Shown: piece after piece, positions 1-44,742 of the stretch | How positions within the stretch are numbered: position 1 is the stretch's first letter | Layout of the letters: each line of letters starts with the position of its first letter | Source of the DNA: Candidatus Microgenomates bacterium | GTDB lineage: Bacteria; Patescibacteriota; Microgenomatia; UBA8517 | Reading direction: 5' to 3' | Length of the DNA stretch: 44,742 nt | Assembly: GCA_016784385.1 (NCBI GenBank) | Contig: JADHUT010000006.1 | Location: 1-44,742, forward strand | Made by a program: the position numbers and the translations under genes | The notes under the pieces: generated by a model | Seen by the model: only the letters and a program-made list of their open reading frames with translations | Told to the model about the DNA's origin: nothing | Databases searched by the model: none

Positions 1-1
1 G

Positions 2-271
2 CTCCCCCGGTAGGATTCGAACCTACAACCTTATTCTTACAGTTAACCCTCTTGTTACCAAAAGGCCTGGACTATCTCACCTCCCTCTAGGGGAGCCGGG
101 TATATAGTCTCTACACATTTACGAAAAATTTAAAAAATTTCGATTTAGCTCGGGATAGCCCTTTTTTTAAAAAAGGATTTCCCCGAATTAGCCCGGTTTT
201 CCACAATACATTGCTGTAAAGCGCTGCCTACATATTGACAGGAATCTGCTCTGCCATTGAGCTACAGGGGA
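2..271 (-). tRNA. tRNA-Asn(GTT) interrupted by a group I intron (exons 271-238 and 39-2)
   Basis: Reverse strand: acceptor TCCCCTG pairs with CGGGGGA, discriminator G; T-arm GTAGG-TTCGAAT-CCTAC; D-arm GCTC...GAGC; spliced anticodon loop CTGTTAA. The 27-43 pair is a mismatch. Confidence 0.85.
40..237 (-). ncRNA. Group I intron (about 198 nt) in the anticodon loop of tRNA-Asn
   Basis: P1 CCTGT/GTAGG with U.G at the 5' splice site; P3 CCGGG/CCCGG; P4 TCGGG/CCCGA; P7 GACTAT...ATAGTCC; terminal omega-G immediately before exon TAAGAAT. Confidence 0.85.
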
Positions 272-363
272 TTGGAATAACCAATCCTTGCGGATTGTAA
301 ACGTACAAGGAGGATTATATCATTTGTGGGGAAGCAGTTCTAGATTGGTGGTATGATTATTTT

Positions 364-585
364 ATGTCAACTTTTTTTAAAGAACACTTCTCCCGCTCAT
401 TTGTAAAAGCCATAACCTTCAGATTGTTAGTAATAGTTTCAAATGTAATTATCATTACAGTTGTGACAGGGGAGGCAAGGGTTGTATTTTCTGTAGTTTT
501 GGTTTCTACTATTGCAAATACAATTTTATATATTCTTCACGAGAGAGTTTGGAACAAAGTTAAATGGGGGAGAGGAAAACATTAA
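364..585 (+). CDS. DUF2061-like small membrane protein
   Basis: 73 aa; 'SFVKAITFRLLVIVSNVIIITVVTG...ERVWNKVKWG' matches the DUF2061 pattern. Confidence 0.75.
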   Translation: MSTFFKEHFSRSFVKAITFRLLVIVSNVIIITVVTGEARVVFSVVLVSTIANTILYILHERVWNKVKWGRGKH

Positions 586-1427
586 CAACTAACATCTGCT
601 CCACAGTGTTGACAATTTGGTATTAATTGTCCAACAGGCCTTGTGTTTGTTGTTCCGCATGTCGGACAGTCAAAATTTAGAGATCCATATTCATCTTCTA
701 GTCCTGAAAAAATAAACTTTTCTGAATTTAAAGTAGTAATATTTGAAAAACTACTTTTTCCGTTTGGGCAACTTATGGAATTTTTTCCTAAAAAGCCACT
801 TTCTTGCATTTGTTGTATTACGAAGTGGTGGGGTACTCCTGTTCTGATCTGGTTAGCGAAATAAACTGCTCTTTGTTTTGTATGGTGGGTTGTTTGGATT
901 AGATTTATATCTTTTTGTGTTTTCCTTTTTATCCAAGAGATTATTTTAAATATGTTTTGGTCGTCATCCGTGATTGTGTAGAGCGTTTTTCTTTTGTGTT
1001 TTGGATTTACAACATCAGCATCAAACAAAATTGCTGAGTTTAAAACTACCTTTTCTCCATCTGGAGTATATGCAATTTTATGAATTATTACCTTTGCACA
1101 AGGATATTCATCTATAAGAGGCGGACTGATCCAAAGAGCCATTCCTTCGTTGGTTTGACTTGCCCAATCTTGCAACTTGAACGCAACTTCTTTTTCCACC
1201 CCGTCAGCCACAAAGTCTAATACTGGTTTTTGTGTGTTTGGATCAATTAACATATCATTTTGTACCCGGAAGAAGTATGAATCTGGTTTACGATGGGTTT
1301 CTTGAGAGATAGATACAAGTTCAGCAATTAAACTGTTTTGTTCTTGTGAGTTCCAAGTTTTTGAAAATCTTGAAACAGTTTTTACTGGTGTCTCTTTGTA
1401 ACTCATATGTTTTCCTGCTCGGGACAT
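582..1427 (-). CDS. Hypothetical protein with C-terminal zinc-ribbon-like motif
   Basis: 281 aa ORF; C-terminal CPTCGTTN...CQHCGADVSC. Confidence 0.6.
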   Translation of the reverse strand: MSRAGKHMSYKETPVKTVSRFSKTWNSQEQNSLIAELVSISQETHRKPDSYFFRVQNDMLIDPNTQKPVLDFVADGVEKEVAFKLQDWASQTNEGMALWISPPLIDEYPCAKVIIHKIAYTPDGEKVVLNSAILFDADVVNPKHKRKTLYTITDDDQNIFKIISWIKRKTQKDINLIQTTHHTKQRAVYFANQIRTGVPHHFVIQQMQESGFLGKNSISCPNGKSSFSNITTLNSEKFIFSGLEDEYGSLNFDCPTCGTTNTRPVGQLIPNCQHCGADVSC

Positions 1428-1572
1428 TTTAAGTTGCTAGTTTTCCGGCTAAACGGTTGCGGCACAGCTCCTGAATTTCACAGGATTCCTTAAACACAAC
1501 TTGTCAAAATTCATAGTAACTAGTTTTTAAAAAACAAACAAGTATGCAAAGAACAACAAATTTGGATAGTTT

Positions 1573-2127
1573 TTGAAAGTTTTCGTGATATTATTAATTA
1601 ACGTGGGTATTAAATTAGCTGTTCATGACAAGGCTTCTTTACTTCGTTCTGTTGTTCTTTCTGCAAATGATGGAATAATAACCACCTTTGCAATAGTTAC
1701 AGGCTCTCTAGGAGCTTCTCTCTCACCAACAGTGGTACTTATCTTAGGTTTTGCAAACCTTTTCGCTGATGGTTTTTCCATGGCCACAGGGAATTATCTA
1801 GGTATTAAAAGTGAAATTGAGTTGGAAAAGAAAGAAGGCCAAAACATTTCAATTGGAAACAAACCAATGAAAAATGGAATAATTACATTTTTTTCATTTG
1901 TGGTTGCGGGTTTTGTCCCACTTTTTCCTTATGTATTGAAGTTAAAAAATAGTTTTGTATTTTCCTGTGTTCTTGTTGCAATAACCTTGATAGTAGTTGG
2001 GTTCATTAGAGGAGTATACACAGGAAAAAACAAGTTAAAAATAGCCACAGAAAACTTGATTATTGGAGGACTGGCCGCAGTAGTTGCATATGGAGTTGGA
2101 TTTTTGGTTGATAAATATTTGATATAA
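1573..2127 (+). CDS. VIT1/CCC1-family membrane transporter
   Basis: 'LLRSVVLSANDGIITTFAIVTGSLGA...NLFADGFSMATGNYL' is a VIT/CCC1 signature. True start may be downstream of the TTG at 1573. Confidence 0.8.
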   Translation: MKVFVILLINVGIKLAVHDKASLLRSVVLSANDGIITTFAIVTGSLGASLSPTVVLILGFANLFADGFSMATGNYLGIKSEIELEKKEGQNISIGNKPMKNGIITFFSFVVAGFVPLFPYVLKLKNSFVFSCVLVAITLIVVGFIRGVYTGKNKLKIATENLIIGGLAAVVAYGVGFLVDKYLI

Positions 2128-2182
2128 AAATTGTTTCTACATACAAAGGAGGTGAAAATTAAAACTAAAGTTTAAAAAAAAT

Positions 2183-2362
2183 ATGATAAAAAATAAAAAA
2201 GATGTTAAAAAAGTTTCTATGTATTTAATGAAAGGAGCATTGTTGGCAACTGTTATGGCAGCTGTTGGATACTTAGGGTATGACATATGGCTTGCTTCAA
2301 CTCAGTGGTTATTGGTAGCTGCGGTAATGGCACTTTTTGGAGTATATATGAAGCTGGGTTGA
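2183..2362 (+). CDS. Small membrane protein (59 aa), below the cutoff of the supplied ORF track
   Basis: ATG 2183 to TGA 2360-2362: MIKNKKDVKKVSMYLMKGALLATVMAAVGYLGYDIWLASTQWLLVAAVMALFGVYMKLG; two hydrophobic segments. Confidence 0.5.
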   Translation: MIKNKKDVKKVSMYLMKGALLATVMAAVGYLGYDIWLASTQWLLVAAVMALFGVYMKLG

Positions 2363-2449
2363 GCCCAGCGGTAATTGTGCGTTAAATATGCGGAGAATAT
2401 AGATATATTGACAACTCATAGTTTGTAATGTATCTTAAATCAATAGTCA

Positions 2450-2947
2450 ATGAGATTTAAAATGAAAGACATTGTAGTTGGAATAGTAGTCATTGCAGTT
2501 GTTGTAACAACGGCCCTTATTTACAAAAATTTAAAATCTCCAAAAACACTTCCCAAAGTCATTGATTCAACCTCAAAGCAAGATTTCATGAATGAGTTTA
2601 ATATGGAAATTCCTGATGATTTGGACTCAGTTGAGCTGAAAGATGTGACAGGGGGAATGGGTAGAGGAATAGCAACTCGAAAATTTGAAGGTACTTTTAC
2701 CCACACAGTACTGGCAGATTTACCTGATTTGGAAACTGGTTTCTATGAAGGCTGGTTGGTCAGGGGAGAAGTTGGGAATAGCAACTTTGGTTTTATCTCA
2801 ACAGGAAAGCTTAAGGTTGCAAAGGGAGGATTTTTGTTAGAATTTAGCTCGGGTACAGATTATTCAGATTACGGTGGTGTTGTGGTAACAGAGGAGTTAA
2901 TCTTTGACAAGACTCCTGAAATACACATTCTAGAAGGTTCTTTTTAA
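2450..2947 (+). CDS. Exported/membrane-anchored hypothetical protein
   Basis: 165 aa, N-terminal TM; C-terminal 'FEGTFTHTVLADLPDLETGFYEGWLVRGE...STGKLKV', loosely like anti-sigma-K/DM13-type domains. Confidence 0.55.
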   Translation: MRFKMKDIVVGIVVIAVVVTTALIYKNLKSPKTLPKVIDSTSKQDFMNEFNMEIPDDLDSVELKDVTGGMGRGIATRKFEGTFTHTVLADLPDLETGFYEGWLVRGEVGNSNFGFISTGKLKVAKGGFLLEFSSGTDYSDYGGVVVTEELIFDKTPEIHILEGSF

Positions 2948-2969
2948 TTTTTTTGTCTGGTATACTCAT

Positions 2970-3713
2970 TTGATGGTTGAGGTAAGTATTCCAATAGCTT
3001 TCGTTGCGGGGTTAGTTTCTTTTTTTGCTCCATGTGTGGTTCCTTTGATTCCTGCATATGTTGGCTATGTTACAGGAGTTTCTTTGTCTGAGCTCAAAAA
3101 AAATGGACACAAACCGTATTTCAAAAAGATATTAATCTCATCTATTTTTTACATACTTGGTTTTTCAATAGTTTTTGTCCTTTTGGGTTCAATCACAGCA
3201 GGTGTTGGAGTAGTACTTCGCAGAAACGGCCAATTAATACAAAGGATTGGTGGAATAATAATAATTATTCTTGGCTTGCAGTTTGCAGATGTTTTCAAGC
3301 TTCCTTTCTTGAATTATCAAAAACAATTTAAAATCCCAGCTTGGATTGATAAACTAGGAAATTTAAGATCTTTCTTTTTAGGGTTGGTTTTTGCAATAGT
3401 TTGGACCCCGTGTGTTGGAGCAATATTGGGGTCAATTCTGGCACTTTCCATTTCAACCCAAACTGCACTAGGAGGAGCAGTGCTTTTGTTTGTATATTCT
3501 CTTGGAATTTCTATTCCATTTTTAATAATCTCTCTTACTCTAGCCTCCGCTCCGAAGTATATTTCTTGGATTGGCAAACACATTGGAATTATTTCAAAGA
3601 TTGCAGGAATACTACTAGCCATTTTGGGAGTACTACTTTTAACTGACACATACAAATATCTTAATTCATGGCTGTTTGAAGTTGCTTTCAAGTTTGGGTT
3701 TAGAGTAAGATGA
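2970..3713 (+). CDS. CcdA/DsbD-family cytochrome c biogenesis transmembrane protein
   Basis: 'FVAGLVSFFAPCVVPLIPAYVGYVTG' and 'VWTPCVGAILG', paired-Cys TM protein. Confidence 0.85.
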   Translation: MMVEVSIPIAFVAGLVSFFAPCVVPLIPAYVGYVTGVSLSELKKNGHKPYFKKILISSIFYILGFSIVFVLLGSITAGVGVVLRRNGQLIQRIGGIIIIILGLQFADVFKLPFLNYQKQFKIPAWIDKLGNLRSFFLGLVFAIVWTPCVGAILGSILALSISTQTALGGAVLLFVYSLGISIPFLIISLTLASAPKYISWIGKHIGIISKIAGILLAILGVLLLTDTYKYLNSWLFEVAFKFGFRVR

Positions 3714-3732
3714 GTATGGCTTTATTTAGATA

Positions 3733-4551
3733 ATGAGAAAATTTACTCTCATATTTGTTCTTCTTGTTTTAACTGCATCTTTCGTGGTTGTGTTTTTATA
3801 TTTTGCCAGTAGTAAAAAAACTTTAATTCCAAATCAAACTGGTACCCAAACATCTGTTGAAGATATCCAAAAGTACAACGGGGTAGATATGGGGCCCTCT
3901 GTTTATGAAGATTACACCGCTGAGGCATATGATGAAGCTTTAAAAGAAGGAAGGGTGGTTTTTCTATATTTCACCGCAAACTGGTGTCCAATTTGTAGAG
4001 AACAAGAACCTATTAATAGGGAAGTTTTTGAAAATTTGAGTAAGGTTGGTGTGGTTGGACTGAGAGTTCATATTTTGGACTCTGAAACGACCGATGAAAC
4101 AGAAAGTTTAGCAAAAAAATTTGATGTAAACTACCAACATACTTATGTAATATTGGACTCTCTTGGTGCAGTAAATTACAAATACACAGGACCTTTGGAA
4201 AAGTCGGTCATCATTGAAAAGATTTTAGATGTCACTAAAAGTATTCAACAGGGTGAGGACAACAAAAGTGACGTAGTAAAAATTGAGGTTGTTGCTCAAG
4301 AGTTTAGTTTTACCTTGCCAGAGACAGAGATATTGCAAGGTCAAGAGATAGAACTGACCCTAAAAAATGAAGGTAAGATGATTCACGATCTGGTAATTGA
4401 CGAGCTTGGAGTGACAACTAGCAATGTTCTCCCAGGTGAAAGTGTAGTTATTAATTTTACAGTTCCAGAAAATATTGGAAGTTTAGATTATTATTGTAGT
4501 ATTGGAAACCACAAATTCCTTGGAATGAGTGGTAGTATAGAAGTGAGGTGA
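3733..4551 (+). CDS. Thioredoxin-like domain fused to a cupredoxin (plastocyanin-like) domain
   Basis: Trx motif 'FTANWCPICREQEP'; C-terminal cupredoxin with type-1 Cu ligand pattern 'MIHDLVI...YYCSIGNHKFLGM'. Confidence 0.8.
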   Translation: MRKFTLIFVLLVLTASFVVVFLYFASSKKTLIPNQTGTQTSVEDIQKYNGVDMGPSVYEDYTAEAYDEALKEGRVVFLYFTANWCPICREQEPINREVFENLSKVGVVGLRVHILDSETTDETESLAKKFDVNYQHTYVILDSLGAVNYKYTGPLEKSVIIEKILDVTKSIQQGEDNKSDVVKIEVVAQEFSFTLPETEILQGQEIELTLKNEGKMIHDLVIDELGVTTSNVLPGESVVINFTVPENIGSLDYYCSIGNHKFLGMSGSIEVR

Positions 4552-4558
4552 AATTTAT

Positions 4559-4807
4559 ATGCAAGTAATAGTATATTCAACAACAACATGCCCATATTGT
4601 AAGATGTTAAAAGATTATTTGACTGAAAAGAAAATTTCTTTCGTTGAAAAGTTAGTAGATCAAGATGACGCCGCAAAGGAAGAAATGGTTAAAAGCTCGG
4701 GAGGATTTTTAGGAGTTCCTTTTTCTGTAATTACAAAAGATGATGGAGAAAAGCAAACAGTTTTTGGTTTTGACAAAGGAAAACTAGGTTCAATATTGGG
4801 AGTATGA
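4559..4807 (+). CDS. Glutaredoxin
   Basis: 82 aa, 'YSTTTCPYCKMLKDYL'. Confidence 0.85.
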   Translation: MQVIVYSTTTCPYCKMLKDYLTEKKISFVEKLVDQDDAAKEEMVKSSGGFLGVPFSVITKDDGEKQTVFGFDKGKLGSILGV

Positions 4808-4818
4808 TTTATTGAAAA

Positions 4819-5475
4819 ATGATTTTTGTAAATTTTAAAACTTATGAAAAAGGTACAGGGGCGGCCGCTTTGGAAACTGTAAAGATTTTGGAAGAAGTTT
4901 CAAAAAGTTCTGGGGTTAAAATAATTCCTGTAGTTCAACCTTCTGATGTTGCCGAAATTACCCAAGCTGTTTCTTTAGAAGTTTGGGTACAAAAGATTGA
5001 CCCTGTAGAGTACGGGGCACACACAGGTAGTATTATTCCTGAAGCTGTAGTTGAAGACGGTGCAATGGGAACATTTCTAAACCATTCTGAGGGTAAAATT
5101 GACTTTGAAACTTTAGCAAAAGCACACGACAGGGCAAAAGAGGTGGACTTAAAAACATTAATTTTTGCAAGTGACATTGTCGAGCTTGAGAACATAAGCT
5201 CCTTGACCCCAAACTTTGTTTCATATGAACCAGCAGAACTAATAGGTAGTTCAACCACTTCAGTAACCCAGGCTAAACCTGAAATAGTGAAAAAGGCTGC
5301 AGAAATATCAAGAAATGCAGGAATTCCATTAATTGTAGGGGCTGGAGTACACAGCAGGGAAGACGTTAAAAAAAGTTTGGAGTTGGGGGCTGTTGGGGTG
5401 GCAGTTGCATCTGACATCATGAACGCCACCGATCCTAAAAAAGAACTCTTGGATTTGGTGGAGGGGTTTAAGTAA
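4819..5475 (+). CDS. tpiA: Triosephosphate isomerase, archaeal-type
   Basis: 218 aa; NFKTY, LNHSEGK, YEPAELIGS, VGAGV motifs. Confidence 0.85.
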   Translation: MIFVNFKTYEKGTGAAALETVKILEEVSKSSGVKIIPVVQPSDVAEITQAVSLEVWVQKIDPVEYGAHTGSIIPEAVVEDGAMGTFLNHSEGKIDFETLAKAHDRAKEVDLKTLIFASDIVELENISSLTPNFVSYEPAELIGSSTTSVTQAKPEIVKKAAEISRNAGIPLIVGAGVHSREDVKKSLELGAVGVAVASDIMNATDPKKELLDLVEGFK

Positions 5476-5504
5476 TTGACAATATGACAAATTTGTCATA
5501 ATAT
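5476..5504 (+). promoter_or_regulatory. Promoter plus palindromic operator of RelE/HTH module
   Basis: TTGACA (5476-5481), 17-nt spacer, TAATAT (5499-5504); 18-bp palindrome TATGACAAATTTGTCATA (5483-5500) fills the spacer; ATG at 5509. Confidence 0.75.
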
Positions 5505-5508
5505 CTTT

Positions 5509-5817
5509 ATGAAGGTTATTTATGATGACAGGTACAAAAAGTTTGTAAAGAATTTGTCGAGCTTGGATCAAGGTAAAATTTTAAGATACCAGGATCTTTT
5601 TTCAGATTATGGATTTAAGTTATCATCAAAATATTTAAAAAAATTAGATAATAACTTGTGGGAGTTAAGACCTGGGAACTTAAGGTTGTTAGTAGGTAAG
5701 GTAAGGAGCTTGGGTTTAACAGTTTTTGTACACGTATTCAAGAAAAAGAGTCAAAAGACTCCCAAAAAAGAAACAAAAACAGCACAAAGGAGATTAAACG
5801 AATATGAAAAAAGTTAA
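5509..5817 (+). CDS. RelE/HigB-like toxin
   Basis: 102 aa 'DRYKKFVKNLSSLDQGKILRYQDLF...LWELRPGNLRLLVGKVR...FVHVFKKKSQKTPKKE' (Gp49/RelE-like). Confidence 0.8.
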   Translation: MKVIYDDRYKKFVKNLSSLDQGKILRYQDLFSDYGFKLSSKYLKKLDNNLWELRPGNLRLLVGKVRSLGLTVFVHVFKKKSQKTPKKETKTAQRRLNEYEKS

Positions 5818-6091
5818 ATGGACAACACACAAGGAATTTAAAAAAGAATTGCTTTCTAATCCTAAAACAAAGAAGGCATACGATGATTTGGAAACAGAGT
5901 TCCAAATCTCTAGACAAATTATAAACGCAAGATTAAAAAATAAAATGACACAGGAAGATCTTGCAAAAAAGGCTAATACCGCACAGGCGGTGATATCAAG
6001 GCTTGAAGGAATGAACGCAAAACCATCAATTTCTCTTTTGGCGAGAGTAGCAAGAGCGCTAGATACTAAAATTGAATTATCGATACAATGA
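5804..6091 (+). CDS. XRE-family HTH antitoxin (HigA-like)
   Basis: 'KMTQEDLAKKANTAQAVISRLEGMNAKPSISLLARVARALD'; overlaps the toxin ORF. Confidence 0.85.
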   Translation: MKKVKWTTHKEFKKELLSNPKTKKAYDDLETEFQISRQIINARLKNKMTQEDLAKKANTAQAVISRLEGMNAKPSISLLARVARALDTKIELSIQ

Positions 6092-6537
6092 AAATATTTC
6101 TAGGAGCAGACCACAGAGGGTATGAGTTAAAAGAAAAAATTGCCTCATGGCTTTTTGAACTTGAGGTTGATTTTGAAGATTTAGGAGCAGACCATCTGGA
6201 CGAAGGTGACGATTATTCAAAATATGCAACTGAGGTAGCTTCATTGGTTGCAAAAAGACCAGGATCAAAAGGAGTACTCCTTTGTGGGAGTGGTGTTGGA
6301 GTTGAGGTTATGGCAAATAAATTTGATGGAATTAGAGCTGCAATTGGAAAGAGTGCGGGACAAGTTAAAGCAGGAAGAGAAGATGATGATATGAATGTAT
6401 TAGTAATTGCATCTGACTTTACTTTAGAGCGTCAAGCCAAAGGAATGTTGATTGCATTTTTGGAAACCAAGTACCAAAAAAATGTCAGGCATGAAAGAAG
6501 GCTTGATGAGATAGAAAAGATTGAGGCAAATAATTAG
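6088..6537 (+). CDS. rpiB: Ribose-5-phosphate isomerase B
   Basis: 'MKIFLGADHRGYELKEKI...LLCGSGVGVEVMANKFDGIRAA'. Confidence 0.9.
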   Translation: MKIFLGADHRGYELKEKIASWLFELEVDFEDLGADHLDEGDDYSKYATEVASLVAKRPGSKGVLLCGSGVGVEVMANKFDGIRAAIGKSAGQVKAGREDDDMNVLVIASDFTLERQAKGMLIAFLETKYQKNVRHERRLDEIEKIEANN

Positions 6538-6797
6538 TCTTCTGTGTGTGGATTTATAATTATTCCTCCATGGTTTAATACAGTAACTTCTGTTGGGGAA
6601 GATATGGGGTTGTATTCACTATTGATAACACAAGGTGAGTTACTCCATGCAGTATTACCAGCAGAACAATTTCTTTGAATTGGATAGGCCTTTCCGCCTG
6701 TTGTGGCATCGTCTAATCCGATTACGGTGGCAGTCATACCTTCGAACTCGGAAGACCTTTCAGCTTTTGTACAACCTTCACATATTTTTACACTCAT
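6534..6797 (-). CDS. Small Cys-containing hypothetical protein
   Basis: 87 aa 'MSVKICEGCTKAERSSEF...'; converges tail-to-tail with rpiB; no other ORF explains the gap. Confidence 0.45.
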   Translation of the reverse strand: MSVKICEGCTKAERSSEFEGMTATVIGLDDATTGGKAYPIQRNCSAGNTAWSNSPCVINSEYNPISSPTEVTVLNHGGIIINPHTED

Positions 6798-6915
6798 GCG
6801 ATGGAATATATCATATGCAAATAGAAAAAGCCACTGATTAGACTCTGATGTATTTTGTTAGTGGCACAGCCTAAAGATTAATGAATGTTAATTAATGTAG
6901 TGGTAGTATAGATAC

Positions 6916-7884
6916 ATGGGTGATTTGCCAACATTAAAAGACTTGGATATAAGCAATAAAAAAGTTTTGGTGAGAGTTGATTTGGATGTAGATTTGAATG
7001 ACAAACACAAAGACTATCGTCTTGAAGTTTTGACTCCAACCCTAAACTATTTGAAAGAAAAAAGTGCTAAAATAATACTAATGGGCCACAAAGGAAGGCC
7101 TGGTGGCAAGGTGGTCGATAGTCTAAGCACAAAACCATTTGAAAAATATTTTTCAAAATGGAATGTGCAGGTGCTTGAAAACCTTCGTTTTGACCCTCGA
7201 GAGCGGAAAAATGATTCTGAGTTTGCAAAAGAATTAGCCAGTAAGGCTGATGTGTTTGTTAATGAAGCATTTGCAACAGCTCACAGGGAACATGCTTCAA
7301 TTGTTGGTGTTCCCAAAATCTTGCCTTCTGCATTTGGACTTCATTTTGAAAAGGAAGTAGAAAATCTTTCAAAAATTTCAAAAGATCCAGACAGACCACT
7401 TCTTTATATAATTTCAGGTATTAAAAAAGACAAAGTCGAAATGATCAAAAAGCTTGAAAGTAAGGCTGACAAAATACTGGTTGGTGGAAGGCTACCTGAT
7501 TACATGGGGGACAATACAAAAAGCGTGAGAAGTTTTGGAAAAGATGAAAAGATTATTATTGGGAACTTAGTAATGGATAAAGAAGATATAACAGTAAATA
7601 CAATTGAAATATTTAAAAGTGAAATAAAAAAAGCTAAAACAATAGTTTTGGCAGGAGTATTGGGAAAATATGAAGATGAAGGACACAGGCAGGGAACAAA
7701 GGCAATTTTTGAAGCTGTTTCTGTTTCTTCTGCCTTCAGGGTAGTGGGTGGTGGAGATAGTTTAACTGCCATCCAAATGTTTGGGTTAATTGATAAATTT
7801 GATTGGGTGAGCGTGGGAGGTGGTGCTATGATTGAGTTTTTAATCTCCGGCACGCTACCTGCAATAGAAGCACTAAAAAGCTGA
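6916..7884 (+). CDS. pgk: Phosphoglycerate kinase (short form, 322 aa)
   Basis: 'KKVLVRVDLDVDL', 'ILMGHKGRPGG', 'VGGGDSLTAI', 'VSVGGGAMIEFL'. Confidence 0.85.
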   Translation: MGDLPTLKDLDISNKKVLVRVDLDVDLNDKHKDYRLEVLTPTLNYLKEKSAKIILMGHKGRPGGKVVDSLSTKPFEKYFSKWNVQVLENLRFDPRERKNDSEFAKELASKADVFVNEAFATAHREHASIVGVPKILPSAFGLHFEKEVENLSKISKDPDRPLLYIISGIKKDKVEMIKKLESKADKILVGGRLPDYMGDNTKSVRSFGKDEKIIIGNLVMDKEDITVNTIEIFKSEIKKAKTIVLAGVLGKYEDEGHRQGTKAIFEAVSVSSAFRVVGGGDSLTAIQMFGLIDKFDWVSVGGGAMIEFLISGTLPAIEALKS

Positions 7885-8235
7885 AGCAATTTTCATTTTT
7901 CCAAAAAATTTCATTTTAAGTAGTTTTTTGTCGTTGGTTAAAAAAATATCACATTCTGCTTCCACAGCAGAATGAAGTTGGATATTGTCTTCTAAATCAT
8001 TGCCTGGACCTTCTAGTGAGAGAATCAATATTTTTTCTGATAATCCAACGATTTCAAAGACATCCTTGTATTTTAGCAATAATTTACTTGGAACTTTGTG
8101 TTTGTATGAGTAGAAAAAAATATGATACGAAAGTGGGGACACAAAGACTTTGTGTCCATCTAGCATTTTTTGTTTTCCTGTGTCTCTTTCCGAAACGTCT
8201 ATAAAAAAATTTGTGTCAAGAAATATATTAGCCAT
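7873..8235 (-). CDS. PIN-domain toxin (VapC-like)
   Basis: 'MANIFLDTNFFIDVSER...EAECDIFLTNDKKLLKM'. Confidence 0.75.
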   Translation of the reverse strand: MANIFLDTNFFIDVSERDTGKQKMLDGHKVFVSPLSYHIFFYSYKHKVPSKLLLKYKDVFEIVGLSEKILILSLEGPGNDLEDNIQLHSAVEAECDIFLTNDKKLLKMKFFGKMKIASAF

Positions 8236-8482
8236 GTTTTTTTAGCATTGCTTCTTTATAATTTTTATTTCTTTGTGAAACTGTTAATTTAGGTAAATTC
8301 ATAGCTTTAGTTATTGCAAACATCCTTTTTGCACTGAAAAGTTTTGGTTTTTCGATTTTTATAGGACTGATGGTTGCCACTGGTTTAGATCTGTGAATTA
8401 AATCTATGTGTTGACCATACGCAAGCGCCTCCAGAAGATCTGGTGTCTGTGTTCTTAGCTGGGTTGTAGTTATATAGTTCAT
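8228..8482 (-). CDS. Phd/YefM-like antitoxin
   Basis: 'MNYITTTQLRTQTPDLLEALAYGQHIDLIHRSKPVATISPI'; overlaps PIN gene. Confidence 0.75.
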   Translation of the reverse strand: MNYITTTQLRTQTPDLLEALAYGQHIDLIHRSKPVATISPIKIEKPKLFSAKRMFAITKAMNLPKLTVSQRNKNYKEAMLKKHG

Positions 8483-8520
8483 ATATATTTAAATATATAC
8501 TCAAATGTATATATTGTCAA
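8482..8520 (-). promoter_or_regulatory. Promoter/operator of Phd-PIN module
   Basis: Reverse strand TTGACA (8520-8515), N17, TATATT (8497-8492), 18-bp palindrome TATATATTTAAATATATA (8482-8499); ATG at 8482. Confidence 0.7.
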
Positions 8521-8586
8521 GTGGGTCGTATTATCGTATGCTGATATTGATGGTAAACGAAGTTTGCCACGTGTAAAAATATAAAC

Positions 8587-9711
8587 ATGGTAAAAGTTGG
8601 AATAAATGGATTTGGAAGAATAGGGAGGTTGGCTTATAGAATTGGACTTCTAAAACACTCTCAGGAAATTGCATTTGTTGCTGTAAACACATCAGGTTCC
8701 ATGGACAGCTCTGGTTGGACACATCTTTTAAATTACGATTCAACATACAGGAAGTTTGAATACGAAGCCGTTGCAAGAGAAATAAAAAAGGCAAAAGAAG
8801 CAACCGACGAAGATCCTCTAATTGGCCACATATTAGTTTCAGAAAAAGTAGTTGAAACTGCACTGATGGCTCAAAAAGATCCTGCAAAGATTCCATGGGG
8901 CAAATACGGCGTTGATGTTGTCATTGAGTCCACTGGAAGGTTTGTAACCCAGGAAGATGCAAAAAAACACGCGGCTGGTGGTGCTAAAAAAGTTGTAATA
9001 TCAGCCCCTTCAAAGGGAGGCAATGTTGGAACTTATGTACTTGGAGTGAATGAAAAACCAGGAGAAGTTCCAAAAGGGGAGGTTATATCAAATGCAAGCT
9101 GCACCACCAACTGCGTCGCTCCTGTGGCTGCTGTGATGCACGGAGTGTTTGGTGTGGAAAAGGCAATGATGACAACTATTCATGGATATACTGACGATCA
9201 AAATCTGCAAGACGGATCCCACAAAGATTTAAGGAGAGCCAGGGCAGCTGCAATTAATATTATTCCAACTTCAACTGGAGCTGCAGTCGCCACAACAGAA
9301 ACAATACCGGAGTTAAAAGGAATATTTGATGGGGTGGCACTTCGTATTCCAGTGGCAACAGGATCCATTACTGATTTTACTTTTGTTTTAAAAAAGAAAG
9401 TAACAGTAGAAGACATCAACAATGCCTTTGTCGAGGCTACTAAAAACCCCCTGTACAAGGGAATACTCGCAACTACTGATCAAAATTTGGTTTCAAGCGA
9501 TATCATAGGCCGGCCGGAGTCTGCAATAGTTGATTTAGGGCTAACACAAGTGGTTGATGGAAATTTAGTTAAAGTATTTGCTTGGTATGACAATGAATGG
9601 GGATATGCAAATAGACTTGTAGAGCAAGTAATCAGGGTGGGAAGAAGTTTAGAAAGTAGTGTAATCCCAGTTGACCCAATTTCTCTTGCTTTCAAACAAC
9701 AACAACAATAA
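8587..9711 (+). CDS. gap: Glyceraldehyde-3-phosphate dehydrogenase, type I
   Basis: 'MVKVGINGFGRIGRLAYR', 'SNASCTTNC', 'WYDNEWGYANRLV'. Confidence 0.95.
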   Translation: MVKVGINGFGRIGRLAYRIGLLKHSQEIAFVAVNTSGSMDSSGWTHLLNYDSTYRKFEYEAVAREIKKAKEATDEDPLIGHILVSEKVVETALMAQKDPAKIPWGKYGVDVVIESTGRFVTQEDAKKHAAGGAKKVVISAPSKGGNVGTYVLGVNEKPGEVPKGEVISNASCTTNCVAPVAAVMHGVFGVEKAMMTTIHGYTDDQNLQDGSHKDLRRARAAAINIIPTSTGAAVATTETIPELKGIFDGVALRIPVATGSITDFTFVLKKKVTVEDINNAFVEATKNPLYKGILATTDQNLVSSDIIGRPESAIVDLGLTQVVDGNLVKVFAWYDNEWGYANRLVEQVIRVGRSLESSVIPVDPISLAFKQQQQ

Positions 9712-9716
9712 TAATT

Positions 9717-10307
9717 ATGGATAATTACAAATCTTTGGGTGTAAAAAATATTGCCTTTTTTGGAGATGCAAATATACCTGCAAGTGACCCTGTTTATAAA
9801 AGTGCCTTTAATACTGCAAAATTGTTGGCTGAAAATGGGTACACCATTGTTGATGGGGGAGGACCTGGAGTAATGGTTGCAGCAACTAATGGAGCTAAAG
9901 AAGCCGGAGGGGCGACGCTTACTGTAACATTTAATCCTGTTAATGCCACAGGTTTTGAGGAAAAGTATGTTGAAAATGTTGCTGATAAAGAAATAATAAC
10001 CACTAATTATATTGAAAGGATGTTTAAGTTGATGGAACATGGCGATATTTTTGTTATGTTTAAAGGTGGCTCTGGTACTATTTCAGAATTTGGGACCGCC
10101 TGGGTACTGGCAAAAATTTATTATGGTCATCACAAGCCATTTATTTTAATGGGCCGTTTTTGGGCAGAGATAATTGATGTTTTCAGAAAGAATATGAACA
10201 TAGACAAAGCAGAACTTTCTGTTTTTGAAATTGTAGAAAAACCAGAAGATGTTTTAAAAGCTATACATAAATTTGAGGAAAGACTGGCCAAGAGAACCAA
10301 AAAATGA
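9717..10307 (+). CDS. LOG-family (TIGR00730-like) protein
   Basis: 'IAFFGDANIPASDPVYKSAFNTAKLLAENGYTIVDGGGPGVMVAATNGAKEAGG', 'MFKGGSGTISEF'. Confidence 0.8.
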   Translation: MDNYKSLGVKNIAFFGDANIPASDPVYKSAFNTAKLLAENGYTIVDGGGPGVMVAATNGAKEAGGATLTVTFNPVNATGFEEKYVENVADKEIITTNYIERMFKLMEHGDIFVMFKGGSGTISEFGTAWVLAKIYYGHHKPFILMGRFWAEIIDVFRKNMNIDKAELSVFEIVEKPEDVLKAIHKFEERLAKRTKK

Positions 10308-11152
10308 AATACACAATTGAAGACCTAGAAAGTAAGGCCAAGGAAGTACGGAAAGATATTATAAAAATGATTCTAAAGGCCAAAGCGGGACATCCTGCAG
10401 GATCTCTTGGGATGACTGATGTTTTTGTCGCACTTTACTTTGCAATTTTAAATTATGATTTGCAAAAACCAGATTGGGAGGATAGAGACAGACTAATATT
10501 GTCAGCGGGCCATATTTGTCCAGCACTATACGCCACAATGGCCCATGCAGGGTACTTTGACCATTCCCATCTCTGGAAATTTGGAGATTTTGGAGGGATG
10601 TTGCAAGGACACCCACACAAAGGATTTTTGAAAGAACTTGAAACCACATCAGGACCATTAGGATCTGGTTTGGCTCAAGCTGCTGGCATTGCTTATTCTG
10701 CTAAAATGGATGATCAAAGGTTCAGAACATATTGCATCACTTCTGACGGGGAACAGCAGTCTGGAAACCATTGGGAAGCTGTAATGTTTGCTGGAAAAAA
10801 TAATCTTAGTAATTTAACAATGATAATTGACAGAAACAACATCCAAATTGATGGGTTTACTGAAGATGTTATGCCATTGGAGCCTTTGGCTGATAAATAC
10901 AAAGCTTTTAATTGGTCGGTAATTGAAATTGATGGACATAATTTTGAAGAAATTATAAATGCTGTTAATAAAGCTAGAGCAATATATGAAAACCCTACTG
11001 CAATAATAGCAAGGACAATTCCAGGGCGGGGAGTTGATTTTATGGAATTGAATCCTGGTTGGCATGCAAAAACTCCCACCAAAGAGCAGGCAACAAAGGC
11101 ATTAAAAGAAATACGAAACATGCAAGGAAGTATCAAGGAGTATGGAGAATAA
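10304..11152 (+). CDS. Transketolase, N-terminal (TPP-binding) subunit
   Basis: 'AGHPAGSLGMTDVFVALYF...CITSDGEQQSGNHWEAVMFAG'. Confidence 0.9.
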   Translation: MKYTIEDLESKAKEVRKDIIKMILKAKAGHPAGSLGMTDVFVALYFAILNYDLQKPDWEDRDRLILSAGHICPALYATMAHAGYFDHSHLWKFGDFGGMLQGHPHKGFLKELETTSGPLGSGLAQAAGIAYSAKMDDQRFRTYCITSDGEQQSGNHWEAVMFAGKNNLSNLTMIIDRNNIQIDGFTEDVMPLEPLADKYKAFNWSVIEIDGHNFEEIINAVNKARAIYENPTAIIARTIPGRGVDFMELNPGWHAKTPTKEQATKALKEIRNMQGSIKEYGE

Positions 11153-11188
11153 GCAAAGCTTGGCCAGTTAAAGCCCTGGTAGAATTTT

Positions 11189-12187
11189 ATGTTAAACAAA
11201 AAATTATATTTAAACCCTGACGCATTAAATAGTAGAAAAGTGGAACAAAAACACACTCGTGATGGGTTTGGTGAAGGGTTGTTGGCAGCAGGGGGGAAGG
11301 ATGAAAATATTGTAGTACTCACAGCTGATTTGAAAGACTCTACAAGAGTTAATTTGTTTGCAGACGCATACCCAAAAAGATTTATTGAGGTTGGAGTTGC
11401 AGAACAAGCGTTGGCTTCGATTGCCTCAGGCATGGCAAATTATGGAAAAATTCCATTTATCAGTTCCTACGCAATTTTTTCACCAGGGCGTAATTGGGAG
11501 CAAATCAGAACCACTATTGGAATTGATGGTTATCCGGTAAAGATAATTGGAGCACAAGCGGGCCTTAACATTGGTCATTATGGAGTTACCCATCAAGGGT
11601 TGGAAGACATTGCATTGGCTCGTGTAATTCCAGGTATGACAGTTCTGGTTCCATTGGACTATGAAGAGGCAAAGAAAGCAACTGAGCAAATCGCAAAACT
11701 AGAGGGTCCAGTTTATATGAGACTTAACAGGGCAGTGGGTCCTGTCATAACTACATCAAAAACTCCTTTTAAAATTGGAAATAGTGAGGTTTTGTGGAGT
11801 GGGAAAGACCCCAAAGTAACAATTATTGGAAGTGGGCCGATATTATATGAAGCACTGCTGGCAGCTAAAGAACTTTTGAAAGTCTCAATAGATGTGATGG
11901 TTGTTAATTGTCATACAGTAAAACCTTTGGATGAACTAGGAATAATCAGATCTGCAAAAACAACTGGTGCTGTAGTTACTCTGGAAGAACACCAAGTAAT
12001 GGGCGGGTTGGGCTCTGCAATCAGTGAGGTATTGTCTAAAAACTTTCCGGTTCCGATGGAAATGTTGGGTGTACAAGACAGATACGGTCAGAGTGGAGAA
12101 GTTAAAGAGCTTTACGAAGAATATGGATTAACAAAAAAAGATGTAATAATCTCTGTCAAAAAACTTCTTTCTCGCAGGGGGATTTAA
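11189..12187 (+). CDS. Transketolase, C-terminal subunit
   Basis: 'VVLTADLKDSTRVNLFADAYPKRFIEVGVAEQALASIASGMA...EEHQVMGGLGSAISEVL'. Confidence 0.9.
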   Translation: MLNKKLYLNPDALNSRKVEQKHTRDGFGEGLLAAGGKDENIVVLTADLKDSTRVNLFADAYPKRFIEVGVAEQALASIASGMANYGKIPFISSYAIFSPGRNWEQIRTTIGIDGYPVKIIGAQAGLNIGHYGVTHQGLEDIALARVIPGMTVLVPLDYEEAKKATEQIAKLEGPVYMRLNRAVGPVITTSKTPFKIGNSEVLWSGKDPKVTIIGSGPILYEALLAAKELLKVSIDVMVVNCHTVKPLDELGIIRSAKTTGAVVTLEEHQVMGGLGSAISEVLSKNFPVPMEMLGVQDRYGQSGEVKELYEEYGLTKKDVIISVKKLLSRRGI

Positions 12188-12211
12188 AATTGTGTTAAGC
12201 TAAAAAAAGCC

Positions 12212-13192
12212 ATGTTGCAAACTGTCCAAAAAATAATGAGTTCCAAAAAAGGAGTACTTGCCCTTGATTGGAGTCCTTCTACAATTGAAATACAATTTAA
12301 AAATGTTGGAATAACCTCTACACCGCAATTAAATAGGGTTTACAGGCAAATGTTAGTGACAACTCCAGAGTTAAATGAATTTATTAGTGGAATTATTTTG
12401 CATGACGAGACAGTTAATCAGCAGTTAGATAGTGGGGAGGGATTTGTAGAATATTTAGGTGGATTAGGGATAGTATCTGGAGTTAGAGCAGATGATGGAA
12501 AGTCCAAATACGGCGATACGCAGCAAGATATGACTGAAGGGCTAGACAGCCTTGACGATCGGCTTAAAAAATATGCTGAGGTTGGTATTAAATTTACAAA
12601 ATGGAGGGCAGCTTTTAAAATTTCAGATTATTATCCTTCCAAAGAATTTTTGAAAGAAAGTATTGACAGGTTGGTAACTTTTGCAAAAATTTCCCATAAA
12701 CATGGATTAGTTCCTTTTGTGGAACCTGATGTGGAAATGAAAGGTGATCACACTACAACCAGATGTTCAGAAGTAACAGCGCAAGTGCTGAAGCTATTAT
12801 TTGATGCCCTAAAGGAGGCTGGGGTTGATTTAGAGAATGTAATTTTAAAAACAAATATGGTACTACCTGGAACCGAAAGTGGGGTTGAAGCGGCTTCACT
12901 GGAAGTTGCCAATGCAACCTTGTATGCATTGAGAAAGTCAGTCCCAGAAAATGTAGGCGGTATAGTGTTTTTGTCTGGTGGTCAGAGTTATGAAGATTCA
13001 GTGCATCATCTGGATAAAATTGAAGATCTTGCACGCAATGATCCATGGGAGATATCTTTTTCATACGCTAGAGCTTTACAAAAAGATGCATTAGAGGTTT
13101 GGAGTGGAAAAGAAGAAAACATTGATGAGGCACAAAAAGTATTGATAGAAAGAATTAAAAAGGTTGTAAAAGCCAGAAAGGGAGAACTGTAA
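12212..13192 (+). CDS. Fructose-bisphosphate aldolase class I
   Basis: 'GVLALDWSPSTIEIQFKNVGI', 'VPFVEPDVEMKGDHT', 'ILKTNMVLPG', 'GGIVFLSGGQS'. Confidence 0.9.
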   Translation: MLQTVQKIMSSKKGVLALDWSPSTIEIQFKNVGITSTPQLNRVYRQMLVTTPELNEFISGIILHDETVNQQLDSGEGFVEYLGGLGIVSGVRADDGKSKYGDTQQDMTEGLDSLDDRLKKYAEVGIKFTKWRAAFKISDYYPSKEFLKESIDRLVTFAKISHKHGLVPFVEPDVEMKGDHTTTRCSEVTAQVLKLLFDALKEAGVDLENVILKTNMVLPGTESGVEAASLEVANATLYALRKSVPENVGGIVFLSGGQSYEDSVHHLDKIEDLARNDPWEISFSYARALQKDALEVWSGKEENIDEAQKVLIERIKKVVKARKGEL

Positions 13193-13195
13193 TAA

Positions 13196-14188
13196 ATGGC
13201 AAACTTAGATCTTCTTTCAATAGGAGATGCAAATTTAGATGTGTTTATAGAGCCATCTGAATCTGAGTCACTTTGTAGAGTAGATACAAAGGAGTGTTTT
13301 ATTGCTTTTTCATACGCAGACAAAATTCCAGTAAAGTCACTGGAGTTTTCAATTGGAGGAAATGCTGCAAATAATGCAGTTGGAACTAGAAGGCTAGGGG
13401 TCAACACTGCAGCAGTGTTGACACTTGGAGACGATTCCACAGCAAAACAAATTATTGAAGCTCTGGAAAAAGAAGGGGTTGATTTAACATATGTAATTCA
13501 ACAACCTTCAACAAAATCAAACTTTAATGTGGCCATAACCTATACAGGAGAGAGAACGATTTTTTCTCACAAATCTCCAAGGAGCTATGAATTCCCAGTA
13601 CAGTTGCCAAAAGTTCCATGGGCATATTTAACCTCAATGGGTGATAGTTTCAGACCTTTTTACAACCATCTATCAGATTGGTTAATAAAAAACCCAGAAG
13701 TAAAACTTGGATTCAATCCAGGAAGCAGGCAAATGAGAGCTGGGTTAGATCAACTTACAAATATAATGAAACTAACTCATGTAATTTTTGTTAACAAACA
13801 AGAAGCAGAAAAATTGACAGGATTTGAAAGTAAACCAAAAGTTACAAAAGAACTCCTTATGAAACTGTCAGGACTTGGTCCAAAAGCTGTAGTAATCACA
13901 GACGGGAGTAATGGCTCATATGTATTTGATGGAAATAAATCAACCCATTGTGGAGTACTACCTGTTGATGCACACGAGAGAACTGGTGCAGGGGACGCAT
14001 TTGGTAGTGGATTTTTGGCAGCTTTAATCAAGGGAAAGTCCTATGCAGAAGCACTCATGTGGGGAACTGCAAATTCTTCTTCAGTTATTGGATATGTAGG
14101 CTCTCAAAGAGGGCTTTTGACCGAAATGGATATGGGAGTTTGGTTGGAGAGAGGAAAATCTTCAGGAGTGGTGATTGAAGAAATTTGA
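13196..14188 (+). CDS. PfkB-family sugar kinase
   Basis: 'GGNAANNAVGTRRLG', 'RTGAGDAFGSGFLAAL'. Confidence 0.85.
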   Translation: MANLDLLSIGDANLDVFIEPSESESLCRVDTKECFIAFSYADKIPVKSLEFSIGGNAANNAVGTRRLGVNTAAVLTLGDDSTAKQIIEALEKEGVDLTYVIQQPSTKSNFNVAITYTGERTIFSHKSPRSYEFPVQLPKVPWAYLTSMGDSFRPFYNHLSDWLIKNPEVKLGFNPGSRQMRAGLDQLTNIMKLTHVIFVNKQEAEKLTGFESKPKVTKELLMKLSGLGPKAVVITDGSNGSYVFDGNKSTHCGVLPVDAHERTGAGDAFGSGFLAALIKGKSYAEALMWGTANSSSVIGYVGSQRGLLTEMDMGVWLERGKSSGVVIEEI

Positions 14189-14213
14189 CAAGAATTAGAA
14201 CATGTTATAACAT
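14185..14213 (+). promoter_or_regulatory. Promoter/operator of AbrB-Doc module
   Basis: TTGACA (14185-14190), N17, TAACAT (14208-14213), palindrome ATGTTATAACAT (14202-14213); ATG at 14220. Confidence 0.7.
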
Positions 14214-14219
14214 TGCAAT

Positions 14220-14477
14220 ATGTTAAATATTCGTAAAGTATTAAAAGTAGGAAACTCTCTGGGTCCTACATTTCCTAAAGAGTTTGTGGATAAACACAAC
14301 ATAAAACCAGGTGATGATATTGTGGTTACACATCATAATGGTTCTGTTACCTACTCAATTAATGTACCCAAACAAACAGATTATCAAACAATTGAGGATT
14401 CAGAGTTTTTTGGTTTGGTAAAAGAAATAGACCTAAAGTACAAAAGAGCTCTAGATAAATTAGCAAACCTTTCTTGA
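14220..14477 (+). CDS. AbrB/SpoVT-domain antitoxin
   Basis: 'IRKVLKVGNSLGPTFPKEFVDKHNIKPGDDIVV'. Confidence 0.8.
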   Translation: MLNIRKVLKVGNSLGPTFPKEFVDKHNIKPGDDIVVTHHNGSVTYSINVPKQTDYQTIEDSEFFGLVKEIDLKYKRALDKLANLS

Positions 14478-14863
14478 AAATAATTACACCCAAGCAAATT
14501 TTAATTGTCCATGAGCATGAAATAAAAAAACATGGAGGGTCTTCAGGTATTCGAGATGTTGGAATGTTGGAGTCTGCAATTGGAAGGCCATTTGCAACTT
14601 TTGCTGGTAAGGATTTATATATTACAATTTTTTTAAAAGCAGGCGCACTTGTTCAGTCGCTTGTCAAAAACCATCCGTTTGTTGATGGAAACAAGAGAAC
14701 GGCATTGGTTTCAGCAATTGTTTTTTTGAAAATGAATAATTATATACTTTCTATATCTCAGGATAAATCTGTAGATTTTGTGATGGATGTTGCAAACAAA
14801 AACTTGTCAGTAGATCAAATTTCTCTCTGGTTCAAGAAACATTCAAAAAAGATTACTCAGTAA
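14474..14863 (+). CDS. Doc-type (Fic/DOC) toxin
   Basis: 'HPFVDGNKRTALVSAIVFLKMN' = HPFxDGNKR Doc/Fic signature; TTG start. Confidence 0.85.
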   Translation: MKIITPKQILIVHEHEIKKHGGSSGIRDVGMLESAIGRPFATFAGKDLYITIFLKAGALVQSLVKNHPFVDGNKRTALVSAIVFLKMNNYILSISQDKSVDFVMDVANKNLSVDQISLWFKKHSKKITQ

Positions 14864-14882
14864 ATTCATCCAACTTCGCCAA

Positions 14883-14900
14883 CCTGCCTGCGCAGGCAGG
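14883..14900. repeat. GC-rich palindrome CCTGCCTGCGCAGGCAGG
   Basis: 18-bp perfect palindrome, nearly the same motif as at 36124-36143. Confidence 0.6.
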
Positions 14901-14917
14901 AGCTACGCTGGATCGCT

Positions 14918-15649
14918 TCATTCTGTGAAACTAAAAGTGGAGAGAATTTGATCAAATAAATTTTTATATTGATAGTCGAGGAGTCCAATTATAAAATAAC
15001 CGTTACTGGTTTTTACAACAATTGTTTCAATTTTATCTCCTGCATCGAAACCTTGCATGTCTAGTATTACGTCAGTATGGTATCGAATGCCTGAAATGCC
15101 ATCAAGAATCAGAGTTTCACTTGATACTTTTTGGTATTCATCTGATTTATAGCTTGGAGCTTCCTCTAGTTTATTTATTGTTAAAGTTAAAAACTTGCCG
15201 CCACCAAATCCTCCACCTCTTTCAAATAAATCCGATATTTCTTTAATTATTGCCAGTGGCGCAACAAAAAGATTGAAGGATTTGTTTTCTGTTTCACTAA
15301 AATAAGTGCCCCATTCTTTAGGGAATTTAAAAGAAAAGCCAAATTTAGAATTTTCATAAATTTCCCAATCAGAAGTTGGATCAGTTGAAGGTTTAGGGCT
15401 TGGAACACTAGTGGGTTGGATACTTGCAACCTTCAACTCTTGCATTTGTTTTACTAAATTTTGAGTTTGGTATGCAAAAAAACCTGCAGCGGCTACTGCC
15501 AACAGAAGAAGTATTGAAAGCAAGGTAACCAAAAAACCGTTTTTTTGTGTTGGGGTTGGTTTTGGTTGGGTTTCTGTTTGTACAGGTACAGGATCAGTGG
15601 GAACTGATGGTGGTTGTATTGGTTGGACAGGTTGGTTTACAGGTTCCAT
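14918..15649 (-). CDS. Single-TM hypothetical protein with Pro/Gln/Thr-rich N-terminus
   Basis: 243 aa; proline-rich start, one TM, extracytoplasmic 'WEIYENSKFGFSFKFPKEWG'. Confidence 0.6.
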   Translation of the reverse strand: MEPVNQPVQPIQPPSVPTDPVPVQTETQPKPTPTQKNGFLVTLLSILLLLAVAAAGFFAYQTQNLVKQMQELKVASIQPTSVPSPKPSTDPTSDWEIYENSKFGFSFKFPKEWGTYFSETENKSFNLFVAPLAIIKEISDLFERGGGFGGGKFLTLTINKLEEAPSYKSDEYQKVSSETLILDGISGIRYHTDVILDMQGFDAGDKIETIVVKTSNGYFIIGLLDYQYKNLFDQILSTFSFTE

Positions 15650-15714
15650 TCTTTAAATATATCAGTAATTTTGTTACATTGTAAGTATAGCTTATTTTTT
15701 TTAAAGTTTTAATT

Positions 15715-16725
15715 ATGAAAATTTTTGTAACACGACAAATTCCAGGAGACCATTTAAAAAAATTGGGTGAAGGTGGTCATGAAGTTACTATTTCTGAATT
15801 TGATAGACCACTAACTCCTGAAGAACTTTTGGAGAGGGCCAAAGGTGTTGATGGTTTACTTTCCCTTCTTTCAGACAAAATTGATGGAGAAGTGGTGGAT
15901 GCAATTGGGCCTCAACTTAAAGTGGTTAGTAATTATGCTGTTGGTTTTGACAACATAAACATTGATGAGTTGTCAGATCGAGGTATAGTTGTTACAAATA
16001 CACCAAGTGACGAGGTAAACGAAGCAGTAGCTGAACATACTTGGGCATTAATTCTAGGATTAATCAGAAGAATAGTTGAAGCAGATGAAGCAACAAGAAG
16101 AGGGGCGTACAAAGGTTGGGAACCTGATATTTTTTTGGGCACTTCTTTGAAAGGAAAAACATTAGGAATAGTTGGGTTGGGCAGGATTGGAAAAATGGTA
16201 GCAAGAAGAGCCAAAGGTTATGGAATGAGTGTTATTTATACAAAACGCACGAAAGACCCAGAAAGTGAGAAGGAACTGGGTATTGAATTTAATTCACTTG
16301 AAGAACTTTTGAAAAAATCTGATGTAGTTACCCTCCACACTCCATTAACAGAAGAAACAAGACACTTAATAAGCAATGCTTGGCCCTATGGGCAAAAAGC
16401 AGACACACTTGCGCAAATGAAGAAAGGGTCGTTTTTGGTTAACACATCAAGAGGACCTGTTGTTCGTGAACATGATTTAGTAGAAGCCTTGAAAAGTGGG
16501 CATATAAAAGGTGCTGCTTTGGATGTATTTGAGTCTGAACCAAATATAGATCCTGAGCTTTTTGGAATGCCTAATGTAATTACAACTCCACATATTGCAT
16601 CAGCTACCACTGAAGCCAGAGATGAAATGGGGAAGTTGGCAGTTAGTGGACTGCTGGATGTATTCTCAGATAAAATACCTTCTAATATAGTTAAAAAGGA
16701 TGTATGGCAAAAAAGAAGGAAATAG
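15715..16725 (+). CDS. D-isomer-specific 2-hydroxyacid dehydrogenase (glyoxylate reductase-like)
   Basis: 'LGIVGLGRIGKMVARRAKGYGM', 'FLVNTSRGPVVREHDLVEAL'. Confidence 0.9.
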   Translation: MKIFVTRQIPGDHLKKLGEGGHEVTISEFDRPLTPEELLERAKGVDGLLSLLSDKIDGEVVDAIGPQLKVVSNYAVGFDNINIDELSDRGIVVTNTPSDEVNEAVAEHTWALILGLIRRIVEADEATRRGAYKGWEPDIFLGTSLKGKTLGIVGLGRIGKMVARRAKGYGMSVIYTKRTKDPESEKELGIEFNSLEELLKKSDVVTLHTPLTEETRHLISNAWPYGQKADTLAQMKKGSFLVNTSRGPVVREHDLVEALKSGHIKGAALDVFESEPNIDPELFGMPNVITTPHIASATTEARDEMGKLAVSGLLDVFSDKIPSNIVKKDVWQKRRK

Positions 16726-17660
16726 AACAAGAAGACTTCCAAGATTTAAAACCTCTCAGAAGAAGAAAGAAAAAAGAAACAAATAAACCTTGGGGTAAAA
16801 AAGAAAGGTTGATTACCTTAATTGTATTGGCCTTAACTGTGCTGATAGCTACAGTTTTGTCTCTTTCCGCCAGAGCATGGAAGCTTCCAAACACTCCAAA
16901 AATAAACATACCAAATTTCAAGAATTTCGGTTTTTTGCAAGAAAAAACTGTAATTGTGGGGAATGAAGACGCTCAAATTAATCAACAAAAAATTGAAAAG
17001 ACAAAAACAGATTTTAAAAATACTACTGATGGCTATTCAGGAATATATTCATTCTATATATATGATCTAAATGGAGATTATTTTTATGGAGTTAATAATC
17101 AAGAAACCCTGCAAGCTGCCTCCTTGATAAAATTACCAGTAATGGCAATTGCATTTCAAAAACTTGAAAGTGAGGAATTAAATGAAGAGGAAATATTACC
17201 TCTTCTGGAAGCAATGGGTAAAAGATCAGACAATGAGGCTTTCACAAAGACCGTTGAGATTTTAGGAGAGGATGAGGTTATTGTTGAAATAAAAAATCTT
17301 GGAATGCACTCTACTAGTTTCAGTGACAACCAAACCACACCAGAAGACGTGGGAATGTTTTTCAAAAAGTTGTATGGAAGAGAACTTTTAGATGAAGAAT
17401 ATACAAGTCTGTTTTTGCAGTTTTTAACAGATACGATATACGAGGACTGGATAACTCCAGGAATTCCAGAAGGTGTGGTTGTTTCTCACAAATATGGCCT
17501 AGAAATTCATTCAGTTTCTGATGGTGGAATTGTTTTTAGTGACAAACCATTTGTAATGGTGATAATGACAGATGGAGTGGTTGAGAAAGAGGCAGATAAT
17601 ATATTTCCAACTCTGTCTAAATTGTTGTATGATGGACATACCAATGAAATCACCAATTGA
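16704..17660 (+). CDS. Membrane-anchored class A beta-lactamase-like serine hydrolase
   Basis: N-terminal TM; 'QAASLIKLPVM' SxxK, 'RSDNEAF' SDN. Confidence 0.75.
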   Translation: MAKKKEIEQEDFQDLKPLRRRKKKETNKPWGKKERLITLIVLALTVLIATVLSLSARAWKLPNTPKINIPNFKNFGFLQEKTVIVGNEDAQINQQKIEKTKTDFKNTTDGYSGIYSFYIYDLNGDYFYGVNNQETLQAASLIKLPVMAIAFQKLESEELNEEEILPLLEAMGKRSDNEAFTKTVEILGEDEVIVEIKNLGMHSTSFSDNQTTPEDVGMFFKKLYGRELLDEEYTSLFLQFLTDTIYEDWITPGIPEGVVVSHKYGLEIHSVSDGGIVFSDKPFVMVIMTDGVVEKEADNIFPTLSKLLYDGHTNEITN

Positions 17661-18300
17661 ATACATAAAACAGGCAATTTCAATTTATACACAAAAAGAA
17701 AACTTCATCTTTTTTGCCAAGATAATGGCAGTTTTAACAATCGTGGCAACCCTTTTGGGGCTGTTGATGGGCTACCTTTATCCTGCAGATGTTTATGAAA
17801 CATTGGATTTTTCAAATTTGGCTTACACAATGGGTTTTATTGTTCTTTCTTTAATAGTTTCTATTTTTGGGGTATTTGTTCGTTCAACAACACTGGTTTC
17901 TGTAATAAATACAGGAGGAGATGTTAAGGGAGTTTTTGGGATTGGATACAAAAAAATATGGAAATATTTGATTGTAACAATGGTGGTAGGGTTGATTGTT
18001 TTCCTTGGTGGACTTCTTCTCATAATTCCTGGAATAATGTTTGCAGTATGGTTTTCTTTTTCCACACTTTTGGTTATTGATAAAGAATTGAAAGTAAAAG
18101 AAGCCTTAAGACAAAGCAAAGAAATGGTTAGTGGAAGATTTTGGAAGGTTTTGGGCAGATTTTTTGTGTTTGGGTTATTTGTAATAGTAGTTGCTGTGAT
18201 CTTTGATTATATTCCGTATGCAGGGTCAATTATAGTTAGTTTCTTGTCACCACTTTTCATTTTACCTTCATACCTGTTGTACAAAGATTTAACAGTATAA
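17644..18300 (+). CDS. Polytopic membrane protein
   Basis: Probable start MKSPIEYIKQAISIYT at 17644; several TM segments. Confidence 0.7.
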   Translation: MKSPIEYIKQAISIYTQKENFIFFAKIMAVLTIVATLLGLLMGYLYPADVYETLDFSNLAYTMGFIVLSLIVSIFGVFVRSTTLVSVINTGGDVKGVFGIGYKKIWKYLIVTMVVGLIVFLGGLLLIIPGIMFAVWFSFSTLLVIDKELKVKEALRQSKEMVSGRFWKVLGRFFVFGLFVIVVAVIFDYIPYAGSIIVSFLSPLFILPSYLLYKDLTV

Positions 18301-18331
18301 TATTTTTTGTCATTAATATATAATAAATATC

Positions 18332-18517
18332 ATGACAAACGAATGGGTTGTTGGTATAGTAGATCCAAAAAATAACTTAAAGAGAACCGATATTCCCGGT
18401 GTATGGGAAGTTCCTCCGGCAAGAAAGTTAACACCTAAGCAAATAAAGGCAGAGTTAAAGGATGTTGTTGGTACAACACCTGCCATCAGAAATTTCATAA
18501 ACAGAATAGTTAAATAA
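18332..18517 (+). CDS. Small hypothetical protein
   Basis: 61 aa between two larger genes. Confidence 0.35.
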   Translation: MTNEWVVGIVDPKNNLKRTDIPGVWEVPPARKLTPKQIKAELKDVVGTTPAIRNFINRIVK

Positions 18518-18522
18518 CCCAA

Positions 18523-20673
18523 TTAAAAGGCGTGTTCGGTTGAAGCCGCAGGCTCTATGACTTTTGGGCACGTCATCACTTTTTCTTCTAAATACCACTC
18601 CATTTTTCCAAAACAAGGAACTTTTACAAGTCCTTCTGGAACTGGCCACTCAACTGATTTGGTATTTGCCAGCAAACTTCTCATGATTTTATTCCAAATA
18701 GGGGATGCTCCAGTTATTCCTGATGCCACCCTACTCATTGGGGAATTATCGTTATTTCCCACCCATACAGCCACTAGGTAGTTTTGGTTAAAACCTACCG
18801 TTATATTGTCTCTGAGATCGTTACTGGTACCTGTTTTTACTGCAACCTCAGGGTGGTTTGGAATTACAAGTGTTGAGTTGGTTCCAAAAGCTGGAGATCT
18901 GGCGATATTATCCTTTAACACATCAATTAGAAGATATGCCACTCTTGGATCAACCACCTCAACTGGTTCTTCTTGGTTAAATCGGTTCTTGCTTGGGAAA
19001 AGATCTTTATCTTTATAATTTATAATACTACTGATAGTTTTAATTTCAGGTTTTTCTCCAACATTTGCAATAGTGGCATATACAAGGGCTAGGTCAATTA
19101 GTTTTACTTCACCTGCACCCAGGGTTAATGAAAGACCGAATCTGGAAGGGTCAGTCCAGGTTGTAATTCCCATTTTCTGCCCTAATTCAACCATTTTTGA
19201 TACTCCGTATGAAGCCAATATTTTAACAGCTGGGACATTTCTCGATTGTGCAAGGGCTGATCGGAGGGTCATTTTTCCTTTAAACTTTCCATCATAATTT
19301 TTTGGACTGTAGGGAATTGTTCCTGGTACATTAAAAGTAATTGGAGAATCGTCAATTGTGGAGGAAAGTGTCAATCCATTAGAAAGAACATATGCATAGT
19401 TTATAACCTTAATGGACGATCCGGGTTGTCTTGCTCTTGTGGTTACATTTACATTCCCATCCATCTTTGTATCAAAATAATCCTTTGAACCAACCATTGC
19501 CAAAACCTCTCCTGTTTCAGGGTTAAGTACTACAACTGCTCCATTTCCGACATTTAACTTTTTGAGACTGTTTAGTTCTTGTGAAACAATCTTTTCAGTC
19601 AATGCTTGAATTTGGTAATCCAAAGTGGTAACGACTCTCAACCCACCCTTTTCCACCATTTCATCGCCGTAAATTTGTGCTAGTTGGTTTTTAACAAACA
19701 TTACAAAGTGTGGGGCAAGAATCGTTGTCTTGTTTGGTGCAAATGAAATAGGTTGAGTAATGGCCATGTTTTCTTCGTCTTCTGTTATGAATTTATTTAT
19801 TTTCATCAAATAAAGAACTTCACGCTGTTTTGAAAAAGCAAGTTCAGGATTAGGGCCAAACGGAGAATATTTTGTTGGACTTTGCGGAAGACCTGCCAGA
19901 AGTGCTGCTTCTGAAAGGTTTAATTGATCCACGTTTTTACCAAAGTAGTGATTACTGGCTTCTTGTATTCCATATGCGGTGCCACCGAAACTAACTTCAT
20001 TTAGATACATTTCCAATATTTGATCCTTTGAGAAATTCATTTCAACCCCAACAGATAAAATAATCTCACGCAGTTTTCTGACGAATGTTTTTTCAGAGGA
20101 GAGAAGAGCATTTTTAACCAACTGTTGGGTAATGGTTGATCCACCTTGAAGTTTTCCTTCCCTAATGTTTTTATTTAGGGCTCGAAGCATTCCCCTAACT
20201 GAAAAACCTGGGTGTGAGTAAAATTCAGCGTCTTCTGCTGCCAGAGTTGCCAAGCGTACATGTTGGGGGACTTGATCCAAACTTATTAGAGTTCTGTTTT
20301 TATCTTTATATATGGTGTAGAGAAGAATTTTATTTCTGTCATAAATTTTAGTAGATACTTCTTGTTGACGAGTAATAAGCTCTTTGGGGGAGGGTAGACC
20401 TTTTAGAATAAAAAGATAAAAGATAAAGGAAAAAGAAATGACAACAACGACAGGGAGCAGAAAACGCTTTTTCATATGAGGGAGTTTGGTTTTTTTTAAT
20501 TTAAACTTAGGAAGAGTAAGTTTGGGGAGTTTTATTTTTAAAATCATCTTTCCAATAAATAAAAAACTGTGGCCCACACTGTAAAAAACAAACAAAATTG
20601 CAAGAATTATTTTTGAAAGAAGAAAATAAAAGGGTTTACCAATTGTTGATAGAATTGTCCCCAGAAGTTTCAT
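18523..20673 (-). CDS. Class A penicillin-binding protein (PBP1A-like)
   Basis: Glycosyltransferase 'EDAEFYSHPGFSVRGMLRAL...GGSTITQQLVKN', transpeptidase 'RQPGSSIKV', 'VKTGTSNDLRDN'. Confidence 0.9.
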   Translation of the reverse strand: MKLLGTILSTIGKPFYFLLSKIILAILFVFYSVGHSFLFIGKMILKIKLPKLTLPKFKLKKTKLPHMKKRFLLPVVVVISFSFIFYLFILKGLPSPKELITRQQEVSTKIYDRNKILLYTIYKDKNRTLISLDQVPQHVRLATLAAEDAEFYSHPGFSVRGMLRALNKNIREGKLQGGSTITQQLVKNALLSSEKTFVRKLREIILSVGVEMNFSKDQILEMYLNEVSFGGTAYGIQEASNHYFGKNVDQLNLSEAALLAGLPQSPTKYSPFGPNPELAFSKQREVLYLMKINKFITEDEENMAITQPISFAPNKTTILAPHFVMFVKNQLAQIYGDEMVEKGGLRVVTTLDYQIQALTEKIVSQELNSLKKLNVGNGAVVVLNPETGEVLAMVGSKDYFDTKMDGNVNVTTRARQPGSSIKVINYAYVLSNGLTLSSTIDDSPITFNVPGTIPYSPKNYDGKFKGKMTLRSALAQSRNVPAVKILASYGVSKMVELGQKMGITTWTDPSRFGLSLTLGAGEVKLIDLALVYATIANVGEKPEIKTISSIINYKDKDLFPSKNRFNQEEPVEVVDPRVAYLLIDVLKDNIARSPAFGTNSTLVIPNHPEVAVKTGTSNDLRDNITVGFNQNYLVAVWVGNNDNSPMSRVASGITGASPIWNKIMRSLLANTKSVEWPVPEGLVKVPCFGKMEWYLEEKVMTCPKVIEPAASTEHAF

Positions 20674-20718
20674 TGCGATACTATAACACTATAGTTTGAG
20701 GGTGAAAAGTATAAAATG

Positions 20719-21126
20719 TCAATTAGATGGCTGTGGATGTAATTTAAGGCCGGGTATTTTGGAGAAGTGCTTGATGTTTTTTGTGGCTAGAGTTAAATTT
20801 TTTGTTAGTGCAGTAGATCCAATAATAAGATCGAAATCTTCTAATTTTGCACCCTTTTTTTCAAGTTCAATTTTTAAATCCACGAAAGTATCGGCCACTG
20901 TTTGGTTGAATTCAACTGTTTTAATATTCAATTCTTTGACAAAACCATTAAAATGGGCCAAGTTTTTGTCAGGATTATATGATCTTTTTATACCATATAA
21001 AATTTCCGCCCAAGTAATGACACTTATAAATAAGTTACTTTTTGATTTAGTAATAATGAAGGATAAGAAATCACTTTTTTTGTTTAAATGGTCAATAATA
21101 ACATCACTGTCTATGAGTAACCCCAT
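20719..21126 (-). CDS. PIN-domain toxin (VapC-like)
   Basis: 'MGLLIDSDVIIDHLNKKS...KLEDFDLIIGSTALTKNLTLATKNIKHFSKIPGL'. Confidence 0.85.
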   Translation of the reverse strand: MGLLIDSDVIIDHLNKKSDFLSFIITKSKSNLFISVITWAEILYGIKRSYNPDKNLAHFNGFVKELNIKTVEFNQTVADTFVDLKIELEKKGAKLEDFDLIIGSTALTKNLTLATKNIKHFSKIPGLKLHPQPSN

Positions 21127-21128
21127 TT

Positions 21129-21392
21129 TTATTTAAGTATTTTTACACTTTTTCTAAAAGATTTTGTGTATTTTTTAATCTTTTCAGTATCGTCTACACT
21201 CCAAACTCCTGCGTATTTTTTTAATATATCGGATCTGGAGGACACCTTGTTTATGGGATTTGTCACTTTAACGATTCTGACCATTGGTTTACCCATTTTT
21301 TCAACAACTATGTCGTAATTGCTATAATAGGCCAGATTCATTAGTTCTCCAAGGTTTTTTCTAGCTTCATACGCGGACACTACTTTTAACAT
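21129..21392 (-). CDS. Phd/YefM-like antitoxin
   Basis: Likely start MLKVVSAYEARKNLGELMNLAYYSNYDIVVEKMGKPMVRIV at 21392. Confidence 0.8.
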   Translation of the reverse strand: MLKVVSAYEARKNLGELMNLAYYSNYDIVVEKMGKPMVRIVKVTNPINKVSSRSDILKKYAGVWSVDDTEKIKKYTKSFRKSVKILK

Positions 21393-21401
21393 ATTGAACA
21401 A

Positions 21402-21430
21402 ATTGTACAATATGTACAATATACTGTCAA
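21402..21430 (-). promoter_or_regulatory. Promoter/operator of Phd-PIN module
   Basis: Reverse strand TTGACA (21430-21425), N17, TACAAT (21407-21402); inverted repeat ATTGTACA-ata-TGTACAAT (21402-21420). Confidence 0.75.
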
Positions 21431-21447
21431 TACCAAAGTAAACAAAT

Positions 21448-23694
21448 TCACCGAAGTGGGTAACGGATAGTTGCAGAGGCGCTTGCAATAGGACAGTCCA
21501 TACAATAAATGGCTCCAGTAGGATCTATGTAAACTGATTTATTTTGAGTTTCTACTTGTTCAGGTAGAGCTGAGGAGTTTGCAATTTGACCTGTGTCTTT
21601 GAAAATTTGGACATCTTGAGTAGTGATACCTACTGAAGCTGGAACTGTATTTTTTAAAAAATACTCAAATCTTGTAGGGCATCCTGGGTTGTTTGTATCT
21701 CCAGAGGGTAATCCTCCCACATTGGAACAAATGTTAGCGCCAACTACGTCTTCTGGTTGAAGGGGCCATGCGTGGCCATCATCATCAGGGCTGTAATTAC
21801 CTTCTTCTGCAATTTCCAACACCTTTCCCATAATCTTGTTCCAGATAGGGGATGCTCCTGATACACCTGACACAGAAGCCCCCATTGATGAATTGTCATT
21901 GTTTCCAACCCATACAACAGCAACAGCGTGTTTGGTGTATCCAATAGTCCAGTTGTCTCTTCTGTCATTAGTGGTTCCTGTTTTAACAGATACTTCAGGG
22001 TGGCCTTTTACATTAAGGAAGGAGCTTGGTCCAAAGGCTTGTATTCTTGCGTTATTGTCATGGAGTATGTGTGAGATTATAAATGTTACTCCAGTATCTA
22101 GTATCCTCTCTCCTGTTAGTTGTATTTCTTCGGTGTCAACTTCTTCTAATACTTTTCCTTTCCAGGTTTCGACCTTTGTAATTGCCACCAGGTCTTGCTT
22201 TATACCACTATTAGCCAGGACTCCAAAAGCAGTTGCCATGTCAATTGGTCTTACCTCTCCACCACCCAGAGTTAGAGATAGTCCATAATTGTCAGGATCT
22301 TGATATGTAGTGAGACCCATATTTCTTGCGAACTTCACGAAATTTTCAATTGAGTTTAGTGCCAACACTTTAACTGCTGGTATATTGTATGAGTTTCCAA
22401 GTGCAAATCTAATTTGGGTTAGCCCATGATACCCACCATCATAATTTACAGGGCAATACAGAGATTGACCTGTAACTGAGAAACAAGTTGGGATATCAGC
22501 CAGTGTTGTGGCAGCAGTTATTTTTTCATCAGCAATTCCAAGTGCATAATTAAGTGGTTTTATAGATGAACCAGGTTGCCTGTGTGCAAGCGTTACATTT
22601 ACTTTTCCATCTTCGTCTTCTGCAAAATAGTCTTTGGACCCCACCATTGCCAAGATTTCACCAGTTGAGGGGTGAGTAACTATTGCAGCCCCATTTCCAA
22701 CTTCGTATTGTGCAAGTTTTGCAACTTCTGTAGCTACTGCCGTCTGGGCAAATTCTTGTAAATCAAGATCAAGTGTAGTGGTGACACGCAATCCTCCTTG
22801 TTCAACCATCTTTTCGCCATATTTTTCAACCAACTGGTCTTTTATCCAAAGAGCAAAATGGGGGGCAACAGGCGCTTCAATTTGGGAGTATTTTAGCTCA
22901 ACTTCAAAAGCCTCGTCAGCTTGTCCTTGGTCAATGTAGCCAGCTTTTACCATTTGGTTTAGTACTTCACGTTGCCTTTCTTTTGCAAGTTCAGGGCGTG
23001 CTCCAAAGGGAGAGTATCTTGTTGGGCTTTGAGGAAGTCCTGCAATTAATGAAGCCTCAGCCAAGTTTAAGTTTTTAGCGGGCTTACCAAAGTAAAGTTC
23101 ACTTGCAGATTCTATGCCATATGCAGTAGAGCCATATGGAATTTGATTTAGATACATTTCCAAAATTTGGTCCTTTGAATAAATTCCCTCTACTATAATA
23201 GTAAGGAAGAATTCACGGGCTTTTCGCCTTATTGTTCTTTCAGGGGTCAGTAGAGCATTTTTGACCAACTGTTGGGTTAGAGTAGAGCCACCTTCAACTT
23301 TTCCTCTCGTTACTATTTTAAAGGCTGCCCTTGCAATTCCAGTGAATGAAAAACCATAGTGTTTGTAAAAGTCTTTGTCTTCAATTGCAATAGTTGAAGT
23401 TTTAACGTATTCAGGAAGACTGCTCAGCTCCACAGGGCTTCTTCTGGTGTCGGTATAAATTTCATACAGAAGTTTTCCATTTCTGTCGAGCAATCTGGTG
23501 GAGACGGGAATGTTGGGGGATGATAGATTTGTTGGTAATGGAATTCCCCAAAGAAGCCATACAAAAAAAATAGTTAACACACTCCAAAAGGCAACTTTTT
23601 TCCTGTTGTTAACAACAGAAAGGGAATTTTTTATTCTACTAAATAGTGGTATTTTTGTCGTAGTTATGTTTTGTTTTTTATCTGGGTCCTCCAT
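21448..23694 (-). CDS. Class A penicillin-binding protein (PBP1A-like), second copy
   Basis: 'EDKDFYKHYGFSFTGIARA...GGSTLTQQLVKNALL', 'RQPGSSIKPLNYALG', 'VKTGTTNDRRDNW'. Start MEDPDKKQN chosen. Confidence 0.9.
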   Translation of the reverse strand: MEDPDKKQNITTTKIPLFSRIKNSLSVVNNRKKVAFWSVLTIFFVWLLWGIPLPTNLSSPNIPVSTRLLDRNGKLLYEIYTDTRRSPVELSSLPEYVKTSTIAIEDKDFYKHYGFSFTGIARAAFKIVTRGKVEGGSTLTQQLVKNALLTPERTIRRKAREFFLTIIVEGIYSKDQILEMYLNQIPYGSTAYGIESASELYFGKPAKNLNLAEASLIAGLPQSPTRYSPFGARPELAKERQREVLNQMVKAGYIDQGQADEAFEVELKYSQIEAPVAPHFALWIKDQLVEKYGEKMVEQGGLRVTTTLDLDLQEFAQTAVATEVAKLAQYEVGNGAAIVTHPSTGEILAMVGSKDYFAEDEDGKVNVTLAHRQPGSSIKPLNYALGIADEKITAATTLADIPTCFSVTGQSLYCPVNYDGGYHGLTQIRFALGNSYNIPAVKVLALNSIENFVKFARNMGLTTYQDPDNYGLSLTLGGGEVRPIDMATAFGVLANSGIKQDLVAITKVETWKGKVLEEVDTEEIQLTGERILDTGVTFIISHILHDNNARIQAFGPSSFLNVKGHPEVSVKTGTTNDRRDNWTIGYTKHAVAVVWVGNNDNSSMGASVSGVSGASPIWNKIMGKVLEIAEEGNYSPDDDGHAWPLQPEDVVGANICSNVGGLPSGDTNNPGCPTRFEYFLKNTVPASVGITTQDVQIFKDTGQIANSSALPEQVETQNKSVYIDPTGAIYCMDCPIASASATIRYPLR

Positions 23695-23718
23695 GATATG
23701 ATCAAGTATAATCAAATT

Positions 23719-24234
23719 ATGGACTTTAATCTAGAAAAAAGAATTTGGTGGGATTATGCAGAAGAAGATTTGAGAGAACTTCTGGAAGCTTCTATTTTTT
23801 TGCTTAATACTGTTCGTAGTTGGGGAGGAGATCTTTCTGGCGGGAAAGAAGAATTCCATGATTATTCATTTTGTGTTTTTCCTGCAGCCAAAGCATATGA
23901 GGGGTATTTAAAAAAAGTATTTTTAGATATGGGTTTTATAAACGAAAAGGCGTACTTTGGTAAGCATTTCAGAATAGGAAAGGCACTAAATCCCGCTTTG
24001 GAAAAAAAATACAGAGGGAAGGACAATGTATATGATCAGATAGTTAAGTACTGTGGTGGAAAAGATCTTGCAGATACTCTTTGGGAGGCATGGAGAAAAG
24101 GGAGAAACTTGATAACCCATTGGTTTCCAAATGAAAAAAATGCAATTACTTTTTCTCAAGCTCAAGATCGTGTCAACATGATTTTGTCTGCAATGGATAT
24201 GGTTTTTAAGGAGTGTAAGGTAAGCGAAGCTTAA
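23719..24234 (+). CDS. HEPN-like domain protein
   Basis: 'RKGRNLITHWF' carries the Rx4H HEPN motif; TATAAT 6 nt upstream of ATG 23719. Confidence 0.55.
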   Translation: MDFNLEKRIWWDYAEEDLRELLEASIFLLNTVRSWGGDLSGGKEEFHDYSFCVFPAAKAYEGYLKKVFLDMGFINEKAYFGKHFRIGKALNPALEKKYRGKDNVYDQIVKYCGGKDLADTLWEAWRKGRNLITHWFPNEKNAITFSQAQDRVNMILSAMDMVFKECKVSEA

Positions 24235-24257
24235 AAAATCTGATATTAAAAAAGAAA

Positions 24258-24914
24258 ATGTCGAAACAAACTGATACAAAAGGAGTAAAGTATGCGGTAT
24301 CCCTTGCAACATATTTGTTGATTGTATGGGGTTTTTATCGGTTTTTGTTCCAATTTCCAGAAACCATTGAGGAACTAGTACTAAAGCCAGTTGTTTGGCT
24401 TGTACCAGTATTTTATTTACTCAAAAAAGAGGGGAGTAAATTAAGCTCAGTTGGTATAACCACCAAAAATCTTTTTCCGGCCATTTACTTTGCATTAGGT
24501 CTTGGAATTTTCTTCTTGTTGGAAGCACTTGTCGTGAATTTTGTAAAATATGGAGGTAATTTTAGTTTCAATTCAAATATAGGAACCTTGCCGCTTTTGA
24601 CATCTTTTGGTCTTTCTTTTGCAACGGCGGTCTCTGAAGAGATTTCGTTTAGAGGGTACATATTTACCCGCATTTGGGCAGGAGTGAAATCAGAATGGCT
24701 TGCAAATATTATTACTAGTTTTTTTTGGGCACTAATTCATACTCCAATAACTTTTTTTGTATGGAAGTTGGATTTTTCAGCAGCGCTAATTTATCTATTG
24801 TTAACAACACTTTTTGGTATTGGTTCAGCATTTGTGTACGCAAGAACTAAAAACATATTTTCTTCAGTACTGTTGCATGTCTTGTGGCAGTGGCCAATAA
24901 TACTATTTAGGTAA
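24258..24914 (+). CDS. CPBP-family intramembrane protease
   Basis: 'AVSEEISFRGYIFTRI' (EExxxR), 'WALIHTP', 'LLHVLWQW'. Confidence 0.85.
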   Translation: MSKQTDTKGVKYAVSLATYLLIVWGFYRFLFQFPETIEELVLKPVVWLVPVFYLLKKEGSKLSSVGITTKNLFPAIYFALGLGIFFLLEALVVNFVKYGGNFSFNSNIGTLPLLTSFGLSFATAVSEEISFRGYIFTRIWAGVKSEWLANIITSFFWALIHTPITFFVWKLDFSAALIYLLLTTLFGIGSAFVYARTKNIFSSVLLHVLWQWPIILFR

Positions 24915-24957
24915 GGTTTGATTGGTTTGACGAGAGAGTATATAATTATCAACACTC

Positions 24958-25569
24958 ATGATAGAAAAGACTGTAGTTATTTTTTCCTCAATTATATTAG
25001 CTCTTACCATACTTGCTGTATCAATTTTCAGAGGAGCCACTCCTCGTTATGCATTTTCTCCAGCAACCCCAATTCCTAAAAGTGAAGCAAAAGAAGAAAT
25101 GGTGGAAATTGATTATCAACTACCTTACCCTGGTAAGGTAATACCGGGTGACTTTCTTTGGTACCCTAAAGTACTTCGAGACAAGCTTCAATATCTATTG
25201 TCCTTTACACCACAAAAGAAAGCAGAATTTAATCTTTTGTGTGCAAACAAAAGACTTGGTATGGCACTAATGTTATTTGAAAATGGGAAGCCGGATTTGG
25301 CATATTCTACCTTGACTAAGTCTGAAAAGTATTTAGAAAATGTGTTTACCAATAATCCTGAAGATATACAATTTTTAAAAGAACTGTCCAATGCTTCATT
25401 AAAACACATCCAAGTAATAGAGCAACTTTTAGTACCGCTCTCTCCAGAAGATCTTCAACCAAAAGTAATTGAGTCAGCCAACAAAGCAAGAAATTCTTAC
25501 AATAAAGCACGCGACCTACTAAGGTCAAAAGGGGAAGTGGCCCCAACAAATCCCTTTGAATCTGAATAA
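24958..25569 (+). CDS. DUF5667-like exported protein
   Basis: 'PGDFLWYPKVLRDKLQYLLSFTPQKKAEFNLLCANKRLGMA'. Confidence 0.65.
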   Translation: MIEKTVVIFSSIILALTILAVSIFRGATPRYAFSPATPIPKSEAKEEMVEIDYQLPYPGKVIPGDFLWYPKVLRDKLQYLLSFTPQKKAEFNLLCANKRLGMALMLFENGKPDLAYSTLTKSEKYLENVFTNNPEDIQFLKELSNASLKHIQVIEQLLVPLSPEDLQPKVIESANKARNSYNKARDLLRSKGEVAPTNPFESE

Positions 25570-25665
25570 ACTCCCCCCTTTGTAATATAAATCTTGTGCA
25601 TTTTTTCTGGTGTTTATTTTTTTAATTTCTGCACTATTTCCGCGAGCAATTTATTCTCTCTTTTT

Positions 25666-25857
25666 TTAGCTATGCGCTACGGGTAGCTTGATATAGATAA
25701 ACATATTTGTTAGTAGTTGACTTACTAGGACTAGTGTTTCAATATCAATTCTGTCACTAGGGTTAGCGTATTTGCTTTCCACATGTGAAACTTGGTTATT
25801 CTTTGTGAAAACAAAAAGTAAATATGAAATGTCCATTTTGCAGCAACACCGATACAC
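25666..25857 (-). pseudogene. Possible remnant of an XRE-type HTH protein
   Basis: 'NNQVSHVESKYANPSDRIDIETLVLVSQLL' resembles the second half of an XRE HTH domain; N-terminal half absent. Confidence 0.3.
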
Positions 25858-26264
25858 AAGTTTTGGAGTCGAGAGTGTCAGAAGATGGTCATGGAATGAG
25901 AAGAAGAAGAGAGTGTGGTAAGTGTAAAAAAAGATTTACTACGCAAGAGTTGGTTAGAAAGTCGGCTCTCTGGGTTATTAAAAATGACGGCAAGAGAGAA
26001 CTTTTTGAAAAAGAGAAAATTAAAAAAGGAATACTGCGAGCAATTGAAAAAAGACCAGTATCGATGGATCTTGTAAATGAAGTACTAGATCAGGTGGAGC
26101 AGGAAATGCTTCGAGCTGAAAAAGAAGAAGTGCAAAGTAGGGCAGTAGGAAATGCAGTTTTAAAAAGACTTAAAAAAATTGACAAAGTAGCATGGTTAAG
26201 ATTTGCAAGTGTATACATGAGGTTTGAGGAATTAGAAGATTTCGAAAAATGGCTAGAAAAATAA
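25824..26264 (+). CDS. nrdR: Transcriptional repressor NrdR
   Basis: 'MKCPFCSNTDTQVLESRVSEDGHGMRRRRECGKCKKRFTTQE' plus ATP-cone. Confidence 0.95.
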   Translation: MKCPFCSNTDTQVLESRVSEDGHGMRRRRECGKCKKRFTTQELVRKSALWVIKNDGKRELFEKEKIKKGILRAIEKRPVSMDLVNEVLDQVEQEMLRAEKEEVQSRAVGNAVLKRLKKIDKVAWLRFASVYMRFEELEDFEKWLEK

Positions 26265-28840
26265 AAACAAAAGGTAAAGTAAAAAAAAGATTGAATAACA
26301 AGATATCTTTTAAAGATTTTGTTGCTCCAACACACGAGTCTATAAAGGAGGAAATTAAAAAGAAAGTTGGTATTCAACCTAAAAGGCCAACTGACTTGCA
26401 AAATGGCAATTGGACTGAACAATCATTGAAGGTTTTAAAAGAAAGATATTTGATGAAAGACAATGATTTGAACCCCATCGAAACCCCTGAAGATATGATT
26501 TGGAGAGTTTCTTGGGAGATTGCCTCATCAGAAGCCAGATGGGGAAGTGATGAAAAGCAGGTAATGGAGTCGGCGCGAGATTTTTACAATCTAATGATAT
26601 CTCGCAAATTTATGCCAAATTCTCCAACACTTATGAACGCGGGTACCGGTAACGGATTGCAGTATTCTGCTTGCTTTGTTCTTCCAGTTGAGGACTCAAT
26701 GGAGGGTATATTTGATGCCTTAAAATACCAGGCAATTATCCACAAAACTGGTGGTGGTACTGGATTTTCTTTTAACAGGTTAAGGCCGTTTGGATCTATT
26801 GTTAAAACAAGCTCGGGTACAGCATCAGGGCCAGTTTCTTTCATGAGAATTTTTGACGCATCAACCAATGAAGTGAAGCAAGGTGGAAAAAGAAGGGGGG
26901 CCAATATGGGAATATTGAGAGTTGATCATCCTGATATTTTGGAATTTATTCACTGTAAAGAAGAGGGTGGAATAACCAACTTCAATATTTCAGTAGGAAT
27001 TACAGATAAATTTATGCAAGCTTACAAAAATGATGAAGGTTATGAGCTTGTGGACCCTAGAACTAATGAAGTGATGAAAACTTTGTCTGCAAGAGAAGTT
27101 TTTGATGAGATCGCAGATGGAGCCCATAGAACTGGAGACCCCGGATTGATCTTTTTAGACAAGATGAACAGAGGGTCTTCCAACCCTGTTCCGTCTCTCG
27201 GTCCAATAGAAGCAACTAATCCATGCGGAGAGCAAATGTTATATCCATATGATGCATGCAACTTGGGAAGTATATTTTTAACCTATTTTGTCAAAGATGA
27301 AAAAGGTCTATCGCTTAATAAGCGAATTGATTGGGAAGGATTAAAAGAAGCTACGAGAATTGCTACAAGATTTTTAGATAATGTAATCGAAGTTAATCCA
27401 TACCCTCTTGAAGAAATAAGGAAAACAGTTCATTCAATTAGAAGAATAGGGTTGGGTATTGGTGGTTGGGCTGACATGCTCCTTTCACTGGGAATTCCTT
27501 ATGATTCTCAAAAGGCTCTAGATTTAGCAGGAAAAGTGATGAAAACTATTCAAAAAGAGGCAGTTTCAGAAACACAAAAACTGGCTATATCTAGAGGTGC
27601 ATTTCCTCTTTTTGAAAATTCAATTTACAAAAACAAAACTCCTAGGAGAAATTCTACAGTCACCACAATTGCTCCAACAGGCACAATATCAATTATTGCG
27701 GGTTCCAGTTCTGGAATTGAACCCTTGTTTGCAATTGCATATCAGCACATTGTAAAAGACAAGCATTTTGACAGAAAGATGTCATTTATTAATCCATACT
27801 TTGAAGAAGTGGCAAAGAGTGAAGGTTTTTGGAGTCCTGAACTTATGGATAAAGTTTCAGAACATGGAGTAGTTAGAGGGTTAACCGAAATTCCAGAAAA
27901 AACAAGAAAAGTTTTTGGAACTTCCCACGAGATTGACCCAATTTGGCATATTAAAACTCAGTCAATTTTTCAAAAATATACTGAAAATGCAGTTAGTAAA
28001 ACTATTAATTTAAGACACGATGTCACGGTGGACGATGTAAAAGATGCTTATATACAATCATGGGAAAGTGAGTGTAAAGGGGTTACGGTATTTAGAGATG
28101 GTTGCAAAGATGCTCAAGTACTAAATCTTGGAGTAAAAGATAAAGCTAAAAATGTCGAAGAAATACAAGACGTGGTAGTTGATGAAGATCCCCTAAGACA
28201 AAGGCCGTATGTGGTGACAGGGTCAACTTATAAAATGGGAACTCCTGTTGGTACTGCATTTGTAACTATAAATGAAGACACTGAAGGCCAACCTCTGGAA
28301 GTGTTTATTAATGTTGGTAAAGCCGGGAGTGATGTTGCAGCGATGGCAGAAGCTTTGGGTAGAACCATTTCCACTTCATTAAAATTCAAAGGAGGAGTTA
28401 CTGCCACAGAGCGAGCCAGAGAATTTGCAGAACAATTAGCAGGAATTGGTGGGAGAAGGTCAATTGGTTTTGGACCAACAAAAATAAGATCCCTGCCAGA
28501 TGCAGTAGCTGGGGCACTTTCTATCCACTATAAATTTGGAATTAACGGATACCATCTGAGCCCTCAGATTTTTAATGGAGACAAGGTATATACAAATGGG
28601 CAAGCAAATACACAAGAGATTGGGACGGAAGAACCCACAAAAGAAGAAACTGAAAAAGTTTCAGGAGATTTGTTTGTAGCAGACAGCGAAAAAGCAAACG
28701 AATCAGATTATCTGCAACTTTCCACAGACCAGACACATGCCCAAAAACCAGGTGATATTTGTCCTTCTTGCGGGGCCAGCGCATTAGTTTTTCAAGAAGG
28801 GTGTTCAAAATGCCACGCATGTGGACATAGTGAGTGTTAA
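26249..28840 (+). CDS. nrdJ: Adenosylcobalamin-dependent (class II) ribonucleotide reductase
   Basis: 863 aa; 'SPTLMNAGTGNGLQYSACFVLPVEDSMEGIFDAL', 'NPCGEQ', C-terminal CxxC zinc-ribbon. Confidence 0.9.
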   Translation: MARKIKTKGKVKKRLNNKISFKDFVAPTHESIKEEIKKKVGIQPKRPTDLQNGNWTEQSLKVLKERYLMKDNDLNPIETPEDMIWRVSWEIASSEARWGSDEKQVMESARDFYNLMISRKFMPNSPTLMNAGTGNGLQYSACFVLPVEDSMEGIFDALKYQAIIHKTGGGTGFSFNRLRPFGSIVKTSSGTASGPVSFMRIFDASTNEVKQGGKRRGANMGILRVDHPDILEFIHCKEEGGITNFNISVGITDKFMQAYKNDEGYELVDPRTNEVMKTLSAREVFDEIADGAHRTGDPGLIFLDKMNRGSSNPVPSLGPIEATNPCGEQMLYPYDACNLGSIFLTYFVKDEKGLSLNKRIDWEGLKEATRIATRFLDNVIEVNPYPLEEIRKTVHSIRRIGLGIGGWADMLLSLGIPYDSQKALDLAGKVMKTIQKEAVSETQKLAISRGAFPLFENSIYKNKTPRRNSTVTTIAPTGTISIIAGSSSGIEPLFAIAYQHIVKDKHFDRKMSFINPYFEEVAKSEGFWSPELMDKVSEHGVVRGLTEIPEKTRKVFGTSHEIDPIWHIKTQSIFQKYTENAVSKTINLRHDVTVDDVKDAYIQSWESECKGVTVFRDGCKDAQVLNLGVKDKAKNVEEIQDVVVDEDPLRQRPYVVTGSTYKMGTPVGTAFVTINEDTEGQPLEVFINVGKAGSDVAAMAEALGRTISTSLKFKGGVTATERAREFAEQLAGIGGRRSIGFGPTKIRSLPDAVAGALSIHYKFGINGYHLSPQIFNGDKVYTNGQANTQEIGTEEPTKEETEKVSGDLFVADSEKANESDYLQLSTDQTHAQKPGDICPSCGASALVFQEGCSKCHACGHSEC

Positions 28841-28881
28841 AGTCCTTTCAATAAAACAAATCCGGCCCACTTTGGTATGAT

Positions 28882-29379
28882 ATGGCAATGTCTGTTTACA
28901 CAAAAAAGGGGGACAAAGGAAAAACTTCAGTTTTGGGTGGAAAGAGGATTTCAAAAAATTCAAAAGTAATTAACGCAATTGGAGCAATAGATGAACTAAA
29001 TTCATACATCGGTATTATTGGAAGATTGGAAAGTATCCAAAAAAATCTTTTTACAATTAATTCAATTTTGGCTGGGTCTGATTTGAAATTGCCCCCAAAT
29101 GCTACAAAAAAAATGGAGATTGAAATTGACAAAACAGAAGGGAAACTGCCAGTTTTAAAAAACTTCATTATATATAGTGGAACCTCAAGAGCAAAAAGAC
29201 TTTTCTTTGCAAGAAGTATATGTCGTCGCGCAGAAAGAATTTTGGTATGCTTGCCAAATATCCAAAAAAACAATCCTGAGATACTCAAATTCATAAATAG
29301 ACTGAGTGACTATTTGTTTACAATGGCAAGAAGCGAGAACTATTCTAAAAAGATTAAAGAACTCACCTGGAATCAGTGA
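28882..29379 (+). CDS. PduO-type cob(I)alamin adenosyltransferase
   Basis: 'YTKKGDKGKTSVLGGKRISKNS...AIGAIDELNSYIG'. Confidence 0.85.
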   Translation: MAMSVYTKKGDKGKTSVLGGKRISKNSKVINAIGAIDELNSYIGIIGRLESIQKNLFTINSILAGSDLKLPPNATKKMEIEIDKTEGKLPVLKNFIIYSGTSRAKRLFFARSICRRAERILVCLPNIQKNNPEILKFINRLSDYLFTMARSENYSKKIKELTWNQ

Positions 29380-29394
29380 TATACTAAATTTAGT

Positions 29395-29757
29395 ATGGCG
29401 CTATTTCCTGAAAAAGAACCAAAGAATATTGCTACTGAAGTAGGGGGTGAAGAACCTTCTGCCTTAAACATTGAAAGAAAAGAAGTCGTTACCCCAATTC
29501 CTACTCAATTTAAGGCACAAGTCGCAGACGATTCTGGAAACCCAATAATTCAAACCCCACAAACCAAAAAGGTTCAGATTACAATTCCTGCGACCAGCGA
29601 GGAAGAGCTGCAAAAAAACAGAAAAGAAAAAACAACAACAACGACTTCTTGGAACGCATCATTTTTACTGCGTGTAATACAAAAAGCCTTGCATTTTGGA
29701 AAGCAGGTTTTATTTTCGCCTATAAAAATGCAAAATGAAGGAGGAAAGGCAAGATGA
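29395..29757 (+). CDS. Hypothetical protein upstream of conjugative-type ATPase
   Basis: 120 aa; 3' end overlaps start of next CDS; TATACT 9 nt upstream of ATG. Confidence 0.5.
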   Translation: MALFPEKEPKNIATEVGGEEPSALNIERKEVVTPIPTQFKAQVADDSGNPIIQTPQTKKVQITIPATSEEELQKNRKEKTTTTTSWNASFLLRVIQKALHFGKQVLFSPIKMQNEGGKAR

Positions 29758-32081
29758 TAATACCTGATATAACAACAATTGTTACAACATTTTTTTTGGT
29801 GATAATCTTACTTTTCTTGGTTGCTGCTATTGGTTATTTTCTTTTCGTAATATTTAAGTATAGAGGTAGGGAAACAAAATCCATTGATTCAGTTCTTTTC
29901 CAGGTTTCAATGCCTCGCCTTAATGAAATAAAAATAGATGCAATGGAGCAACTTTTTGCCTCTTTGTATTCTATTAAAAAAGGAGGGTGGAAGCAGAAAT
30001 TTTCGGTGCAGCCAGCTATTTCTTTTGAGATTATTGCTCGTGAAGAAGATATAAAGTTTTACATTTGGACCCCAGTCGAAACAAAAGATTTGGTGGAAAA
30101 ACAGGTTCACGGAGCATATCCAGATGCAGAAGTATTGGAAGTTGATGAAATAAACATATTTGATACCAAGGGTGCAGTTGCTTATAAATCACTCCAACTT
30201 GGCAAAGCCAATCATTACCCTCTAAAAACTTTCAAAGATTTGCCAACTGACATTATGGCCTCTATTACATCATCTCTTGCAAAAATGGGGAAGGGAGAAG
30301 CTGCTTCAATTCAAATATTGGTTTCACCAGCTGAGTCTGATTGGCAAAAGAATGGTAGTAAGTTTATTTCAGACACCAAAAAACAAGAAAGTACAGCTGA
30401 AAGTGCAAAATATTCAGTATCAGGTAAAACTTTGGAAGCAGTTGAGGGGAAAGTTTCAAAACCTGGGTTTGTTACTTCTATAAGAATAGTGGTGGTATCG
30501 GGCAGCAAAGAAACTGCAAAGACTCATTTGGGCAATATTGTCTCGTCCATAGGTCAAACTGCAGGGGATATGAATAATTTGGGAAGCAGAAAAATTTACA
30601 ACAAAGGGGCCTTCATGCAGGACTTTTTGTATAGGTATCAACCAATGTTCCATGTCTTAAAAAATCATGAAAGTATCTTAAACTCAGAAGAGCTGTCAAC
30701 AATTTTTCATTTTCCCAATAGACAAGTTACTACACCACACATTCACTGGTTGCACAGTAAAACTGCTCCTGCACCCGCTGAGATACCCAGCAGCGGCCTT
30801 TATTTGGGTAAAAGTGTATATAGAGGTGTGAATAGAGATATATATATGGGAGACGATGATAGAAGTAGACACACCTATATTATCGGAGCCACAGGTACTG
30901 GAAAAACTGAACTTATGAAAAGCATGATTATGCAAGACATTCGAGCCGGGAAAGGCATCTGTTTTATGGACCCACACGGTGATGCAGTAGAGGATATATT
31001 AAAACTTATTCCTCCAGAAAGAGCAGAAGATGTTATTTACTTTAGACCAAGTGATACAGCCAGACCAATGGGCCTTAATCTATTGGAAGCAAAAACTGAA
31101 GATCAAAAGCATTTTGTAACAACATCTGTCATTAATATGATGTACAAGCTCTTTGACCCTCATAAGACCGGTATTGTTGGACCACGTTTTGAACATGCCG
31201 TGAGAAACGCCATGTTAACAGTCATGGTAGAGCCAGGAAGTACTTTTATTGAGGTAATGCGTGCATTAACTGATGCAAAATTTGTTCAAGAGCTTCTTCC
31301 CAAAGTAGAAGACCCAATTATAAGGCGATACTGGACTGATCAAATCGCACAAACTTCTGATTTTCATAAATCAGAGGTATTGGATTACATTACTTCAAAA
31401 TTTGGCCGATTCGTTACAAACAGAATGATTAGAAATATAATTGGTCAATCCACTTCATCTTTCTCTTTTAGAGATGTTATGGATAACGGAAAAATATTAC
31501 TAATTAACCTGGCAAAAGGAGAACTGTCAGAAGAAAATTCAAACTTTTTGGGGCTAATTTTAGTTCCCCGTATTCTAATGGCTGCCATGAGTAGGACTGA
31601 TACACCAGAAGACCAAAGAAGACCTTTCTATTTGTATGTTGATGAATTCCAGAATTTCGCTACACCTGACTTTGCAGTAATACTTTCAGAAGCTAGAAAA
31701 TACAAACTTAATCTAACTGTTGCTAATCAATTTATAGGACAAATGGAGGAAGATGTAAAAAATGCTATTTTTGGAAATGTGGGTACAAAGATTTCATTTA
31801 GGGCAGGTGTCACCGATGCTAACTATCTACAACATGAGTTTGCACCAACATTTGGGGAAGATGATTTACTCAATGTCCAAAGATACCATGCATATGTAAA
31901 AACAATTGTGAACAACCAACCAGTTACACCATTTTCATTAGATACAACCCTGGATTTATCAAAAATAAAAGCACAAGAAGATACAAGGGTTTCTGAAATA
32001 ATTCAAGAAATGAGTAGACTAAAGAATGGAAGAGATGCTGGACTTGTGGAAGTAGAGATTGCAAGAAGAGCAAAGCTCTGA
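29754..32081 (+). CDS. TraD/VirD4-like type IV secretion/conjugation ATPase
   Basis: Walker A 'IIGATGTGKTELMKSM', 'CFMDPHGDAVEDIL', 'FYLYVDEFQNFATPDFAVILSEARKYKLNLTVANQF'. Confidence 0.85.
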   Translation: MIIPDITTIVTTFFLVIILLFLVAAIGYFLFVIFKYRGRETKSIDSVLFQVSMPRLNEIKIDAMEQLFASLYSIKKGGWKQKFSVQPAISFEIIAREEDIKFYIWTPVETKDLVEKQVHGAYPDAEVLEVDEINIFDTKGAVAYKSLQLGKANHYPLKTFKDLPTDIMASITSSLAKMGKGEAASIQILVSPAESDWQKNGSKFISDTKKQESTAESAKYSVSGKTLEAVEGKVSKPGFVTSIRIVVVSGSKETAKTHLGNIVSSIGQTAGDMNNLGSRKIYNKGAFMQDFLYRYQPMFHVLKNHESILNSEELSTIFHFPNRQVTTPHIHWLHSKTAPAPAEIPSSGLYLGKSVYRGVNRDIYMGDDDRSRHTYIIGATGTGKTELMKSMIMQDIRAGKGICFMDPHGDAVEDILKLIPPERAEDVIYFRPSDTARPMGLNLLEAKTEDQKHFVTTSVINMMYKLFDPHKTGIVGPRFEHAVRNAMLTVMVEPGSTFIEVMRALTDAKFVQELLPKVEDPIIRRYWTDQIAQTSDFHKSEVLDYITSKFGRFVTNRMIRNIIGQSTSSFSFRDVMDNGKILLINLAKGELSEENSNFLGLILVPRILMAAMSRTDTPEDQRRPFYLYVDEFQNFATPDFAVILSEARKYKLNLTVANQFIGQMEEDVKNAIFGNVGTKISFRAGVTDANYLQHEFAPTFGEDDLLNVQRYHAYVKTIVNNQPVTPFSLDTTLDLSKIKAQEDTRVSEIIQEMSRLKNGRDAGLVEVEIARRAKL

Positions 32082-32113
32082 TAGTCTACTTTTAGTTTTC
32101 AAACAAAACAATT

Positions 32114-32974
32114 ATGAATATTGGAATAATAGGTTGGGGATTTGTAGGGGAAGCCACGGGCACTGGCTTTTCAAAATCAAAAAAGAATAATGTTTTTTGG
32201 TTTGATAAATTCAAAAAAAGTCCAGACACTTTTGACGAAGTAGTGGAAAAGAGTGAGTTTATTTTTGTTTGTGTTCCAACTCCAATGCACAGAGATTATT
32301 CAGGAATGGACATGAGTATTGTCGAGGGGGTAGTGGAGCAAATTGCCTCAATGATTAGGGGCACTAAAAAGATATTAATTATCAAGTCAACCGCACTTCC
32401 AGGGACAACTGACAAATTTGCAAAAAAATATCCAAATGTAAATTTTGTAATGAATCCTGAGTTTTTAACACAGAAGAATGCCAAAGCCGATTTTTTGAAT
32501 CCCGCAAGAACCGTAATTGGAGCAAAAAACAAAAGTGTTGTAGATAGAATAAAAAAGCTTTACAAAACGATATTACCAAAGGATCATGAATACCACATTA
32601 CAGATACCACTAGCGCTGAGGTCATTAAATATATGAGCAATATAATGCTTGCTTCAAAAATACTGCTTGCAAATGAGTTTTACTTTTTAAGTAAAAAAGT
32701 AGGGGCAGACTACAACAAAGTCAGACGAGCTGTTGAAGCAGATCCAAGAGTGGGACCTTTCCTGAAAGTTCCAGGATGGGATGGAGACTTTGGTTTTGGG
32801 GGAGCATGTTTTCCAAAGGACACATTGGGAATACTCTCTTTTGCAAAGAAACAAAAAATTGACATGTCTGCACTAGAGGCTATTTGGAAGAAGAATCTTA
32901 AATTGCGAAAGACGAGAGACTGGGAAAAAATGGACAATGCTTTTGGTAGAGGTGCTTCAAAGAAAAAAAAGTAG
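32114..32974 (+). CDS. UDP-glucose/GDP-mannose dehydrogenase family protein (short, 286 aa)
   Basis: 'IGIIGWGFVGEATGTGF', 'FVMNPEFLTQKNA', 'GFGGACFPKDTLGI'. Confidence 0.85.
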   Translation: MNIGIIGWGFVGEATGTGFSKSKKNNVFWFDKFKKSPDTFDEVVEKSEFIFVCVPTPMHRDYSGMDMSIVEGVVEQIASMIRGTKKILIIKSTALPGTTDKFAKKYPNVNFVMNPEFLTQKNAKADFLNPARTVIGAKNKSVVDRIKKLYKTILPKDHEYHITDTTSAEVIKYMSNIMLASKILLANEFYFLSKKVGADYNKVRRAVEADPRVGPFLKVPGWDGDFGFGGACFPKDTLGILSFAKKQKIDMSALEAIWKKNLKLRKTRDWEKMDNAFGRGASKKKK

Positions 32975-34566
32975 CAATATTTGGTATAATATACTTGTTT
33001 AGCAAGGGCGCATAGCTCAGTGGTAGTAGCGCTGATCTTATAAGTCAGAGGTCCATGGTTCGATCCCATGTGCGCCCACCCAGAAAGAGTTGATGAGGTG
33101 GCGCAAGCCGCGAATGGCCACGCGGCGAGCGCCGAGAAGCCTGTTTTATACACACACGAAAGCTGCCGATTATTTAAAGAGTAGTCCGAGCCGACTTTTT
33201 TCCCGATTGAACAAAGTTCATCGGGATTATTTTTTGCGCGCGCGATTTTGGCCGTCGAAACGGCCACCTCTATGAATTCTCTCATTAGTCCGAGCCACTC
33301 ATTTCCGTTTTTAGAAACACTATTCATTTCCGCTTTTAATTTTATTTTCATTTCGACAAGTTTGTTCTTTTTGTCTTGGTAAACCTGAGGCTCAATTATT
33401 TGGTCAAGAAAGCCTTCAAGTAACCGATCAAGTTTTTGATCAGTTTCTGTAATCTGAGAAGAAATTTTAGAAATAGTAGTCTCACTATTTTCTTTTTGCT
33501 CTGTTTCTTCTTGGTCTAGTTTTTTCAACCAAGGTTTAACCCATGAAGTGGGTAAACTAGCTTTAGCAACAATTGTCCTCAATTGTTGTTCTAAAATTTC
33601 TTCTCTTAAATAGCCTTGACTACAATTTCCTTTCTTTTTAGTACAGCGGTAGTAAATATAGTTAACATCACCACGGGTGGTAGGGAAGCACTTGTGTTTG
33701 ACTTCTGCAGTTATTGAACAGCCACATTCGGCGCATTTGGCAAGACCAAGAAAAACAAAATTATGATTTCTAGGCTTCGGATGTTCTCTTGCCTCAAGTA
33801 TTTTTTGAACTTTATTGAAAACTTCAGGATCAATAAATAGTTTGTGGCTTCCTTCAAAAGTTTCACCGCCGAAGTTTATGATTCCAATGTAAAACTTATT
33901 ACTCAAAATCCTTTTAACTGTATCTAAATGCAACATTTTTCCATTGTATCTAGTGATTCCAAACTTTTGGAAAAATTTTGCAATATCAGCAAAAGAGTTT
34001 TCGCCATTGGCGAAAATCTCAAATGCTTTTCTGACGATTTTAGATTTTACAGGGTCAACTTCTATCGTCCTCAATCTTGGTTCATTTAGATAGCCATACG
34101 TAGCCTTGTTTGGCAGAACTCCCTTCCTTAGTTTTTGCCTGTTTCCTCTCTTTACATTTTCAGAAAGATTATCTACATAATATTTGCTCTGGGAAAATGC
34201 GATTGAAAGCATGAATTTGCCTTGCGGGGTGTTTTCAAACCAAAATGTGGGAAACTTTAGATCAATTATTTTCCCAGTATCTAGTAAATAGATAATCTTT
34301 CCTCCATCTATGGAGTTTCTTGCAAGCCTGTCTGCGTGCCAAGCCAAAATTCCATTTGTTTCACCTTTTTCAATTTTTTCTATTACTTGGTTAAAAACAC
34401 TTCTTCCTGGAATTTTGGCTGTTCTAGCCTCTACCAGAAATTCAGTAACATGCAATTTTTCTCTTACTGCAAATTCTTTTAACTCGGCAATTTGTGATTC
34501 GATGGACAAAACTTGTTTCTCTTTCTCATCTGTTGATTTTCGGCAGTAGGCAATGTATTTAATCAT
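32710..34566 (-). CDS. Large serine recombinase (resolvase/invertase type); frame stays open through repeat A and tRNA-Ile into the upstream gene
   Basis: Start MIKYIAYCRKSTDEKEKQVLSIESQ; 'ILAWHADRLARN', recombinase domain, zinc ribbon CAECGCSI...YRCTKKKGNC, coiled-coil. Homologous part ends near 33170; next in-frame stop at 32710. Confidence 0.85.
   Translation of the reverse strand: MIKYIAYCRKSTDEKEKQVLSIESQIAELKEFAVREKLHVTEFLVEARTAKIPGRSVFNQVIEKIEKGETNGILAWHADRLARNSIDGGKIIYLLDTGKIIDLKFPTFWFENTPQGKFMLSIAFSQSKYYVDNLSENVKRGNRQKLRKGVLPNKATYGYLNEPRLRTIEVDPVKSKIVRKAFEIFANGENSFADIAKFFQKFGITRYNGKMLHLDTVKRILSNKFYIGIINFGGETFEGSHKLFIDPEVFNKVQKILEAREHPKPRNHNFVFLGLAKCAECGCSITAEVKHKCFPTTRGDVNYIYYRCTKKKGNCSQGYLREEILEQQLRTIVAKASLPTSWVKPWLKKLDQEETEQKENSETTISKISSQITETDQKLDRLLEGFLDQIIEPQVYQDKKNKLVEMKIKLKAEMNSVSKNGNEWLGLMREFIEVAVSTAKIARAKNNPDELCSIGKKVGSDYSLNNRQLSCVYKTGFSALAAWPFAACATSSTLSGWAHMGSNHGPLTYKISATTTELCALAKQVYYTKYCYFFFFEAPLPKALSIFSQSLVFRNLRFFFQIASSADMSIFCFFAKESIPNVSFGKHAPPKPKSPSHPGTFRKGPTLGSASTARLTLL
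33006..33078 (+). tRNA. tRNA-Ile(TAT)
   Basis: GGGCGCA...TGCGCCC acceptor, anticodon loop CTTATAA, T-arm CCATG-GTTCGATC-CCATG; TATAAT at 32985-32990. Confidence 0.85.
33076..33168 (+). repeat. Inverted repeat A, left arm (93 bp)
   Basis: Identical over 93 bp to the reverse complement of 34614-34706. Confidence 0.95.
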
Positions 34567-34613
34567 GGTTTTTGTCTTTCTCAATTTTTGCATTTTCTTT
34601 TTTCTCTTTAATC

Positions 34614-34706
34614 CGGCAGCTTTCGTGTGTGTATAAAACAGGCTTCTCGGCGCTCGCCGCGTGGCCATTCGCGGCTTGCGCCACCTCATCAACTCTTTCT
34701 GGGTGG
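34614..34706 (-). repeat. Inverted repeat A, right arm (93 bp)
   Basis: Perfect reverse complement of 33076-33168. Confidence 0.95.
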
Positions 34707-34773
34707 ACTCTTTACGAACAAATTCGGACTGATTTCAAAAACGTATCGTCTTAGCTCCGACCCCGCTTCGCGT
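34703..34773 (+). repeat. Inverted repeat B, left arm (71 bp)
   Basis: Matches reverse complement of 36043-36113 with one mismatch; overlaps repeat A by GTGG (34703-34706). Confidence 0.95.
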
Positions 34774-35023
34774 TGGCTCTCCGCAAAAGTCGGCTCGGAC
34801 ACCGCCGTTAGGCGAAAAAGAAAAATGTAAAAATTGTTAATGTTCCTGTCTAAATTTAAATGGCGCATCCGGTGGAACCAACTAAGAATTGCTTCTTGTT
34901 GTCCGAATGCGCCATCAAAAAAAGCAATTCCTTTAAAAGTTGGTTCCAATTATTAATTTACGCTGTTTTATAAATATTTCAACTATGTTTTATTGAATCA
35001 ATCTTAGGCTATAATGTGTTTAC

Positions 35024-35980
35024 ATGGATAAATTTATTGACGAATCACGTAAGATTCAAGAAAGGTTTCCCAAAGAAGATCGTATAGAAGTTGGTAGTGA
35101 TGGTTGGCTTTCGCCGAAGGGAAATTACTACAAAGTCAAGCCAGACGAACACGATGAATCCGCCACTTATTTAACTTCTAACTCTGATGAAGTCAAAACA
35201 CTGGTCAAACAAACACTGGAGACATGGGATTACTACAGGTATCAAGATTTGAATGCCCGAGAAAAACTAGCAAAATTAGGATTTATTTTAATTCGTGGGC
35301 AAATTCTACGGTCTGAAGATGCAACAAATTTTACACCTGAGCAACTACAAAAGATTACAGAAGCAGGAATAAGAGTGATAAGTGCATTTGATGGAGCAGT
35401 TGACTATCCAACAAAAACAATATTGCAAAAAGTTACCTCAATCGCCGAAGGCATAGAAAAAGCTGATGATGTGGCAGATCTCCAAGCCCATCTCAACGAT
35501 TTAGAATTGGGCAAAGTGGGTCGTGCTTACGATGATCAATTTAGAGAAAAAACAATGAACGATATAAAAAGATTTGTAAGATCACCACTTAAAACAACAA
35601 TAAATGATAATCAGTTTTGGGATTCAAAAGGAAAAGAGCATGAGATTCTTTCGTCTGGTATTTTCGACTACTTATCACAAGGTTTTTTGGATGAGATGGA
35701 AATGGATTTAGGGAGATCTTTATATAAATTTAGGGTGATAGATTTTGGATCGTGTAAATTGTTAGTTCAAAGAGAGGAATATTACCATGATGGACTGTCG
35801 TGGGGTATGAGTGGAGATACTAATAATTATATTTCCATGTCTGTAGTTGATGAAAAATCAATTCGTCAAAAATTATCAAAACTTATAGGTGACAGGGGCA
35901 GCCTGTATAAAGATACTCCCAAGATAAAAACTGGATCTGGCGGTTATTTTTCTGAAGTTATTACAGACATTAGTACATAA
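35024..35980 (+). CDS. Cargo protein of unknown function (318 aa)
   Basis: Only long ORF between the B repeats; TATAAT (35010-35015) 8 nt upstream of ATG; no family recognised. Confidence 0.7.
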   Translation: MDKFIDESRKIQERFPKEDRIEVGSDGWLSPKGNYYKVKPDEHDESATYLTSNSDEVKTLVKQTLETWDYYRYQDLNAREKLAKLGFILIRGQILRSEDATNFTPEQLQKITEAGIRVISAFDGAVDYPTKTILQKVTSIAEGIEKADDVADLQAHLNDLELGKVGRAYDDQFREKTMNDIKRFVRSPLKTTINDNQFWDSKGKEHEILSSGIFDYLSQGFLDEMEMDLGRSLYKFRVIDFGSCKLLVQREEYYHDGLSWGMSGDTNNYISMSVVDEKSIRQKLSKLIGDRGSLYKDTPKIKTGSGGYFSEVITDIST

Positions 35981-36042
35981 TTTTTTAGTTCGGCGAAGCC
36001 GAACAAATCGCGCGCGTTCTGGCAAAAAAATAAGCGGAGGCC

Positions 36043-36113
36043 ACGCGAAGCGGGGCCGGAGCTAAGACGATACGTTTTTGAAATCAGTCCGAATTTGTTC
36101 GTAAAGAGTCCAC
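36043..36113 (-). repeat. Inverted repeat B, right arm (71 bp)
   Basis: 70/71 identical to reverse complement of 34703-34773. Confidence 0.95.
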
Positions 36114-36123
36114 TAAAGTAAGA

Positions 36124-36143
36124 CCTGCCTGCCGGCAGGCAGG
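36124..36143. repeat. GC-rich palindrome CCTGCCTGCCGGCAGGCAGG
   Basis: 20-bp perfect palindrome, related to 14883-14900. Confidence 0.65.
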
Positions 36144-36199
36144 GGTCCCTGGTGAATAACCCTCGTATGACGAGGTCGAATCCATGTGCGTCCACATAA

Positions 36200-36949
36200 A
36201 TGTTAAAAAAAATGTTAATTACAAAAAATACTTCACCGCAAGATTTGTCTGAATACATAAAAAACCTTCGTGAACAAAAGGGGAAAGAGGGTGAGGTTTT
36301 GGAAGTTATAAATTCAGCCCTTGGGTTTGGTCACGACTTTGTGGTAAATCTATTTTGGGAGGAAGCACTAACTTACCAACACGTGGTCATGAATGATTCT
36401 TCAAACAGAAAAGCTCTTTTAAAGATGCAAGAATCTATCCTGAAAGGTAAGTTTTATATTACAAAATACAAGCTGGTTCATTGGAATAGTCGTTTATACA
36501 GATTTCTCGGCAGGCATTCTGATTACAAGGGAGAATATAAAAAGTCGGTCAATTACTATAAAAAAGCACTAAAATTTTATAAATCAGACCCTGACATAAA
36601 ATTGGGTTTACCTAGAAACTTAGAGTTGGAAGCATTTTTGTCATTTTCACTTATCATGTCAGGAAGTTTTGACAAGGGTTGCAAGTTAGCAAAAACTACA
36701 TACAGTAAATTTTTTGAAACCAAAGAAGGTAAAAATTTAAAAAAGTTAGACAATCAAACGTGGGGGATATGGATGAGTGGAATAACCATACGGACAATTG
36801 GAGCATTTTTAGACAAAAAGTTGTTATTTAACAGAAAAGAATTTAGATCTTGGCTGAGTGAAACTGAAAAGTTTTTAAAACCAACCAGTCTTTTTTCATA
36901 CAGACTGGGTGAAATAGAAAATTTAAAATTGAAACTTTTTTCTGATTAG
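36200..36949 (+). CDS. TPR-like hypothetical protein
   Basis: 249 aa, 'GEYKKSVNYYKKALKFYKSDPDIKLGLPRNLELEAFLSFSLIMSGSFDKGCKLA'. Confidence 0.6.
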   Translation: MLKKMLITKNTSPQDLSEYIKNLREQKGKEGEVLEVINSALGFGHDFVVNLFWEEALTYQHVVMNDSSNRKALLKMQESILKGKFYITKYKLVHWNSRLYRFLGRHSDYKGEYKKSVNYYKKALKFYKSDPDIKLGLPRNLELEAFLSFSLIMSGSFDKGCKLAKTTYSKFFETKEGKNLKKLDNQTWGIWMSGITIRTIGAFLDKKLLFNRKEFRSWLSETEKFLKPTSLFSYRLGEIENLKLKLFSD

Positions 36950-36957
36950 AAGAAAAA

Positions 36958-37197
36958 TTATAATCTTGCTAATTGTCCAATAACCTCTCTTGAATTACTT
37001 GATGTGTTAAATGGACAATCTATTTTATAACATATGGCAGATTTTCTATCGTAATTGATCAATATAGTGGGACTCCTCAGTGTCCCGTCTAATCCTCCAT
37101 CTTTGGTGGGAACACACAATGCCAGCAAAACACTTTGGTTATCGTGGGCAACAGCCAGTTTTCTGTTTGCACAATTTGTTATTTCTATTTCACTCAT
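36958..37197 (-). CDS. Small hypothetical protein
   Basis: 79 aa, between two clear genes. Confidence 0.4.
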   Translation of the reverse strand: MSEIEITNCANRKLAVAHDNQSVLLALCVPTKDGGLDGTLRSPTILINYDRKSAICYKIDCPFNTSSNSREVIGQLARL

Positions 37198-37200
37198 TTT

Positions 37201-38064
37201 TTAGAGCTCGGTTAATGTTTGTTTTTTGCCTGATTCTTTTGTGTTTGCAAGCTCCAAGTAACGCTCTGTAGTGGATAGTCTTTTGTGTCCTGATACTTGT
37301 GAGAGAAGAACAAGATCAACTCCTGCTTTTATGTTTTCAACCATGAAAGTGGTTCTGATGTCATTAACTGAATATTTTGGTAGTTCTGCTCTTTGGATAT
37401 ACCTGTCTACGGCTGCTCGAATGTTTCTAACAGCTAATGGCTTTCCAGTTTTACTTATAAACACATATTCAGATTCTATTTTTGGTCTTGTTGGAACATA
37501 TTCTTTCAGTGCAGTTTGGGCAACAGAGTTCATAGGAATTGTTCTTTGTGGTTGTGTGGCATGACTTTGGACCGTCATTTGACCATCTTTAACATCTTTT
37601 AGTTTCAGGTTGGCAACTTCTGAAATACGAAGACCAGTTTGCAAGATGAGCTCAATTATTGCAGAAATCCTCGGATCTGAGCGAACTGCATCACGAAGAG
37701 CTCTGTATTCTAGGGGAGTTAAAAATTTAGGCAATGCAACCTCAATTTTAGGATGTGTTACTGCTTTTGAAAGATCAGTAGTCAATTTACCTTCAGATAC
37801 TAAAAATCTAAAAAATGACTTAACTGCATTGAGCTTACGTGAGACTGATTTTGGAGTGTATTTTTGTGCCAAAAGTGTATCTCTGAAAATATCTAAATCT
37901 TCAGTTTTAATTTTGTCTGCAGTGGCAATTTCTTTTTTTGTTAAAAATTCCACTAACTGATCCAGGTCAGACCTGTATGCAAGTATTGTTGCGGGGGATC
38001 TACCTTTATCTTCTAAATCCTTCAAGAAGGCTGGGACTAAGCTTTTTACTATATCTTGTGTCAT
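37201..38064 (-). CDS. XerC/D-like tyrosine recombinase
   Basis: SAM-like N-domain; 'LILQTGLRISEVANLKLKDV', 'NDIRTTF', 'VSGHKRLSTTERYLEL'. Confidence 0.85.
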   Translation of the reverse strand: MTQDIVKSLVPAFLKDLEDKGRSPATILAYRSDLDQLVEFLTKKEIATADKIKTEDLDIFRDTLLAQKYTPKSVSRKLNAVKSFFRFLVSEGKLTTDLSKAVTHPKIEVALPKFLTPLEYRALRDAVRSDPRISAIIELILQTGLRISEVANLKLKDVKDGQMTVQSHATQPQRTIPMNSVAQTALKEYVPTRPKIESEYVFISKTGKPLAVRNIRAAVDRYIQRAELPKYSVNDIRTTFMVENIKAGVDLVLLSQVSGHKRLSTTERYLELANTKESGKKQTLTEL

Positions 38065-38088
38065 AATTAATTCTTTAGGTATTATACA

Positions 38089-38457
38089 GTGAAACAGAAA
38101 TTAGTCAACATTATGGGTTCAGTAGTTCCAATAGTATTTTTATTTGTTTTATCAGGCTCGTTTATTAAAAGCATAAAAAGAGACCATCAAGCCAAGCTGC
38201 TTATACAAAAAACAGAAAATAAGCTCCAAAAGGCAAAAAAAGAAAATGAAGAATTAGAAAGTACTCTTGAGTTCACACAAAGTGAACAATTTATAGAAGA
38301 ACAGCTCAGAAATAAACTGGGGCTCGCTAAAGAAGGGGAGATAGTACTAGTTTTACCTGACGATGAAACTTTAAAAAAATTAGCTCCAACCATACCAGAG
38401 GAACAAGAAGAAAAACCCCTGCCTAACTGGAAAAAGTGGATGAATTTGTTTTTGTAG
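38089..38457 (+). CDS. FtsB/DivIC-like septum formation initiator
   Basis: TM plus coiled-coil, 'EQFIEEQLRNKLGLAKEGEIVLVLP'; GTG start. Confidence 0.75.
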   Translation: MKQKLVNIMGSVVPIVFLFVLSGSFIKSIKRDHQAKLLIQKTENKLQKAKKENEELESTLEFTQSEQFIEEQLRNKLGLAKEGEIVLVLPDDETLKKLAPTIPEEQEEKPLPNWKKWMNLFL

Positions 38458-38465
38458 TTTTTTTG

Positions 38466-38539
38466 TGCCAGCGACTGGAATCGAACCAGTGACCTATCGC
38501 TTATGAAACGATCGCTACTAACCACTGAGCTACGCTGGC
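38466..38539 (-). tRNA. tRNA-Met(CAT), elongator-like
   Basis: GCCAGCG...CGCTGGC acceptor, loop TTCATAA, T-arm CACTGGTTCGATTCCAGT. Confidence 0.85.
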
Positions 38540-38579
38540 GTAATCGTGTTGTGTCAAATCTGACATATGACCAATTGAT

Positions 38580-39263
38580 CTATTGTTGTCTAGATAATGA
38601 TAAACCTTTAATCAGCCCTAGCATTTTATAATAAAGATCGCCAGGTTTCAAAATTACAACATCTAGTGTACCAAAATGATTGTCGTGATTTTCATATATT
38701 TTAGCATTTACAACTCTTTTGAAGCTAGTTTTGCGAAAATTTGACATCGGTACTCCGGTAATATCTGACCAGTATTTTCTGACGATAGTTTCTCTTTTTT
38801 CATGACTTTGGTTTATTCCAACTCTTAATGATAATCTTTTGGGACCAAGATTGAAAAATTTTGAGTACCAAGAGATCATAAATTTGATCATTTCTGGGTC
38901 GGAGTTACAAATTCCTAACTTACGAGTTTTTTTGGAACCCTCTTCCCAATAAAGTGCAATTCCTGCAGAGAAAAATTCTTGATCTGTGATATTTTTGAAT
39001 TTTTTTATCCCCTTCTTTTCCATTTCTCGTATGGTGTTTAATCTTTTATTTTTTTGTGCTAAAGACCCTCTGAGTCTACCGAGCTCTGCACCTTTAATTC
39101 TCCGTTGTTTTAAGGATTCCATGTGTTCCACAGTAAGGATGATGTCTCTGACCCAAAGACTTACAGAGCTTTTACTTACGCCCAATTTTTTAGTGATTAC
39201 TCTCACACTTTCACCATTGGACCTCATTTTTCTAGCCTCAATACGTTTTTGTGATTTTGCCAT
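38580..39263 (-). CDS. HTH plus LAGLIDADG-endonuclease-like protein
   Basis: N-terminal HTH 'VRVITKKLGVSKSSVSLWVRDI'; 'FSAGIALYWEEGSKKTRKLGICNSDPEMIKFMISWY' resembles a degenerate LAGLIDADG core. Confidence 0.55.
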   Translation of the reverse strand: MAKSQKRIEARKMRSNGESVRVITKKLGVSKSSVSLWVRDIILTVEHMESLKQRRIKGAELGRLRGSLAQKNKRLNTIREMEKKGIKKFKNITDQEFFSAGIALYWEEGSKKTRKLGICNSDPEMIKFMISWYSKFFNLGPKRLSLRVGINQSHEKRETIVRKYWSDITGVPMSNFRKTSFKRVVNAKIYENHDNHFGTLDVVILKPGDLYYKMLGLIKGLSLSRQQ

Positions 39264-39363
39264 ACCTACAGTAAATATTACGTACTTCTATAATACTATG
39301 GTTCGAATTATGTTGTCAATATTTGTTCTATCGTGTACAATACCATTGTTCTTTAAACATACA

Positions 39364-39626
39364 TGCGGGGTAGTGTACGGCTGCACGTGAGGCTCAAAAT
39401 GGGCCGCTTTATTAGTAATTTTTAAGCAGAATTTGGCTATATCAGGGAAATCCTTTTTTTAAAGGGCTATCCTGAGGGAAGTCTCCATAAAGGATGGATG
39501 ACCCCGCAGAGACTACACGCCGAACCCCTGATTATTTCAGGGTGATGATATAGTCCGACACTCCAAGTAATTGGAGATTACAGTTTGCATAATCTCACAG
39601 ACTGGGTTCAACTCCCAGCCCCGCAA
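39364..39626 (+). tRNA. tRNA(CAT), possibly initiator tRNA-fMet, interrupted by a group I intron (exons 39364-39394 and 39588-39626)
   Basis: Acceptor TGCGGGG/CCCCGCA, D-stem GTGT/GCAC, spliced loop CTCATAA, T-arm CTGGG-TTCAACT-CCCAG, discriminator A. Confidence 0.8.
39395..39587 (+). ncRNA. Group I intron (about 193 nt) in the anticodon loop of tRNA(CAT)
   Basis: P1 GGCT/GGCC with U.G at the splice site; P4 TCAGG/CCTGA; P7 GACTA...TAGTC; terminal G before CATAATCTCA. Confidence 0.85.
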
Positions 39627-39832
39627 CAGATTCGACTTCGCAAAGCGAAGGAGAACCTTTCCTGAAGGAATATTTGCGAAGCAAAATATGGCTCGAAAGA
39701 CGTTTTTTTTCCGCTTTGCTCCGCTCACTGCAAGCTATTGCGAAAAAGTGTCCTCAGCCTTCCGAAGACATAAGAACAAATTATCCCCAAGAACTGATTT
39801 CTTATTTCTTCCAACCCTTGCAACAAAAAAAT

Positions 39833-39858
39833 AAATCCGCCACTTTCGGCGGATTTTT
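39833..39858 (+). terminator. Rho-independent terminator-like hairpin
   Basis: AAATCCGCC-ACTTTC-GGCGGATTTTTG. Confidence 0.7.
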
Positions 39859-39920
39859 GTTGGATGAAGCAAAAATCTTGACGGCTTTTAAGCCGTTGCG
39901 GTTTGTTGTAGAATACAAGT

Positions 39921-40907
39921 ATGTCAAAAAGAAGAGTATTGTCAGGCATAAGAGCAACAGGAAGGCTTCATTTGGGTAATTACTTAGGTGCTGTGAAAGG
40001 TATGGTTGAATTGGAAGAAAGTGATAAATATGAAACGCTTTATATGGTTGCTGATCTTCATAGTTTAACTACACCGTATGACAAAGAAAAACTACAAGAG
40101 AATGTTAAAAATGTGGTTTTGGATTATTTATCAGCAGGGATTAATCCTGAAAAATCTACAATTTTCATTCAATCCCAGGTTCCAGAGCACACAGAACTTT
40201 TTTATCTTTTTTCAACCGTTGTTTCACTGGCACGCATGATGCACCTTCCTACATACAAGGAAAAAATAGCACAACACCCTAAAAGTTCTACTGTGGCCCT
40301 TCTTAATTATCCAGTGTTAATGGCATCTGACATACTGATATATAAAGCAGGACTAGTTCCAGTTGGTATTGATCAAGAACCGCATTTAGAAATTGCACGC
40401 GAAATTGCAAGAAAAATGAATGCAACATATGGCTTGGACTTTTTAGAGCCAAAAAGGTTTGCAACAAAAGGAGAATATGTTCCATCCCTCACTGGAGAAG
40501 GTAAGATGAGTAAGTCAGTTGATGGTAGTTTTATTAATTTAACTGATGATTTGGAAGCTATAAAGAAAAAATTATCAAAAGTTCCAACTGACAGTGGAGC
40601 GGGCGATATGTTACCAAAAGAGGGGGGAGTTGCAACCCTGTTCACCTTAATTGAATTATTTCAGGGAACAAATGAAAGAATTAAATATGAAGAACAATAT
40701 ATAGGTAGTGGAATTAAGTACTCGGAGTTAAAAGAAAAATTAAGTGAAGCAATTTATGAGGACCTCAAACCAATACAAGAAAAGCGATCAGAACTTGAAA
40801 GTGATCCTGAATATGTGGATAAAGTAATAAAAGAAGGAGCAGAAAAAGCAAGAAAGATTGCCTCTGAAACTTTAAAAGAGGTAAAACAAAAAATGGGTTT
40901 GGGGTAA
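39921..40907 (+). CDS. trpS: Tryptophanyl-tRNA synthetase
   Basis: 'GRLHLGNYLGAVKG', 'GEGKMSKSVDGSF'. Confidence 0.95.
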   Translation: MSKRRVLSGIRATGRLHLGNYLGAVKGMVELEESDKYETLYMVADLHSLTTPYDKEKLQENVKNVVLDYLSAGINPEKSTIFIQSQVPEHTELFYLFSTVVSLARMMHLPTYKEKIAQHPKSSTVALLNYPVLMASDILIYKAGLVPVGIDQEPHLEIAREIARKMNATYGLDFLEPKRFATKGEYVPSLTGEGKMSKSVDGSFINLTDDLEAIKKKLSKVPTDSGAGDMLPKEGGVATLFTLIELFQGTNERIKYEEQYIGSGIKYSELKEKLSEAIYEDLKPIQEKRSELESDPEYVDKVIKEGAEKARKIASETLKEVKQKMGLG

Positions 40908-40910
40908 ATT

Positions 40911-41147
40911 TTATCTGTAGGGTTGATTTTGGCGAGTGACACTAAATCCTTCTGGTTTTTCATCACAACCTTCACAAGAAATTTCTAAAGGACCTTTCTC
41001 CTGTGTCATGGGATCACTCAATTCTACGAATCGTGGAGTAAAGAACCCTGTGCCACAACTGTCAATACACAAACCAGTTGAGGGGTCGTAATTAACCTTA
41101 CCCTGCCCCTTGTCACACATTTGTGCTAAATCGTATTCTTTTGCCAT
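40911..41147 (-). CDS. Small Cys-containing hypothetical protein
   Basis: 78 aa with five Cys; fills gap between trpS and next gene. Confidence 0.45.
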   Translation of the reverse strand: MAKEYDLAQMCDKGQGKVNYDPSTGLCIDSCGTGFFTPRFVELSDPMTQEKGPLEISCEGCDEKPEGFSVTRQNQPYR

Positions 41148-41198
41148 ATTACGGGTGATTATATGTAATTACTATAGTAGAATCAATAATATATAAAC

Positions 41199-41549
41199 AT
41201 GGATCAAATTTCATTTGACGATTTTCAAAAAATAGACATGAGAATTGGAACTGTGGTGGAGGCAGAAGTTCCTGTGTGGAGCCATTGGGTTATGAAATTA
41301 ATAGTTGATTTAGGTGAAGAAATAGGCACAAAAACTGCATTTTCAGGAATTATGAAGTTTTTTGATGCTAAAGATCTGCAAGGCAAACAATTTCCATTTG
41401 TAGTTAATATGAAGCCAAAAACAATTGGGCCTGAAAAAGAGTTGTCAGAAGTAATGATGATAATGGCTGTGGAGAAGGACGATGAGGAAACTGCTCCTGT
41501 TTTATTTAAATTATCTAAAAAAGTTCCCAACGGCACAAAAGTTGCTTAA
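41199..41549 (+). CDS. tRNA-binding (EMAP II/CsaA-like) domain protein
   Basis: 'FDDFQKIDMRIGTVVEAE...GKQFPFVVNMKPKTIG'. Confidence 0.85.
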   Translation: MDQISFDDFQKIDMRIGTVVEAEVPVWSHWVMKLIVDLGEEIGTKTAFSGIMKFFDAKDLQGKQFPFVVNMKPKTIGPEKELSEVMMIMAVEKDDEETAPVLFKLSKKVPNGTKVA

Positions 41550-41587
41550 TTTTTTGTGGTATAAATTTGTGCTATACTCAACCTCGT

Positions 41588-43528
41588 ATGAAATCAGACA
41601 AACCTAAAAGTTCCAGAAAAGACAAGAAAAAATTAGTTGTTACAAAAAACTCTAAAAGACCAGTTGCTCCTAAAACTTCTAAAACGAAAAAGGCAGTAAT
41701 AATGAGAGTGAACATTTGGACAGTTGTTTTTACACTTCTACTTGTAATGTTTATGCTCCCTGGCCTTTTGTCATTTTTTGGTTTGGCTGCAACTGGTGAG
41801 AAGTTAGATTTATCAGTTGTTATGTCTGACATAAAAGAAGAAAGAATTGAAAAAATTATTGTTGAAGACGAAAAGGTTCTTGTTGAATACAAGGACGGAT
41901 CTGCAAAGTTTACTGTAAAAGAGCAAGGGGAGAGTTTAAATGAACTTTTAGAAAAATCCGAAATTGACCCAACAACTGTAAATTACGAGGTAATTGATCA
42001 AACTGCTGCAAAAGCAGTTGCTGAAATAGTTGGGATACTTCTCCCAGTAATTCTTCTCGGGGGACTATTTTTCTTTTTGATGAAAAAGCAAACCAAAGGT
42101 GCACAGGATATATTTTCTTTTGGAAGGAGCAAAGCCAAGATATTTGCAAAAGGAAAACAGGATGTTTCTTTTGATGATGTTGCCGGAGTAGATGAAGCAA
42201 AAAAGGAATTAGTAGAAGTTGTAGACTTTTTGAAACGTCCTGAAAAATACCGAAAAATAGGTGCAAGAACCCCCAAAGGAGTACTTTTATTCGGGCCTTC
42301 AGGAGTTGGAAAAACTTTACTAGCAAAAGCTGTTGCAGGAGAAGCCAATGTTCCATTTTTCTCAATGGCGGGGTCTGAATTTATGGAAATGTTGGTAGGA
42401 ATTGGAGCTTCAAGAGTTAGGGATCTTTTTAAGCAAGCAAAAGCCTCTTCTCCTTCAATTATATTTATTGATGAAATTGACGCAATAGGAAGACAACGTG
42501 GTAGGTCTGGAATGGTGGGGGGGCACGATGAAAGAGAACAAACCTTGAATCAAATATTGGTTGAAATGGATGGGTTTACTCCTAATGAATCAGTAATAGT
42601 ACTAGCAGCCACTAATAGAGGAGATCTTCTGGATCCCGCTCTTCTTCGGCCAGGAAGATTTGACAGAAGAGTTACTTTGGATATGCCAGATAAAGAAGGA
42701 AGAGGAGATATATTAAAAATACATGCAAAGGGGAAAAGTTTTGGAAAAAGCATTCAATGGGGAAGAGTTGCAGATAGAACAGTGGGTTTTTCGGGAGCTG
42801 ACCTGGAAAACATGCTCAATGAAGCTGCCATTTATGCTGCAAGAACTGGGAAAAGTGAAATTACAATGGAAGACATTGAAGAAGCATCCACTAAAGTAAA
42901 ACTGGGTCCTGCGAAGAAAAGGTTGCAAAGCAAAGAAGACAAAAAAATCACTGCTTACCATGAAGGCGGCCATGCTATAGCAACTCACTTTACTCCAAAC
43001 ATGGATCCTGTTCACAGAATTTCAATAGTGGCCAGGGGTATGAGTTTGGGCCACACTCTAATTCCACCTGCTGCAGATAGATCCCATGACACAAAAACAA
43101 GACTAATGGGACAAATTGTAGCAATGTTAGGAGGAAGAGTTGCAGAACAGGAAGTATTTTCAGAAATGACTTCAGGAGCCTCCAATGATATTGCTCAAGC
43201 TACAAGAATAGCTAGGGCAATGGTAATTGAGTGGGGAATGAGCAGCCTAGGACCTATTAATTTTGGGGCTGATTCAGGTTTAGGGGACTTCGGACAAATG
43301 GAGTGGTACAAGGAAAACACTGTTTCACCTGCCATGCAAGAGAAAATTGACCTAGAAGTTAAAAAGATTATTGATACTGGTTATAAAGAGGCTGAAAAGT
43401 TAGTAATTAAACACAGAAAACTTCTAGATAAGGTAGCTGAAAAGTTAATAAAAATAGAAACTATAGATAGAGGGCAATTTGAAAAAATTGTTGGCAAAAA
43501 GATTAATGGAGGCAATGGAAAATTTTGA
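41588..43528 (+). CDS. ftsH: ATP-dependent zinc metalloprotease FtsH
   Basis: 'LLFGPSGVGKTLLAKAVAGEA', SRH region, 'AYHEGGHAIATHF'. Start at 41588 chosen (TATACT 9 nt upstream). Confidence 0.95.
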   Translation: MKSDKPKSSRKDKKKLVVTKNSKRPVAPKTSKTKKAVIMRVNIWTVVFTLLLVMFMLPGLLSFFGLAATGEKLDLSVVMSDIKEERIEKIIVEDEKVLVEYKDGSAKFTVKEQGESLNELLEKSEIDPTTVNYEVIDQTAAKAVAEIVGILLPVILLGGLFFFLMKKQTKGAQDIFSFGRSKAKIFAKGKQDVSFDDVAGVDEAKKELVEVVDFLKRPEKYRKIGARTPKGVLLFGPSGVGKTLLAKAVAGEANVPFFSMAGSEFMEMLVGIGASRVRDLFKQAKASSPSIIFIDEIDAIGRQRGRSGMVGGHDEREQTLNQILVEMDGFTPNESVIVLAATNRGDLLDPALLRPGRFDRRVTLDMPDKEGRGDILKIHAKGKSFGKSIQWGRVADRTVGFSGADLENMLNEAAIYAARTGKSEITMEDIEEASTKVKLGPAKKRLQSKEDKKITAYHEGGHAIATHFTPNMDPVHRISIVARGMSLGHTLIPPAADRSHDTKTRLMGQIVAMLGGRVAEQEVFSEMTSGASNDIAQATRIARAMVIEWGMSSLGPINFGADSGLGDFGQMEWYKENTVSPAMQEKIDLEVKKIIDTGYKEAEKLVIKHRKLLDKVAEKLIKIETIDRGQFEKIVGKKINGGNGKF

Positions 43529-43537
43529 CTTTTCTTC

Positions 43538-44083
43538 TTAGAAAGCCAAGCTTCCAATTACAGCAATAGTCACAAATTTAATAGTTTTTCCAATGAAAGT
43601 GGCAGTTAAAAATTTATAGAGAGGGTATTTTGTAACTCCTGAGATAATTCCAGCAAGATCAAAAAGAGGATTTGGTATAGCTGCCAGAACACTTATGGTT
43701 AAAAATCCACTCTTGTGCATCCACTTTTTAATCTTTTTGTATTTTTTTGTTTCTTTGACTACTGCAGTTCCTCCATGTCCTGCCAGAAAACCAGTTAGTT
43801 CACCTATTGTTGCTCCAGCTGCTGTTATTACTCCTACTAGGTAAGGATTGAAAACTGACCCTCCCACGAAAGCTGTGACAACAACAGGAGCTGGGATTAC
43901 TATTGTTGCGTTACCCAATATACTTATAAAAAAAATTCCCAGTAGCCCAAATTCTTTTAAGTTGGCTAAATCGTTTCGAAAGTAAATGATTCCTCCGCTT
44001 ATAAGCAAAGACAGGACAATAAACCCATACTTAGTTAGTTTTTCTTTTTTCATATATTTTAGTCTACAATCTACACAGTGCAA
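43538..44083 (-). CDS. DedA/SNARE-associated (VTT-domain) membrane protein
   Basis: 'LGNATIVIPAPVVVTAFVGGSVFNPYLVGVITAAGATIGELTGFLAG'; first residues may be upstream of the true start. Confidence 0.8.
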   Translation of the reverse strand: MHCVDCRLKYMKKEKLTKYGFIVLSLLISGGIIYFRNDLANLKEFGLLGIFFISILGNATIVIPAPVVVTAFVGGSVFNPYLVGVITAAGATIGELTGFLAGHGGTAVVKETKKYKKIKKWMHKSGFLTISVLAAIPNPLFDLAGIISGVTKYPLYKFLTATFIGKTIKFVTIAVIGSLAF

Positions 44084-44742
44084 AAAAAACTAGTAATAAT
44101 TGATGGTAATGCCATAATGCACAGGGCGTTTCATGCAATTCCAAACTTAACTACACCGAAAGGAAAACCAATTAATGCTGTGTATGGGCTTGTTTCAATG
44201 CTGATTAGTATCACACAAAACTTAAAGCCAACTCACTTGGTGGTGTGTTTTGATGAAAAAAAACCAACATTCAGGCATTTAGAGTTTAAGCAGTATCAAT
44301 CCCACAGACCAGAAACAGATAAAAATTTAATTAGTCAGTTTGAAAAAGCTCGTGAATTTTTAAAAAGATCAAGAGTCCCTGTTTACTCAAAAAGGGGGTT
44401 CGAGGCAGATGATTTAATCGGGACAATTTCAAAACTTTCGGTGAGAAAGCCAAATAATTTTGATGAGGTTGTAATTGTTACTGGAGACAAGGATATCCTG
44501 CAGCTTGTGAATGACAAAGTTAGCTTGTTCATGCCAATTAAGGGTCTTTCAAATGGGATTATATTTGGAAGCAAAGAAACAAAAGAAAAATTGGGAGTAA
44601 CCCCAAACCAAATTGTAGATTATAAAGGCCTAGTTGGAGACCCTTCTGACAACTACAAGGGGGTAGTGGGGATTGGTCCTAAAACTGCAAACACCCTATT
44701 GGACGAATACGGAGATTATAAAAATATATATAAAAATATAAA
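44078..44742 (+). CDS. polA: DNA polymerase I, N-terminal 5'-3' exonuclease part (truncated by window end)
   Basis: GTG start; 'KKLVIIDGNAIMHRAFHAIPNLTTPKGKPINAVYGL...GFEADDLIGTIS...VTGDKDILQLV...GVVGIGPKTA'. Absent from the supplied ORF track. Confidence 0.9.
   Translation, partial: MQKKLVIIDGNAIMHRAFHAIPNLTTPKGKPINAVYGLVSMLISITQNLKPTHLVVCFDEKKPTFRHLEFKQYQSHRPETDKNLISQFEKAREFLKRSRVPVYSKRGFEADDLIGTISKLSVRKPNNFDEVVIVTGDKDILQLVNDKVSLFMPIKGLSNGIIFGSKETKEKLGVTPNQIVDYKGLVGDPSDNYKGVVGIGPKTANTLLDEYGDYKNIYKNI

Follow-up and report, generated by a model that had tools for sequence, protein, structure and literature searches.

A probable integrated circle of a large serine recombinase at the 3' end of a tRNA-Ile gene in a Microgenomates genome

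The yeast 2-micron plasmid is a circle in which two inverted recombination sites separate two unique regions, one of which carries the recombinase. That enzyme is the tyrosine recombinase Flp, the identical FRT sites recombine with each other, and the plasmid replicates autonomously. For phage-type large serine recombinases (LSRs), the zinc-domain motif of attP is set 5 bp farther from the core than that of attB (PMC3783163). In the archaeal "suicidal" tyrosine integrases of the SSV type (SSV1, pTN3, pT26-2), attP is located in the integrase gene and integration into a tRNA splits or alters that gene; a review describes self-disrupting recombinases as exclusive to Archaea (PMC8371274). In the integration-dependent immunity of mycobacteriophage BPs, attP lies in a reading frame and integration changes the C-terminus of the repressor (PMC4557955). 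No mobile elements were reported for a published closed Microgenomates genome. Our literature search, which mostly did not cover subscription papers and is weak evidence, found neither tRNA-targeting serine recombinase elements nor a double attP described for CPR.

We analysed a stretch of 44,742 nucleotides from a Candidatus Microgenomates bacterium (hereafter the window), in which an element of ~3 kb (33076-36113) occupies the end of a tRNA-Ile gene. This feature is probably (at roughly 0.82) an integrated DNA circle mobilised by an LSR that uses tRNA gene 3' ends as attB. Its layout rests on two inverted repeats. Repeat A encloses the recombinase gene and is, as the first-pass annotation had claimed, a perfect inverted repeat (33076-33168 versus 34614-34706, 93 nt, 100% complementary). 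Repeat B, reported there around a single ORF, extends further, to 77 nt at 96% complementarity (34703-34779 versus 36037-36113; best part 34703-34773/36043-36113). The 4-bp GTGG overlap between the inner ends of A and B is real and recurs as CCAC at both outer ends, and the 16-mer GTCCGAGCCGACTTTT is indeed inverted elsewhere in the element at 100%. The repeats and cores are as follows:

33076-33168, plus strand: P arm, left copy (repeat A), perfect inverted repeat; on the minus strand it also codes for the recombinase C-terminal linker, with the frame open throughout
34614-34706, minus strand: P arm, second copy (repeat A, siteX side, from the inverted repeat), immediately 5' of the recombinase leader
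34703-34779, plus strand: P' arm at siteX (repeat B, left copy, from inverted repeat and alignment), with a T-loop-like TTCGGAC at 34723-34729
36037-36113, minus strand: P' arm, far copy (repeat B, right copy, from the inverted repeat), the attR half
33076-33079, plus strand: attL core O, CCAC, the tRNA 3' end, common to attL, siteX and attR
34703-34706, minus strand: siteX core O, GTGG (CCAC on minus), from core comparison
36110-36113, plus strand: attR core O, CCAC, right end of the element, from core comparison
33184-33199, minus strand: block 2, codons for the recombinase motif KKVGSD, with its inverted copy at 34785-34800
34785-34800, plus strand: block 2 copy AAAAGTCGGCTCGGAC in the siteX tail, from the repeat search; a recombinase-leader-like stretch comes next, then the cargo gene

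Judged by sequence, the GTGG overlap represents the crossover core O, and the two repeats are not separate systems: A corresponds to P and B to P', the two halves of a single attP. An intact attP therefore sits between the recombinase and cargo cassettes. Written as att half-sites, the order is tRNA-Ile(B)-O-P, recombinase, P-O-P', cargo, P'-O-B', giving three junctions with one core: attL (B-O-P), siteX (P-O-P', the intact attP) and attR (P'-O-B'). All three have CCAC, the short identical att core expected for an LSR. Computed excision gives a length of 3,034 bp, with 36113 joined to 33076 (P'-O-P, site Y), and the circle predicted in silico is divided into two unique regions by a 176-bp inverted repeat (97.7%). 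The first-pass proposal of a modular integrated element beside tRNA-Ile, with recombinase and cargo cassettes meeting at a common junction, is supported.

Inverted pairs of at least 35 nt occurred around only 2 of 175 same-size random windows in related loci, which rejects a chance origin of the repeats. An assembly artefact is ruled out because closed genomes have the same layout (CP011210, with two elements, L054; CP055308, L106/L195; G007, G010 and G011).

Related recombinases are likewise tightly bracketed by inverted repeats of 65-160 bp, as would be expected of an IS-like transposon with A as its long terminal inverted repeats, lying beside an unrelated insert B. That reading is extremely improbable: arms A and B adjoin each other within the tRNA core, P' shows homology from element to element and is matched by an inverted partner at the far end, and the outer A arm keeps to a tRNA 3' end instead of falling at random sites. 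In an insertion sequence the inverted repeats form the outer ends and targets vary, but here the inner A arm is internal to the element and the target resembles a tRNA 3' end; repeat A plus recombinase alone at varied non-tRNA sites with target duplications was not found.

The recombinase family is matched (E <= 1e-100) in 73 of 287 sampled Patescibacteria genomes. Among related recombinases, repeat A flanks 65 of 73 that have enough flank; repeat B was found in 48 unique elements, and in 44 of these 48 a core of 3-10 nt joins A and B. The cores are nearly always a tRNA 3' end (CCAC, TCAC, GCAC, CAGC, CCGC, CGAC), and the targets of 60 elements are tRNAs of 30 anticodon species. Related elements are only ~2-10 kb long, with no phage genes recognised. 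The plasmid and phage collections held no close relatives (all below 60% identity, the matches listed at 23-29%), and IMG/VR gave two partial matches only.

Tandem accretion does take place at other tRNAs (L108, L101), the far flank of L108 being the P arm of another element, and displaced tRNA 3' halves are also found at tRNA-Ile(tat) in relatives. Both observations would suit nested or tandem insertions into one tRNA, by one autonomous and one non-autonomous element. However, a clade with 100% support that extends over many candidate phyla has inherited A and B together, in the same order and orientation; repeated accretion in the identical order is therefore unlikely, and we give such a history very little credence here. 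The stepwise accretion suggested by the first-pass annotation is thus not supported at this locus, where A and B form one attP.

For the reading as an integrated LSR circle, the target and its flank comprise the following:

33006-33080, plus strand: tRNA-Ile(tat), the integration target, called by ARAGORN
33058-33068, plus strand: tRNA-Ile T-arm GGTTCGATCCC, the proposed B half-site, from the T-loop position in 32 aligned elements
36114-36199, plus strand: host B' flank, from comparison, with a degenerate displaced tRNA 3' half at ~36139-36197, directly 5' of a TPR gene

Given the tRNA coordinates, the repeat A arm overlaps the last 5 nt of the tRNA. Across the 32 aligned elements, the T-loop GTTCGAA occupies -18..-12 relative to the core in attB; in P' it is displaced by exactly 5 bp, to -23..-17. 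In the window, TTCGGAC in the siteX P' arm is likewise 5 bp farther from the core than its tRNA counterpart. The T-loop motif thus shows the shift known for LSR sites, seen for one half-site only; B' yielded no clear consensus in the element alignment. Sites without an element, arranged TraG-(UGD)-tRNA-Ile(tat)-downstream gene, exist in G010, G015 and G028, and in G028 (L180) the TPR homologue starts 8 bp past the tRNA. The closed genome G061, of the same genus as G007, has the target tRNA of G007 100% identical and empty, with a non-syntenic right flank; every one of these comparisons with an empty site either crosses genera or involves right flanks that are not syntenic.

The genes of the element and the duplicated gene end are:

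33076-34566, minus strand: large serine recombinase, element-encoded part, ATG at 34566 (Pfam, Foldseek, ORF list)
34614-34754, plus strand: spare inverted recombinase 3' end in siteX, frame ...RQLSCVYKTGFSALAAWPFAACATSSTLSGW-TLYEQIRTDFKNVSS, stop at 34752-34754 (ORF list, in silico)
35024-35980, plus strand: cargo ORF, 318 aa (ORF list, family searches)

The recombinase has the Pfam domains Resolvase, Recombinase and Zn_ribbon_recom, and its AF2 model places a long coiled coil or long helices C-terminal to the zinc ribbon, which completes the domain set of an LSR; the low pTM (0.33) leaves the domain arrangement uncertain. The best PDB matches in Foldseek are LSR integrases bound to att sites (9dxd, 9iu2, 9rah, 4kis; E 6e-19). 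Its frame has no stop inside the element and continues antisense through the tRNA to 32710. The same is true of 72 of 74 recombinases, which lack a stop within the element and whose frames cross the core into antisense tRNA. Since the recombinase gene and attP overlap at the gene's 3' end, the integrated form swaps the conserved P'-coded C-terminus for antisense-tRNA residues, which accounts for puzzling tails on annotated recombinase frames, such as ...DSNPRP, ...GLEPLTS and ...MGSNHGP. Between the divergent recombinase and cargo genes, siteX duplicates the recombinase 3' end and attP in inverted orientation, and either computed excision or inversion of the A cassette rebuilds a 512-aa recombinase ending YEQIRTDFKNVSS.

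The two copies in one element differ by ~1-4% (P, near the core), versus 50-73% between elements. The Arg codon in the T-loop-like motif of P' is CGA in 40 of 54 elements, compared with 16% among all Arg codons of these genes, and the next codon, for Thr, varies freely (ACT/ACG/ACC/ACA); both DNA and peptide are therefore constrained in this motif. Where the copies within one element disagree, the mismatches do not favour third codon positions (26/21/26 in P; 4/5/6 in P'), so translation of the siteX copy gains no support from them.

The first-pass annotation had also proposed that each cassette could flip independently. On such a reading, the recombinase would invert the DNA between the A arms and between the B arms as a phase switch. 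Inverted sites do surround a serine recombinase, the computed A-cassette flip gives the full-length enzyme, and the arms stay near-identical within each element. In contrast to Hin, Cin or shufflon-like systems, where both orientations occur, the called tRNA is at the recombinase 3' side in 60/60 elements and at the 5' side in 0 (74 elements with a readable tRNA-side flank). Moreover, the siteX tail and leader blocks adjoin the cargo start in most elements, and LSRs need a directionality factor before they will recombine attL with attP (PMC3783163). We consider independent flipping improbable.

We favour instead a cycle modelled on LSR biology, in which the recombinase would join the site Y attP of the circle to a tRNA attB, probably by reading the T-arm as its zinc-ribbon motif. 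Recombination of attL with attR would then release the 3,034-bp circle, which would carry two attP sites in inverted orientation and encode the 512-aa recombinase at full length. With less certainty, integration via site Y may switch off or alter the recombinase, which would fix the element in one orientation, and the intact 3'-end copy at siteX could act as an operator and/or a spare tail for rebuilding the full-length gene. SiteX and site Y are close to identical, so that an unbiased circle would be expected to integrate in both orientations, yet one orientation only is found; selection against the opposite orientation is our assumption.

The same predicted circle, with its inverted repeat and two unique regions, would also suit an episome of the 2-micron type, whose inverted attP pair serves inversion and copy-number amplification. 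We think this a poor prospect: no replication gene was recognised in the one-ORF cargo, no free circular form was found in the collections searched (IMG/VR, plasmid, phage), and recombinase and cargo keep a fixed relative orientation.

An extension of the integrated-circle reading would link all these features into a return route. Loss of the C-terminal tail at tRNA integration would silence the recombinase or change its direction; the recombinase cassette would then be inverted, either by the enzyme itself or through homologous recombination of the A arms, which would restore the full-length gene; and the restored recombinase would trigger release of a circle bearing two attP sites in inverted orientation. 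Defence and other gene cassettes might thereby move between tRNA genes across CPR. We offer this combination of serine "suicidal integrase", rebuilding by inversion, circle excision and cassette spread tentatively, as jointly these steps are rather doubtful.

The cargo of these elements is modular. The first-pass annotation had proposed a search for related genomes with the same A/B repeats and other cargo, and such relatives were found: they carry R-M and other methylase genes, a ThsB-like TIR protein, OLD/AAA proteins, transporters and orphans. Even between elements with recombinases 80-90% identical, most of this cargo is unrelated. The window cargo ORF has no family match in Pfam, PHROGs or PADLOC and no sequence match in PDB; it has two weak partial relatives, and its single-sequence AF2 model was unusable (pLDDT 36).

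These elements represent a widespread mobile-element type in Patescibacteria/CPR, whose gene-transfer machinery is poorly known. They offer a directly testable example of self-disruption in an integrase that is neither archaeal nor a tyrosine recombinase, and LSRs reading the universal T-arm could serve genome engineering at tRNA genes.

Among known systems, the yeast 2-micron plasmid resembles the predicted circle in that inverted sites divide both into two unique regions, of which one holds the recombinase; the present recombinase, unlike Flp, is a serine enzyme. BPs likewise has attP in a reading frame and alters a protein C-terminus upon integration, that of a repressor rather than of the recombinase. 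Phage-type LSRs (A118/LI, Bxb1, PhiC31, SPbeta) share the Resolvase, recombinase, zinc-ribbon and coiled-coil protein, the attP/attB/attL/attR logic and the 5-bp zinc-domain motif shift (PMC3783163). Unlike them, the present elements target the 3' ends of tRNAs of many isotypes via the T-arm, have attP inside the recombinase gene 3' end, keep a second inverted attP after integration, and are small (~2-10 kb) and without recognised phage genes. SSV-type suicidal integrases also have attP within the integrase gene, which tRNA-gene integration changes, and the sequence of the present element predicts such an altered product; here, however, the enzyme is a serine rather than a tyrosine recombinase, the host belongs to Bacteria rather than Archaea, and the gene loses its C-terminal tail only, while a spare inverted 3' end is carried along.

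Both inverted repeats, the outlying 16-mer pair, the 4-bp overlap of the inner ends and the position beside tRNA-Ile were exactly as the first-pass annotation had described them. The features are as follows, with B and B' denoting host half-sites, P and P' element half-sites and O the core:

33006-33080: tRNA-Ile(tat) gene
33076-33168 and 34614-34706: repeat A (P arm), 93 nt, perfect inverted match
34703-34779 and 36037-36113: repeat B (P' arm), 77 nt, 96% inverted match
34703-34706, read on the minus strand: core of siteX, the intact inverted attP between the recombinase and cargo cassettes

Repeat A brackets a recombinase with Resolvase, Recombinase and zinc-ribbon domains; its AF2 model (pTM 0.33) was used solely for domain-level similarity to large serine recombinases. 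Repeat B brackets a 318-aa cargo ORF without any family assignment, for which weak partial relatives occur in two genomes only. In tRNA orientation, attL is ...ATGTGCGC-CCAC-CCAGAAAG (B-O-P), siteX, read on the minus strand at 34703, is CGTAAAGAGT-CCAC-CCAGAAAG (P'-O-P), and attR is CGTAAAGAGT-CCAC-TAAAGTAAG (P'-O-B'). The three junctions read as both ends left by a putative attP x attB integration plus one intact inverted attP in mid-element. Excision is predicted to release a 3,034-bp circle, and this computed product contains an inverted repeat of 176 bp whose arms are 97.7% identical.

The syntenic order is a TraG-like gene, UGD, tRNA-Ile(tat), a TPR or other gene, and Xer. Three genomes (G010, G015 and G028) have this neighbourhood without the element, and in G028 the TPR homologue starts about 8 bp past the tRNA. 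Another empty site occurs in G061, a genus-mate of G007, where G007's target tRNA is identical. Across the family, tRNA-Ile(tat) is a hotspot. Degenerate displaced tRNA 3' halves lie 3' of it (36139-36197 in the window; also L179, where two stand in tandem, L174 and L176), and look like scars of other elements cutting in or near the anticodon loop. The far host flank of L108 and L101 consists of another element's P arm and recombinase end, or of its region encoding the conserved C-terminal motif (block 2), which points to tandem accretion at a single tRNA.

The recombinase gene runs through its own attachment site. In 72 of 74 elements its frame has no stop within the element, passing from block 2 (KKVGSN..L) through the P arm and core into the antisense tRNA. 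In the window the first stop is reached at 32710, which makes the frame 618 aa long. In the computed circle, or with 33076-34706 inverted, it finishes as ...STLSGW-TLYEQIRTDFKNVSS at 512 aa; attP thus lies inside the gene's 3' end, with siteX a second, inverted 3'-end copy. Antisense-tRNA tails (DSNPRP, GLEPLTS and MGSNHGP types), seen at recombinase C-termini among CPR loci L033-L134, derive from integration at tRNA genes and not from the element itself.

A species-genome scan yielded 80 relatives, to which loci from whole genomes were added. Because loci were selected by similarity to the window's recombinase, the frequencies hold for its clade. Tight inverted repeats of about 40-160 nt surround the recombinase gene in 65 of 73 loci with sufficient flank, and in 2 of 175 random same-size windows from the same loci. 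The arm on the recombinase 3' side begins within the last few nucleotides of an opposite-strand tRNA gene (60 unique elements); the targets span 30 anticodon species, always on that side (60/60). Beyond the other A arm lies a conserved stretch, repeat B in the window, whose inverted copy follows 0.7-8 kb onward, mostly at 90-100% identity (48 unique elements). The A and B ends join in a 3-10-nt core in 44 of these 48, nearly always the tRNA 3' end (CCAC, TCAC, GCAC, CAGC, CCGC, CGAC and others); the rest show a mismatch or gap near the core. Because contigs break at repeats, many of the counts on the tRNA side and the far side are minimum values. Some relatives (L036, L034, L059 and L033) have truncated, degraded or rearranged ends, and further inverted pairs, about 100 nt long, occur within the element region of some of them.

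The window's source genome (Patescibacteria/CPR, 696 kb, 31 contigs) holds three further recombinases of the clade (L115, L116 and L117, on contigs C25, C18 and C13), all of them no more than about 300 nt from a contig end, as would follow if repeats break assembly. A tree of 110 recombinases places every repeat-bearing member in one clade with 100% support and scattered losses within it; L194 (38% identity) lies inside the clade without a repeat. Repeats are absent from the more distant relatives, the majority of which have 28-38% identity. Most of these distant relatives are likewise located at a tRNA 3' end, with the frame entering the tRNA, so the tRNA overlap seems to predate the second attP. 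The clade spans many CPR candidate phyla; for rows assigned to Marinimicrobia, Omnitrophota, Bdellovibrio and Sulfuricaulis bins, mis-binning of contigs or transfer is possible. At E <= 1e-100, 73 of the 287 genomes sampled from the phylum contain a family match, a tally that counts some relatives outside the clade.

Copies within an element resemble each other closely. Between P copies, divergence over the first 60 nt is 1-4%, and P' copies differ by 0-8%, whereas the same positions differ by 50-73% between elements; the two copies thus co-evolve or are remade each cycle. The leftover within-element mismatches show no codon-position bias, as expected if every integrated copy drifts neutrally. 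Behind P' at siteX stand short blocks that exactly repeat stretches of the element's own recombinase gene (34782-34830 in the window; also, for example, L101, L108 and L077); their sequence is shared within an element but varies from one element to the next. Block 2 corresponds to the C-terminal KVGSN codons and block 3 to the recombinase leader; a Parcubacteria-type subclade also has block 1, which corresponds to the TAKEPG motif codons. Possible explanations are a deleted gene copy and an antisense regulator.

Counted from the core, the tRNA T-loop GTTCGAA occupies positions -18 to -12 across 32 elements, and P' carries the same motif at -23 to -17. This offset agrees with the established rule for large serine integrases, in which the zinc-domain motif is displaced by 5 bp between attB and attP (PMC3783163). 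By inference, the recombinase recognises the universal T-arm; this would account for the many tRNA isotypes used by one protein family. The host half-site B' shows weak A-richness only. The P' motif is also coding: a strict pattern finds tails of the [VL][YF]E.[IV]RT.F type in 54 of the 72 elements. Its Arg codon is CGA in 40 of 54 (16% background) and the third base of its Thr codon is free, so constraint acts on the DNA as well as on the peptide.

Cargo cassettes are 0.7-8 kb long and contain between none and about seven called genes. The 96 cargo proteins include N6/N4 and C5 DNA methylases, an EcoRI-type methylase, NgoPII and HinP1I endonucleases, Vsr, ThsB-like TIR and OLD/AAA proteins, LexA-like regulators, transporters and enzymes. 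Among 34 pairs of elements with recombinases at 80-90% DNA identity, only 5 share any homologous cargo.

Two divergent genes flank siteX, which stays intact only when integration goes via site Y, the attP used at the tRNA. SiteX could serve as an operator, a spare tail or a means of amplification, the first two together being favoured. As an operator, siteX bound by recombinase could hold both divergent genes low; integration through it would destroy the operator and leave the recombinase gene full-length, and such integrants might not persist, which would also account for the single orientation. As a spare tail, it would allow inversion of the recombinase cassette to restore the 512-aa gene in place. 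The full switch hypothesis is doubtful, at a probability of roughly 0.3. For amplification, siteX would play a role like that in the 2-micron circle, to which this reading likens the predicted circle.

The nearest described analogue of the self-truncating gene is found in the archaeal suicidal tyrosine integrases, and a review describes self-disrupting recombinases as exclusive to Archaea (PMC8371274). The C-terminus of the BPs repressor is changed depending on integration (PMC4557955), and a directionality factor fused to a serine integrase is reported to control the direction of the integrase (PMC5737554).
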